64,000 nt of DNA from assembly GCA_036971615.1 (NCBI GenBank), contig JAYKKR010000038.1, positions 1 through 64,000 of the forward strand, read 5' to 3'. The DNA is from Amyloporia xantha (lineage: Eukaryota > Basidiomycota > Agaricomycetes > Polyporales > Adustoporiaceae). The notes below the pieces were generated by a model. That model made no database searches and was not told where the DNA came from. It saw only the letters and a list, made by a program, of their open reading frames with translations. Positions 1-64,000 of the stretch are shown here, one piece after another; the stretch's first letter is position 1; every line of letters begins with the position of its first letter. Made by a program: the position numbers and the translations under genes.

Positions 1-137
1 ACCTAACCTAACCTAACCTAACCTAACCTAACCTAACCTAACCTAACCCTAACCTAACCTAACCTAACCTAACCTAACCTAACCTAACCTAACCTAACCT
101 AACCTAACCTAACCTAACCTAACCTAACCTAACCTAA
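1..137. repeat. Telomere, CCTAA pentamer array
   Basis: About 27 near-perfect copies of CCTAA (TTAGG on the G-rich strand) fill the first 137 bases, with one six-base variant (CCCTAA) near position 46. The array runs C-rich 5' to 3' inward, as expected at a left chromosome end, so the window begins at a true telomere. Most fungi use the hexamer TTAGGG; the pentamer is best known from arthropods. The fungal genes that follow without a break argue against contamination. Confidence 0.93.
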
Positions 138-473
138 GGCATATGGGTAGGTAATTCTCGCTTGACTAAGCAAGGGCCTGATGAGTCTATATAAGACGAA
201 ATGGGTCGGTGTTGGATCCCCAGCACCTCATTGCCCAGCTCTGTCCCCCGCTCCTCAGCAACTTCCTTCGCAAAGGTCGGCTATCGCCTCCCATTGCTCA
301 GTCGTCGCTTCGTCGCTCCACCACCTAACCCTAACCCCTAGAACGCGCATCCGCACAAGCGAACGGAAGCGTGTTCATACATATACTTCACTTCTGTACA
401 TTCAGTACTCCATTCGCGCTTCAGCACGCTCTATCCGAAGCGCGTTCTTTTCTCTCAACTCATGTATTTATGG
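138..473. other. Subtelomeric spacer with a short interstitial telomere-like tract
   Basis: Sequence between the telomere array and the left end of the KDZ transposon. An open frame crosses it but shows no codon bias, domain or homologue that I recognise. At about 324-339 lies a short tract reading CCTAACCCTAACCCC, nearer the canonical six-base fungal repeat than the terminal pentamer. Confidence 0.5.
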
Positions 474-488
474 TACATCAGGAAAAAC
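474..488 (+). repeat. Left terminal inverted repeat of the KDZ element
   Basis: Reads TACATCAGGAAAAAC and is the exact reverse complement of 11645-11659. The match stops abruptly on both sides. Confidence 0.75.
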
Positions 489-502
489 CATATTGGTCCC
501 AG

Positions 503-860
503 GCTGCTCTGAGACTATCCTAGAGCATCCTAGAGATTTGAAAGATTTTAGAGAACTCAGAGTAGCCAGAGTGCTCTTAAACTTAGTTGACATGAGAATA
601 TTTTCTCAGGTCACTCCAGAGCAGACTCAGAGCAATCTCAGAGCCCTTTCGGAAGGGCCTAAAAGTAGTCTCCAATCACTTCAAGGCTGATATGATACGC
701 TCTCCAAGCAGTCTACAATCACTTCAAGGGTAATATGATACACTCTCAAAGCCATCATAGATCTGCTAGCAGAGGCTTTCAGAGTCGCCTTAAAGTTGGC
801 TCAGTGTATTCAACTTTTGCTCTCCGAGCATTTAGAGCGAGCATTTAGAGTGTTCTTAGA
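503..860. repeat. Left subterminal repeat cluster of the KDZ element
   Basis: Many short degenerate motifs (CTAGAG, CTCTGAG, CAGAGC, TTTAGAG) in both orientations, plus a direct repeat of about 35 bases (AGTCTNCAATCACTTCAAGG, then a TGATATGATAC-like stretch) at about 669-705 and 710-752. Similar motifs recur inside the right end. Such clusters are typical transposase-binding regions. The stretch from here to 1357 holds no gene that I can support. Confidence 0.55.
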
Positions 861-1357
861 GTGATATGAATTATAGGATAGAAACTGCAATATATTGATA
901 ATGGTGCGACAAGCAATTAATACGAAAGAGACTGAAATCTATGCCAGCAAATCTAGCTGTCAGCGACAGAAGCCTCAGCAGACGCTTCAAGCTGAGCAAA
1001 GTCCAAATCATCAAGGTCCCCATTGTCGGCATCCACATGTAGGTGGGACTTGTTCAAAGAGTTTCTGATCATATAATTAGCCAAATATAAAATGAACAAT
1101 CCGCACGTACACAATCTCCATAAACATCTTCTTTTCCAACATGAGAGCCCATTTGGGAGAGTCTCTCTCCAGTTTAGACCACGACTGCCAGTGAAAGCTG
1201 TATCTAAGCTATCAGTGGGTAAAGATTTCTATCATCGTTGCATAGCTAAAAGGTCACCTTGCAGTCATTGTTTCTTCACTGAATGCGACTTTATGATGTA
1301 CGCCTGTCTCAAACTCCATGATGGCGCATTCAACCTGGAATATACATATCAGTAAAC

Positions 1358-2897
1358 TTATCTGATCAGATGGCACAGGAAACGTACAGCAGTGACTGTA
1401 AGAACAATGATACGGCCAAAGATCTTCTTTTGTGCAACCATCTTCTTATACGCTTGAGCGTCAGCCTTGCCCTTGCCAAACCACTGTTGACTAATCATGT
1501 CTGTGATTATGGGATGGCAAAAGGGCTGCTGACGATCGACCTTCTGATTCTGTAGATGAAACTTAGACGACTGCTCAATTGAAGTAGGCAGACATACCTT
1601 GAGATCCATGCCTCCAAACATGAAGTTAGAGCGCTCTCTCAGCCAGCGCACCAGCTTCTGAACCTCTATGGCAGACGTGTTGGTGGAAATCCCATAGTGG
1701 CCAGCTATCTTCAACTTGGACTTGCTCTTGAGTTCGCCACGTAAGCCAGTGATGGCATAGCTTGCCTTTGAATAGTCATTAGTATAGCTGGCCAAAGAGA
1801 CGATAACTTGACTCAACATAGGTGATGAGGAGCTCACGGAGATCCACATCGACATTGGCAGCCTCTACCGCATCCTCCATATTGGCCATACTTCTTCCTG
1901 CGACCTGAATAGACTCCCAGCAGAATGTGTCGATATCTCCTGGAAAGCCATTCTGAATAGCGATGGCCTCACGCGTACAAGCCTTGGCCAAATTGGCCAG
2001 GCTACGTATGTCAGAAGGAAAGTCCGTCAATACCACTTTACTGCTACCACGGGGCGTGGCAGTAGGAGAGGAGGCCCTAGAAGATGCCATAGAGGAAGCA
2101 CGAGATGTGACAGAATGAGAACGCCTTCCACCTCTAGACTTGTCTTGTTTGGGATCTCGAACTTGAACCTATTGACAGGTGTTGATAATGTTGTAAGTGC
2201 AAAAGAGTGAGTACATACCCCATTGTCCTCATCAAAGGCTAAGTTGTTCGGGTGGTCAGGATCGTCTTCCCGTAAGGCTCTATTTCTATCTCATCTTTCT
2301 CCTTCTCCTCACTGCTCTGTCTCGCATGATCGGCATCTGAGCCCTCTGTGTATAGTTGAAGCTTCATTCGCAATGATATATGAATGACAGGATACATCAC
2401 CTTTGTCGGAGATGTCTTGATTACCCAGACTAGCAGCGAGCTGACGTTCTTCATCGTCCAACCTTGCTGAGACTTGCGTCTTCTGCTTCTTCTTGGCCTG
2501 TGAACCGTTTTCATTGTCATTGTCAGTATCTTCCTCTTCTAGAAGTGCAGCATTGCGCTTGCGGATGTCTATGAGGACGTCAGCCAATGATTCTCCCATG
2601 GCAACAACACCGACATACCTTCATCTTGCGCCTTCAACAACGCAGCAGCTGCTCCGTTGCTTTTGGCTTGAAGCTTCTTCAAGAGGGCCTTCTCCTTTGC
2701 CGTAAAGTTGGCTGTCAGATCTGAAGTTACTTCTGAAGCTGTCGCTTCTTGGACAGTTTTGCTACTGCGGCTGCTGCTTTGACTCTGAGAAGCTCGTGAT
2801 TTAGAAGAAGCAGAAGCAGAAGGATTGGGACTAGGAGTAGAGGAGGATCCTTATCCTGTGTACCGTTTTTACGAGAGGATCGACGTGTGGCAGTCAT
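1358..2897 (-). CDS. DUF6532-domain protein, transposon cargo
   Basis: A leftward multi-exon gene. The N-terminal part is Ser/Thr/Lys-rich and low complexity, beginning near MTATRRSSRKN. The C-terminal third matches DUF6532: a helical block (FPSDIRSLANLAKACTREAI), then CHPIITDMISQQWFGKGKAD and a final IIVLTVTAVRFLCHLI stretch. DUF6532 proteins are numerous in agaricomycetes and have no known function. The frame changes near 2850 without an obvious intron (Ser-rich frame against Leu-rich frame), so either an unusual splice or a frameshift is present. The gene lies tail-inward next to the left transposon end and is transcribed in the same direction as the dioxygenase gene at 2971-6222. Start and splicing are approximate; the domain call is from remembered family patterns. 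Confidence 0.6.
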
Positions 2898-2970
2898 TGT
2901 GACAGACAGGGTGAGAAGTGTCGCCAACAAGCGCCATGACATTCCATTTGTTTGGCGCACAAACAAATCA

Positions 2971-5900
2971 CTACAAATTCGACAAACGCCAACTCAAATG
3001 TAAAGACGACCTCATATCCTTATGCTCCATCCAACCACTCATGTTCTCACTGTACTTGACTCCAGCTCCGTCTGAGTGAAGAACCATGGATGCCCTACAG
3101 CCCTTAAAATGCAAATTGAAGTGAGTGAGACGCTTTGAGAGAAATACCACCAAATCGCCATTCTGCAAAGGCAAAACAAGTCCCGCTTCAACCAAACAGA
3201 GCTCTCCACCTTCAAAATCTCCAATGGGAAGGACAAGGCAGGCTTCCAGATCTTTCACATCTCTGTGAGCATTGGTCGCCACATTGATGTTGAGGACAAA
3301 TCCACTGAAAGGATGGCATGGAGAGACCTCGCGTCCTGGCAGAAATTCAACAAAAGCCTCCAGTGACTTGCAAATCCCTGGGAGACGTCTCTCAAGCTAA
3401 TGCCAATGGCTAAGTACTCAATATATCAGAAAGGAGAAGCAAGCAACACACCTTCATACGTATCCACTCAAAAATTCTTGGAATGAGTTACAGAGATTGT
3501 CGTACTCAGCTTGATTGCATAGAAGCTCCTTGGAAACATAAGCACCAAATTGTTGGTGATTTGTGTGAGAGGCATTTGCACGACGCAGATGCAGGGGATG
3601 TGTATCTTTTGGAGCATCGTCACCCTGTAGAAATAATCAATCTTACAACATGTAATGCATATAGGAAAGACAAACCCTTGTGATGTTGCGCGCATACCAG
3701 GAGAAATGAAGGCAAGGAAACCGCCTCTCTGCACTCCCATCCTGATGGGAACTGTCCATATCCTGCAAGGAATAACCTTCCTTTGTACCGACAGCAAGTG
3801 CGGTGCGAATGTTGCGCATCAAACTTTCACGCATGTTTTGAGGCATGTCGCACGCTATGAAAGCCATCAATTTGTCCTTCTTGTCTCGTATGTCAATCTC
3901 TTGCCTAAGTAGATGGTGAGATAATGAACAAGAATGCGGCGAATGACTTACTCTTGCAACATGTCATGCTCCAAACGCACATAGTCTTCAGCAAAGGTTT
4001 TGACCCCATCAGAAGAATACAGGTCATTGATCTGCAAGACGTATCATGTTGAGAAAGAAAATAGAAGAATGTATGAGCTACTCACTGATTGCGCGGCGTC
4101 ATCCAGAGTATGCACAATATATGCCTGACTTGCACCAAGGCGCTCTTTGTTTGTCCACTGACCATGCGCCTCAGGGTTGCCAGTAGGATAAGGAATATGA
4201 CGATTAGCAGGAGCATCGAAATCAAACAGAGTGCGCAGAACATGATAGTTGGGCGATGCGGAGTCAGGATTTTGGAACTGGTTCGCGACTGCAAGAGTGG
4301 GCACAAAAAGATCATCATGGCTATCAGAAAACTCATCGTGGTGGTCTTTCTCATCCTCCGAGTCGCTCAGAGGCGTAGGTGGACGAGACGTGGAGGAGGC
4401 GGTGGCATGGAGTAGATTGCTACCCATGATATGAAGAGACAATACCTCAGCATTGTCGTTCACAGGAACTAGGCATGATGCCCATAGAGCACGATTTCGC
4501 GTCAGTCCGGCAAAGGTTCTGTATGTGAAATCAGACGACAGGGCTGTTCTGAGTAAAGAGCACATACCTCTCTTTAATCTGATCGAAGAATGCGTCTGAC
4601 TTGTCAAGATCTCTGCAGTCTATCTCTGTCGGCAGGCCACACTCTTGCAGAATGGCACTGGAGAAGAGGACTGAGATGCGTATGGGAATATAAGTCCTCA
4701 GAAAAGAAATGAGAGGAATTATGCGCGTAATGATGTCTTTGCCTATGTTGGTATCTGATCCATGACTTAGCGCGAGATAATGTGAAAGACAAATAGATGA
4801 GTGGCTTACGCTCTTGGGGAAAGCGGAGTGCATTGCAAATGGCTTGGATTACCTCATCCTTTGTTCGCCCTAGGTCTCTGGGCATATCTCTAGCCGCTAT
4901 GACCATGAGAAGATAAATAGATCCTGGAAAAGAGCTGCAATCAGTGAAAATGAGATATTGTAGATACACGACATACCTGCGCTTGCCAAAGCAGCGAACT
5001 TGTAGCCCTGAGCAACCCAATTGCCAAACGTCCACTTTGACGGCGCGCTGGGATGCCCCTTGACCTTGACCATCCACAATCGCTGTGTCGTCATCTTGGG
5101 ATCATGTGCTGTGATACTAGATCAATAGAAAATGTCGTCAAATCTCATGGAGGGTGATAGAAATTAAGAACACACCTATGCACCTTAGCCGCAAGCTCAA
5201 TCTTGGAAACTAGTCCCAGGAATGATAGGCCAGTACTCATTCCCTCAAAATAGTTGACGCGTTTGACCAAGGAAAACAGGTCGTTAGTAACATAGACAGA
5301 ATTGCCTGCGTGGAGGCCCCGACGCCCTCCACCATGTTTTTCAGACTCAACATCCACTGAAGACAGTCCTCACTCTGGACGTTGCTCTTGGAGCCCTGTG
5401 CCAGATGAGACATCAGCTCCTGGGCTTGGTCACCTGCCCCGCCTCCCGCAACAGCAGGCTGGGGACTTATCCTCCAGAACCTGCCACCCTCCCAAGCCAC
5501 ACGCGCCTCATCATCAGGAGGAACCACTAAGGAACCCCCCCGTGGGTTGATTGGCAATGGTGTCCCTCCACGAGTGTCACAATTCGACTTGCGAGGTTTG
5601 TGCCTCTTCGGAGGAGGCTCATCCGGATCACCCGCAACGCCGGTGCGAGCGTGTGCGAGAGGGAGTGCTAGAGCGCATCCTAGCGACCTCTTCATCCCTG
5701 GCTTCTACAGGAAGGGGAGGCCCTTGCTCCTAGTAGCATAGAATACAGATGTAGTCAGTCGAAATGAGGAGAAATCGGCTGTGGAACTTACGCCGACAGT
5801 CTGAGAGGGAGTGCTAGAATGCATCCTAGCGACCTCTTCATCCCTGGCTTCTACAGGGAGGGGAGGCCCTTGATCCTAGTAGCATAGAATACAGATGTAG

Positions 5901-6222
5901 TCAGTCGAAATGAGGAGAAATCGGCTGTGGAACTTACGACAGTCTGAGTCCCCCTATTGGCCTCTATCTGTTCAGGAGCCACACTGGGGCCACGGGATGG
6001 GGCCGGAGTCAAGTAAGCATGGCTGTTGGACACAGCTGAGACATTAGGGGTAGCCAAGGGAGTCACTCCAGACAGAGAAGTCGAGGTGGCAGCATCGAGG
6101 TTGTTGAGGACAGTAAGCACAGCAGGTGGGAGAGTGTGCGGAGGCTGAGACCTTACAAACTCAATGAGAACAGCAAGGTCTGAGTCCGAGAGCTCCAACG
6201 AATCCGGAGTGCCGCCAGCCAT
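2971..6222 (-). CDS. Large KDZ-associated protein with C-terminal 2OG-Fe(II) dioxygenase (TET/JBP-like) domain
   Basis: A leftward gene of roughly 15 short exons. The first exon starts at 6222 (MAGGTPDSLELSDSD). A Pro/Ser-rich region and a long helical region of unknown type follow (pieces around 5695-5240, 5077-4604, 4607-4090, 3870-3480). The last exon carries the catalytic core: GFVLNINVATNAHRDVKDL with the HxD iron ligands, GDFEGGELCL, the distal ligand in THFNLHFKG, and the 2-oxoglutarate-binding Arg in CRASMVLHSD. All metal and cosubstrate ligands are present. Enzymes of this class oxidise 5-methylcytosine or related substrates; the substrate here is unknown. The 5' end holds a 146 bp tandem duplication of an intron plus exon (5657-5937). 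After it the frame is off by one base (SRTRS frame against TGVAGDPDEPPP frame), so the gene may be damaged at its N-terminus. Confidence 0.62.
5657..5937. repeat. Tandem duplication (period 146 bp) of one intron plus one exon
   Basis: Two head-to-tail copies of about 140 bases start at 5657 and 5803 and differ at only a few positions. On the minus strand each copy is a complete intron (donor GTAAGTTCC, acceptor TACTAG) followed by an exon reading GPPLPVEARDEEVARM. The duplication adds an in-frame second copy of that peptide to the protein of the dioxygenase gene. Near-identity of the intron as well as the exon suggests that it is recent. Confidence 0.75.
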
Positions 6223-6304
6223 GCCAGAGAGTAGGTGAAAACGCGAGGAACGACGACGGCGCAGGTGAACGTCGAATGCGCAAAGTGAACTTCGAACGCG
6301 CAAG

Positions 6305-6362
6305 GCCTTCCCAAAATGGGTGCCAGTTTGTCGCGACAAACTGGCACCCATTTTGGGAAGGC
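6305..6362. repeat. 58 bp perfect palindrome
   Basis: Every base from 6305 to 6333 pairs with 6334 to 6362. The centre is TCGCGA, flanked by TTTG/CAAA, then GGGTGCCAG/CTGGCACCC and CTTCCCAAAA/TTTTGGGAAG. It lies about 83 bp upstream of the start of the leftward dioxygenase gene, at the border with the GC-rich stretch. It has no loop, so it would extrude as a cruciform. It could be the fused ends of a lost small element, a footprint of a foldback transposon, or a dyad operator. Confidence 0.9.
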
Positions 6363-8403
6363 AGTCTCTCGCTGCTAATTCAATGCGCTCCCTTACCTCT
6401 CGTCCCCGCCGTTCTGGCCTCTTCGACACTTAATCTCTACACTACTGACACTCTCCATGCCGACGCGCTCTCACCTTCAAGTTTGCTCCTGGCCACTGCT
6501 GTCCTCGACGCTCTCGTCGACGACGCGGGCTCCCCGCCGACATGCTCAAGTTCAACACCCCGGCTCCGTTCTCACCCCTTTGGTGATGTTCTCCGCGCCG
6601 ACGCGGTCTCCCGCACCCGGCTGAGGTTGAGGCAAAGTGGTTAGAACAGCGTTGGTATGAGCAGCAAAAGGTGCGTCCCCTGTGCTGCTTCTAGCAAACC
6701 CGCTGTACTCACCCCCTGCCAGACCTTGCGATGGCGCGGTTGTCACCCGCCCCGCCCACGACTTCGCTTTGCGCCGCTGTTCCTGCTCAGCCCCCGCCGC
6801 GGCCGCTGTCCTAAGCAGCTTGCGCTGGCTCCTCCCCGACGCTCTGGCTCGACCTGATCATTCTCCTCGCACCGCTACTCCCCGCCGCTCCTACGACCTT
6901 CGCTCTCCTACGACCTTCGCTCTCCGCCAACAGTCTCGCACTGCCGACATTCTCGAACTGCCGACGTTCGCTCCCCGCTGATGCAACCTCGCCCCACCAA
7001 CGCCTGCTGGACAGCACTGTGTGGGAGCCGCGCACGCTGCTGTCATTGCCACACAGCTGTTCTCGCCCTGCCGCCGTTCTCGCCCCGCCGTCGATCTCGC
7101 CCACCGTCGATCTCGCCCGCCGTCGATCGTGCCCCGCCGACGTCCTCTCGCACCAACGGCCTTTCGCATCGACATTCTCGCGGCAGGCATCGCTCACCGT
7201 CACTTACCAAGAGGGGAGGGAGAAGGGATCAGGGAGAGAGCAGGAGGAAATTGGGAGAAGGAGAGGAGAGGAGAGGAGAAGAGAAGAGAGAGAACACATC
7301 CGAGTCTCCAGGTCCTTCCTCCCCCGCTTCTCGCACCACAGCCTCATGCTTGTACGCGCTGGCGGGGTCTCCTCCCGCCAACCTCATCTCGCTCTGCCGC
7401 TGCGCTCTTCGCGCCCCGCTGACGTCCTCTTGTCCTGCCGACGTTTGCGCCCGACCAATGTTTGCGCCCCGCCGACTGCTCTTCACTTTCTCGCCACACA
7501 GCCAATCGCGCCCCGACGACCTCATCGCCCCGTTCTCGCCACACCGCCATGGTTTCCCCCGACCCTCGCCCAACCCACCTGCGCGGCCGACGTCCTCTTG
7601 CCACACAGCCGATCGCGCCCCGCCATTCTCATCGCTCCGTTCTCGCCACACCGCCATGCGTGCCCCGCCGACGTTCGCGCCCGACAAACGTTCGCGCCCG
7701 ACAAACGTTCTCGCCCGACAAACGTTCTCGCCCGACAAACGTTCTCGCAGCGAACAGCGCTCACCGTCGCTCACGAAGAGGGGAGAGGGGAGGGGAGGGA
7801 GAAGGGAGAGAGGGCGAGCAAAGAGGGAGAGGGTCTGCGCTGCCCCCGCTCTCGCTCGCGCCGACTCCCCACCCTGCCCCGACACTGATCTCATGCAGCG
7901 TCTTGTCCGAATGCCTGGGCGAGCGCTGTGCGAACAACGTGCGCTCCGAACCGGCCGACTGGGGGTATGAGGGCTGGGGGCTGTGGCGGTGGTCATTGTT
8001 CGCCCATCTGGCGGTCTCGGCATGCTCGTCGTCTTCCGCGTCGAAAATCGTGCGAATGGGCTGCATCGGGCGGTTACGCCTCTCGCGACCCGAAGATCTT
8101 GCTCTTGGACGCTGCTCGCCGACGTGCTCTCGCCCCGCCTCTCGTCCCGCCGACTCTGTTGCATCGCCGACTCGCTCTTCTCTTCACATTGATGCCCTCT
8201 CCTCCCGCCGACAATGTTCCGTCCTTGAAGTTCTCTCCTCTACGCTTGTTTCAATTCATGGTTTGTTCGCTCACTCATGCATGTCGATCACTAGCTCTAG
8301 ACTAGATTACGTAATCTAGTTGCGGTGTATAGGCAATGTTATCATGTTTGTGCCCATCCACTCTGTGCGCCTTCATCTGCCTGATTGAAGATCTTCATCC
8401 ACA
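6363..8403. repeat. GC-rich degenerate minisatellite region between the divergent transposon genes
   Basis: A compositionally odd stretch made largely of degenerate units of about 17-19 bases of the type CTCGCCCCGCCGACGT. It includes five near-perfect copies of a 17-base unit, CCCGACAAACGTTCTCG, at about 7677-7748, and two purine-rich tracts (GAGAGGGGAGGGG type) near 7215-7290 and 7778-7830. Frames of up to 329 codons cross it on both strands, but they are Arg/Pro/Ser low-complexity shadows. It occupies the intergenic position between the leftward dioxygenase gene and the rightward transposase and may contain their promoters. Confidence 0.6.
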
Positions 8404-11400
8404 ATGAACCTTGTCGATGACGAAAGAATCTGTCCTGCCTGTGGGCGCAGCTTTGCCACCAGAAAATCGTGCAACATGCACATGTCGCGGGCCCAATCTT
8501 GTGCTTGGTATCGTCGAGGCAAACTGGCCGACCTGGGCCCCTTGGATCTTGAAGGGGAAGGAGGCGATATAGAGGCTCTTGAAGATGTGCAGACCCCTGG
8601 AGAGCAATCTTCCGATGAAGAAGATTTGGATGACATCTTCGATGAGGGCAGGGACCGCGAGCCTTTCCATTTCATTCCCATCGAGAATCTCCCTCCGCCT
8701 CATGAATACGGGATTGGGGAGGCAGGACCAGGGCCTTCCACCGTGGCACATAATCACCAGGTCCAACATCGTGCACTCGACGACGATGATGATACACGGG
8801 TGGAGGATGAGGATGGGAGTGTGGGGAAGGTCATTCGCATGAATGATAACCTTCATAGGCGGTGGCATAAGCTGTTCGGTGCGGGAGATGGAGATGCTAT
8901 GGACGTGGATGAAGACATAGAGGAGCCATCTTTCTTCCATCCTTTGCATCCGAACTCGATTGGCGCATTGCGAATTGGATGGTCAAGGACAATCCTGGTC
9001 ACAACGCATTCAATCGGTTACTATCCATTCCTGGGGTAAGTGAGACAAACTCTGTTTAACAGTCCGAAGAGACTGATGTCCATTCAGGTCAAGGAGAAAC
9101 TGGGGCTCTCTTACGACAATACAAGAGCTCTCCACCAAATAGTCGACAGCATACCTGATAGGGCTGGCCAATGGCATGTCAAGCACCTCACATTTCAAGA
9201 TCGCCCACATGAAATTCATACAATCCGTTATCGTCACATTCTAGCTGCCATTCGCTCTTTGTGGGAGACCCATCGCTCTCAAAATACATCGTATATCGTC
9301 CCAAGAAAGTATTCTCCGATGCATCAAGGGAGAATAGGATATACAATGAGATGTGGACAGGTAGTTGGTGGCACGCGGTCCAGGTAAGTCAGCAGTATGT
9401 ATATATCAAAACTGGTTTGTTTAAGCTGTCTTGCAGAGTCGCTTACCCCCTGGGGCTACGTTGGCCCCTCTTATTATCGCTACCGACAAAACCCAGCTCA
9501 CTCAGTTCACTGGAGGCAAGTCGGCCTATCCAGTCTATCTGACGCTGGGCAATCTTCCAAAATCTGTGCGACGCAAGCCTTCCCTCCATGCATGTGTCTT
9601 GCTGGGGTATCTTTCGGTGGACAAAATCACAAGAGAGAAGCTTACGCAACAGGAACAGCGAGCACGTAATCAACGCCTGTTCCACGAGTCGATGCGGGTC
9701 ATTTTGGAGCCCTTGTTGGAAGCAGGGAAGCATGGCGTCGAAATGACTGGAGGAGATGGAGCAACGCGAAAGGTCTTTCCCATCATTGCTGCTTATGTTG
9801 CCGACTACCCAGAGCAATGCTTGGTGACGTGTTCAAAATACGGAACATGTCCCAAGTGTCGCTGTCCTGCTAGCGATCTGGGAAACCCAAAGGCGCATCC
9901 TCTTCGCACGCAAGCTTGGACACTGGAAGTCATTCAGGAGGCGAGGAAAGCTACAGAGAGTGTGGCTCAGTTTCACAAGATATGCATGGAGCAAGACGTC
10001 TCAGGAAGTGTTTACAAACCTTTCTGGCATGGATTCCCTCACACCGACATTCACCTGTCTATCACCCCCGATGTACTCCACCAGCTTTATCAAGGTGTCT
10101 TCAAGCATCTTGTGAATTGGTGCACACGCATCATGAGCGCTGAAGAATTGGACTATCGTATTCGCTCACTTCCTCCTGCGTATGGTGCTCGCCATTTCAA
10201 GAATGGCATTTCGGCACTATCTCAGATATCTGGTACAGAGCGAAAGCAGATGGCCAAGATTCTGCTGGGATGTCTTGTCGGAGTGTTCCCCAAGAAAGCT
10301 CTCCTTGCCTGTCGCGCGCTGTTGGACTTCATTTATCTTGCTCAGTACAGCACACACGACGACATTACTCTGGGCTATTTGCAAGACGCGTTGGACACGT
10401 TTCAAAAAAACAAGTCCTATTTCATCGACACCGGCGTACGCGAAGACATGAACATCCCCAAGTTCCATTCTCTCATGCACTATATTCAGTCGATTCGCAT
10501 GCTGGGCACAACCGACAATTACAACACAGAAATGTTCGAACGTCTGCATATTGACTTTGCGAAGGAGGGCTGGCGCGCTTCCAATCACAGAGACGAATTC
10601 CCTCAAATGACTCTCTGGCTGTCTCGCCAGGAAAAGATGGCCGCATTCCAGAACTTCATCACCTGGAAGGAGTCTTTGCAACCACCTTCAGATGCCCGCC
10701 AAACCGCTTTGAAGTCTAAAGGGAGTGGACTGGCTATTTCTCTGCCGAAATTCCCCACTCAGTCCAGGAAACCTATTGCGCATATAGAGCATCAACACCA
10801 TGCTCCAGGTTTCTCACTCCGCCTCAAAGAGTATCTCAATTCCTTGCTACAGCATTCTATTTCCAACAGAAATGTGATTCTACACAGTCTTCCATTTGAT
10901 CGCCTCGACATCTACCACACTCTCAAATTTCATCCTCCTAATCTTGAAGACGGAGAAGAGGAATGTGATGTCCTCAAGGCAGTTCCATCCACCAGTCAAA
11001 ATGCTGGACGTTTTGATACGGCTGTCATTTTACACAATGAAGATGCCGAATCAACAGGGCTAGAAGGTGAGACATATACATCATTGATATTAACCGATTC
11101 TAATCAAGCTTTAAAGGAACACGTATTGGACGGCTTCGAGTTATTTTCAAATTGCCAGAACATCTGGACAATGCAAATGCACCATCGTTTTGGCCCAAAT
11201 GTCCGCTGGCCTATGTGGAATGGTATACTAATCTGAAACCGGCTGCAGAGCCTGCTCACAATATGTATGTTGTGAAACAGCTGCTTAGACCAGATGGATC
11301 TCCTGCGGGTGCAATTATTCCTCTCACCAGTATCCGTCAGAGCTGTATGTTGATTCCAAACTATGGTAATAAGGCTCAACCCGACTTGACAAAGGAAAAT

Positions 11401-11469
11401 GTCTTAGATACGTCTTCTAGCTTTTTGAATAGTTGGACGTCTTTGTATACATACAAAACCATCTGGTAA
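8404..11469 (+). pseudogene. Plavaka-type KDZ transposase (zinc finger plus RNase-H-like core), frameshifted
   Basis: The product would cut and paste the surrounding element. The first exon begins MNLVDDERICPACGRSF, a C2H2-like finger (CPAC, then H and C ligands) usual for this family, followed by an acidic linker. The core, encoded mainly at 9438-11236, carries the family blocks: MWTGSWWHAVQ, APLIIATDKTQLTQFTG, SAYPVYLTLGNLPKS, HESMRVILEPLLEAG, DYPEQCLVTCSKYGTCPKC, HLSITPDVLHQLYQGVFKHL and YNTEMFERLHIDFAKEGWRA. The last exon ends at 11469. Two places need a one-base shift to keep the conserved frame: about 8941 (FFHP into FASELDW) and about 9262 (SLW into GDPSLSKYIVYRPKK). Both are at short homopolymers, so either the gene is dead or the assembly has small errors. 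Introns include 9386-9437 and one near 11065-11130. Confidence 0.85.
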
Positions 11470-11489
11470 TAATATCCTGCTTTGTAAGA

Positions 11490-11640
11490 CCGTGAGAGAC
11501 CCTCAGAGCAGTTATAGAAGTGCGCATACCTCCCAGAGCACATGAGAGTGACTGAGGCTACTCGCAATTGCTCTGAGCTAACCTTATGTGCTCTGAGAAA
11601 TCCGCATTATCTGAGAGTAATCTAGAGTACCCTAGAGAAA
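11490..11640. repeat. Right subterminal repeat cluster of the KDZ element
   Basis: Dense CTCAGAGCA, CTCTGAG, GAGAGTGACTGAG and CTAGAGTACCCTAGAG motifs, matching in type those inside the left end at 503-860. They lie directly inside the right terminal repeat. Confidence 0.55.
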
Positions 11641-11644
11641 AAGT

Positions 11645-11659
11645 GTTTTTCCTGATGTA
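11645..11659 (-). repeat. Right terminal inverted repeat of the KDZ element
   Basis: GTTTTTCCTGATGTA on the plus strand, the exact reverse complement of 474-488. Confidence 0.75.
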
Positions 11660-11668
11660 TATTACCCT

Positions 11669-12544
11669 ACTGTACAGGGTTTCGCTACGTAAATGTACCT
11701 CCCCGCTCCTAATCGGACCTACCCAAACCCAGAAGGGGGGTAAGTGTACCCCAACCCAGTTACGAAAACCCTATATAATAGCCAAGACGCAGGGTAGAGT
11801 CGAGGGAAGTGAGCGATCGAGACGAGACTATGCCGCAGAGGGTATTGCCCAAGGCCTAGCTAGCTACTGTATAGTACTTCTATCTACAGCTACCTATGGA
11901 GCCGCAGAGTTTTGCTTCGCAGTTGCCTGAGGGCCCTGTTACGCCTTTGACTATTTCGCGTAAGGTGCCTTATTCCCAGGAGAGGATTTGGACCTCTAAG
12001 AGCCGCCCACTGAAGTGCAGACTCCCAAGAGTTCGTCACAAAACTGAGGACTGTGTACTTACGTAGTCTACTAAGGGGCCTTATAAGAAGAAGGCAATAG
12101 AAGGGGTAAATGCGCAAAAGAGAAAGTGAAAGCGCAAATAGAAGAGTGAAGACAGATGACTGCACAGTAGTCAGACAGATTAGAGCGGGGCTCATAACCT
12201 GTTGAGCGCAGACTATAGAGGAGAGGAGGCTAATCCGTCTTGTATTCTAGTGGGCTGTAAGGCCCGGCTTATATACATGCATGAAAGGCTCCTTAGTAAT
12301 TGTATCCAGAAACCTATAGAATATCTGAGTAAGATATGAAGTCATAATGAAATCATAGTGGAGATTTCTTAGTAAGAAAGTGGAGCCTATGAAGTAAGAC
12401 AAGAGCATACTATGGAACGTCATAGAACATCATAGAAATGAGTAAGTACTGACTACCAAGTATGGAAGTGTGACTACTATAGTTGGAAACTGATCGTTCA
12501 ACAGGTAAGTGTACCCCAACCCAGTTACGAAAACCCTATATAAT
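11669..12544 (+). mobile_element. Retroelement-like relic with a 41 bp direct repeat
   Basis: A 41-base sequence, GGTAAGTGTACCCCAACCCA continuing to CCCTATATAAT, occurs at 11739-11779 and again at 12504-12544, 765 bases apart. Between the copies a short frame starts at 11896 (MEPQSFASQLPEGPV) and is soon closed, as in the start of a retroelement gag gene behind a 5' repeat. No reverse transcriptase, integrase or complete long terminal repeat is visible. The call is tentative; a degraded LTR element or a nested insertion would explain the repeat. Confidence 0.35.
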
Positions 12545-13035
12545 TAATATATATGATAAGTATGAGTGCAACATAACCACTACACCATAACAGCTTCTTT
12601 AAAGCTAACTATTTAATCAATATATCATAATTAATCCCCAAGGGTCTTCAAATATGTGCACTCTAACAAGTCTTGGAATTACATGCAACCTGATATATTA
12701 TAATGGTGGAGTCTATGCAATACTATTTGACATTGTTTTGAAGATAATCAGCATTGCATAGGTCTGTATCTGAATTGGTATTTCCCTAATCTGGCTTCAT
12801 TTGACTCAATATAAAAGAAGTCAAAAAGTCGAAATTTGTTGAAGTCCAAATAGATTGAAACCCTTGGAGAAACTTCAGAGCATAATGTTTAAGTAGTTTG
12901 ATATATTTATGGTCTTGTGGTGTAGTGGTCATACTTAATGTTTACTTCTTGTTTGTCTAAGTCTTGGGGTTCAATTCTGTATGAGTACATTTTATTTTCC
13001 ATATTATATTCGGTTTTAAACTAATGTCCCTGTGG
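12545..13035. other. AT-rich decayed sequence without a gene
   Basis: AT-rich, with many stops in all frames. A tRNA-like stretch at 12911-12985 has an A-box-like TGGTGTAGTGG and a B-box-like GGTTCAATTC, but the T-arm does not pair. It may be a decayed tRNA-derived short interspersed element. Confidence 0.35.
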
Positions 13036-13089
13036 CCTGACGGCTCTGACAGCCTGACGAAATTATGTCAGGGCTGTCAGGGTGTCAGG
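13036..13089. repeat. Imperfect inverted repeat built on CTGAC units
   Basis: CCTGACGGCTCTGACAGCC on the left pairs with GGCTGTCAGGGTGTCAGG on the right around a short AT centre; 19 of 23 positions match. Several TGTCAGG direct repeats overlap it. Probably the tip of a small decayed element. Confidence 0.5.
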
Positions 13090-13238
13090 AATATGCAAAA
13101 GTGCTGATGTGCGGCGAGCAGCTCCCCTGGAATAACCATATTCTCCCGTCCAGCGTGATCGTGTACTTATGTCACGTTCCAATCGCGAGAGACGCGTCGA
13201 GGGCGTTTAAGTGCTATCACTGTCCACGTTCCCACTAC

Positions 13239-13245
13239 TATAAAT
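13239..13245 (+). promoter_or_regulatory. TATA box candidate for the monooxygenase gene
   Basis: TATAAAT, about 145 bases upstream of the ATG at 13390, in a region that becomes GC-richer towards the gene. Confidence 0.35.
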
Positions 13246-13389
13246 GCGGCCATGCTTTACTATACATCGGAGAGGGCCTGTAAGGATCCCGTGGGTATCT
13301 TCTCAGACTATCTGCGGCTTCTCTCTGAGTTCGCCCGCCGCCCGCGGAAGCCCCTCATCTTCTGCATCTGCTGGCAGTGAAACCTCGTC

Positions 13390-15734
13390 ATGGCACCGCA
13401 AGGGAAATCTCGCATGCCTCATGTAGCCATAGTCGGAGGGGGGTAAGCATTGATGAATCTTACATCCACTCGTTCCACGACATTCAGATTGTAATCATGA
13501 TATCAGGCTCGGAGGGATCTGCTGCGCGGTCGCATTGAAGACCCAGCTCGACTTTCACAATTTTACGGTAAACAGTTCATCCTCAATCACGTAGATGCTT
13601 TGTTAGCATACTGGCAACTCATGCATTCCCAAGATTTACGAGAAGGCATCAGATTTTGGAGGAACATGGCATGTACGTTCAGTGCTCCGCTTTTACTAAT
13701 GGTGACTGAGTCCGATGTCCATCTTCCATCGCTGCGATGTAGTATAATACGTACCCGGCAAGTATAAATGTATCTCGTAACTCATAAGCTCGCTGCTGAT
13801 GTTTGCTGTACATCAAGGGCTCTGCATGTGATACCCCTACACACTGGTACAGCCTCTCGACCGAATCAAACCCCAACTGGAGCGCTATGATGGCTCCGCA
13901 GCCTGAGCTACTCGCTTACTGGCAGGGACTTGCTACAAAGTATGATCTGCATACACACGCTGTCTTTGATACAAAGGTTGTGTCGGCTGAGTGGAATCCA
14001 CTGCGACAGCAATACGACATCCTGGCCGTAAACGTTCACACGGGCAAGCAGTCACAGACGTCTGCGCGTGTGGTTGTGTCCGCTGTTGGTATTCTGAGCG
14101 ACCCGTTTGTTCCTGTCATCAAGGGGATGGACATATTCAAGGGAACGCTATTTCATTCGGCCCGATGGGATCATTTGGTGGATTTTCGCAATAAACGAGT
14201 GGCAGTGGTTGGGAACGGAGCATCTGCGTAGGTCATGCTATCGAATAAATCATGTTAATGTCATCGCCGCTAACAAACCATTATTTGCATTGGAATTACA
14301 GGGCACAATTCATTCCACACCTCGTCGCAGAACCCACCACCCACATCACCCATTTCTGCCGAACCCCGAATTGGTTTGTATACGGGGTGCGCAACCTTTG
14401 TGTCTTCAAGTTTGCTCGTACGCCACAATCTGATGCTACACTCAGCCTCGTGACAGATACTCAGCGCTCCTCAGGTGGATCCTAGCCCATGTGCCCCTCG
14501 CTCTTCGGATGTGGCGGACGTGGGTATTTGTGGTATGTCCGACAAGGGTGCTGGCCGTCATTCTGGTTCTAGATATGCTGATCTATCCCTTCGTACTTCC
14601 GCAGGCACGTTTGTCTAGGCCTTATCTGCAATCGTTCCTACGAAGACTGACTGGCCGGAAGGCAGGCGTGGAGGTTAGTCGTGGTGCACGCCAATTTGCA
14701 TGAACTACATTAAGCTCGCTGACCCGCTTGCGTACATGTACAGGACCTGGCAGAATATATTAGACGGAACGCGCCGGTAAAATATCACTCTCAGCTGATT
14801 CCTACGTATCGTACGTTGCCCGCTCTCAATTCCGTCCGATTTAGTATTCAGACTCTGCTTTGCAGCGCTGCCCTGCCGCCGACCTATTCTAGACCCAGGA
14901 TATCTCTCTTGCTTGCACAGGCCGAATATTGAGCTGAGATGGGACAGTATTCGAGAGATAATGGAGGATGGCATTCGTGCAGAGAACGGTGAGTAATCAA
15001 GCCAAATTACGCGTACCTTGAACATGATGTTGAAACTGTACCACTGAGGCCACGTGCATCCGTTCGATATCATAATCCTTGGTACTGGGTTCGTCACAGT
15101 GAGTATGTGCTCTTCTTTCGCATGAGTGCTGGACTGAGGGAGGATTTCCTACCCGTTTGACCAGGGCCGAAATTCGATCTCGGTCACAGGTAGCAAGGGC
15201 CAGACGTTGGAAGAATACTATGCCACGCAAGGCGGGGCATCCGCCTATCTTGGTGTAGTGGTCCCTGACTTTCCCAACTTCTTTCTTATTGGAGGTGGGC
15301 CCCTTTCTGCAAGTGCAGCACAGCGCTGAATGCACGAGATCTGACGCGAGTGCTTAGGTCCAAACACCGTGACGGCGAACGGGTCGGCGGTGTATACACA
15401 CGAGATCGAGGCATGTTATCAAGTAATCCTATTTTCATGTACCCGACTGATATTGTATGCGAATCTCACGTAGATCAACTATATCGTGCAACTCATCAAG
15501 CCTCTGCTCGGCGGTTCGGCCTCTGTGACCTCCATATCGGTCCACTCGTCCGCACACTCATCGTACAATACCAAGCTCCAGGCTGCGATGTCAACTGCGG
15601 CGTACACCAGCTGTCCGCCGTCGTGGTTCCGCGTCGCAGGGAAGAACATAAGTGTGTTTCCGTGGTCACATTGGTGGTTCTGGTGGCTGCTGAGGAAGGT
15701 GCACTGGGAGGACTATATCGTGCAAGGTGTCTGA
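13390..15734 (+). CDS. Flavin-dependent monooxygenase of Baeyer-Villiger type
   Basis: An NADPH- and FAD-dependent oxygenase that inserts oxygen next to a ketone, or oxidises a heteroatom, in secondary metabolism or detoxification. Visible motifs in order: the FAD Rossmann fold (HVAIVGGG, split by an intron, then LGGICCAVAL), FGGTWH-YNTYP-GSACDTPTHWYSL, the Baeyer-Villiger fingerprint FxGxxxHxxxW[PD] as FKGTLFHSARWD, and the NADPH Rossmann VAVVGNGAS. The C-terminal end is PPSWFRVAGKNISVFPW and EDYIVQ before the stop at 15732. At least ten introns interrupt the gene. One exon (13743-13757) is only 15 bases, encodes YNTYP and is followed by a GC-AG intron. I see no internal stop once introns are placed, but I did not fix every boundary after 14400. 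Start could be 13390 or the downstream ATG at 13414. Confidence 0.8.
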
Positions 15735-17147
15735 GAGTAAGTAAGAAGGTAGGGAGAGGGCCCGGGAGTGTGGCCCTTGGAAGAATAAAGAGGTGTCATG
15801 CAGCATGCAGAAATAACGACGCGACAACGTGCGACCGCGATGGTGTAGAAAGACATACAAAATGGGACTATAAATCACACCTATCGGCGACGGTGTTCAC
15901 TCGATTCAATTGTGAGAGCACATGGGGGCTGATGTTCTGTCTCAATTCCGGAACATATGCGTCGAGTTATGCATAGCAACGAGAACTGGTCACAGCTCCG
16001 TCGGTCTGTGGGCCTTGCGAAGGCTGGCTGTTCATCCCTTTTGACCGTTAGAAAGACGGACATATTGTCATTGCACGTACCGCGTGTACAGGCTTGCCAT
16101 ATGGCATCCTGGTGGCGAGATCCGACGGGTTTCCGTAGGAGACTCACCAGCGTTCAGATGTCCTGAGAGTAAATGCGCGAGCTATAGCAGGGCATTGGGT
16201 AGGCGATAGACACATGTCGACAACGACAAGGGGGCGTCCGCATCCACATGGTCGGCATAGAAAAGCGCAGTAAATTGTGTTCTATCTGACCATAGAACAC
16301 GGCTCTGAGTTGTCGCCGAGATGATTACAGAGAGCACCAGCTGCTTGGGGCGCGAGTTGGAGGCTATCTTGAGGAGATCTACGGCCATCACACAGAGAGG
16401 CCCTCGGGGAAGCTGGGTCAGATGGTAAGGAACAGAGACTGGGATTGGACGAACCGAGGTAGCTGCAGTGGTGGGAAAGGAAAGGCTCACTTCTGTGTCG
16501 TCGCTCCTTACTGCCGAGTAAGGAACAGAACAGATTAGGGCAATGAGAATCAGAGAACGCCTCGGGGGATTGATCTGGACAGGTTTCAATTGAACATTTC
16601 GCATGGTACTGCCATCTGTACATACGGCTGCGAAGGCGAGGCAATGCGCATGGTCGAAGTATGCTTCGATAGCATGTGGTAGCAGAGCCAAAAGACATAC
16701 TGGAAGAGATGCCATCCGGAAGCAGGACGGTGATAGAATAGTATATTTGGGACTCGGACCGAACTCACATACTGTACCTGCATAGTAACGCGTCAGGACG
16801 TTACTTGAGTAGTGCCTGTGTAGGTTAATTACTCGGTGCAGGGTCCTGTACTTTCACGAATGGGCAAATGCGAAAACGGCATACTGCTAATGAGAACATG
16901 GTCGCGTTGTAGACATGTTGCATGAGCATTCAAGTTCATGCAAGGCGGAGTCGTTGCTGAAGCGGCAAGCTGACCGCGTGCATTGCACCTTCATTACGGA
17001 CACGACCACACGTGTTCCCTCCTACCCTCAACCTTTATAAAATCGCGTTCACTCGTTCTGTAGGCACGTATTCCGTACACGAGAGTCCTTTCGCGTATCT
17101 CATCGTATCGTTTGTTCACCCTCTAGTAACCACTTCGCATCCTCACG
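15735..17147. other. Intergenic region; minus-strand ORF of unknown nature at 16182-16715
   Basis: The longest frame is leftward, 16715-16182, 177 codons. It contains hydrophobic patches (LPVCLLALLPHAIEAY, RSLILIALICSVPYSAV) but no domain that I recognise, and no convincing upstream exon. It might be part of a multi-exon membrane protein gene or chance. A TATA-like TTATAAAA at about 17035-17042 serves the dynein light chain gene. Confidence 0.3.
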
Positions 17148-17599
17148 ATGGCCGAGAAGCTCGACGCGCCTACCTCATCCACCGATACTGGGTCAGGCCC
17201 CAGAGACCCTAACAGTGCCTCTGGACCCAAGGCCATCATCAAGAACGTCGATATGAGTGAAGACATGCAGCAGGAGAGCGTGGACATCGCGTCCGCCGCC
17301 CTCGAGAAGTATAACATCGAGAAGGACATCGCCGCGCAGATTAAGAAGGAGTTCGACCGACGCCACGGGCCAACTTGGCACGTCGTCGTAGGCAAGAACT
17401 TTGGAAGCTACGTTACACACGGTGAGTTGGTCTCGTCTCCTCACTGTCGATACCCATCCGCTGGGCGACACGGCCTCGCGCGCGACTGCCACGCGGTTTG
17501 AGTGCATATCGCTGACGTGTTTTCAATGTTGAAATAGAAACCAAACATTTCATCTACTTCTACATCGGCTCTCTTGCAATTCTCATTTGGAAGTCATAG
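17148..17599 (+). CDS. Dynein light chain LC8 family
   Basis: A small dimeric hub protein that binds dynein intermediate chain and many other partners in the cytoplasm. Exon 1 is 17148-17421 and exon 2 is 17538-17599, giving 111 residues. After an N-terminal extension of about 20 residues rich in Ser, Thr and Pro, the LC8 fold is complete: [57 protein letters not shown], then across the intron [20 protein letters not shown]. The core is the usual 89 residues and highly conserved. The intron (17422-17537) has a GTGAGT donor. TATA-like sequence lies about 110 bases upstream. Confidence 0.96.
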
Positions 17600-18463
17600 G
17601 TGTCTTCTTCGCATCGCGTCCGTGTGCCGAGTGTATGTTGTCGCAGACAAGCTGGTTGGAAGGAAAGGGTTTTGTAGTCTGCATGGTGGTACATCTCCGC
17701 ATGTTTTCGCAGCAGTCATTGGTTGTTGAGCACTTGTATAGTCGCACTCGTTCTCTTGCTCTAATATTTGCTATTGCTCTCGCAACTCTTGCAGGATTGT
17801 CCGCCTTCATCGACTGGAATGTTCTTCACGTCCTCGCTGGTGTACAGATATCAAGAGCAAGCTGGTTCATGGTGTATTTCTCAGCATGAATTAACGGAGT
17901 CCTGCTGTGTCTAATGCTGTGGGTACATGAAAACTCGTGCGTGCTTGTCTCCGTCGTCTCCTAGTTCTTTCGTGGGCTTTTCGATGGGCAGGCTGCAGTC
18001 GGTGAATAACTTTTATGGCAAGGGTATGTATCGGTACGTTCAGAGATGCGCTTGAACAAAGACTGATGGCCGGGGTGTCCATATCTATCCTGAATTTTGG
18101 TGGATCACGAGCTAGTGACAACACAGCGCAGTGCATGAATGTACTATTTCTTGGCTGTTCTTGATGACTACTGACCGTTTGGGTGGACGTCAAGACTGGA
18201 TGTAAGGGCAATTACATTATGAAACACGTCGGATGGATGATAAGACGACAGGAAACTCGGAAGACTTCAGACGATGCTCTGTACGCTGGTGATAGACGGG
18301 CTGTAAAAAGACGCAGATGCATAAATCATGGAATACAAATCTATGTCTAGAGATACAATACAGTCGACGGCTATTGCTACATAAATGTCATCGGTCATCT
18401 ATTAATGATATCGACACGTTCAATATGACAGTCAGCATAAAATCGAGCAGCGGCGCGTCTCGC
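17600..18463. other. Convergent intergenic region
   Basis: The 3' flanks of the dynein light chain gene and of the leftward AXL2-like gene. Short frames on both strands show no domain or codon bias. Nothing else is seen. Confidence 0.5.
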
Positions 18464-21400
18464 TCAGCTCCTCTCCACGATTTGAATGATCACCCGTCCG
18501 ACACATCGGTCGCTCTGCCGCTCATATATGCCCACGTTCAACTCGCCTACGTCGGAGGCAGTAGGGACACCCCAGAATTCAACAACCCGCTTGTCCACAC
18601 GTGCGGCGGTACCGCCGGCCACTGCATGCAAATCTGACTTGACGAAGGTAGGTAGCGCCTTGCCTGACATGAGCCGTGCCTCCAACGTCTTTGACTTCCG
18701 CGTGGAACTGTCGGCCTTGAGAGGGCTGCTGGCATTATAGGATACAGGGACGCGGAATTTGAACTGTTCACCGCTCCGTGCCAACATCCGCGGCACGATG
18801 GGAATCTTTCCGTTCGAACCAAAACCGACTTCATGTCCGTGATGAGATGACTCTACCGAGAACGAACCTGTCGCGGAGCGTCCTGCCCATTCAAATCAGT
18901 TACAGGCTTACGTGCATCTAGCAGAGAACGCACCAAGGCTTCCGGCACTCTGCATATTATCACCTAAAGTACGCACGTAGTGCAGTCCGGTACGGAGATC
19001 ATCCGCACTCTTCTCTACGTCGTCAAGAGGAGCAGGCTTGCGCTCCATTCCTGCGACATTCCTAAACACTTTGGCCACCTGGCTTGCCACGCGTTTTGTC
19101 TTGGCTCCACCGTTTGCAGTCTGCACGGCGCCGCTGATGGGAACATCCGGATCGCCAGCCGGAGGGAGTTTGGGAACAGGTACGCGACTTGCGCTTGTGA
19201 ACGGCACCAAGCGTGGTCGACCAGCTTCCTGCGCCTTCGCACCTGCACCTTGCGAGTTGACAGAGATGCCACTACGGACACTCGTCGCCCGTGCAGCAGT
19301 CTGGACCACTGCCTCGGCTTCGTGCGTGCGCGACGACAACATCGACGACGATGACATTGCAGACGCCACTGAGTCGACAGAGCGGCGAGGTGTACGCTGG
19401 CCCGCAACATGTGCCTGAGGAGGAGTCTTGAGATTGCTCTTCGGAGGTATAAAGTCTGCACGTCGTCGGGGAATAGATCGTCCGCCCGTGGACGATGAAG
19501 GTGATCCTGCAATGCTGGATAATCCGCTCGGAGCATACTGGCTCAGGTTGAGGTCCTCAAAGGGCGCTGGTCCAGCACGAGTCGCAGGTGGGGGACCAAG
19601 TGCGTCGACACTGAAAGGGAGACCTTCGATGGGCACACCAGTCATGGCGCTTACCCTATGGTCACTGGTCATGATGAGCGTTGGTTTGGAGATGACAGGC
19701 TTCTTGTGTCTGTTGATGCTACGCTTGTATATGTCGCTGACACCTTTGTACTTGTCACTGACGATGCGAGCGGTGGACCTGACCTTGCCCATAAATTCAC
19801 CTTTGCGCATGACGCCTGGACTCTGCAGACTGCGTGGACTGAGCATAGAACGCGGATTAGATATTGTACGCGTCAGGATACGCTGCAGCGCGACGCCAAG
19901 ATTCGCCGATCCGGCTTCAGGTGCTATGTCGCTACCCTTTTCGGAGCTCGACATCCTAATCATTCGATCCTGAGATTCGTGACTTGGTCCCTCGGTGACT
20001 TTGCCATCGACTTCAATACCGATTCCGTACCACTTCTTCTCTTCAGCTGTCCAAGCACGGGTTCCTTCTTCACCTGAGACAGCGGTATCTTTGACCCTAG
20101 CGCAGCGCCGCAACATGGCAAACCCGAAAGCAAGCTGAATGATGCCCGTGATAATCCCAAAGCCAATCTTCAAACCTAGCAGAAGCTTGGCTTTAGCGGC
20201 AGCCGACAATCCGTTTGTATTCTGATGAGCATAATCAGAATTAGATAGGGAAATCGGGAGGGTGGTGTGCGAAGTCGAGTGCGTAACATGAGAATAGGCA
20301 GTAAAAGTCACGGAAATATGTGTATAGTCCGACGTCACGTTAGAAGGAATGCCACCCATTAGCTGTGCAGTACTAGGATTGAACTTGAGATAGCCACCCG
20401 CAGCCTCAGGGTCGAAAGCAGCGGTGAGATTCACATCATCGCGTTGACTACCTAGACCAGTACTGTTCGAGAAGTATCCAACAAGACTGAATTGCAAGTT
20501 GTTGCCAGGCAAAGCAAGGATCGGCTGTAGAGTTGTTGTCGAGAAATACGACGGAACGACCGCCAAAGAGACATTCGTTTCGATGCTCTGGTTGACCGAT
20601 CCCGCCAGTGTGACAGGAAGCACTGGATTATCGGAATCCTCGTCAGTGTCGTCCGGAGCCATCCCGCTCAAAGACCTAGTGACCGGATCATACTTGAGCC
20701 AACTCTTGTACTGAGATGTATCGATGTCCAAGAATGTGATCTGCGACGGCTGTACGGGCTGCCCGTCGAGTAAGACACCTGAAAAGTCATCCGGAGAAGT
20801 GAGACTGAAGTTGAACGGAGTAGCAGCTGTGATGTTGATGGTAGGCAAAGAAGACATCGACAGCGACAATTCGTGAGCTGCTACAACGATGTCGAATGGC
20901 ACTGAAGCAGCGGAATAACCCTCTTGGTCCGAGGCATGCAACGCTACAGCTACAGTAATGGGCCCGGATGAATTCTGTGCAGCAGGAGTGACACCGTCGA
21001 AAGTAATTGATTTGGGATTGAAGTCAATCCAGGGAGGTAACGGTGATCCATCTGCCCGTAGCGCAGCGTAGAACAGGTCTTCGCCGGATGTGAAGGTATC
21101 GTAGAGAAAGCCAATACTGAAGGACCAGCTAGGCGGGATACGCAAGGCAGGTTTGGAGGTACCCAATGCCGAGTTCTGCGACAAGAGAAAGACGGACGAC
21201 AGTGAGGGATTTGCGGCATAGAACTGGTCCGTGACGGGAATGTGCAGCTGAGGAGGCGCATACGGCGTGACACACAAGGTCAGGTAAGACGACGCAGAAT
21301 CGTACGACTCGGGATCAGTCGCGGTTACGAGGATTCCTGGGTTACCCTCATCAGATGGCGAAGGAGTGCCTTGCAGAGTCAACGTTGCATTGTCGAAGGA

Positions 21401-21604
21401 GAGCCAGGCGGGTAATGGCGAGGTGGTGTACTCCAGCGAGAGGTTTCTTGACGAAAGGAAAGTGTCGCGAGAGAATGACCAAGAGTAAGACTGGTTGATG
21501 CGGGCAATGAGGGGCAGTTGGTCCTGAAGAGGATATTGTACAGAGACGGTGGAGGCAACGGCAGAGAGCACAGAGAGAATGAGACACAAAAGAATGGCGA
21601 GCAT
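18464..21604 (-). CDS. Axl2-like transmembrane polarity landmark with cadherin-like repeats
   Basis: In yeast Axl2 is the plasma-membrane landmark for axial budding; filamentous homologues act in polarity and septation. The ATG at 21604 begins a signal peptide (MLAILLCLILSVLSAVAS). The ectodomain holds dystroglycan/cadherin-like repeats with the marks PLPAWLSFDNATLTLQGTP, LPPWIDFNPKSITFDGV and SWLKYDPVTRSLSGMAPDD. A single transmembrane helix lies around residues 470-495 (LGLKIGFGIITGIIQLAFGF), and a long basic Ser/Pro-rich cytoplasmic tail follows. Intron 18883-18963 (81 bases) joins an intact C-terminal exon containing KIPIVPRMLARSGEQFKFRV and VEFWGVPTASDVGELNVGIY; the joined frame is 1019 residues. 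The gene is divergent from BUD6, 246 bases away. Confidence 0.85.
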
Positions 21605-21850
21605 AGTGATGGGAGGCGGCGTCGATGCGCCCGCTGACTAGTCGGCCAGCGACTTCAGTATCAGAAAGAACAGAAGTACGAGCAAGGAACGACGAGAGAG
21701 ACGACGACCGACGCGTTAAAGGCAGCGAGCAGAGTTCAACTCGACGTCTCATCACGTGGTCCGTATAGCTTACGTCAGCCATTGTCTCAAGGCGACCTCG
21801 GCTGCGTCAAGGCAGCGAGCGGCTCTCTCTGTACGCACTGTGCATAGGTT
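21605..21850. promoter_or_regulatory. Shared divergent promoter region of the AXL2-like and BUD6 genes
   Basis: Only 246 bases separate the two start codons. The region contains a direct repeat, AAGGCAGCGAGC, at about 21717 and 21808, which could be a shared protein-binding site. No TATA box is evident. Confidence 0.5.
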
Positions 21851-24800
21851 ATGTCTACTCGCAAGGAGGCCACCCATCCATCACGCCGTGGTAATCAATC
21901 AGTCTCGTCCACTGCATCTGTTTCTTCGACGCGTAGTGAACGGAGCGAACGCTCAACCCGTTCAGGCGCAAGTGTATGTCTCCTCTTACGATCGTTATAT
22001 TCTATCCTCAAATGTCTCTTAGCCCGCAGTTGAGACCGCCGTTACCCGTTTACTCGTCTCCATCAAACAGCTGCTCGAGTCCCTCACAAAATGGAGCAAG
22101 CAGGAAATGTCAGAGACCCAAGTCAGCGATGTCTATGTGCGCCTCGGGAATGACTTCAACGCTGCGGTTGCAGCATTCGGGCAATTTAACATTCAAATGG
22201 TGTACGTCCTTCATTACCTCCTTATTAACTCATCCGTTCATGGTTGCCCAGTGAGCTTCTGGCGGTACCTGACGACTTGCGTGCAGTTCTGGAGAGCTGC
22301 TTGTCAGAGGATGCCACACACGAGAACTTGGAGGTCTATCTACCCGAGGTTCGCAAGATCATTACCAGCCTCCTCCAGGGCTTGCGGACCAAGCAATCCG
22401 AATACCGCAAGATTGTATCGGATCATAAGCACAAGTCGTCTGGCACTGAGCCCGGTGATCGCGACAGTAGATCTTCCCGATCATCGAGACGCGACGGCGA
22501 GGGCGTACCACGGACTCAAACGTCTCGAGGCTCATTCGACTCCTCGGATAGTCTTTCTCGGCGGAGCGCAACCCCCTCTAGTAAAAGGAAGGACATTACT
22601 TCATCCGCACCTCGTCCTGCCACCAATGGCTCTGACGTGCACTATGGAAGTCCAGTTGCAAGCCCAAGGTTAACTGGGGACGGTCATCTCAGTCGATCTT
22701 CAACACCAGTTCAGGTCCCTGTCCAGACGCCCCCAGACCAGAATGGCTTTCTGCCGTCGCGCGCACGCTCCGCATCAGCGGTGGAATCTCCGCAGCCAAA
22801 TGGGCATCATCCAATGCCAGACCGAGACGGGACGCCCAGACATTACTCCGTCCCGGACCAGGAGTCTACGCCTATCCCTCGACCACCTTCGCAAGTGCCT
22901 AGTCATGTTAAGCGATATTCTCTCGTTGATCGGCCAGTGTCATCACCTACGCCGCCGCCGATGGTAGTGATCGACGAAGTCCCGGCTGATGAATCGCGTA
23001 CACCCGAAGCACAAGAGTCACCTGTACGAACACCATTATCCGAGACACCACCAGATATTCCCACCTCCGAGACCCCAGGCGTTCAAAACTCACTAGCTGC
23101 GCTCAGAAATCGAGATGTGTTAGAACGTAGAGCGTCAAAACGGTTCTCCACTTACAATATATCCAAGATGACAGGAGGGTCGATCCGGGAACGCCATGGT
23201 GCTGCCAGCAATCCGAATAGACGTTCTTTGGCTGCGTCTTCGGCACTTAGTCCTGGAGAACTTGCCGCCCTTACCGAGGCTGATGAGGAGCCTGAGGTGT
23301 CTCCGTCGAAGCGGAATAGGAGTAAAGGCTCGCAGAGGTCTAGAAATCCATCTCCCATTCATGAAGAGGATGAAGCCCCTCCTGTTCCTCCATTACCGTC
23401 GAGAGATCCTTCACCACAAGCTCCTAGCCCATCGCCACGAGTATCATCAGCTGCCGAAGTTCCTCCACAACCACCAGAGAAAGAGTCACAGTCTGCGCCA
23501 TATGATCAATCTCCTCCGGAGGCAACCCCGCGCATATTTCCCGTCTTCCTTCAGGTCGGACGGGAGGTTAAGAAAGCCGTCATTGAACCTGGCTTATCAG
23601 TCTCAAGTTTGCGAGTACTCTTCGTCGATAAGTTCGCGTACAATCCTGGCCAGGAGAACTTCCCGGCTATATATATCCGTGATCCGTCAAGTGGGGTACA
23701 ATATGAGCTTGAGGATATGGATGAAGTTAAGCCGAAGTGTTTACTCTCACTAAATATCGAACGTAGGTTGCATTTGCGTTATCGGATGTAGCGAATACTA
23801 ACGTACAGTACTTCCTAGCTCTCGATCAGATCAAACAGCACATCGACTCCCAAATTTCCTCCTTGTCTCAAGACATAAAGGACTTGCGCTCAGTGGTGTC
23901 AAGCAATCGCCGTGCCTCACTTCAGCCACCCCCGATGATCATCGCTCAGCCTCTCGCCGAGAGCACACCCACTAGTGCGCGCCCCACTGACCGCCAATTT
24001 CGTAATGTTGCGCGACGCCTGTCTCGCCTTCTACCAGACGACGGGACGCCACCAGTGGAGGAGGAACCTATTGCTCCCCAGATGACTGGGGTATCAATAC
24101 AGCCTCAGATGACGGGTGCTTCAGTGATGTCAGAGTACACCACGCGCGTCGTCGCTGATTTGAAAACCCAATTTGACGAGGTACAGAATCTGCGGCGTGA
24201 TCTCGGAATCATGCGCCAGATGTATAGCGAATTCATGAAGCAGACTAAGGATTCTCTGGGTGCTCTTCGTACTCAGACGCAGAACGTCAGACAGCTCGCG
24301 TCTGCCAAGGTTGGCGGTGCTCGTGCCTACATCGACGACGGAAAGGCGAAGCTAGATTCCCGAAGCCAGAATGTCTTGACGAAGATGGAGGAACTTCAAG
24401 ACACTGTGGAGAATATCAAGGACGATGTCCTCAAGCGTAATGTCTCCCCGAAACCACATGTGCTTAAGAACGTGAAGGCCGAAATGGAGGCGGTTGCTAC
24501 GGAGTTGCAGAACCTCAAGGAACACATTCAAACAGTGAAACCGATGTGGAAGAAGACGTGGGAGGAGGAGCTGCAGAACATAGTTGAGGAGCAACAGTTC
24601 CTGCAGCATCAGGAGGAATTCCTCAGCGACCTTCTTGAGGATCAGAAGGCCGTAACAGAGGTGTACGGGCATGTCGAAAAGGTTATCTCTTTACGCGGGA
24701 CTGTAGCAGCTCGTGCAAGTCGGAGCCGCGGGTTCAAGCCGCCACCCATGGAGGAGGGGCACACGGGTTTAAGCACGGTCATGTTAGAGATTCGCGGCGC

Positions 24801-25062
24801 TGCTGTCGATCCCGAACGACGTCTGAAAGCCATCGCAGCAAACGAGAAACTCCGGGAGAAGGAGCTCGCCAGCCGGTCCGACGAATTCCAATCCGAACTG
24901 AGCGGATTTGTCTCTGGGAAGAAGCTCAAAATGACGGGTGGAGCAGACGAGGTGGATCGCGTACGGCAGAGACGCAATGAGCAAACACTCAAGGCGATGT
25001 TCACTACATCTGCACCAAATTCCGCGCCAAATTCTGGACCAAACTCGCCGGCGCTACCATAG
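21851..25062 (+). CDS. BUD6: Bud6/Aip3 actin-interacting polarity protein
   Basis: Bud6 works with formins at growth sites to nucleate actin cables. Exons 21851-21973, 22023-22201, 22252-23762 and 23819-25062 join in frame to 1018 residues. The N-terminal domain is recognisable (TRLLVSIKQLLESLTKWSK, VRLGNDFNAAVAAFGQFNI, LPEVRKIITSLLQGLRTK). A long Ser/Pro-rich disordered region follows, then the AIP3 domain from about residue 530: IFPVFLQVGREVKKAVIEPG, VSSLRVLFVDKFAY and YIRDPSSGVQYELEDMDEV. The C-terminal half is coiled coil (SQISSLSQDIKDLRSVVSS onward). All parts expected of the family are present and no internal stop remains after splicing. The divergent neighbour is the AXL2-like gene. 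Confidence 0.92.
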
Positions 25063-25969
25063 TCACGAGTAGGTTCTGCACGACTACCGCACCATGACCT
25101 GCGACAGGCTCATGTTGCTGACAGGGCCCTGATACCCGGATCTACAACTAAAGTCCCTACACAGCAACTCGAGCCTATGTACATCTGCTCAGATTTTACG
25201 TCTGATGACGGTCCTGGACTGAGACAGGCAATGACGCCCTTCCGAATGAATGGATGATGGACAATTCACTCGCTACTTTGTATACAGCTAGCTGTATCAT
25301 CACACTTCGACGTTCGTTTGGCGTGGATTTTGTTGTGCTCATGTTTTTCTAGACTAATGAAATAATTGTAATCATCTCCATCTATGTCGACATTCTGCAG
25401 ACGCATCAAACCATTCACATTCATTGATGTTAATATTCAGCATGCATGAACTGTTACAGCATTGCGTCTGATCAACAAGGAGGTGAGTCCACCCGTCGAG
25501 GTTTTTTCATACATATTGTCACAAGCTCGGTGCAGAGGCAGTGATTTCAGATGTTAACTGAAATCTGGGACATTGCCTGAGGGGTGCCAGTAACGAGGAC
25601 AAAAGGTTGATGAGTGGAGCACGTAATGTGTATCGGGCTGGCGTCTCAACAACGATTGTACCTATGCGTTTGTCTTGGAAGGTCGAGACATCATAGACGC
25701 GAAAGGCCGTCTAACGCTGGCGACAGCCCATATCGAGCAGCAAACTCTTTCAGCGAGGACCGTCAATCTATCGGGGATTTATGTAGACTGTCTTCGAACG
25801 CGACCAGTACAATTACATAATTAATAAACCCGCGTACATTTATTCCCACGGTCAATGTCATTTCTCGCCTGACGTTCAAGTTTTCGCTCTGCAATAATAT
25901 TGAACCTGTAGCTATTGGCATTATCATTCAGTGCGCATCCTCCATTCCCAAGTATCATCTCTTCACGTC
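25063..25969. other. Intergenic region
   Basis: The 3' flank of BUD6 and the 5' flank of the BTB gene. A short frame at 25614-25820 has no recognisable feature. I see nothing else. Confidence 0.5.
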
Positions 25970-27101
25970 ATGGAGGGCCTCTTGGCGGGTCGGAAACGCA
26001 AAGCACCATTCCATTACGCCGAGCCAGGCTCTGAAGCAGAATTGAGCAGTGATGACATGTCAGTCGAACTAGCTAGGAAAATGCGTCGCCGGAAAGACGA
26101 AAAGGAGGCGTTCCAAGCGCCTCATTGACACCCGTCACGCCGAGTTCTGGTTTGAAGATGGGAACCTAGTCGTCGTCGCCAGTCGTACTGGATTCTGCGT
26201 CCATCGAGGCATACTCTCCATGCATTCTGAAGTATTCCGCGACCTGCTCACCATCCCTCAACCGAAAGCAGCGGAGCGCATCGGGAAGTCCGTCGTCCAC
26301 TTGACAGATTCCCCAGATGACTTGGGCCACCTGTTTCGGGCTCTATACAAAGGTCTGACGTACGTGGTCAAATCTACGCGCATTTCAACGAGCTTGACCG
26401 ACTACTGTGCTTGCTACAGATACCTTGACCCGGACAGGCCGTTCGACCTTGACGTCGTTACAGCTCTGACACGTCTAAGTCGGAAATACCAAATCGATAG
26501 CTTGAGGGATCACGCCCTCGGTCGTTTGAAAACGATCTATTCGGACAACTTCGAGACTTTCTTAGTGTCAGATACTCTGGAGACACGGCCTTCCCTGCGT
26601 CGCGAACAGGGTCGTGATGACATTGCCATGGTGCACTTCGCTCGTCTCACCCATAACGAACACATGCTGCCTGCCGCATTGTATCTGTGTTGCCAACTCA
26701 CAGTACATTCTCTCCTAAACGGCGTGCCTCGTTCAGATGGCACTTTGGAGCGCCTATCTGCAGAAGACATCGAACGGTGCATCGACGCGCGATCAGGTCT
26801 TGCACGAGCAAGCGACCACATCCTTTTCAACATGCTCCGCAAGGGAAGTTCTGATGAATGCCAGCAACGCTGTGTGGAGAACTTGAATCGTGCACTCGAA
26901 CAAGTCGAATTGCGCGAATTTCAAACATCTAACCATGATCCGCTGCGTTCATCAGGGCGTAGTGCATTTACGTTAGATGTTTGTATACACTGTGATGGCA
27001 CACTGAAGGAAAGAGAGCTCCGGGCGCGACAAGAGGTTTGGAGAGCCTTGCCTGCTATGTTCCGCTTGAATATACCTGGGTGGAATTCCAACGGGGTATG
27101 A
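25970..27101 (+). pseudogene. BTB/POZ domain protein with an apparent one-base frameshift
   Basis: A member of the BTB family that is greatly expanded in agaricomycetes; such proteins are thought to be adaptors for ubiquitin ligases or transcription factors. The N-terminus (MEGLLAGRKRKAPFHYAEPG, then RKMRRRKDEKEAF) runs into a stop after position 26114. The BTB domain continues in another frame from 26115: KRLIDTRHAEFWFEDGNLVV, GFCVHRGILSMHSEVFRDLL, YLDPDRPFDLDVVTALTRLS and KYQIDSLRDHALGRL. Removing one C from TTCC at 26111-26114 would restore the frame, so this is either a recent mutation or a base error. An in-frame 60-base intron lies at 26360-26419 (GTACGT donor, CTACAG acceptor). The rest is open to the stop at 27099. 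Confidence 0.7.
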
Positions 27102-28011
27102 ACTCCAGTCCTACAAGTGAGCACCGATATGTACTCCTTGTTGTGGCCATGACACGATTGACACGATTGACCACATCTAGTTTTTCGTTCTGATGTACCT
27201 AGGGCTCTGCTTCAAGGGCATCTCATGTCATCTGAGAAATTTCTCAGCTTACCCACGCTTTCCATCTTGCAATGATAATCAGTTCCTACATTCTCCAGTC
27301 GATATCGTATTACCACAACATCCACTTTCCAGTTCTCCGTACTCTGTTGACGCCACTCGATGACTGCTAGCAGCTAGACATCCAAAGCTGGGCCTCTGGT
27401 ATGAGCTTGCTTCTCAAGCTGATATTGTGTCCCACTCACGTCTAGCATATCGACCAAGGTCAGATACTGGTTTGTGTGCTTTCGTCGGAACCAACATCGC
27501 CAATGGATTGAACAGGGGTGACCCGCAATAGGTTGGCTGACGGAATGGTCTCAAAATATACGTGATAATGCACAGCCACCTCCCTGGACGTAGCATGATG
27601 ATATTCAGGTGGGACGTCTATACGTCGTGGGATGACCACACTCTTCATCAATGCATCAAATCCGGCGCGTTTCGTTTTCGTCACCAGCACGAAATCGAAA
27701 ATTATCCACGCCGTGCGTTTGTTGCGGCTACAATGTAAGGTTACTGTAGGAATGGTGCGATCTGACGCTCTCCATGGGGTTGAGCAATGAGCCCGAGATC
27801 GCCCCACTGCCACCACCACACGACTTGCAAAATAGGCAGCTTGGCTACCTTTTATGACGCTTGCTCCAACCTTGTCGCGGCTGGTGCTCCTCCGGCCGTC
27901 ATTTATGAAATCATCCTCGCTGGCTCTAAGTCTATATAAACGCGCACTGACTGCAGTCTCGTTAACCTTACAAATTACCACATCCCCACACACCGATTTT
28001 TATCTGAAACC
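27102..28011. other. Intergenic region upstream of con-6
   Basis: A leftward frame of 177 codons at 27460-27993 overlaps the con-6 promoter and has no known domain. It is probably chance. The last 100 bases hold the con-6 promoter and 5' leader. Confidence 0.45.
27932..27940 (+). promoter_or_regulatory. TATA box of con-6
   Basis: CTATATAAA about 75 bases upstream of the con-6 ATG at 28012. It suggests strong, inducible expression, as expected for con-6 genes. Confidence 0.6.
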
Positions 28012-28395
28012 ATGTCTTTGCCCACCCGCCAAATTGGAGGCCACAAGGTAAGCTCTCATCTTGTACCCAGTCGTCCGAGGCTAAGGCCTAATCGCACATC
28101 TCTAGGCTGCCCTCAAGAACCCCAACGTCTCTGACGAGGCCAAGGAGCATTCTCGCCAGGCCATCGATGAGCTCGAGGACCAGCCGGAAACGCAGGAGAC
28201 TCGCCAGGGTTACAACGAGGGTAAAGACGACGTCCGCGTCAACGCCGGCTACAAGGCCACTTTGAAGAGTGAGTGCTTGTCCCGCCTGCGTGTCCATGGC
28301 AGATGTACTGATATGGCCTCATCCCAGACCCCAACGTCAGCGAAGAAGCTAAAGAGCATGCCCAGCAGGTACTCGAAGAGAAAGATGCCTTCTGA
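28012..28395 (+). CDS. con-6: Con-6 family conidiation/stress protein, left copy
   Basis: A small hydrophilic protein of 88 residues made of two Con-6 repeats. Con-6 is strongly induced during sporulation in Neurospora; its role in basidiomycetes is unclear, probably stress or desiccation related. Exons 28012-28047, 28106-28268 and 28328-28395 join in frame. The repeats are ALKNPNVSDEAKEHSRQAID and GYKATLKNPNVSEEAKEHAQ, separated by a Glu/Asp-rich linker. The start is set by MSLPTRQIGGHK, which is identical in the right copy. Differs from the right copy by one visible residue (Asp for Glu after AI in the first repeat). Confidence 0.93.
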
Positions 28396-28984
28396 TCCCA
28401 CTTGCGCAGACCTCAAAGGCCAACGGTTATGCTAGTAATGGTGGTTAATCGATCTTGTGGACGCGCGTTGTAATAATGATGCTGTGTATATCTACTGTGT
28501 ACGAGATGTTATTATGATCCTGTGTTATCGTCTGGCGCTGTGAGCTGTGCTACACTGGCGACTTGCCTTGTGTAAATCGACGTGGCGTTAGTCACCGTGG
28601 CCACTCGACGGCATAAGACGACGCAAGTGGGGCGCACCCGATGTCTGCAGTATCAAGGCACTTTCAGGCTTGCCACGTCGAAATTCTTTGAATGCTTTGA
28701 CGGTATTGAGGCGCCCTAAGTACGAACGTTGGTCGCGAAGGTCGCGACTGGCCAAACACTGGCCAAGTTAGGTTATAACCACTGCGGAAGACACGCATTG
28801 GGTCCTTAGCAGACATGGGTTAGGGAAGAGCGAAACATTGAACAATTTCGGATCGTGCTCGTCGGCCATCAAATTCAAATCTCGCCTCGGAGATCGATAT
28901 CTCGATCCACCATCATCCTGCAACGACCTCCAAAGTCCACCGCGAGTCTGCAGTCAACCCACCCGTGTCCTCGCTCGTCACAAA
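28396..28984. other. Intergenic region
   Basis: The 3' flank of con-6 and the 5' flank of the TRIP4-like gene. An upstream in-frame extension of the TRIP4-like frame begins at 28838, but the conserved part starts later. Nothing else is seen. Confidence 0.45.
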
Positions 28985-29869
28985 ATGTACCACACAGCAT
29001 GGACAAAATCGTCCTCTCTGCCGTCCGACAGGCTGCCCCCCTCAAGACCCCGCCAAAGCACCCCGCCCACAAAGGGCAAGGGGAAGCAGACCGCACAGGA
29101 GCCGCCAAAGAGCAAGGAGGTGCGCAGGCTAGAGAGTCTCCGTAACAGCCTCAAAAATTCGTCCGGGAAAGAGAGCGACCCAAAAGGCGGCTGTTTCTGC
29201 CAAGGTGCGTGACCACTGCCCAGCACACACAGGATGGCCTTGCGCGCTGACAACCCTTCTCTCCGTCTCTCCCCCCCCTCCTGCCACAGCGCGCGTGCAC
29301 CCCTGTCTCCCTACACCCCCATCTGCCGCTCCTGCGGCCTCGTCCTCTGCGCACTCCAACCCCCGCACTGCGCGTGCCCCCACTGCCAAGCACCGCTCCT
29401 CGCCCCCTCCGCCCGCGACGCGCTCCTCGCCACCCTCGACGCCCAGATAGCAGACACCCTCGCACGCGAGCAGGCAGCCCGCGAGCGCGCCGCGCAGGAG
29501 GCCCGCGCCGCCGCTGGGGCCTTCCCCACGCTCTCCGCCGCCGCCACTACTGCCACAACCGACGCCCTCGCCACGCACCCCGCGAACCAGGCCCATAAAG
29601 TCCTCTCGCTCAACGCGAACACGAAGAAAGTCACCGTCAAGACGTACACCCCACCCGCCGCGGCCTCCCGGTCCGCATCACGGGATGGGTCACCCAGGAA
29701 GGAGGACGAGGAGCCGACGCGCGTCCCGCCGCCCCCGGCGGAAGTCATATGTGCGCGGCGGGGCTCTGAAGCGCAGAGTCCGTGGGCGAATTTCCGTGGG
29801 GGTGGCGCCTTGTACGTTCCCCCGCCGGGTGGGAAGCGGGAGCGCCGGAAAGGGCGCGGGGGGCGGTGA
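28985..29869 (+). CDS. TRIP4/ASC-1-type C2HC5 zinc-finger protein, left copy
   Basis: TRIP4/ASC-1 proteins are transcription coactivators and ribosome-rescue subunits; the C2HC5 zinc finger is their signature. Exon 1 (28985-29208) ends in DPKGGCFCQ, giving the first Cys pair. Exon 2 (29290-29869) continues with YTPICRSCGLVLC and CACPHCQAP, completing the cysteine-rich finger. A helical stretch (ARDALLATLDAQIADTLARE) and a Ser/Pro/Arg-rich tail follow. The joined frame is 267 residues, which is short: the ASCH domain of full TRIP4 is not seen. The donor GTGACC at 29209 is chosen because it keeps the frame; a stronger GTGCGT four bases earlier does not. Very high GC makes several shadow frames longer than the exons. 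Confidence 0.72.
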
Positions 29870-30627
29870 AGGGGCGGCGAGAGCGACGATGGCGACGGCT
29901 GTGGGGTGTGGAAGGAGGACGCACACAGCACTCAAAGCAGGCGAGCCCTCGGGGCTGTGTGGAATATTTTTGCGCAATGGGATGCTGCCTTTGTTTTTCG
30001 TGTCCCTATACACGGGTGGTTCTCCCTCCCTCGCGGGCACTTGGATTGTCAGACGGCGGGCGCTGATTGCATGAACGCAAAGGTATGTAATAGCAGTGCG
30101 AAAATTCCACTGTGTGTTCTTAGGAATCGAAGCCTCTGTGTGCACCTACGTGCGTGTTTCATTTGCGCCGTACGAAAGGTATACGTACCTATCCGCTTTT
30201 GGGGCGTTTCAAGCTTCCGTATGTGCGACCCACCTCTCGCCTTGTGTTGTTCACGTTAGAGCCCTTGCTGCACATGCCGTCACTCATCAAACTCTCCCGC
30301 AATCCGAGAAACGTCCATTCATTTCCAGAACCCACATTTCAGAAGGTGATCGGAGGCTGATGTTTGCATTTTTCTCATCTCCCCTACGTTTCACGGTGCT
30401 TGCATACTGCTGCTCGTGCTCTACTTCCTTCTTCTCGCCCGACGCGTGCCTGTTATGATGATAGATCTGTCCGACACAAGCACGAACATGATTACGACTG
30501 AATCAATCAAACCAAATCACATCACGGAAGAAAGGCACAGCTCCAGGGGGGACCATTCATGCCGAGCAGCGAGCGGCAAGGGCAGCATCCAGGGACCAGC
30601 TCTCGTGAACTCTGAGCTTACCCACCG
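29870..30627. other. Convergent intergenic region
   Basis: The 3' flanks of the TRIP4-like gene and the leftward coiled-coil gene. No frame here is supported. Counterpart of 61293-62072 in the right arm. Confidence 0.5.
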
Positions 30628-33142
30628 CTAGCGCTCGTCCTGCCCGCCGGCGCCGTCCGCGTAGACCATGCCCATAAGCTCCTGAACGATGCCGCGCAGC
30701 TCCCCGAGCTCCGCATCTCGCTCCTCCAGATCTCGCCGCGCGAGCGCTAGCTCCCGCTCGATCGTCTCCAATCGCGCGATGGCATCTTCTCCTTCCTGTT
30801 CCTCTTCTATTTCGTCTCCTTCCCGAGTAGGGGCCTCCGTGTGCGTGTCGGAGGGGGTGTGTGGGTGTGGCCACCAGGGAGGAGGGTGTCCGAGCGGGGG
30901 AGACGCAATCACGGAAGGCAGGAGCCACGAGGGGAATTCGGACGGGGCGGGACTGCGCGGTGAAGGGGGTAGTGGCACCAGCGGGGGGTCGATAAATTCG
31001 GGAGGGGAGATCTCTAGCAGGTCCTCTCGAACGGAGAGAATGGTCGGCTGCAGGGGTGTCGCGAGCTCCATCGAGCACTCTTCGTCGTCGCCGTTCAGAA
31101 TATTTACGGGTTCGAGTACATCATCTACAATATCGTTACCCGGAAAGCCACCGTCTGCGGTCGGGAGCTTGTTCGCAGGAAAATTTCCACCAACGTGCGC
31201 AACGATGGTGTTATTGTCGAACGAGCTATTCCGCATGGCCACTCGTGACAATTCTTCTCGTAAATGGCCGATCTCTCGCTGGAGTTTATCCTCCCGATCT
31301 TTTCCTGCAACACGGATGACTTCGAGTTCACGCCTCAAGACATCTACCATCATTTCCAGTCTAGGTCATGAGACGTCAGCAAAAGCGTCCGAGAGGAATG
31401 AAGCATGAGTACTTACCGCCCGCGCTCGGCGGCAATAGAAGAGCCGTCTGCCGTGGCCTCCCACAACTGAACAGCTCGACCCTGCAATCGGAATAATAAG
31501 CATCAGCGCCAACGGATTCCCTGATCATCTAGTAAGTAATGAGCACCTGGGGTTGCGCCGTCGAGGTGGTTCTGATTGAATCCGACCCTGCATTGACGCC
31601 AGTGTATGGCAAGTGCAATCGGGCTGTGTCCTCGGCCTGCAGAGATGCTGAGTAAGGGCTATGGGGGAGATCCGATTCGGAGGGAGCAGGGGCAGGAGGT
31701 TGCTCGCCGAGGTTGCCGAATGGGCCAGATGGAACCGAGGACGAAGGAGACGCTTGTGACGGATGAGAGACAGGAGGTCGGGTCGTTGGGGTATTCGTCG
31801 TCTCAGCTGAAGATGGATCCGCATGAAATCCCTGTTCAGTCGTCGTTATGTGAATATTGGAAATGGGAATTTTAACGCGAGCATCCTCGGTGTGAACGGC
31901 AGGGTCTCCTGGAGTGAAACTCTTTCCACTTGAGAGTTCCTTACCATGAGGCCTCCCGTGATGGGCCTGAAACTCCGCCTTTTTGTCTCTACCAGATCGC
32001 GTCTTCTCGAGCTAACACCGATCAAAAATAGTTCAATATATATTTAATAGCCAAATTTCGGGAGAGAAGAATTTGTAATGATTAAATGCGAGACGAAAAA
32101 TCACCGTGGTAGTGAATGATTGTGAACACTGATGAAAGGAGGTACATACCTGGCCGAGAAGATTTCTAATCTCGGTCTCCAAGGTCCTGTTCCTCGCTGC
32201 TGATAGCTCGAGTATCTTGATGGCGTCGTCCTGTGTGAACGGTACTGACGAAGAAGAACTACTAGCCTTGGCCGTTGTAGAATGCGCGCCTGTTTTATGT
32301 GGCGACACGGAGCTTGGTGGACCCGGTAGGGGATGATTAATGTGCACAACGCACGCCTCCAATTCAGCTTCTCGCCTAGCAAGCCGAGCATTCAATGAGA
32401 AAAGCTCTGCATCGGCTCGCTCGCGCGTGTGGGCATGGGCACGGCGTTCAGACTCCAACTCGTCCCTCAATGACGAAATGACCGCTTGAGCATGCGCGTA
32501 CACCGGACTGTCCCCGTCCTGTCTCGCAGTAGCGGCAGAGGCAGTGGACGTATTCAGAGGTTCTAGCCGTCGACGACGCCAATGTCAGATGGGTGCGCGG
32601 GACAACAGATCCGGATTCACGGACCAAGAGGGCTTGTCAGGTGGATCTGACTGTGGGGCCAAAGGGCATAATCATTCACAAGTTCGACTAAACGAGAGAG
32701 GAAGGTACAAGCATGATGAGCACGGTGTTCGTTACAGGCATATACGACAACACAGCCTCCTACGGCGAATGACAAGTCCGGACCCACCTTTCTCGACGAC
32801 GGCCGATAACGCTTCCCGCATGTCATCCCAATCGCCCTGCGCTTCGTTAATGTACTTGCGGCAAGTCTCCAATTTTCGCCACAGGCTTTCGGCCACGCGC
32901 CTCTCAGCTGCGAGCTCTTTCGCGTGCTCGACACGGATGGCATCCATGGCGTCCAGCGTGGTCAGCAAGCGAACTTGCATCTGGGACGCACGCGCCGCAT
33001 ATAGTTGCACTTGTGATTCCAGATCCGTGATCTACCCCCGAGTCGGATCAAACATTTTGAATTTGGGAAGCTCGTCACTCACTTTCGTAGAGTCGTGATT
33101 CACGACGCCTTTCACGGTGTCGCGCTGTGGCTTGTTTCCCAT
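30628..33142 (-). CDS. Coiled-coil protein of unknown function, left copy
   Basis: A leftward gene of at least six exons. The likely start is 33142 (MGNKPQRDTVKGVVNHDSTK); an intron with donor GTGAGT leads to ITDLESQVQLYAARASQMQV. Coiled-coil segments follow in each exon: MDAIRVEHAKELAAERRVAE, VISSLRDELESERRAHAHTR, LARREAELEACVVHI, MMVDVLRRELEVIRVAGKDR, and near the end IARLETIERELALARRDLEE. The last exon also has a Pro-rich acidic linker. I do not recognise a family. The whole gene is duplicated at 58805-61292, where the last exon carries a one-base deletion. Exon boundaries between 31353 and 32030 are approximate. Confidence 0.6.
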
Positions 33143-33773
33143 ACAAGCTATAGCGTCGGGGTTTTCGACATACAGGACCAATAACTCAAGACGGGTAATC
33201 TGAACAACAAGATAGAGTAAATTCACGGAATATATACTCATACACAAGACATAGACAATAAGATAAAGCAAGATAATGAAACAAGCGTAGCTCGACAGAC
33301 GGACAGGTGAGTACAGTGGCTAGTTCCTGATAAACAAATGGTGGCGCCCACAGACATAAACAAACCCCGCGGCATATGCCGGATTCAGATCATGCAGCCG
33401 TGATACAATGTTGCGTCCAATGAAGCGTCTCACGCGATTTCACCGCAGATTATGGAAGTCTACGAGGCAAAAAAATGTCTACAGTGAGAATGGATGGGCA
33501 GAGGCTTCGACAAATTTTCCACGTTGACAAAATTACCGCTGATGCAATTGATGATCTTAATTGACCAGAGAGAAGGATGTGAGCGCACATACGATAGGAC
33601 TCAATGCATGCCAGCATCGAGCCGTAATACCCTGCGGGTCGATTAAATAATGTACACGCTACGCCATCCAACGTGATTCAAGTTGACGGCATGGGATGCC
33701 AGTCCGCACTATCGGACCTTGGTCAAGCAGCATTTTCACATAGGGACATAAGATCGAGGGTCACACGTACGTA
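33143..33773. other. Intergenic region between the coiled-coil and glycosylase genes
   Basis: The 5' flank of the leftward coiled-coil gene, then the 3' flank of the leftward glycosylase gene. AT-richer than its surroundings and without a supported frame. Conserved in the right arm at 58284-58804. Confidence 0.5.
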
Positions 33774-34912
33774 TCAATGCAGTAGATCAGCACTGAGAAG
33801 GTCTAGAAACGGAATGTCTACCAACTCCCCAGGTCCTCGGAGCTCGTCCCATTGCCGCAATTCCTCCACTGCCCACTTCCACTTCTATCGAGAGACAGCT
33901 CGCTTAGGAGGGAAAGTCCATCACCAAAATCGCAGGCACAACTTACCAGATACTTGATAAGTTCCTTATCTTGCGGAAAGACCGATTTCCATTCGTCGTC
34001 GCCGACACAGAAAATGCGATAGGAGTCGAGGGCGTACGGCCCACTGCCAGGGAGGTGCGATACGGCAGTCGGAGGGTAGCGCTGCTTCACTAGAGACGGC
34101 TCGCCTGCCTCGTTATGCGCGCGGACGTTCACATAGCATTTCGTAGGCCGCAAGTGACCGATGGCAGGCGGGTCTTCAATGTAGGCCCGTGACATCTTTA
34201 TCAAGCGTGCCGTGCGAGACCTGCCCAAACCGAGATGCTTGATGAGGCCTTCTAGAACGTGCGGAGGGGCTAAATATAACGGCGTATATGAGCGCGGCTC
34301 GACGTAATCAGGGACACAAGAGGACCTCGTGCAAGAGCCTGCGCTGTGGGCCACAACGCCACGATTTTGAAGAAAACAGGGACGGCGAGCTTGCCCGCGG
34401 TCTTGTTGAGGAGCGTGACGGCGACGAGGACCTTCCACGGGTCATGAGCCACATGCTCTGGACGCTCGTCGATAACTAGCGTACTAGGAGCGAGCAAGCG
34501 ATAGGTTCTCACCTTGGATCAGGATAGGTTTTGCCCGATATAATTGCTCATATGCGCGCAGGAACGCGCGGTAGAAATTCTTGAAAGCTGCATTGCGCAG
34601 CAATGAGCGGTGGGGCTCTTCGATGGCTATCTTGCTGGTTAGTGGGAATGATTCTACTAGAAAGGCGTCCGGCTCGCTCGTATCAGTTGGACAGTGGGTC
34701 CCTGCTCTCTGCCAGGCCAATGCATTGGAAGGCGAGGCCTGAAAATAGCAGGAAGTTATCGTCTCCGATCCTGTATCGGAGTCATCACGGTCGGAAGGTC
34801 CATTCTCAGCGTGCCGCGTTGAGCATCGTTTTATCTTCTTGAAGTAAGGCGAATGTACGGCTTTACTACAGGACGGCGCCCTTGTGCATTCATTCTCGTG
34901 GTGAGTGCGCAT
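33774..34912 (-). CDS. MBD4-like HhH-GPD DNA glycosylase, left copy
   Basis: A base-excision repair enzyme of the family that in animals removes thymine or uracil from G:T and G:U mismatches arising by deamination at methylated CpG. Exons 34912-34513, 34457-34326, 34269-33947 and 33884-33774 join in frame to 321 residues. Seen motifs: the family helix HDPWKVLVAVTLLNKTAGKL, HVLEGLIKHLGLGRSRTARL, the helix-hairpin-helix HLPGSGPYALDSYRIF with the catalytic Asp in DSYRIF, VFPQDKELIKYL, and a Trp-rich tail KWKWAVEELRQW. No methyl-CpG-binding domain is present, as in other fungal members. All key residues are intact. The right-arm counterpart is a pseudogene, so this is the only functional copy in the window. 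Confidence 0.85.
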
Positions 34913-34975
34913 GTATGGTCGGTTAGTGGAGCATAGGCGCTCTTCCGGCGTCCAAAGAAGCCTCTCGGGCGGCTA

Positions 34976-37900
34976 ACCTTATACAGGCCTTGTGATGCTT
35001 GTACTCAAACGTCCTCAAAAGATGCAACAATTCGAACTTGCCGAGATGCTCGTTCTTTCCCATCGTCTTATTGTGATAATCTGATCACGAATGCGTCCAA
35101 TATAGAATGAAGCTTCCCGCACCCGAATTTACATACTATCTTTCACCAGTAGCAAGCGCACAGATTGCGCAACAGGGCGATGCGCATTGCCTCTGCACAG
35201 GTCCAAGTAATATACACAGTCCACATATCTGCGTCTCTCTACCATCTTCCTGTCCACTGTGTCAGTAACACAGCCAGTACAATAGAAGCCTGCCGCGGAG
35301 GTGTCACTCATGTGTCCCAAGTCAATATTCAACGCTCAACTTCCAGGCAAACTCCCGCTAAACCCCCCAGCCCCCACCGACGGACCGCGATCTTCCCATG
35401 TCATCATCTGGATCCCGCGAATGGAGCTGCCAGATCGTGAGATGCGCGATACGCGAGCGGTGGTGGAGGTCACAGCGACGGATCAAGCCTATCACGCGCC
35501 ACTGATGCTGACGGGGGCGTGGTAACGGCCCAATGGCCAGGATCGGAAGATAAACGGCCATGTACAGAACGAGATCCGTCGTGGAGAAGAATATGGATAT
35601 ATGGCAGCGGCGAGCCGATAATTCGAAGCCGTGGCCCGTGGAAGCCTCGGACACAGCATCAGGCAGTTCGCGAGGACGCGGGCACAGCTTCGAGGTGCTG
35701 GCAGAGAACCCCCTCCACGATCCATGCTCCCGGGGAGCACCCACACGAATACTGGGACTGGGCTGATATCGAAGCCAATGCACTGAGTCCGGCGCGCCTC
35801 GTGCCTCTATCCAAACCAGAATCCCTGCCCATCCGTATCAACATGACAAGCGCTGCTCAGAGTGTCATGATGACACCGCCTACACCTAAGGGGACGGTCT
35901 ACTGTGGATCGCCATGCGGATGACCGTCAAGCCATGTAGGAAAGGTAAACAAAATGGCCCCCGGGGAGGTGTTGTGCGCCGGGGGGGTGGATACACAGAT
36001 TGCAGAGGGGACGTTGACAGCCACTGGACACTACCGAGAATCTTCGCGGAACCACAGCGACAGGATATTGGCAATGGGCCGCTACCTTCTTGTTGGGAGT
36101 GGATATCGATGCTTACGGCATCACGAATCGTCCTCAACAGCAACGCATCGCATCGCCCGGCGCGTGTTGATGCAGACGACCGCTATTGAAAAATCTGACC
36201 GGTGCAGTTGTGCGTGGTTCGTAGGTCAATTGACACGACAGTTCTACTGATCAAAAAATGGAAATCGGAAAATCAATCTGACGATGGAGCATGAAGAGCA
36301 CAGAGCACCTCACATCCGGGCCAGGATCCAGCTGCGCCCATTGACCGAACGCGAAGGGATGAGTCACAGACGCACCCGCTGCCCCCGGTGCCGTTCCTGC
36401 GCGGACAGACCTCAGTCGAGCAGGAGCAAAAAAAATCAAAGGCCCGGTGTCGTGCGGGGTGCATGCGCGGAAATGATAATCAGCAAAAGACCACTCTCCC
36501 CATCCGCCATCATGACAACTGGGCAAGGCGAGATCAGAGCAGACGAGAAACGCATGCGTGGCCCACAGATGAGGATCATGGATGATGATGATGATGCCCA
36601 TACCGACGAAGCCGAGGTCTAACGCACGCCCGTGATGGATCACATCGCGGGATGTGTTCTGGGGTAATGATGAAGGACGTGACAATGCCATTTGCATCTC
36701 TTGCACATCTCACCGCCCGAGAGTTCGTCGTTAGCGAGACGAGACGACCCCAGACGAGGCGTGGTTCGTTCGCGAGAATTGTGGGCTTCGCCTCGGGAAA
36801 AGGAAACGGAAGCTGGAGCTGGATCTGGATCCATTCACGCAGATGCTGACGGCAGCTGTCGTAACGCAACACGATTTCATTGTGTCGAACCCGAGTAGAA
36901 GCACCCAGCGGAATCTAGCGGAGGCAACACCCGAGAAAAAATTCCTTTGCTGTCATTGAAAGAAGGTGTACGAGTGAGTACGGTGGACGGTCCACCCAAA
37001 AAGCTCGGCAGCCTTCGATGCGAGGGAGAGTAGCCAGTCTGGTGGACTCTTTGTCTGTGCTTAGGTGCATCGACGCCCGGGCATCTCCAGACGTGAATTC
37101 CATGCATGGCGCCCTATGTCAGCTTAAAAATACACACGACTGGCGGCGTGCAGGTCTCGCGCAGCTGCGTTGTCCAGTTTCGTGCTACACCTTGTGTGCG
37201 AGTGCATCATCGCCGTGGACAGAGAACTGGAATTATCATTTGCGTGCACAGGAGTTGGCGTCAAGGGAAGGAAGGGATGATGCCCATTACGTGCAGAGTG
37301 GGTTGCATCAGGATCCAGATCTTAACTCTGTCCATCATCGTGGGAGCGAGTCATAGAAAGAGAACATGGCTATGCGTGCCTCTGCATTGCATCTGATGAT
37401 TGGGTACGGCAGAATCAAGTGATATCTGTGGTGCAGGCGCGCCGCTCACCAGGAGGGTGATTACGGATGTAGTCGATGGCGAGGAGTCGCCGTGGAAGCG
37501 TTTCAGCCGCTAGGATCAGCTACGGGGGAAAAGGAGATGAGCTGACGACGATAGGAGGAAGCTGATAGAGGCGGGATGATGTTGGGGAGGATGGTGTCTG
37601 ACTGGGCTCGTGATAGTTCTTCTGAGCGGGCGGCATGGGTGGACATGGAAATGGAAGGAGTGGAGACCGAAATGAAAGTGGACCCGTCGCGGATAACGGG
37701 CAAGGGTGTGGGAAATCAGAGAGGAGGGGCGCCTGGAGAGCTGAAGGAGGAGGAATCCGTCAGACCAGGTCAGACGTGTGATCAAGTGGACGGAGGAATA
37801 TGAGTGGACGTGAGAGGTTGCATCGATCAAACACAAATACATCTGCGTTCGGAGGCAGTTGATGGAGCTGATTTCAATTATCGGCCGCAGCGTGAGGTAG

Positions 37901-38305
37901 GTTCGGAGGCCGCAGGATGATACTCGAGGTCATTATGAATATCTGAGATCGAGACGTCGACGGGATCAGGAGAACCGGGATTTCAGGGTCGCAGTGATAA
38001 GGTGTGTGACTGGTCTGGTGCACGCGCCTGGCGAGTGATCATGGGGCACGGCACTGGGTGCCGGATAACGCATGCGGTGGCGGGCGAGCATGCGGCGTCG
38101 ACTGCGGCGTCGACGTTGCGTATCGCTGGCCCACGGCCGCCACGGGAAGCGAGCACGACGACGGCGGCGGCGGACGGGCGATGAACGACTGGAGCGGCGA
38201 CTCAACGGCGACTGGGACCGGATCTGATGGCGGAGAGGGGATCGCGGAGCTGGGAAAGGCAGCGGCGCTTGAAAAAAGGGCGAGGGTGGGTGGCCCTAAT
38301 GAGAA
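34976..38305. other. Long region without a recognisable gene, upstream of the GATA factor
   Basis: Many short frames on both strands; none shows a domain, signal peptide or consistent splicing. Part of it is probably a long 5' regulatory region and leader of the GATA factor gene, since it stays relatively GC-rich up to 38305. The left edge is the end of the duplicated block. Confidence 0.4.
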
Positions 38306-39965
38306 ATGGAAAGTTTGGATGTGTCCGGCCGCCCAAGCGCAGGCCTTCCTGATCCAGCACAAACCCTCTTCGTCTTCCCGCACAGCTCCCCTTCGGACAG
38401 CCTTGAGAGAATGCAGGACAGGTCCGTTCCAGTCGTATATATACCGCCCATCACTCCAATCTCTAACCCACCCATCCCCATCTACAGCGACCCGCCCCGC
38501 TCCTCGCCCTCCCCTCGTCCTCAGGGCCACTCCCCATCCGGCCCTCCCTCGCCCGACCACGCTCATCGCGACCACCACCAGCACACCCTCCCATCAGTCA
38601 ACTCCTTCGTCACATCAGTCACAGCCCCCCCATCTCCTCACCACAGACAGCCCATCAAACCAGTCCTCGCTCCGCCCCAATCCGTCCCCTACCCGCCGGA
38701 TCACCGCTGGGTTCGTCCCTCTGTCCACCTCTCTCTCTTCATTATGCTGATCGTCTCCCCCGATCCCATCCATGTCCCCAGCAGTTCGCCCCCTCCCTCC
38801 ACCCCGCCCACTTCTACCCCGTACAAGACTACCGCATGCCTCATCGCGTCCACCCCTCTGACAGGAACTCCGGGTTTGTATACACCACTGCTGCCGACCT
38901 CCGTGGCACTGATCGTCTCATGCCGCTCAGCCACCACTCTGACGACGCCCACTACCCCCGCATGCACTCCCAGCCCACCCCGCCCCCCATCGCCACCCTC
39001 CACCACTCCCCCGCCATGTCCACCTCGTCCCTCGCCAGCTCCTCCATCTCGCCCTCCCCTCCCGTACGTCCCCTTCCCATGGGCTATGCCTACCCCGTCG
39101 TCGATGTTAACGCGCCGTCCCTGCAGCTCTCCCAGCCCTCGACGCCCTACTACCAGCACGCCCAGGCGCCCCCCATGAGCGCCGCGCCCTATCCCTATCC
39201 GAACCCGAACATGGGCGCGCGATACGCAACAGATGGCATGGCCCCATCAAGCCATCATCCCGCGTCCCCTTACACCACCGCCACTCACCCCGTCCAGGTC
39301 TCGACCCGCTCCATCAGGCCATCCTATGTCGCGTCCCAGACGTACCCCGGCCAGCCCAACTACGTGATCCACACCGACGACGCCGCCACCAAGCTCAGCG
39401 ACAGGGTCCGCCGCAAGTGCTACAACTGCCGCACCACCGACACCTCCACCTGGCGGCGGTCGAGCCTCACCCCGGGCAAAGTGGTAAGCCCGCGTTGCTC
39501 GAATTCGTGCTGTGCTACGTCTCACCCGCGCACCCGCAGCTCTGCAACAAGTGCGGCCTCTTCGAGCGCACGCATTCGCGTCCCCGGCCAGAGCAGTTCC
39601 CGCACAAGCGCGGCCCCCTCGTCACCGCGACCTTCAAGTCCTCGCGCACCCCCCCGCCCTCGTCGCGCCTCCCCCCGATCGCGCACCACATGCACGCGAT
39701 GCCGCCGCACCACTCGAACCACCCCTCGATCGCGCCGCTCATGTCGCGCGCGGAGCCGCCGAACGCCGCGTCGAACTACCACAACGCGAGCACGCTCCCC
39801 GAGATCCGCTCCCTGCTCAACACGCCCGCGAACGGCTCGCCCGCGTCGTCGTCGCAGCACGAGAGCATGGACGCGCAGCAGAGCCGCCCCGAGTCGCCCG
39901 TGCAGCAGGCGGAGAGCCCGCGGGCAGAGCGCCGCGACGTGCACGCGTACAGGACCGGGAACTGA
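38306..39965 (+). CDS. GATA-type zinc-finger transcription factor
   Basis: A DNA-binding regulator expected to recognise GATA sequences in the nucleus. Exons 38306-38710, 38782-39483 and 39540-39965 join in frame to 510 residues; the true start may be a later Met in exon 1. The first 350 residues are Pro/Ser/His/Tyr-rich and disordered. The zinc finger spans the second intron: KCYNCRTTDTSTWRRS, then across the intron LCNKCGLFERTHSRPRP. The spacing is C-X2-C-X19-C-X2-C, two residues longer than the usual 17-residue loop, and the second knuckle is CNKC instead of the common CNAC. A low-complexity tail rich in Ser, Pro and His follows. Similar agaricomycete factors regulate development or nitrogen use, but nothing here tells which. 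Confidence 0.85.
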
Positions 39966-42900
39966 GCTGCGTGCGCCGCCGCCGCCGCCGCCGTTGCGTC
40001 GCGAAAATGCGTTATTTATGTGTATTTTGCTCCGATTCCGCGACGGCCAGTCGCCATTGTCTCGGTAGAAAAAAGGCCCACGTTTCTCGAAGTGCCAGGG
40101 ACACTGTTGGGTGGGTTCGACGGCGGGGCTGCGCCCCTCCGCATGGTTGCCTAATTATTCCGAATGGTCTGGCGCGTTACTGCTGATATCTTGCATGCCC
40201 CTCTCTGCTTATCCGTCCCTTACTGCCGCGTTATAGTCCTTGCGTATTCTTTCCTGTATGATATGACACTTTCTTGCTGCTTCTGCTTCTGCTTTTCGCT
40301 GTCCACGTTTCGCGCGCACCCCGTGATCTGCCCCACCCTCCCCTTGTGCTTGCTTGGCTGTGTATCCCAGAATAATCGTCTTACAATGAAAAATGACCGC
40401 ATGCGTCTGCTCTATGCGGATGCCGGTTAATGGCACCGTGAGATGCCATCTTGCGATTGGTCTGCCGTGTGAGCGTGGTGGTTCGCTCAGGGCGACTTGG
40501 AAGGGGTTACGACTCTTACGAGAGTTCAGTGGGGACGTGTGGCGTCTGGCCCACCCCAGTTCTTTTTTGGGTCTGTTGGGCAGGAGAGCGCAGATTGCGC
40601 ATCGCCGGCGTGTGCAAGGGCGGACTCGCCGGCCGGTCTTATCACGATTGCGACTGATGCCTCCTTCGATGCGCCATTCGAGCGAGATCCGTAGCTGTTC
40701 GATACGAACTTTCTACGTACGTGCGCGGAAGCATTTCCAGGACGCGTCGCTGCATGCATATGCCAATACGAGGACACGTATATCATATTCAAATCTGGCA
40801 CGAATTGTGGGGCACATACGACCGCGATCGTGTCTCGCGTCCGCTTTTTGTTCATGCGACACCATGAACACGACCACCTGGCAACCGGCTACTGCTGGCC
40901 ACCGTCCCCGCACAAAGGGAACAAGGGCAAGTTCGAAACACATAGACCAAAGTGGATTCTGAGCGCGCACCGTTGACGCCTGCGCTGCGAACCAGGCACG
41001 GCCCCAGAGTGCGCCTGTGGACGGTGGCATGATGCGTGTGGCCACTGGCGCTGTCGATGGGAAATAAAGCCGGACGAAGGATAATTGTGATGCATTCCTG
41101 CACAGAACTCACGTCACGAAGTCGTCCTGCCTGGAGGATACTGGCGCCGTCGACCCTTATTTGGCATTATGGTTGCCGAATTGGGCTGACACTTGCGGTC
41201 AAAAGTGCGAAAATGATGTGTGGTGTGGCACTGACAGGATGGATGATGAAAGCGGGCATGAGCTGGGTGCACGATCGTGTTCGGACCGAATCCGCAAGCA
41301 GAGCGATGCGCATCATGGGCCATGGAACGCGTCAAGCTGATGTACCTACGAGGACAGCTTAGGCCCGAGGATCACACGCAGCCATCCCAGCTCGGAACAC
41401 TCCCCATCGAGCGGTTACAGTGGGACGCCCCCGGTCTGGACCAGAAGCGAACGTGCATCAAGGCCGCATGATAAGGTCAGCCATGCCGTAAGACCCGACT
41501 CACATCGCCCTTCTCCCGCGTACGTCCTCCTAGTGTCCTCCTGCCCCCCTTTGCCGCCCATGTGCCGCAGATTCGACGACCATGGGAAAGATGTGGTGAT
41601 CTGGGAAATCGCCCCAGCCACTTCCGCCCACACGTCCCGTGCGCACCGCGACCTATTGACGTGTCCATGCGGACGCCGCGCGCAGCGAACGGTGAGAAGC
41701 CCATGGTCGCTTCGGACGTATACGTGCCTGTCGTTCTATTCCAACCCCTCCTATTATGGACCACCGCTGCTCATCCGGCTCCGTGGACAGGGGTCCAGCA
41801 TCGAAGCCCGTCCGTGAATGAAACGGCAGTGGCTGATTGATGCACGGAACGCCACGGTGCTCCGTATGTGTCACTGTCCACAGGGGCAGAAGCCAGGTGG
41901 CCTCACAGACACTAGCACGCAGCGAGCCCTTCGCGGACTGTGACTCCAGCCGCTGGGCTTTTAGACTGGCACGGAGATCGGACAAGAAGAGGTGTTAGCC
42001 TACCACGTCAAGAAATGAAATCATTCCTGCGCCGCATCTGGAAATCAGACGCGATTTGTGGTACAGACAGGTTCACGCACCTTTCGCCGCATTCATTTAC
42101 GCCGGCCTAATGCACCGCTGATAAGTACCCAATCGATTGTCTATCACGAGAGACGACCGAACGGGCATCTCACGCCCCACGTCTCGGCCAGAACGACACG
42201 CCGGTCGTCGCCATCTGATATCACCGCATCTGCTAGATTGTGTCCATGTCGAGGCCATACCATCCACAAACCGAGCAGGTGTGCAGGCATCACGGCCGCG
42301 CAGATGCGGGATTCGTCCCACCCCCCTTGCCAAACCATGGAGCCGACGGTAGCTTGCGCGGTATCACCAATCGGCACCATTCTACGAGACCGTCGCGTCA
42401 AATAGCGTTTCGGGAACTTGCCGCACCAGCGCGATGGTATCACATTCCAGGCGTCCTACGTACTCGCCGTACGACTGCGAACAACGCGCGGGAGCTAGAC
42501 CGCTCGTTACTCATCTGTCTTGCACAATCTTACGGCTGATGCTGGTGCCTTGAGCAGAACGCATCGGCATCAGCTTAATGGAATCAATTCCGTCAGAACG
42601 TGGATTTTGGGATGCTTACTTGCGGGTGAATACAAATAGGTGAGTCCAGTTCGGGTTGATACCCATCGGAGATATTATGGGCGAATACGCCGGATGAATA
42701 CCGATGCAAGAACACCGGCAGGGAGCAGTAAGAATGAAGAGCAGACTCGATTCAAGGCCAATCTGGACTTCGCTGGGTTCTGCCATCTTGATAATGCATC
42801 AGGATAGTTTAATTGAGTATAGCCAAAAGCTGATGCTGACCTTCGGTGGTGGTTTGAGTTCAGCATGATTGTTGAGTCGTCTTGTTCATCACAAGCTTTT

Positions 42901-44979
42901 GTACACGCTTTCACTCATGAATTCGAATTGTTTGCGGGGTTTTTTCCGTGGTAACGGACAGAGCGTATGTGACAAGAGCTCTGTAGGGATGAGACATCCG
43001 CGTCAGAGCTTGCGGGCTCTTCGCGCCGAGGTATTTGCAAAGGGCTGATATGTGTTTCATATACGAAGAACTCACCTGGCACCTGTGGCCGTCCAGTGAT
43101 ATCATTAACGTAGGCCGCGCAGATGGCGCATAGCTAGTTCTTAGCCGCAATGACCTGCGAGCGACGCGAGCAGGACCACGTTCTGAGATCCCCTATGAGC
43201 CCAGGGGTACATATACGCAGCCCTCTGAGCGAGATTGAATTGGCCAGGGGCCCAAAAGGGGCATCGAGCATCCGCTCGCGATGCGAAGATGGGCACACGA
43301 CAACCGTGTCCACAGACTCCACATCAACCTTCGACTTCGCCAAGTTCATCAGTCCCCTGTCCACCATCTCCTTCCCGCCCTCTTTGCAATTGACGGACGA
43401 AGCTAATATCAAAATGGTAGACTCTGGAGTCTGGGGACTCGGGAGGTAGGACGTCGGGCCTGACCTCAGCATTCGCGCTTCGCGGACGTCAGGCGCCAGT
43501 CACACAGAGTTCGAAAGCCCATCTTGCGCTATGCGACTCCCAGCAGGCTCCCACTGGGCACACGTCCCCGCCCGGTGTCCACGGAGATGCGACGGATTTA
43601 TGTCTGTGTTGATCCTGTGGAGACTTTGTTTGGAATAAGTGGAGCGTGTTGAGGTTGGCTGGGAGAATCCCTGGAATTGCATACCATACTTACTACACCA
43701 TTTTCGCAAGCAACGCGATGCGAATTCGAAACCGACAACACGGTAATTAGACTCACCGCAGGACCGGGTGCAACCGAGTTAACGTTTCCAAGCGCAGAGC
43801 GCATCGTTCACTGCGGCGACGCCTGCTCCCATTCGTTGTGCAAAATAATCATCATTTGCAAAGTAGGCACAGGGGACAAATACTAGACAGGAGTAAAAAA
43901 GTACACGAAATGTGTCGAGAGCTGATTAGCCGCTCGCCAGTAGGAAATCGAAAGCAAACGGCATGCCCAGCTCCAGGCGAATCGATATGCTCAACCTGCT
44001 AACCACGGTGGGCCAAAGCCTAGCGTCTTCCTGGCGGAAACGAAATCGACTCTGACGCCAGCTTCGAGGGTCGAGGTGACTGTAAGGAAAAGAAAAAACC
44101 CTGCGCTCGGTCGGCGCTTTTGAGGTTGCTGGCGGGGTGGTCCGTGCGCGGGAAAGGCGCGCCGATATATGCGAGCGCTCGCGGCCGACTGGTTTCTCTT
44201 CATCGAAAGTTACACCTCGCGGATATTTGGGGTGCTCTCCGGTTGTGTCTCTCGACTCAGCTGTCTGTGGGAGTATCTTGAACCATACGCTGAGGGAGAG
44301 CGAATCCCCCATCTCAAGATCGTGCTGACGGTTGTTCAAGTTGGACGCGGCCCGTGTTGGAGGTATATCACGTCGCTTTGAACCTGTACCATTGTTATAA
44401 CTTTCTACCCCATTGTTTCTACCAGTCTTCTATGACATTAAGACACTCTTTGAAAGGGAATACAAAACATGTGGTTGTCGTATATCATTTGTTTGCTGTG
44501 TGCTCCTTTTGTTTTCATGCTGTCGCCGTCGGCCTCTCGCCCGGTGTTGTGACTCTTGCAAGCTTCCAATTTTCGTGGGTCGAGCCAGGCAATATTGCAT
44601 TCAACTACAGCATGTTGTATTCGTCTTGGTGAAGAACATCTGGTGAGTGACATTTTCATCAATGCTTAGTCTAAATAAATCCTAGGAGTAGGGGCATGCT
44701 CGTGCATCTTTTAGGTTACTTCATTCTCATTGCAAGGAAAATGTACGTACGTACGTCAACACCTGCTCTATGTAGCTACAAATAACATCAGTGATAGGAC
44801 TAGCCACGTCCGGCACCTCAATAATGCAATCACTCCCACACTCTGGTCTTCGGTACCGCAGCAGAGATATGACTGATTGCATAAAGGGGCTCTCCGAGGC
44901 TTCGATGCAGGCTCTACGGTTACTTGGTATATAACCATGCCTGAATCGAGTTAACCTGGTCAGATAGACTCAAGATCCC
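39966..44979. other. 5 kb without a recognisable gene
   Basis: The 3' flank of the GATA factor, then mixed-composition sequence with short frames on both strands and no conserved motif. A GTAC microsatellite (ACGTACGTACGT) lies near 44744. I cannot support a gene here. Confidence 0.4.
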
Positions 44980-47900
44980 ATGAGAGCAGTCGGGCGATTG
45001 CCAACAGGAGCCATGCATCAGTACGGGGGGTTATGGCTTTCTCATGGGTCGAGTGCAATCACGGACGAGCGCGATGACAAGCACGCTTTGAAATCGAGGT
45101 GTGCCACTGCCATCTTGCATCAGCAGTCATCTGTGCGAACTGTGGCGATGGCAGGATTCTCATGCCTCATCACATTTGCGCAGAGCGATTGTGTTCGACC
45201 GTGTGATAGGGCCAGAAGCATATACACTGACGAACACTAATGCGGACTGAGCCTGGCTATCAGGGTGAGTCGATGTGATCCTTTGCACCCGAAGTTGACA
45301 GATATCGACTCGACGTAGGTAAAGGCCGTGTTCGATGGCGACATTGCAACAGACGTTCTATCAGTTGGCCCCAAATTCGTCAGGTATCCGCGGTCGTGCC
45401 GGGGTCCTCAACCTCGCTGCTGTGCTGCTATCAATTCATCAGAGTTCAGTCATCAGACATCGCTGGGCGATTACAGCGCGAGTCGTAAATAGATTTGGGT
45501 TGCGGATGAGCCACCCGAGAAGCCCGCTGGCATTGTCATCCTGGGCAACGTGTGCGCCCCAGTTCCCGCCCCGCAGTACACTGAGTTCCGGAAGGCGTAG
45601 TAAATGAAATCAATGATATGCTATTGAAATGCTTACCATTGATTGGGTTATCAGCGACAGATTCTCACAAGTGGTGGGAAGCTTCGCTCAAGTGATAGTG
45701 ATGATACTGTTCCTCGTCCACGACTTGTCCCAACCTGGCGTAGGGGCAAGTAGGCGTACATCCTCTGTTTTCTCCCGCTCAAATAGTTTCATCGGCGGTT
45801 TTCCTTCCACCCACTCAATGAGGCCAGTCAATTGCAGAAATCGTGGTTGAAGACGATGTCTGTGGCTATAGCCAGAAATGACAATGCCCTACGCATCGAT
45901 AGCATTGGCGGTGTCTGTCTCAGCATCATTGGCAAATTTCAACGATGCGGGTTGGATATTTGCGCAGATGATCATCAGTGCGATATTGCTCATTTATTCT
46001 CCATCACGCGCTATATTTACTCATAAGTGTCCGTCTATATTGAATCAGGATGCGGGAACAGCGCTGCTGCTTCGGCTCGTATATTATAGACCATCTAAAA
46101 GTTACGCAGTTTCCCAAACCCGCATTCAATCGAGTCACGCGACCGTAATATCAATCTTACTCTTCACTGCTCCCTCTGCTCTGCTCCGACTGACGACCTG
46201 CGGTGATCACCAAGTTATACCGAGTAACACACAGGAATGGGGATACGGCACAGAGCCTGAGTCCATTCTCCTCTCTGACAGTCCTGATGGTGCCGACAAG
46301 TCGAAGGATGATCCCAACCTAGACGTGGCAGGTCTTCCGTCTTTATTTACCTGCTGATTGCTCTGATAAGCGGTGGATGTTAATCAAATATTGACAGGGT
46401 TGCTCATCGTTGGCCTCCACAGATTCACTGCAAAGAAATCACCGTTTCATTGGCAGGGAAAAGGGTAAGATAGGCGTGCGAAAGGGTTTATTTATATGGA
46501 ACCGTTCCTTTCACATGCCTATCTTACCCTTTTCGCTGCCTGCAAAACGGTGACTTTTTTGCAGTGATTATATTGCGACTGTCGGTGTGATTCCCGAGAA
46601 GTATACCTCGGCCCAGCTTACTGGATGTATATCAGCTGGTATAATCATTGCTAGGAGACCCTCATTTCGGGTGCGTGCACTCACCAATCATAACCGACAA
46701 CATTAGTTTTAACATCTCATCAGTCAGCGATCTTGCTAGTCTCCGAGGCCGCTCGATAACGGAATGTGAGTGGCAAGGGGATCATTTGTGATAACCCATC
46801 AGTCGTCTAATCCTGTATTCCAGGGATGTATACTACGTTCACGAGGGGAATACGACAAGCAATCTGGGTACTTTACTCACGCTATCCATTTGAAGTATGG
46901 GGCAAAAACTGTAGGTTGCTTTCTGTCCCTTTTCTTCACGGGAACTCATCGGGGAGAAGGATCGGGGCAGTAGCGCCCCAGTGACTCGAACAAGCTGCAT
47001 CCTCGCCACTATTCCAATCCCTTCTTAAAAACGGATCATCATTCAGTATTTTAGCAGTTCTCCGACCGTTATCTATCACATAATCAGTGGATGTCATCCA
47101 TAGGTGCTCTGCTATTGAAACTTGATTTGGTGCGTTCGCGGGTGAAGCTGTATTTGATGGCTAACAATTCTCTTCATGCATTTCGCCTTGACGTCCTTCC
47201 ACCTGGCTGCAAACGAATATTTGTCGACGGAGTTGAATCAGGTTGGGCTAGAAAAGCGCAATCTAAATTGGGGAACAGTTCATCCCACTGATGGTTGCTG
47301 ATGAGTTCCCCTGTTCCTTGTCTCGTCCTTCATGCATCGTGCTGACCGTCAAATTTCAACCGCCCGCACCGTGGAGTTTATTCTCACAAGAACTGGAAGA
47401 TGAACGATGGGGCGCTCGCCGGCGGCCACGGATAAAAGCAAAAATGAGTCAAAGGCGCTCGCGGCTCATTTCCATGAAGATGATCCTATCATGCATCACG
47501 CGTTTAAACCGCGGCCATTTTTCTCCAAGCTCGATCTGTGACTGAACGAATAATCGAATCGAGTGATCGTGTGTGTGAGAAAGATTTAATCTGACCATAA
47601 TTCCATGATTATTGCCGCGACTTCGCTGATTTTCATAGTGTTGGCTACGTAGGCATCAAACCAGGCCACTTAGAAGTCGCAGATCCTCATCATGTTCTGA
47701 CGATATTCGATACCTTCTCTGAAGAATATCTATCGCCATTGGTAACCATGCATAATGACTGGAATTCCAGAGATCTGCTTACAGCGAGATCTTCCACCTA
47801 TTTTCCGACCGATTACTTTCTCATGATCCTCAGGCGGGCCCGCATGGTAATCATCGTCCATTCACTCAAATCACTTACGCATAAGTAATGAGGGATGCCG

Positions 47901-48360
47901 TCGGATCACGGACAGAAAACAACGTCGTTATGCAAGCCTTACTGTAATGGACGACCAGTCTCGACCGTCGATCCCTCCACCAAGACCGTGACACCCGACC
48001 TATAGGCTTGTTTATGATGGCGGAATAGAAGACGATGGACCAGACTCGTGTCTTTAGTCTCTCGGTGCGCAGTAGAACCAAAAAATTCGATATTCATATT
48101 TAACGAGCGTTGGACCTCAATCATTGGAAGTCGCTGGAACTTGGAGGTAATTCCAGTGACACGGCACGCCCGACGTTCGGCAAGCAGAACCGTGCTACAT
48201 AACTGTAAGGGAGGCCATCTTCCGCACGCGCTGGGGGCGAGTGGTTTCTGTGAACCGCGGTGCTGAGGTGCATACACAGCCGCGATGAAGCAGTACGGTG
48301 CCTATAATTCCTGCGTTATCGTCTGATCACTGCTCCTTGCCCCACGAACCTGCCATACAG
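44980..48360 (+). other. Possible decayed multi-exon gene or genes, not identified
   Basis: Several rightward frames have protein-like composition, among them a piece near 45497 reading PAGIVILGNVCAPVPAPQYT, a hydrophobic stretch near 45890 (MTMPYASIALAVSVSASLAN and WIFAQMIISAILLIY), and pieces near 47110-47280 and 47640-47840. They are separated by stops and by a foldback element at 46425-46567 and do not assemble into one frame that I can defend. This may be a dead gene or a poorly conserved one with many introns. No function is proposed. Confidence 0.25.
46425..46567. mobile_element. Foldback (MITE-like) element, 143 bp
   Basis: A near-perfect inverted repeat: TCACTGCAAAGAAATCACCG at the left end pairs with the complement of CGGTGACTTTTTTGCAGTGA at the right. 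The arms continue for about 60 bases each (GGGTAAGATAGGC against GCCTATCTTACCC) around a short AT-rich centre (TTTATTTATATGG). The flanking bases ATT on both sides could be a 3 bp target-site duplication. No coding capacity. Confidence 0.8.
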
Positions 48361-48693
48361 CTGACCAAGCCATAGCACAACTTGAACCTCAAAGAGTGCT
48401 GTAATTGACAGTCATTGACTCATGGTGGGACAACGTTGACCTCAGTGAGCTTAGTCTTCCGGTCACATTCGTGAACGTACGTGGCACAGGATCCGTATAA
48501 TGTCACAAAGATCCATAAAGTTGCGAGAATAAAATGACAATCCTCCCTAAATGTTAACATTACACCAATCACGATACATGTCATGGTACAAGCGGCGTTG
48601 TACCCGCTGAAAATACAGCGCGTAGGAGCTGCAGCCCGATGATGCACAGCAGAGCGAACAAATAAAACATCAGCAATAGACGTGCGCTCGCGC

Positions 48694-50137
48694 TTACTGC
48701 TCGTTGACAAAGACAGCGGCCATGCCCATGCCCGAACCGATGCACATGCTCGTGACGAAGATCTTGCTGTTCGTCTGCTTCGCGATGTTCATACCCGTGG
48801 CAATCTGGCGCGCGCCAGCTGCAGAGACAGGGCGAAAAAAGTGGGTCAGCATGCACGTATAGGTAAACATATAGGACAAGGTACGTACTCGCTCCCAGGG
48901 GATGCCCGATGGCAATCGCGCCACCCCACACGTTCACCTTCGCAAGGTCGATCCCGAGCTCCCGCACACAGTATAGTGCCTGGCTCGCAAACGCCTCGTT
49001 GATCTCGAAGAAGTCGACGTCCTCCTTCGTGAGCCCAGCGCGCTCCAGCGCCTTCGGGATCGCGTACAACGGGCCGACACCCATGATCCGCGGAGGCACG
49101 CCTACAGCGACGGCGTTGACAAACTTGCCTACAATGGGAAGCCCAAGGCGCTTCGCCACGCTGCGCCGCGCGAGGATGACCGCAGCGGCGCCGTCCGAGA
49201 CCTGGGACGCGTTTCCCGCATGAGTTGTGCCGTCCTTTGAGAAGGCGGGCTTGAGCCGCGCGAGGCTCTCCTTGGTCACCCCGTCACGGATGCCGTCGTC
49301 TGAGGCGACGACAGTGCGCGTCTCCTGCTCGGTCTTGGGGTCGACCCAAGGGACGGTTAGGGAGACAATTTCGGGTGTGAAGCGGCCCTCCTTTTGGGCC
49401 TTGGCTGCCTTCTGGAAGGAGGACGCGGCGAAGGCGTCCTGATCCACGCGGGAGACGCCGAATTCAGCGGCGACGTTCTCGGAGGTGATGCCCATGGGAA
49501 CAAGGCAGTCAGCTGCGAGGGGATGCGCGAGGACTTCCTCGGAGAAGCCGTCTGGGTTGGCACCTGCGTTATAGCCGAACGTCATGGACTCGACACCCGC
49601 GCCTATCAGGAAATATGTGGATGAGCGGAATTGTAGGAGATAGGAACAGTGTTCGATGTGACGCACCGAGCCCAATGTCGATCTGGCCTGACTTAATCTG
49701 CGCTGCGATGGTGTTCACGGCGGCAAGACCAGAAGAGCATTGTCTGTTCACCGTGCTGATAGGCGTTGAGACAGGGATGCCTGCGTGCAAGGCGGCCATG
49801 CGTGCAGCGTTAGCGCCGCTCCCTGGGGGTAGTACATTGCCAACAGTGATGTCCTCAATGAGAGCAGGATCAAGGCCAGCTTTGGTGTATGCTGCGCGAA
49901 GGACACCTGAGAGAATCTCCTCTGGCCGCGTGTCCTTGAAGCCGCCCTTCTTCGCCTGGAAGCGGGGTGAGTATGAGCGGAAGATACGCTGGGGTTGGTC
50001 AGAATGAAATCACGGACCTTTGTGATGGCCGAGCGCACGGCGGCGACGATGACGACGTCGTCGTCGTTCTTTGCGAGGACCTTTGCCTTGGCCGACGAGG
50101 AGGTGATGTTTGAGACTGCTTGGGCGATGGCGGACAT
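48694..50137 (-). CDS. 3-ketoacyl-CoA thiolase, peroxisomal (ACAA1/FOX3) type
   Basis: Catalyses the last step of fatty-acid beta-oxidation, splitting 3-ketoacyl-CoA with CoA to acetyl-CoA and a shortened acyl-CoA. Exons 50137-50018, 49955-49667, 49602-48889 and 48818-48694 join in frame to 415 residues, the usual length. The three catalytic blocks are complete: NRQCSSGLAAV with the acyl-accepting Cys, NEAFASQ followed by GGAIAIGHPLGATGAR with the catalytic His, and SMCIGSGMGMA with the second Cys. GFKDTRPEEIL, GITSENVAAEFG and GNASQVSDGAAAVI are typical of the ACAA1/FOX3 branch. I do not see a classical N-terminal PTS2 signal or a C-terminal PTS1 (it ends in NEQ). The gene is intact and stands alone. 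Confidence 0.93.
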
Positions 50138-52349
50138 GGTGGAGGAGGAGAACGAGGAGGTCGAGGAGAGCAACGTTGATGAAGAGGAGAGACAGCGCGT
50201 GATCGACTTTAGATCGCCTTCCCCGTGTTATTTAGACGCGGATGGGGCGGTCACTGCACGGTCCGGCTGACATGTGATTCTCGCTAGACCTCTGCTATAT
50301 GTTGTGAATTACGTCGAGTTTGTATCTGCCGTGGCTGCTCCTCGTGCTATTCGCATTATATATGATTGCGACACTGCTTGTACGCTTCATGACACGCTTT
50401 AATTACGTGCATTCTGCTCTCTAGAAGGATCAGCATAAGACTAGTAGGATCGGAACGCACTCTCGCAGAGCTCGAGGCGAAAGGTGTATTCACTTTCCAT
50501 CGCAACCCGTTTCAAATTTGACCAAGTGTGTATCATTGGGTCAATGGTTAGGCTGGTATGACAATCGTACAAACGTCAGATGGGCTACAGATCTTTCTTC
50601 GATCCCTGAAACCACAATTTTACAACTGTGACGGCGTCTGGAGACAACTCTGGACGTACCTCATTACCCAGGTACCCTCTCCAGGTACATCTTCGGCCTT
50701 TATCTTCAATGTGGACTGTCGACGCCAATAGCGCAGGATTTCATCTGGGTACTGTCGTCCCGTGACGTATGAACATCGCCCTCATGGTGACGCTTTGTCT
50801 ATCGCGAAGCGAGGAGAGTCACCGCGCACGATCTTATGTCTTTTCAGACGGTGCAGTCAGCAGGCTTATACCAGAGGTACAGTTCTGAGACAGTAGACAT
50901 GAAGTTGTTCCGAGTCAGACAAACACCTATGGGCATCCCGCGGTGTCGGCAAATCGTACACTAACCGAATACATACCACGCTCTGCACTGCCTGTCATGA
51001 CAGCAGTCTACAACCACTCATCGACTCGAACGATATAGATTCCGTAGATCCCTGCAGATATAGTGACGTAAGCACATCCATTAGCATGCAAGACAGTGAG
51101 TTGCGTATCTCTGAATCAAGCAAGATCCCACACATCATTCTCCTTGTGAGTCTTGACATAGGTGACAGACGGGCCGTAGAGATCAAGCGACCTATTCTAG
51201 ACTACTTTCTGCGCTTTAGAACGAATCCTCTTAAATCAGTCGTTGCACTCACGACAGAATTGCCTCAGCTTGAACGTTGGCAGGCTCTCGTGCTCCTGGA
51301 CGGGTGTCATCTTTGTGATCAAGTCATATTTCGAATAGATCACGATTAAAATCGGGACAGCTTTCATGATCACGTCTCTCAACCTAATACAGACATCTAC
51401 CAGTGTCGGGACATTCCTTGCTGATCTTCGCCGCCTACCTGGCGGTCCATCTAAGGGCTCGGAGCCAGGCGGCATTTCGAATCTATGCACCTCTCGATAT
51501 CATCCGTAGAACGGTGTATGACACTATCATTGGAACTGTTCGACTGTAGGGACCAGTGGACCTACACGAGACCGCAAAGGGCACGGACTGAGACCGCCGA
51601 TCCGTACGGCGTCAACATGCGCAGCCATGGCAAACTTGCGCACGCGATTCAAACAGTGGTTGACCCTGGAGACTCGTTCCGGTTGTATCTGAGTTAGCCT
51701 AAGACACCTTTAACCTTGAGTAGTTACGAATTGTCTCCCCGTATGCTAATGCATTAGCGCGGGAGGTTGCGGACCTACAGAGGTAGCTCTCCGAGTCTGA
51801 GTAGCATGATACTATATATATAGTTTACGGTTGCCGTGCCACATATTGTGTACTTGGCGATGTTAATAAGACATCACAAAGACATCAAGTCAAGAATCGG
51901 TGTGGAGCGTCTGCGCACAGGTGCGGGGATAGGAACTCGGACCCCAATAGCAGTGATCGTCAGTGCGCGGACAGATATACTACAAGGGCGGAAGTACTGC
52001 CTAGTGTTGGCGGATCCGTGCGGAGTGGGGATTTCAGCTGAGTGCCAGTGGAGCACGGAGGCACATGTCTCTTCACCAGACCGGAGCAGAGATAGCAGTC
52101 ACAGTCAAATCGAGGCGACCCTCCGTGGTGACTGCCGACATTGATTTCTATATCATTCGAACATCAAGCTTGTTCCTCGTACAATTTACATGACTAACGA
52201 TAACAGTTTCTCGATCATATAGGAGCCTTGACTGCTGAAGCAGGTATGCAATGTGTAACATCAACTAACGACGCTGGAGAAACCACGACGGTAACTAGAC
52301 AACCTACGACTCCGATGTGAGGTGAGACTGGTCACCATCAACTCCACAT
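50138..52349. other. Region without a supported gene
   Basis: A leftward frame at 51490-51236 contains VPILIVIYSKYDLITKM, which resembles the strand and NKxD-like motif of a P-loop GTPase domain, but the P-loop itself is not found, so it is at best a fragment. The rest has short frames only. AT-rich near 51800. Confidence 0.3.
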
Positions 52350-53264
52350 CGGCCTCGTCGAGCACCCCGCAGTACTTGTCTCACTCGCCTTTATCAGCAG
52401 CGGTCAATATTGCAACTACTCTCAAGGAGACGCACAACGTACCCGACTCCGTGTTAAGACCTTTTAGAATGGGGCACCATCAGCTTTGATGTACATCATT
52501 ACACGACAGTGTATAACTCACCGTAGTGATCATTGAGAGCACCGGCCGTCACAAGATCCGGGCGTTCTTTGGATGTAGTTGTCAATAATGCAACTACTCT
52601 CGAGGACACACAACGTACTAAACTCCGAGTTGAGACCTTTCAGAACGGGTGCCATCAGATTTGATTCACATTATTTCACGACAGTGTACGACGCACCGTA
52701 GTGATCATTGAGAGCACCGGCTGTCACGAGATCCGAGGGTTCTTTGAATGCAGCTGTCAATAGTGCAGCTACTCTGAAGGACACACAACGTACTAAACTC
52801 CGCGTTGAGACCTTTCGGAACGGGTGTCATCAGCTTTCATGTACATCATTGCATGGCAGTGTACAACTCACCGTAGTGATCATTGAGAGCACCGGCCGTC
52901 ACGAGATCCGAGCGTTCTTTGAATGCAGCTGTCAATAATACAACTGCTCTCGAAGACACGCAACGCACTGGACTTCGCGTTACGATCTTTCAGAACGGGC
53001 GTCATCAGCTTTGATTCACATCATTGGACGACAGTGTACGACGCACCGTAGTGAATTTGGAGAGCACCGGCCGTCACGAGATCCGAGCGTTCTTCGGATG
53101 CAGCTGTCAATAGTGCAACTGCTCCGAGTCAAGGACACGCAACGTACTGAACTCCGCGTTAAGACCTTTTAAAATGGGGATCATCAGCTTTGATGTGCAG
53201 CATTATATGACAGTGCATAACTCACCATAGTGGTCATTGAGAGCACCCGCAGTGATATCCTCAG
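52350..53264 (-). repeat. Tandem array of a 175 bp exon-intron unit
   Basis: Five or so direct repeats with phase points at 52528, 52703, 52878, 53053 and 53232 (periods 175, 175, 175 and 179), plus a degenerate copy at the left end. On the minus strand each unit is: intron of 60 bases (GTGAGT or GTGCGT to AAAG), exon of 18 bases, intron of 40-44 bases (GTACGT or GTGCGT to GACAG), exon of 57 bases. The coding part is therefore 75 bases, exactly 25 codons, and phase is kept from unit to unit. Copies become more diverged towards 52350. Confidence 0.85.
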
Positions 53265-53471
53265 CTGTATATAATTCTGATCTGAGTGAATATCGACGCT
53301 GTGGATGTCGATTGTCTTACCACGACGACTGAGATCTACCGTGATAATATGTCTATTATCAGTCAAGAATTAAAAGATAGTCTGGAAGGACTTACCGATG
53401 GCGGGGCGGGCTACTACACCTAGCGTGAAGAGGGGCACGAGAGCGATGAAGGCAGTGAGACGAAGCTGCAT
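52523..53471 (-). CDS. Small secreted tandem-repeat protein, candidate RiPP (dikaritin-like) precursor
   Basis: The start at 53471 opens a signal peptide (MQLRLTAFIALVPLFTLGVV, then ARPAI). Exons 53471-53396, 53335-53321 and 53264-53226 give an 18-residue first unit with a dibasic RR and the ending TAGALNDHY. Full 25-residue units follow, each split over two exons: GLNAEF, then TAFKERSDLVTAGALNDHY. Further exon pairs are 53165-53148 with 53103-53047, 52986-52969 with 52928-52872, and 52811-52794 with 52753-52697. In the next unit the acceptor before 52578 has AA in place of AG, so reading probably ends at a stop near 52523. A TATA-like CATATAAT lies about 65 bases upstream of the ATG. A UstYa-family gene lies 2 kb away; precursors for UstYa enzymes are secreted repeat proteins. 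Classical KR sites are lacking (RR once, otherwise KER or EER), so an effector or structural protein is the alternative. Confidence 0.6.
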
Positions 53472-53534
53472 GTTGAACTGGCTGAGATGAACGGAGGGTC
53501 CAGATGCTGGTATGAAAGTGTCTGTTCATCATGG

Positions 53535-53543
53535 GATTATATG
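53535..53543 (-). promoter_or_regulatory. TATA box candidate of the secreted repeat protein gene
   Basis: CATATAATC on the minus strand, 65-75 bases upstream of the ATG at 53471, a usual distance for a short-leader fungal gene. Confidence 0.4.
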
Positions 53544-55502
53544 GGATTTGAGGCCAGACGAAACACTCGCAAATATCGTGATGATATTGCAACATAACAA
53601 GCACAACATACATGAGTGCTCACCAGGAGAATTGGCGCTGTTCTGATTCATGCTCATCAGAAGGTGCTGAAGGGCTTCCCGTATTGCCAGAAAGCGTCTG
53701 TCGTCTGACAGCACGAGAACAAGGGTCAGATGCAAACTGCAATTCGGAGTTCGGGTGTGATCCCCGCCCCTGTCCATCCTTCGGCACCAATGCGCTTCGG
53801 GATCCGTTCGGAGCTTTGACAATATTTACGATCTCATACCCAAATCCGAAGCAATGGTTGCTCCTGCCAACAAAGACCTGGGCTTGAAACGCACCCAACC
53901 TAGTGGAATACACGGATTGTCCAGAATATAGGGTTCCTTGTGCCATATTGTTGCATCGCACCACCTTATTTCATCGTCCACCGGGGTAGTGCATCTTGCG
54001 GCCCTCATGATGTAATGGGTTTCTCTAATTAACGAAGGCTATTGATTTGCGGGCGCTCTGAATCGTGTCTTGCGGGTCAAAATGATCTTGACATGTAATA
54101 TGCCAAAGGAATACCTGCAAGAGCAATTTGAAGAATACGTAACACTTCTCATGGATTCCGGGGTGCTTTCGCGTGAAGGAAGTGTGGGGGTCGACACTAC
54201 CAGAAGGTGGAACATTTATTTTTAACGGTCTCTGTGATAATTGAAATACGAAGCTGATTATTCGAGACAAATGGGTTATCATACGTACTCGCTTATAGAA
54301 TCCACGTCGGTTTTGCACGGCTTTGGTGAAGAATAAACGCGAATCCCTTATCAGACACTCACCTCCTGTATTTCCCAGATATTGGGTGTCTTCGTCAATC
54401 ATGTCCCACGCTACGCTTGGTTCCAAGCAGACATGAAACGACACTCTGGGTTCCAGCAATGGTGAGTCGGCGAATAGGCACATGTTAGGGTTTATGCAGC
54501 AAGTGAACTTTGAATTATTGGCCGCTCTATCCACCAAGATGATCCGCAGAAGCATGGATGCAGTTATGCATGACTCCTACCAAAGGAGAAGGCCTTCTGG
54601 AACAATGGCAGCCTACTAGTCGCTCGATGGAAGAGTTAATGGGGAGTGTATCTACTGCAAGCCAGCTTCGGAGGCTCCGAGAGACGCACGTTTGGATGAA
54701 ATATGGCGGCTTTGTTGGTCATGAGAACTAGCTGTGTGTAGTGTCATAGGATAACAATATTCAAGTATAAGAATAGGACGGACCATTCATTTGGAAAAGA
54801 GGATGCAGCGACGGCCATCTTCAGTGCAATGGAGCATTCGGGCGACATGACCCCCGGTACGGAGGACCCCAAATCCTTCAGGTGCTATCAATTATTAGAG
54901 ACCAATCAGACGAGAATGTGGCGATGTCAAGCCTTGGTCGTCAATGCTGTCATTATAAATAAGGAAGGGCCCCGTAAATCGTCGAGCTGCCTGCATACTG
55001 CTAATGGAATGACAGGTCATGATGGAGAGTGCATTCAAAGGGGGGATTCCCATGACTCGTCGAAGTAATCTCGAGACCTACCCGCATGCGAAAATTTCTG
55101 AATACGGCTTGTGAAATGACGGCTCGTGATGGAGAGCACATTGCCTCGAAATTGGGGGGTTAACTGGGAATAGCGATATTGAGAAGATTGAGACAGTGCA
55201 TAGACATAAGAAGGTGAGGCTCCTCTCAACAAGATCACATGTCAGGCGCTTGGGTGGGAATCAGAATATCCAATAGGTCGGTCATAGATCGGGCATCCGG
55301 AGATCAAGAGGCGCTGTTCTGCTACCCTGAGTAGGCGTCTGTGGCAAATCAACTCACTACGAGAAACCCTCGAATGAGTACAATGTCCAGGCCGCGTGAT
55401 TCACCTGTCCCAAAGTTGAAGTTAGTTTCCGAGAAAAGGTAGGCATAAGTAGACTTCCGGGAATACAGTCATCGTGCGCAAATTTCGCCCCGCTTTCTCG
55501 AC
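53544..55502. other. Region between the repeat protein and UstYa genes; unidentified minus-strand ORF
   Basis: A leftward frame of 176 codons (54555-54025) can be read with possible introns. It contains LLEPRVSFHVCLEPSVAWDM and NVPPSGSVDPHTSFTRKHPG, with protein-like composition but no domain I recognise. More leftward fragments lie at 53964-53620. They may belong to one unknown gene between the two candidate pathway genes. Two short imperfect direct repeats (GAAATGACGGCTCGTGATGG type) lie near 55000 and 55117. Confidence 0.3.
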
Positions 55503-56545
55503 ATGCCTGATTCCACGTTCGAATACCTGCCCGTGAAGCATGATGGCGGTTCAACCGACAACTTGCTTGAACAGGCTAGTGACACCTCTCTCCCGCCGCG
55601 GACGCTCTGGGAACGGTGGACGTGGTATCGCATCGCTCCTTGGCTAGCGCATGCCTTGCTACTTTGCTTGTCGGCAGCCCTGTTCCTGCTGTCTCTTCGC
55701 CCTAGCGAGACTGAATGCGGGAAAAGGCTGTCAATCTTCTGTAAGAAGTCGTTGATGTGCAAAGTGCATTTCACTCACCCTAAGCTGCAGCACCTGCACT
55801 GGAGGCCGTCGAGTATCACAATGTCAGATTCAATGGCACTCAGACTTACCCATCCGAATTCCGAGGGGCGCCTGACCCGGCACTGGATGCTGAGTGGGAC
55901 AGGCTATCGGCTGACAGTCTGTCTTCCACTTATCGTTGCTTTAGAATGGTCGCTTATGCATGAGATCTTACAGTGAAGCCGTTCCGAGTTACAAGAGACA
56001 TGCTGTCGAAGATAGGCAAACCGGAAAGACGCTCCCTTGTCAAGTTTCACGATGAAGACGGCGGAGGATATATGGCAACACTCGAATTCGGCCATCAATT
56101 GCATTGTCTAGTATGTCGATTCTATACAAGATATCATGAGCCCCAGAGCCCATCTGATGTGACCCTATAGAACATGTTGCGAAAACATACCTACTTGGAA
56201 TTTTATGAATCATTCGACGTTTCCATCCTAGACGGTCCAGAGAACTATCGAAACCACTTAGGTGATAGCGAACGTTGCAACGGTGTCGTTTCTCCGTATT
56301 GACGCACATTTGTAGACCATTGCATAGAGATGTTGCGACAGTTCATCCTATGCAAAGCTGACGTGGGAGTTATTACATACGACTGGGTCGAAGGCTACAG
56401 CGTGCCTTATCCAGACTTCAACACATGGCACAAATGCAGGAAGGTCAATAAGCTTATGGAATGGAATCATGAGAACGAGCTTAGTGTACCCCTTGACCAT
56501 GTCACAAGGTTTGATGAGGTAGAGGATTTGACCACGCCTCCGTGA
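55503..56545 (+). CDS. UstYa-family (DUF3328) oxidase/cyclase
   Basis: UstYa-type proteins are membrane-anchored, probably copper-dependent oxidases that form ether or carbon bridges in fungal ribosomal peptides (ustiloxin, asperipin, phomopsin) and related products. Exons 55503-55740, 55791-55916, 55974-56110, 56171-56261 and 56316-56545 join in frame to 273 residues with no stop. The N-terminus is cytosolic, with one transmembrane helix at about residues 45-67 (APWLAHALLLCLSAALFLLS). The family signatures are complete: EYHNVRFNG, the first HxxHC motif as EFGHQLHCLNMLRKH, YRNHLDHCIEMLRQFILCKAD with the second HxxHC motif, and VEGYSVPYPDFNTWHKCRKV. Typical length is 230-290. The nearest neighbour with a matching role is the secreted repeat protein at 52523-53471. 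It is the only UstYa copy seen in the window. Confidence 0.9.
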
Positions 56546-57029
56546 GCCTTCCAGCCTGAGATGACATCGATAGCTTCGTAAACAGTGCCATGGCGTCTCC
56601 CGATGTTGTCGTTGATTGTTTTGTCCAAATTTCGTGTAGATAATATGAATCATGGGAATCGTGGTGTAATTTGGCGTTGAAGTTGATAATAATGAGGTAC
56701 CACTGAGCTAAGTCCGAAAGGTACGTCAATAAGTACAGTAAGCATATGCGCGCAAGTATTAGGCTCCTTTGAGCAGAGTAGATGCATACTTCAATCAACC
56801 TTCGCACTGAGTACTTCGCAGACTCAGGATATCCGTATCTGACATCTACGAAGGCAGCTGCCAGTGATAGTACGCTCCACCCTATAGAGTCTGTTGGTAA
56901 GCACTTGGACTCTAGCACATTGTAACGTGTCGTTACATACAGTCGTTGTAATGGTACTGCTGTTACAACTCACCTGTGAGCCTGTAGTACGGACTAGTCA
57001 GGTGAGCCATTTGCGCTCCTGTTAATTTT
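56546..57029. other. Intergenic region up to the duplication boundary
   Basis: The 3' flank of the UstYa gene. A leftward frame at 56918-56502 overlaps its last exon and is a shadow. Nothing is supported here. Confidence 0.45.
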
Positions 57030-57095
57030 GCCGCCCGCGGTTATTTGGGCGCCGAAAGAGCGCTTATGGTCCACTCACCGACCACTGTATGACAT

Positions 57096-58283
57096 ATGCA
57101 CACCCATCACGAGAACTTTGTAATTGAATGCACAAGGGCGCCATCTTCCAGTCAGATCGTCCGTTCACCTTATTCCAAGAATAGCATGTTGAAATTTCCA
57201 GTATCTATGCTCGGTACATATGGATCACGTGATCTAGGATGGTATTTACTTCGATTATTCGTACTTGATTCCTTACGTGTTTACTGGCGTAGTGACTGTC
57301 CAGTTCAAGCACGGATATATTTCTTCATTCTGTGGCTCCCGACTCAAATCTAACATAGCACACCATATTTAACATAACTTTACGCTGAGAATTATCCTTC
57401 CCCACCGATTCGGATGACTCCGATACAGGATCGGAGACGACAGTGGTTTCCTGCTATTTTCAGTCCTTGTCTTCCAATGCACGGACATGGCATTGCGAAA
57501 ACAAGGACCCTTTTCCCAACTAATACGAGCGAGCCGGATGTCTGTCTAGTAGAAACCTTTCCACTAATTGGAGAGATCGCCATGGAAGAGCCCCCGGCGG
57601 CCCACCGCTTACTTCTGCCTAATGCAGCTGTCAGGATTTCCGAGTCTACCGCGCATTCCTGCGTGCATATGAACAAGTGTATCGGGCAAAACCTATGCTG
57701 ATCCAAGGTGAGAATCCATCACTCGTTTGCTCCAATGCCAGTATTATTGATGCCAGTGAACGTCTGCCAGCCGACCGTCCAGATCATGTAGCTCATGACC
57801 CGTGGAATGTCTTCGTCGCTATCACCCTCATTAACAGGGCCGCGGGAAGGCTCGCCGTCCCTGCTTTGTTCAAAATCGTGCATTGTGGCCCAAAGCGCAG
57901 GCTCCTGCACGAGGTGCTCTTGTGTACCTGATCACGTCGAGTGGCGCTCATATATTTAGCCCCTCCACACGTTATAGAAGGACTGCCGTATCGCACATTC
58001 CAGGAAGTGGACCTTACGCGCTCGATTCCTATCGCATTTTCTGTGTCGGCGACGACGAAAGGAAATAGGTCTTTCCGCAAAATAAGGAACTTATTAGGTA
58101 TCTGGTAAGTTGTGCTGCGATTTTGGATGCGGGGTTTTCCCTCCTAAGCGAGCTGTCTCTCGATAGAAGTGGAAGTGGGCAGTGGCGGAATTGCAGCAAT
58201 GGTACGAGCTCTGAGGTCCTGCCGGTGGGGGTCGGTAGACATTCCGTTCCTAGACCTTCTCAGTGCTGATCTACTGCATCGAT
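57096..58283 (+). pseudogene. Decayed copy of the MBD4-like DNA glycosylase
   Basis: Aligns along its length with the intact gene at 33774-34912. The start region has small insertions. HDPWNVFVAITLINRAAGRL and HIPGSGPYALDSYRIF are still readable, but frameshifts separate them. The stretch encoding HVLEGLIKHLGLG and the following 50 residues is deleted (ACACGTTATAGAAGG joins directly to ACTGCCGTATCG at about 57980). The Trp codon after the catalytic motif is replaced, with a stop following (VGDDERK, then TAG near 58065). It cannot make an active enzyme. Confidence 0.85.
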
Positions 58284-58804
58284 ACGTAAGTGTGACTCTC
58301 GAGTTGATGTCCCTATGTGAAAATGCTGCTTGACCGAGGTCCGATAATGCGGACCATCCAATGCTGTCAACTTGAATCACATTGCGTGGCGTATTGCATC
58401 GGCGGTGATTTCGTCACGTAGAAAATTATTGGAGGCCTGCGTCTATCCAGTCTCACTGTAGCTAATTTTACCTTGTATACTTCCATAAACTGCGATGAAA
58501 TCGCGTGAGACGCTTCATTGAACACAGCGCAACACTGTATCCCGGCTGCATGATCTGAATCCGGCATATGCCGGGGTTTTGTTTATGGCTGTGGGCGCCA
58601 CCGTTTGCTTATCAGGAACTAGCCACTGTACTCACCTGTCCGTCTGTCGACCGTCTGTCGAGCTACGGGCTTGTCTTATTATCTTGCTTATCTTATTGTT
58701 CTATGTCCTGTGTACGAGTATATATTCCCCAAATTTACTCCATCTTGTTGTCCGTCTTGAATTATCAGCTCTATATATCGAAATCCCCGACGCCAATCTC
58801 TCGT

Positions 58805-61292
58805 ATGGGAAACAGGTTACAGCGCGGCACCGCGAAAGGCGTCGTGAATCACGACTCTACGAAAGTGAGTGACGAGCTTCCCAAATTCAAACGTTTGATC
58901 CGACTCGGGGGTAGATCACGGAAGTAGAATCACAAGTGCAACTATATGCGGCGCATGCGTCCCAGATGCAAGTTCGCTTGCTGACCACGCTGGACGCCAT
59001 GGATGCCATCCGTGTCGAGCACGCGAAAGAGCTCGCAGCTGAGAGGCGCGTGGCCGAAAGCCTGGGGCGAAAATTGGAGACATGCCGCAAGTACATTAAC
59101 GAAGCGCAGGGCGATTGGGATGACATGCGGGAAGCGTTATCGGCCGTCGTCGAGAAAGGTGGGTCCGGACTTGTCATTCGCCGTAGGAGGCTGTGTGTCG
59201 GATACGCCTGTAACGTACACCGTGCTCACCACGCTTGTACCTTCCTCTCTCGTTTAGTCGAACTTGTGAATGATTATGCCCCTTGGCCCCATAGTCAGAT
59301 ACACCTGACCAGCCCTCTTGGTCCGTTGATCCAGATTCGTTGTCCCCAAACACCATCTGACATTGGCGTCGTCGATGGCCAGAACCTCTGAATACGTCTA
59401 CTGCCTCTGTCGCTACTGCGAAACAGGACGGCGACAGGCCGCTGTACGCGCATGCTCAAGCGGTCATTTCGTCATTGAGGGACGAGTTGGAGTCTGAACG
59501 CCGTGCCCATGCGCGCACGCGCGAGCAAGCCGATGCAGAGCTTCTCTCCCTGAAAGCTCGGCTTGCTAGGCGAGAAGCTGAATTGGAGGCGTGCGTTGTG
59601 CACATTAATCATCCCCTACCCAGCCCACCAAGCTCCGTGTCGCTACATAAAACGGGCGTGCATTCTACAACCGCGAATGGCAGTAGTCCTTCTTCGCCAA
59701 CACCGTTCACACAGGGCGACGCAATCAAGATACTTGAACTATCAGCCGCGAGGAACAGGACCTTGGAGACCGAGATTAGAAATCTTCTCGGCCAGGTATG
59801 TACATCCTCTCATCATTGTACACAATCACGGTAACATCTCGTCTCGAATTTTATCACAACGCGTTCTTCTCCTCTCCTTTGGCTCTCACATATGTATTGA
59901 ACTATTTCTGTCGATGTTAGCTCGAAAAGACGCGATCTGGTAGAGACAAAAAGGCCGAGTTTGAGGCCTATCACGGGAAGCCTCATGGCAAAGAACTCTC
60001 AAGTGAAAAGAATTTTGCTCCGGGAGACCTTCTTGCAGTTCACACCGAGGATGCTCGCGTTAAACTGCCCATTTCCGATATTCACATAACGACGACTGAA
60101 GAGCGATATCCTGCGGATCCATCTTCAGCTGAAATGACGAATATTCCAACGACCCGACCTCCAGTCTCCCGTCCGTCACGAGCGTCACCGGTTCCATCTG
60201 GCCCACATGGCAACCTCGGCGAGCAACCTCCTGCCCCTGCTACCTCGGATCACCTCCACAATCCGATCCAAGCACTTCCGCAAGCCGAGAACACGTCCAG
60301 ACCGCACTTACCATATACTGGCGTCAATGCAGGGTCGGATTCAATCAGAACCACCTCAACGGCGCAACAACAGGTGCTCATTACTAACTGGATGATCAGG
60401 GGGTCCGTTGGCGCTGATGCTTATTATTTTGCATGCAGGGTCGAACGATTCAGTCGCGGGAAGTAACGGCAGACGGCTCTTCTATCGCCGCCGAATGCGT
60501 GAGCGGTAAGCACTCATGCTTCATTCATCTCGGACGCTTTTGCTGACATCTCCTGAACTAGGCTGGAAATGGTGGTAGATGCTTTGAGGCGTGAACTCGA
60601 GGCCATCCGTGTTGCAGGAAAGGATCGGGAGGTTAAACTCCAGCGAGAGATCAGCCATTTACGAGAAGAATTGTCACGAGTGGCCATGCGGAATAGTTCA
60701 TTCGACAATAACACCATCGTCGCTCACACCGGCGGGAATTATCCTGCGGACAAACTCCCGACCGCGGAAGGTGGCCTGCCGAGTAACTATATTGCAGATG
60801 ATGTACTCGAAACCGTAAATATTCTGAACGGCGACGACGAAGAGCGCTCCATGGAGCTCGCGACACCGCTTCAGCCTACCATTATCTCCGTCCGAGAGGA
60901 CCTGCTAGCCATTTCCCCTCACGAAGCTATCGACCCCCCGCTGGTGCCACTACCCCCTTCTCCGCGCAGTCCCGCCCCGTCCGAATTTCCCTCATGGCTA
61001 CTACCATCCGTCATCGCGTCTCCACAGCTGGAACACCCTCCCCCTGGTGGCCACACCCGCACACCCCTCCGATACGCACACGGAGGCCCCCACCGGCGAA
61101 GGAGACGAAGCAGGAGAGGAACAGGAAGGAGAAGATGCCATCGCGAGATTGGAAACGATCGAGCGGGAGCTGGCGCTCGCGCGACGAGATCTGGAGGAAC
61201 GAGATGCGGAGCTCGGGGAGCTGCGTGGAATCGTCCAGGAGCTTATGGGCATGGTCTACGCGGACCGCGCCGACGGGCAGGATGAGCGCTAG
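58805..61292 (+). CDS. Coiled-coil protein of unknown function, right copy, with frameshifted last exon
   Basis: Counterpart of the gene at 30628-33142. It starts MGNRLQRGTAKGVVNHDSTK; the intron with donor GTGAGT leads to an exon with VESQVQLYAAHASQMQVRLL. The same coiled-coil exons follow (LRDELESERRAHARTREQAD, VDALRRELEAIRVAGKDREV). In the last exon one base is missing in a C run near 61037 (HPPP then WWPHPH in the left copy becomes HPPPGGHTR), so the acidic linker and the terminal coiled coil (IARLETIERELALARRDLEE) fall out of frame. The exons in between look open. Probably a truncated or dying copy. Confidence 0.55.
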
Positions 61293-62072
61293 CGGTGGAT
61301 AAGCTCAGAGTTCACGAGAGCTGGACCCTGGGTGAGCGGATGCTGCCCTTGCCGCTCGCTGCTCGGCGTGGATGGTCCCCTGGAGCTGTGCCTTTCTTCC
61401 GTGATGTGATTTGGTTTGATTGATCCAGTCGCAAACATGTTCGTGCTTGTGTCGGACAGATCTATCATCATAACAGGCACGCGTCGGGCGAGAAGAAAGA
61501 AGCAGAGCGGCAAGCAGTAGCCGTAACATGCAAGTACTGCGATACGTAGGCAGATGAGAAAAATGCAGACATCAGCCTCCGATCACCTTCTGAAATGTGG
61601 GTTCTGGAACGTTTTCTCGGATTGCGGGAGTGTTTGATGAGTGACCGCATGTGCAGCAAGGGCTCTAACGTGAACAACACAAGGCGAGAGGTGGGTCGAA
61701 CGCATACGGAAGCTTGAAACGCTCCCAAAGCAGATAGGTACGTATACCCTTCCTACGGCGCAAATGAAGCACGCACGCACGAACACGCAGGCTTCGATTC
61801 CTCAGAACATACGGTGGAATTTTTCGCACCGCTATAACGTACCTTCGCGTTCACGCAATCAGCGCCCACCGTCTGACAGTTTCAAGTGCCCGCGAAGAGG
61901 GAGAACCACCCATCCATAGAGACACAAAAGAACAAAGGCAGCAGCCCAGCAGTGCGCAAAACAAAAACAAAAAGAACCACACAGCCCCGTGGGCTCGCCT
62001 GTTCTGAGTGCAACGCGCGCGCGTCCTCCTTCCACACTCGGCGGGCGTCGCTGTCGTTGCTGTTGCCCCCCT
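61293..62072. other. Convergent intergenic region of the right arm
   Basis: Counterpart of 29870-30627 and similarly without a supported frame. Confidence 0.5.
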
Positions 62073-62938
62073 TCACCGCCCCTCGCGCCCTTTCCGGCGC
62101 TCCCGCCCCGCACCCGGCGGGGGAACGTACAAGGCGTCACCCCCATGGAGATTCGCCCACGGACTCTGCGCCTCCGAGCCGCGCCGCGCACAGACGACCT
62201 CCGCCGGAGGCGGCGGGACGTGCCTCGGCTCCTCGTACACCTCCTTCCGGGGTGACCCATCCCGTGATACGGACCGGGAGGCGGAGGCGGGTGGGGCGTA
62301 CGTCTTAACTGTAATTTTCTTCGTGTTCGCGTTGAGCGAAAGGACTTTATGGGCCTGGTTCGCGGGGTGCGCCGCCAGGGCGTCGGTTGTGGCAGTAGTA
62401 GCGGCGCTGGCGGCAGCGGAGAGGGTGGGGAAGGCCCCAGCGGCGGCGCAGGCTTCCTGCGCGGTGCGCTCGCGGGCCTCCTGCTCACGTGCGAGGGTGT
62501 CTGTGATCTGGGCGTCGAGGGTGGCGAGGAGCGCGTCGCGTACGGAAGGGGCGAGGAGCGGCGCTTGGCAGTGGGGGCACGCGCAGTGCGGGGGCTGGAG
62601 CGCAGAGGACGAGGCCGCAGGAGCGGCAGACGGGTGTGTAGGGGGGCAGGGGGTGTGCGCGCGCTGTGGCGGAAGAGGATGGGAAACGGATGGAAGGGGT
62701 GTCAGCGCGCGGGGCCATCCTGTGCGTGCCGGGGAGTGGTCATGCAGTTTGGCAGAAACAGCCGCCTTTGGGGTCGCTCTCTTTCCCGGACGCGTTTTTC
62801 AGGCTGTTACGGAGACTCTGCGCACCTTCTTGCTCTTTGGCGGGACCCGTGCGGTCTGCTTCCCCTTGCCCTTGCCCTTGGCGGGCGGGGTGCTTTGGCG
62901 GGGTCTTGAGGGGGCAGCCTCCATGTTGTGTGGTACAT
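62073..62938 (-). pseudogene. Decayed copy of the TRIP4/ASC-1-type zinc-finger gene
   Basis: Counterpart of 28985-29869. Three lesions are visible. A deletion of about 26 bases lies just after the ATG region. The splice donor has changed: after DPKGGCFCQ the left copy reads GGTGCGTGACC and this copy reads ACTGCATGACC, so no GT remains and the frame stops at TGA. A two-base deletion inside the zinc finger throws the second Cys/His cluster out of frame (CRSCGLVLCAPAPALRV where the left copy has CRSCGLVLCALQPPHCACPH). The product would be non-functional. Confidence 0.8.
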
Positions 62939-63117
62939 GGTGTGATGGGCGAGCGGGTGTGTGTAGGAGTAAGGACACGGGTGGGTTGACTGCAGAGCGG
63001 CCGGTGGATATTGGTTAGTGCAGGTCGTTGCCTGTCGATGGTGGATCGAGATATCGATCTCGGAAAAGAGATTTGATGGCCGCCAGCGTCGCCCCGAGCT
63101 CGATCTGAAATTATCAA

Positions 63118-63616
63118 TGTTTCTCGTTCATCCTCATCCCATGTCTGCTATGAGCTAAGCCTGCTAAGGACCCGATGCGTGTCTTCCGCAGTCGTTACAA
63201 CCGAGCTTGATGAGCTTTAAAGTTTGGTCAGTCGCGACTGAAGTTCGTACTTAGGGCGTCTCAATACCATCAGAGCACTTTTCAAGAAGTTGTGACGTGG
63301 CAGACCTGAGACGTGCTTTAATACTGCAAGCGTTGGGTGCGCTGGAACATTGCCCATTTCAGTCACCCTACATCGTCAGAAGTGGCCATGGTTTGCCTAC
63401 GTACACACACCACCACGTCAATTTACACACGGCAAGTCGTTGCTTCGTCGTCGCCAGTGTGACATAACTCAAAGCTTCAGACGATAATACAGTATCATAA
63501 CAATATTTCGTACACAGTAGATATACACAACATCAAGATTATAACGCGCGTCTACAAGATCGATTAACCACCATTACTAGCATAACCATAGTCCTCCGAG
63601 GTCGACGCAAGTCAGC
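63118..63616. other. Intergenic region of the right arm
   Basis: Counterpart of 28396-28984, between con-6 and the TRIP4-like pseudogene. No gene seen. Confidence 0.45.
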
Positions 63617-63999
63617 TCAGAAGGCGTCCTTCTCTTCGAGGACCTGCTGAGCGTGCTCTTTGGCTTCCTCGCTGACGTTGGGGTCTGGGATGAGGCCGTA
63701 TCAGCACACCTACGATGGACACGCAAGCGGGAGAAGCACTCACTCTTCAAAGTGGCCTTGTAGCCGGCGTTGACGCGGACGTCATCTTTACCCTCGTTGT
63801 AACCCTGGCGAGTCTCCTGCGTTTCCGGCTGGTCCTCGAGCTCCTCGATGGCCTGGCGAGAATGCTCCTTGGCCTCGTCAGAGACGTTGGGGTTCTTGAG
63901 GGCGGCCTGGAGATGAGCAAAAGGTCTCAGCCTCGGATGACGGGCTACGCGATGAGAACCTACCTTGTGGCCTCCAATCTGGCGAGTGGGCAAAGACAT
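63617..63999 (-). CDS. con-6: Con-6 family conidiation/stress protein, right copy
   Basis: Counterpart of 28012-28395 and also 88 residues in three exons, starting at 63999, one base from the window end. Repeats ALKNPNVSDEAKEHSRQAIE and GYKATLKNPNVSEEAKEHAQ are intact, and splice sites are conserved although intron sequences differ. The promoter lies outside the window. It is the only fully intact gene of the right arm, which suggests selection for dosage or recent gene conversion. Confidence 0.93.
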
Positions 64000-64000
64000 G

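Follow-up and report, generated by a model that had tools for sequence, protein, structure and literature searches.

The closest described systems are the dikaritin (ust-RiPS) pathways for ustiloxin, phomopsin and asperipin-2a, which involve UstYa and UstYb proteins (DUF3328). The characterised dikaritins are described as being of ascomycete origin (PMC12048977), and one UstY is reported to be enough for asperipin-2a (PMC7329392). The epichloecyclins (GigA) are Tyr cross-linked cyclic peptides from imperfect repeats with probable Kex2 processing (PMC9233826). In basidiomycetes, the Umemura survey of Kex2 repeat precursors (KEPs) reports a DUF3328 gene within 15 genes for 103 of 1680 KEPs, and a DUF3328 neighbour in 8 of 12 cases of one Sistotremastrum KEP type (PMC7329392). 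The survey offers, as one possibility, a near-absence of cyclisation in basidiomycetes (PMC7329392), and the agaricomycete Kex2-derived peptides found by mass spectrometry are described as linear or minimally modified (PMC9769878). As the survey began from annotated proteins, mini-exon genes could have been missed.

The window, a 64,000-nt stretch of contig C32 from a host that is probably a polypore, contains a precursor gene (prec1) and a UstYa-family gene which likely form a minimal two-gene dikaritin-like RiPP cassette, with a UstYa-modified product and a precursor built from amplified small exon modules. A dikaritin-like RiPP locus had been proposed here by a sequence-only reading. That observation as a whole was partly confirmed and its interpretation supported, and we infer RiPP status from Kex2 sites in the splice model and from the recurring pairing of precursor and UstYa genes. 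The window cassette shares with dikaritin pathways a signal peptide, tandem cores between Kex2 sites, a core Tyr and a UstYa-family gene near the precursor (PMC7329392), and it shares its precursor plan and linkage with basidiomycete KEPs that have DUF3328 neighbours (PMC7329392). Unlike the dikaritin pathways, it comes from a probable polypore, has a single UstYa gene and encodes its precursor in mini-exons, with Kex2 sites arising at splice junctions; unlike ustiloxin and phomopsin, whose core motif is written EDYXI in PMC6339444, it lacks such a core. Epichloecyclins differ in being ascomycete products with another core. The linear KEPs of Coprinopsis cinerea are likewise agaricomycete Kex2 repeat precursors, but their detected peptides are reported as linear or minimally modified (PMC9769878), unlike the product proposed here. 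UstYa-linked Kex2 repeat proteins are already known from basidiomycetes; no description of a mini-exon layout with splice-formed Kex2 sites was found in the literature searched.

A predicted mini-exon precursor beside a UstYa gene

The features of the window locus are listed below, with all prec1 exons taken from the splice model.

52381..53471, minus strand: prec1, precursor gene (13 exons, 408-nt CDS, 135 aa; in-frame ATG-to-TGA splice model)
53396..53471, minus strand: exon 1, signal-peptide-like, MQLRLTAFIALVPLFTLGVVARPAI (also by hydropathy; similar in both paralogues)
53321..53335, minus strand: exon 2, DLSRR (RR ahead of unit 1)
53226..53264, minus strand: exon 3, unit 1, AEDITAGALNDHY
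53148..53165, minus strand: exon 4, unit 1 tail GLNAEF plus the first base of the K codon
53047..53091, minus strand: exon 5, unit 2, (K)R-SDLVTAGALQIHY
52969..52986, minus strand: exon 6, unit 2 tail DRNAKS
52872..52916, minus strand: exon 7, unit 3, (K)R-SDLVTAGALNDHY
52794..52811, minus strand: exon 8, unit 3 tail GLNAEF
52697..52741, minus strand: exon 9, unit 4, (K)P-SDLVTAGALNDHY, junction without a dibasic site
52619..52636, minus strand: exon 10, unit 4 tail GLNSEF
52522..52566, minus strand: exon 11, unit 5, (K)R-PDLVTAGALNDHY
52443..52460, minus strand: exon 12, unit 5 tail GLNTES
52381..52388, minus strand: exon 13, final codons and stop (CGAGTGA end shared with the model of paralogue 2)
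52397..53247, no strand: tandem repeat DNA, 175-bp unit, 4.8 copies (repeat detection)
53472..55502, no strand: divergent intergenic region, 2.0 kb, between the two start codons (gene models)
55503..56545, plus strand: UstYa-family gene, 273 aa (exons 55503-55740, 55791-55916, 55974-56110, 56171-56261 and 56316-56545)

The prec1 array (175 bp x 4.8 copies, 82% matches) is beyond chance. In the splice model it encodes five units of 21 residues, mostly SDLVTAGAL followed by xxxYxLxxxx, each spread over two exons, one of 45 nt (39 nt for unit 1) and one of 18 nt, and the 12 introns are 52-61 nt long and all in phase 1. Given the phase symmetry of the repeat exons, skipping of some of them could tune which peptides arise. 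The N-terminus is hydrophobic (best 15-residue mean hydropathy 2.45), in keeping with the secretion signal of KEPs, and is called signal-peptide-like on this hydropathy and on the resemblance of the first exons of the paralogues. A putative signal peptide followed by tandem repeats with TAGALNDHY had been read from the sequence and was recovered on the minus strand, with the repeat length revised from 25 residues to 21.

RR precedes unit 1 in the splice model and KR is present at three of the four unit junctions, with KP at the fourth. The KR is created at the splice junction (A|AA-CGC), and prec1 thus has tandem repeats between dibasic Kex2 sites, as KEPs do, contingent on this model. The sequence-only reading had seen a single dibasic RR, and KER or EER at the other units, but those letters lie 5' of the acceptor, within what the model treats as intron. 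Since the splice model supplies the KR sites, the main counter-argument of that reading, missing Kex2 sites, falls away. A secreted repeat protein kept whole (surface- or effector-like), with UstYa modifying it in place or unrelated to it, would accord with the KP junction and with an alternative upstream AG that gives an in-frame KER reading before all but one of the four 45-nt exons in prec1. However, this AG is missing before the fourth such exon and before all six in paralogue 2 (array 2), and the KER reading, which we put aside, would require introns of 40-44 nt, whereas both splice models have introns of at least 51 nt. KR is also found at six of six unit junctions in paralogue 2 (with GR, not RR, ahead of its unit 1), and all 12 unit ends of a precursor on contig C45 have it as well. 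An uncut protein is highly improbable. The KP junction and the deviant tail of unit 2 (DRNAKS) suggest that the window copy of the precursor may be eroding.

The UstYa gene is intact over five exons and matches the UstYa Pfam family PF11807 (E = 6e-59; 200 bits, the cut-off being 25). Its product has a hydrophobic, TM-like stretch at about residues 44-63 and two HxxHC motifs, HQLHC (162-166) and HLDHC (196-200), both of which are fully conserved across 44 aligned sequences, namely the query and 43 of the 120 homologues found. The nearest homologues with a name come from Postia/Rhodonia placenta, Taiwanofungus, Fomitopsis, Daedalea and Fibroporia. It lies head-to-head with prec1, 2.0 kb away, giving the adjoining UstYa/DUF3328 gene with two HxxHC motifs that is characteristic of dikaritin loci; the intact gene, motifs and distance had all been noted earlier and hold. 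The Taiwanofungus homologue P0002 was modelled with AlphaFold2 (mean pLDDT 76.5, pTM 0.59), and a Foldseek search with this model gave no match at E <= 0.001 among the 61 listed. A sequence search of solved structures gave weak matches only, for the most part to calmodulins (the best, at E 0.002, was to an RCaMP chain), which we took as chance.

Comparison of 20 neighbouring ORFs with Pfam, in which multi-exon genes are incompletely modelled, revealed no peptidase, methyltransferase or tyrosinase. One ORF matched a thiolase above the cut-off, F-box/LRR-type and Trypco2 matches were weak and below it, and the rest matched nothing. Pfam matches of the precursors were weak, with only DUF1068 on the C45 precursor passing its cut-off (25.5 bits, cut-off 25), and were taken as repeat-driven chance. 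The protein set yielded no homologue of the C45 precursor at E <= 0.01 and none of two C32 precursors at E <= 1, where both searches scored just the ~8000 candidates sharing most words and absence is weak evidence.

Paralogous cassettes on the same contig

The sequence-only reading had seen no other UstYa copy next to the locus. That holds, but C32 carries two further precursor-UstYa pairs, about 35 to 51 kb beyond the window pair and in the same divergent layout, with ATG-to-ATG distances across the three pairs of 2032, 1937 and 1836 bp. The better preserved of the additional precursors is modelled as follows.

C32:104824-103401: precursor paralogue 2, same architecture as prec1, 17 exons, 7 units (in-frame splice model)

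Between prec1 and paralogue 2 the repeat exons are constant at 18 and 45 nt and intron lengths drift. Precursor 3 is degenerate, with four units, and exon 1 of UstYa copy 2 is not open throughout, reflecting either erosion or an assembly error. As read from the predicted proteins, each of the 16 units across the three paralogues (5+7+4) contains a Tyr, extending the earlier remark that every repeat has one and placing an aromatic residue in every core, as in dikaritins. The cores of prec1 and paralogue 2 are NDHYGLNAEF or DDFYTLDENL, without EDYXI. At about 10 residues the predicted core is longer than known cores (4 residues in ustiloxin and phomopsin), a point we counted against the dikaritin-like reading.

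A DNA search of this genome for the prec1 repeat family found two arrays, both beside UstYa genes; a DLVTAGAL-type pattern has 10 exact matches, every one of them within these two C32 arrays. Both searches missed the degenerate precursor 3, itself beside a UstYa gene, so distant repeat copies could exist. In the two arrays and the degenerate copy of this genome, the repeat family was not seen without a UstYa neighbour, an occurrence that the sequence-only reading had named as a test.

A linear Kex2-derived peptide (signalling- or pheromone-like), secreted unmodified and with UstYa nearby by chance, would resemble the KEP peptides of Coprinopsis, Lentinula and Pleurotus, described as linear and minimally modified (PMC9769878). 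The 103 of 1680 figure for repeat precursors with a DUF3328 neighbour, from annotated proteomes (PMC7329392), and a relic of the C45 family whose nearest UstYa match is ~24 kb away also point in this direction. However, UstYa accompanies the precursor in three of three C32 copies, head-to-head each time, and in the 12-14 kb compared this two-gene block is all that cluster 1 has in common with the other two clusters. Together with the Tyr in every unit and the further precursors near UstYa genes elsewhere, this makes an unmodified peptide unlikely.

The KP site, the deviant unit 2, the degenerate precursor 3 and exon 1 of UstYa copy 2, which is not open throughout, would be consistent with a decaying relic, the window locus being a nonfunctional copy of a cassette active elsewhere. 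Against this, the window reading frames are intact across the 13 exons of prec1 and the 5 of UstYa, and purifying selection acts on UstYa copies 1 and 3 (dN 0.064 and dS 0.325 by NG86; dN/dS ~0.2 by NG86 or 0.32 by YN00). We consider a relic decidedly improbable and retain the dikaritin-like cassette as the preferred reading.

Other UstYa-linked precursors in the genome

UstYa loci with intact-looking precursors number six in this genome, and two have degenerate ones. Four of the intact-looking repeat precursors adjoin UstYa genes away from C32 and are unlike prec1 in sequence, so that pairing with UstYa extends from the three C32 copies to further families (C45, C18, C13 and C19). Linkage of the two families, also named as a test by the sequence-only reading, thereby did not speak against that reading as far as this genome shows. 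Three of these four have one exon per unit. The C45 precursor has 14 exons and 12 units ending in SYSDYY, the C13 precursor has 13 repeat exons, each 45 nt long (DLVKREGGEVYTFPD), the C18 precursor has two units, and the C19 precursor carries 12 units within one long exon. Precursors in this genome seem to have been built repeatedly by amplifying small exon modules in tandem, with one or two exons for each unit.

No repeat precursor was seen at the UstYa loci at C45 439-451 kb, C34 (three), C4 and C35 (9.9-17.5 kb per stretch), or at C26 (two) and C42 (within ~1.5 kb either side). The C4 locus has a 54-nt repeat, by eye unrelated. Our internal-repeat scan, a rough home-made one, gave 108-730 hits at the three C32 loci against 0-4 per locus in shuffled controls; it responds also to other C32 repeats, would miss single-core precursors and missed the two-unit C18 precursor, which only DNA similarity revealed.

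It is plausible, if short of probable, that UstYa-coupled precursors of polypores, and perhaps of basidiomycetes, are commonly tandem mini-exon modules with protease sites or unit boundaries that exist only after splicing. If so, they would be hard to spot by repeat or Kex2 searches of automatic annotations, and through this poor visibility the published scarcity of cyclised basidiomycete Kex2 peptides would be partly an annotation artefact. The mini-exon structure of five of the six intact-looking precursors provides a testable reason for the basidiomycete gap, as protein-level mining could miss them, and the layout may conceal peptide cassette genes from ordinary genome annotation. A simple search rule for mushroom genomes would be a UstYa gene with a ~95-180 bp tandem repeat that has GT/AG in each unit.

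Proposed maturation and constraint on the units

In the proposed pathway, the prec1 mRNA would be joined from 13 exons and the precursor would enter the ER through its N-terminal signal. Golgi Kex2 would then cleave at the splice-created KR or RR of the unit junctions predicted by the model, giving peptides on the pattern SDLVTAGAL-NDHYGLNAEF, ~19-21 residues in length. SDLVTAGAL may be the part recognised by the membrane-anchored UstYa oxidase, which, judging from family chemistry, would cross-link the core via the invariant Tyr, and other peptidases would trim the product, freeing the core. Candidate peptides for mass spectrometry are SDLVTAGALNDHYGLNAEF, SDLVTAGALDDFYTLDENL, EGGEVYTFPD and SYSDYY.

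Across the three C32 cassette copies, the cores appear to have diverged and the conserved segment to have changed less. Between the consensuses of arrays 1 and 2, the core differs at 12/30 positions and the introns at 35/110 (P = 0.51), suggesting that the predicted core varies among the paralogues in an intron-like manner; given this P value, we claim only unconstrained divergence. A hint of positive selection on the core in an all-pairs comparison (short exon 51% against introns ~75% identity) was lost in the array consensuses and rejected. The conserved segment differs at 0/21 sites in codon positions 1-2 against 4/11 in position 3 (Fisher P = 0.009), which supports coding constraint on the predicted segment. 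This constraint is visible only in codon positions, as over all positions the segment (5/33 differences) is not clearly slower than introns (35/110; P = 0.08). A conserved segment next to a changing core would constitute a natural experiment on UstYa substrate choice.

Exon layout of the window cassette

The cassette consists of a precursor gene and a UstYa gene (PF11807/DUF3328 family) arranged head to head, with 2032 bp from ATG to ATG. The relevant features of the window are the following.

53471-52381, minus strand: precursor gene, spliced model of 13 exons, frame closed by TGA
55503-56545, plus strand: UstYa gene (copy 1), five exons, 273 aa
48584-49714, minus strand: thiolase gene (Thiolase_N 6.4e-39, Thiolase_C 3.4e-34), likely a primary-metabolism neighbour of the cassette

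Exon 1 of the precursor gene encodes MQLRLTAFIALVPLFTLGVVARPAI. RR and five 21-residue units come next, and every unit spans one 45-nt exon (only 39 nt in unit 1) plus one 18-nt exon. In the splice model the 12 introns are 52-61 nt long with GT...AG boundaries, all are in phase 1, and the predicted protein reads MQLRLTAFIALVPLFTLGVVARPAIDLSRR / AEDITAGALNDHYGLNAEFKR / SDLVTAGALQIHYDRNAKSKR / SDLVTAGALNDHYGLNAEFKP / SDLVTAGALNDHYGLNSEFKR / PDLVTAGALNDHYGLNTESGE.

The sequence-only reading had counted KER and EER at the unit ends against processing by Kex2. This objection falls away under the splice model, which gives Lys-Arg at three of the four unit junctions instead. At the acceptor AAAG/AACGC (CGAAG/AACGC in one unit), splicing would join the A that ends the short exon to AA-CGC and so form Lys-Arg. 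Splicing at another AG, 12 nt further upstream, would retain an in-frame KER. This AG is present before three of the four such exons of the window array, but it is missing before the fourth and before all six such exons of the paralogous array 2, and its use would need introns of 40-44 nt.

The UstYa protein has a single strongly hydrophobic stretch and the motifs HQLHC and HLDHC, and in an alignment that combines this query and 43 of the 120 homologues retrieved, neither HxxHC motif varies. Its closest named proteins come from Taiwanofungus, Postia/Rhodonia, Gymnopilus, Mycena, Daedalea, and other agaricomycetes, a range that suggests a polypore host. An AlphaFold2 model of the UstYa homologue P0002, of moderate confidence, had no match at E<=0.001 among the solved-structure matches listed, and the UstYa oxidase fold may therefore still lack a solved example.

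Paralogous pairs and other UstYa loci

The contig that begins with the window (C32, in a genome of 46.8 Mb) carries two further precursor-UstYa pairs.

C32:104824-103401: precursor array 2, spliced model of 17 exons, 177 aa, seven units such as SDLVTAGALDDFYTLDENLKR
C32:106761-107807: UstYa copy 2, adjoining array 2
C32:94559-95296: precursor 3, four units, partly degenerate
C32:92723-91680: UstYa copy 3, facing precursor 3

In each of the three pairs the genes diverge from start codons 1.8-2.0 kb apart. Over the 12-14 kb compared, the precursor-UstYa block is all that cluster 1 (the window copy) has in common with the others, so the minimal unit of all three is two genes; clusters 2 and 3 have more in common with each other than with cluster 1. 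Array 2 has KR at all six unit junctions and GR, which is not dibasic, before unit 1. Read from its ATG, UstYa copy 2 loses the frame kept by copies 1 and 3 before exon 1 ends and terminates after 87 residues, which may be an assembly error. Copies 1 and 3 give dN 0.064 and dS 0.325 (NG86), or 0.073 and 0.227 (YN00).

Between the consensus of array 1 and that of array 2, the conserved SDLVTAGAL segment has 0/21 differences at codon positions 1-2 versus 4/11 at position 3 (P 0.009). With all positions pooled, its divergence is not significantly below that of the introns (5/33 versus 35/110, P 0.08). The core, formed by the end of the long exon and the short exon, differs at 12/30 sites, which is intron-like (P 0.51). 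Within arrays, whose units are not independent of one another, the short exon of array 2 is held at positions 1-2 (0.087, 0.127) but not at position 3 (0.413), and no codon-position bias was found in that of array 1 (0.25, 0.233, 0.233). These patterns suggest that the core is held constant in gene 2 and differs between the two genes while the SDLVTAGAL part is kept, as would be expected of a recognition segment and a core.

A PF11807 search of the genome gave 32 matches (exon by exon) forming 19 loci, or 17 without contig C52, which was left out because it seems to duplicate part of C26. Near 8 of the 17 there is a repeat precursor or what remains of one, and three of these loci are on C32 (one degenerate). 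No repeat precursor was found at six loci where stretches of 9.9-17.5 kb were read; three loci were read for about 1.5 kb on either side only. The precursors on other contigs are listed below.

C45:394117-395522: 14 exons, 12 units with the ending SYSDYY; 12 of the 13 introns fall between K and R
C18:314990-314683: two units, one exon each
C19:376707-377429: one long exon containing 12 units, of which 11 have Tyr ahead of RR/KR or the end
C13:509222 to about 507740: 13 repeat exons, each exactly 45 nt long (DLVKREGGEVYTFPD, slightly varied), with KR internal to the exon; the model comprises the repeat exons, the join to the first exon lying outside it
C13, about 501.8-502.6 kb: degenerate precursor copy, signal-peptide exon included, with another UstYa match ~3 kb away, at 498.7 kb

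The C13 array has 0.444 differences per site at third positions and 0.027 and 0.034 at first and second, with introns 73% alike; ten C45 exons have 0.188 at third positions versus 0 and 0.015. The introns are in phase 1 and split the K codon in C32, in phase 0 between K and R in C45, and in phase 1 with KR within the exon in C13. These precursors are therefore not simply copies of one gene. The UstYa matches on C26 and C52 pair off with identical scores, which would fit one contig being a haplotype copy of part of the other.

Most of these precursors were found by searching beside UstYa genes, so these counts are no measure of how frequent arrays are without UstYa. Searches with the C32-family pattern and for C45-family similarity are freer of this bias. 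All 10 exact matches to the former lie inside the two C32 arrays; with up to two mismatches there were 51, 41 of them outside the arrays (reversed control, 31). Apart from the precursor used as query, the C45-family search picked up one match next to the C18 UstYa pair and a weaker one at C45:469952-470093. The last is a degenerate relative with a signal-peptide start and YSDYY-like remains, ~24 kb from the nearest UstYa match, and is a relic without the enzyme.

Proposed pathway and known systems

The cassette probably works through a signal, Kex2, UstYa and trimming. The precursor, with its secretion signal, would be secreted; Kex2 would cut it at the KR sites made by splicing; UstYa would oxidise the peptide at the invariant Tyr; and further trimming would follow. 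A KP junction in the window copy would yield a peptide of two units. What the analysis shows is the gene models, the motifs, the linkage in this genome and the constraint on codon positions; splicing, secretion, cutting and modification of the precursor are inferred.

Dikaritins and Kex2-processed repeat proteins share this plan, according to excerpts of five papers (PMC7329392, PMC9233826, PMC6339444, PMC12048977, PMC9769878). UstYa-like genes are already known in mushrooms, Pleurotus having 16, six with developmental expression, in the available part of PMC8893723. A survey that began from annotated proteins counted a linked DUF3328 gene for 103 of 1680 repeat precursors in Basidiomycota (PMC7329392, in excerpt), and the precursor-UstYa pairing itself is therefore not new. 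The candidate dikaritin-like locus of the sequence-only reading stands, and more strongly than was claimed; its interest lies in the exon layout, the kind of system being already known. Searches of open-licence papers turned up no account of mini-exon precursors or of Kex2 sites that arise through splicing, and the available portion of a paper on introns (PMC6374014) contains neither. As the literature covered was open-licence only, the novelty of the mini-exon layout is a lead, not proof.

Telomeric and other repeats

Positions 1-137 of the window contain ~27 copies of CCTAA (TTAGG in the complement). Searched with a 30-base CCTAA pattern, each genome strand gives 172 (overlapping) matches. 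Among the matches listed, clusters begin right at the ends of C1 and C5, at their first bases, and others lie on C6, C7 and C9; the CCCTAA pattern gave none. The telomere unit therefore looks like TTAGG. The same unit is reported for Boletus edulis (PMC12134998), and TTAGGG for most basidiomycetes of one survey (PMC10100673), both in excerpted text. A 146-bp unit is repeated 1.9 times (97% matches) at 5657-5938, ~6 kb from the telomere. Two related stretches, at ~28.1 kb in the window and ~63.9 kb on C32, carry a repeated PNVSDEAKEHSRQ-like motif, which we take to recall the conidiation protein CON-6 family. GATCTGACCACGGCTGGTGCGCT occurs eight times, five on C16 (195-259 kb) and three on C18 (44-67 kb), mostly at ~11-kb spacing, and looks like part of a long tandem unit such as rDNA.
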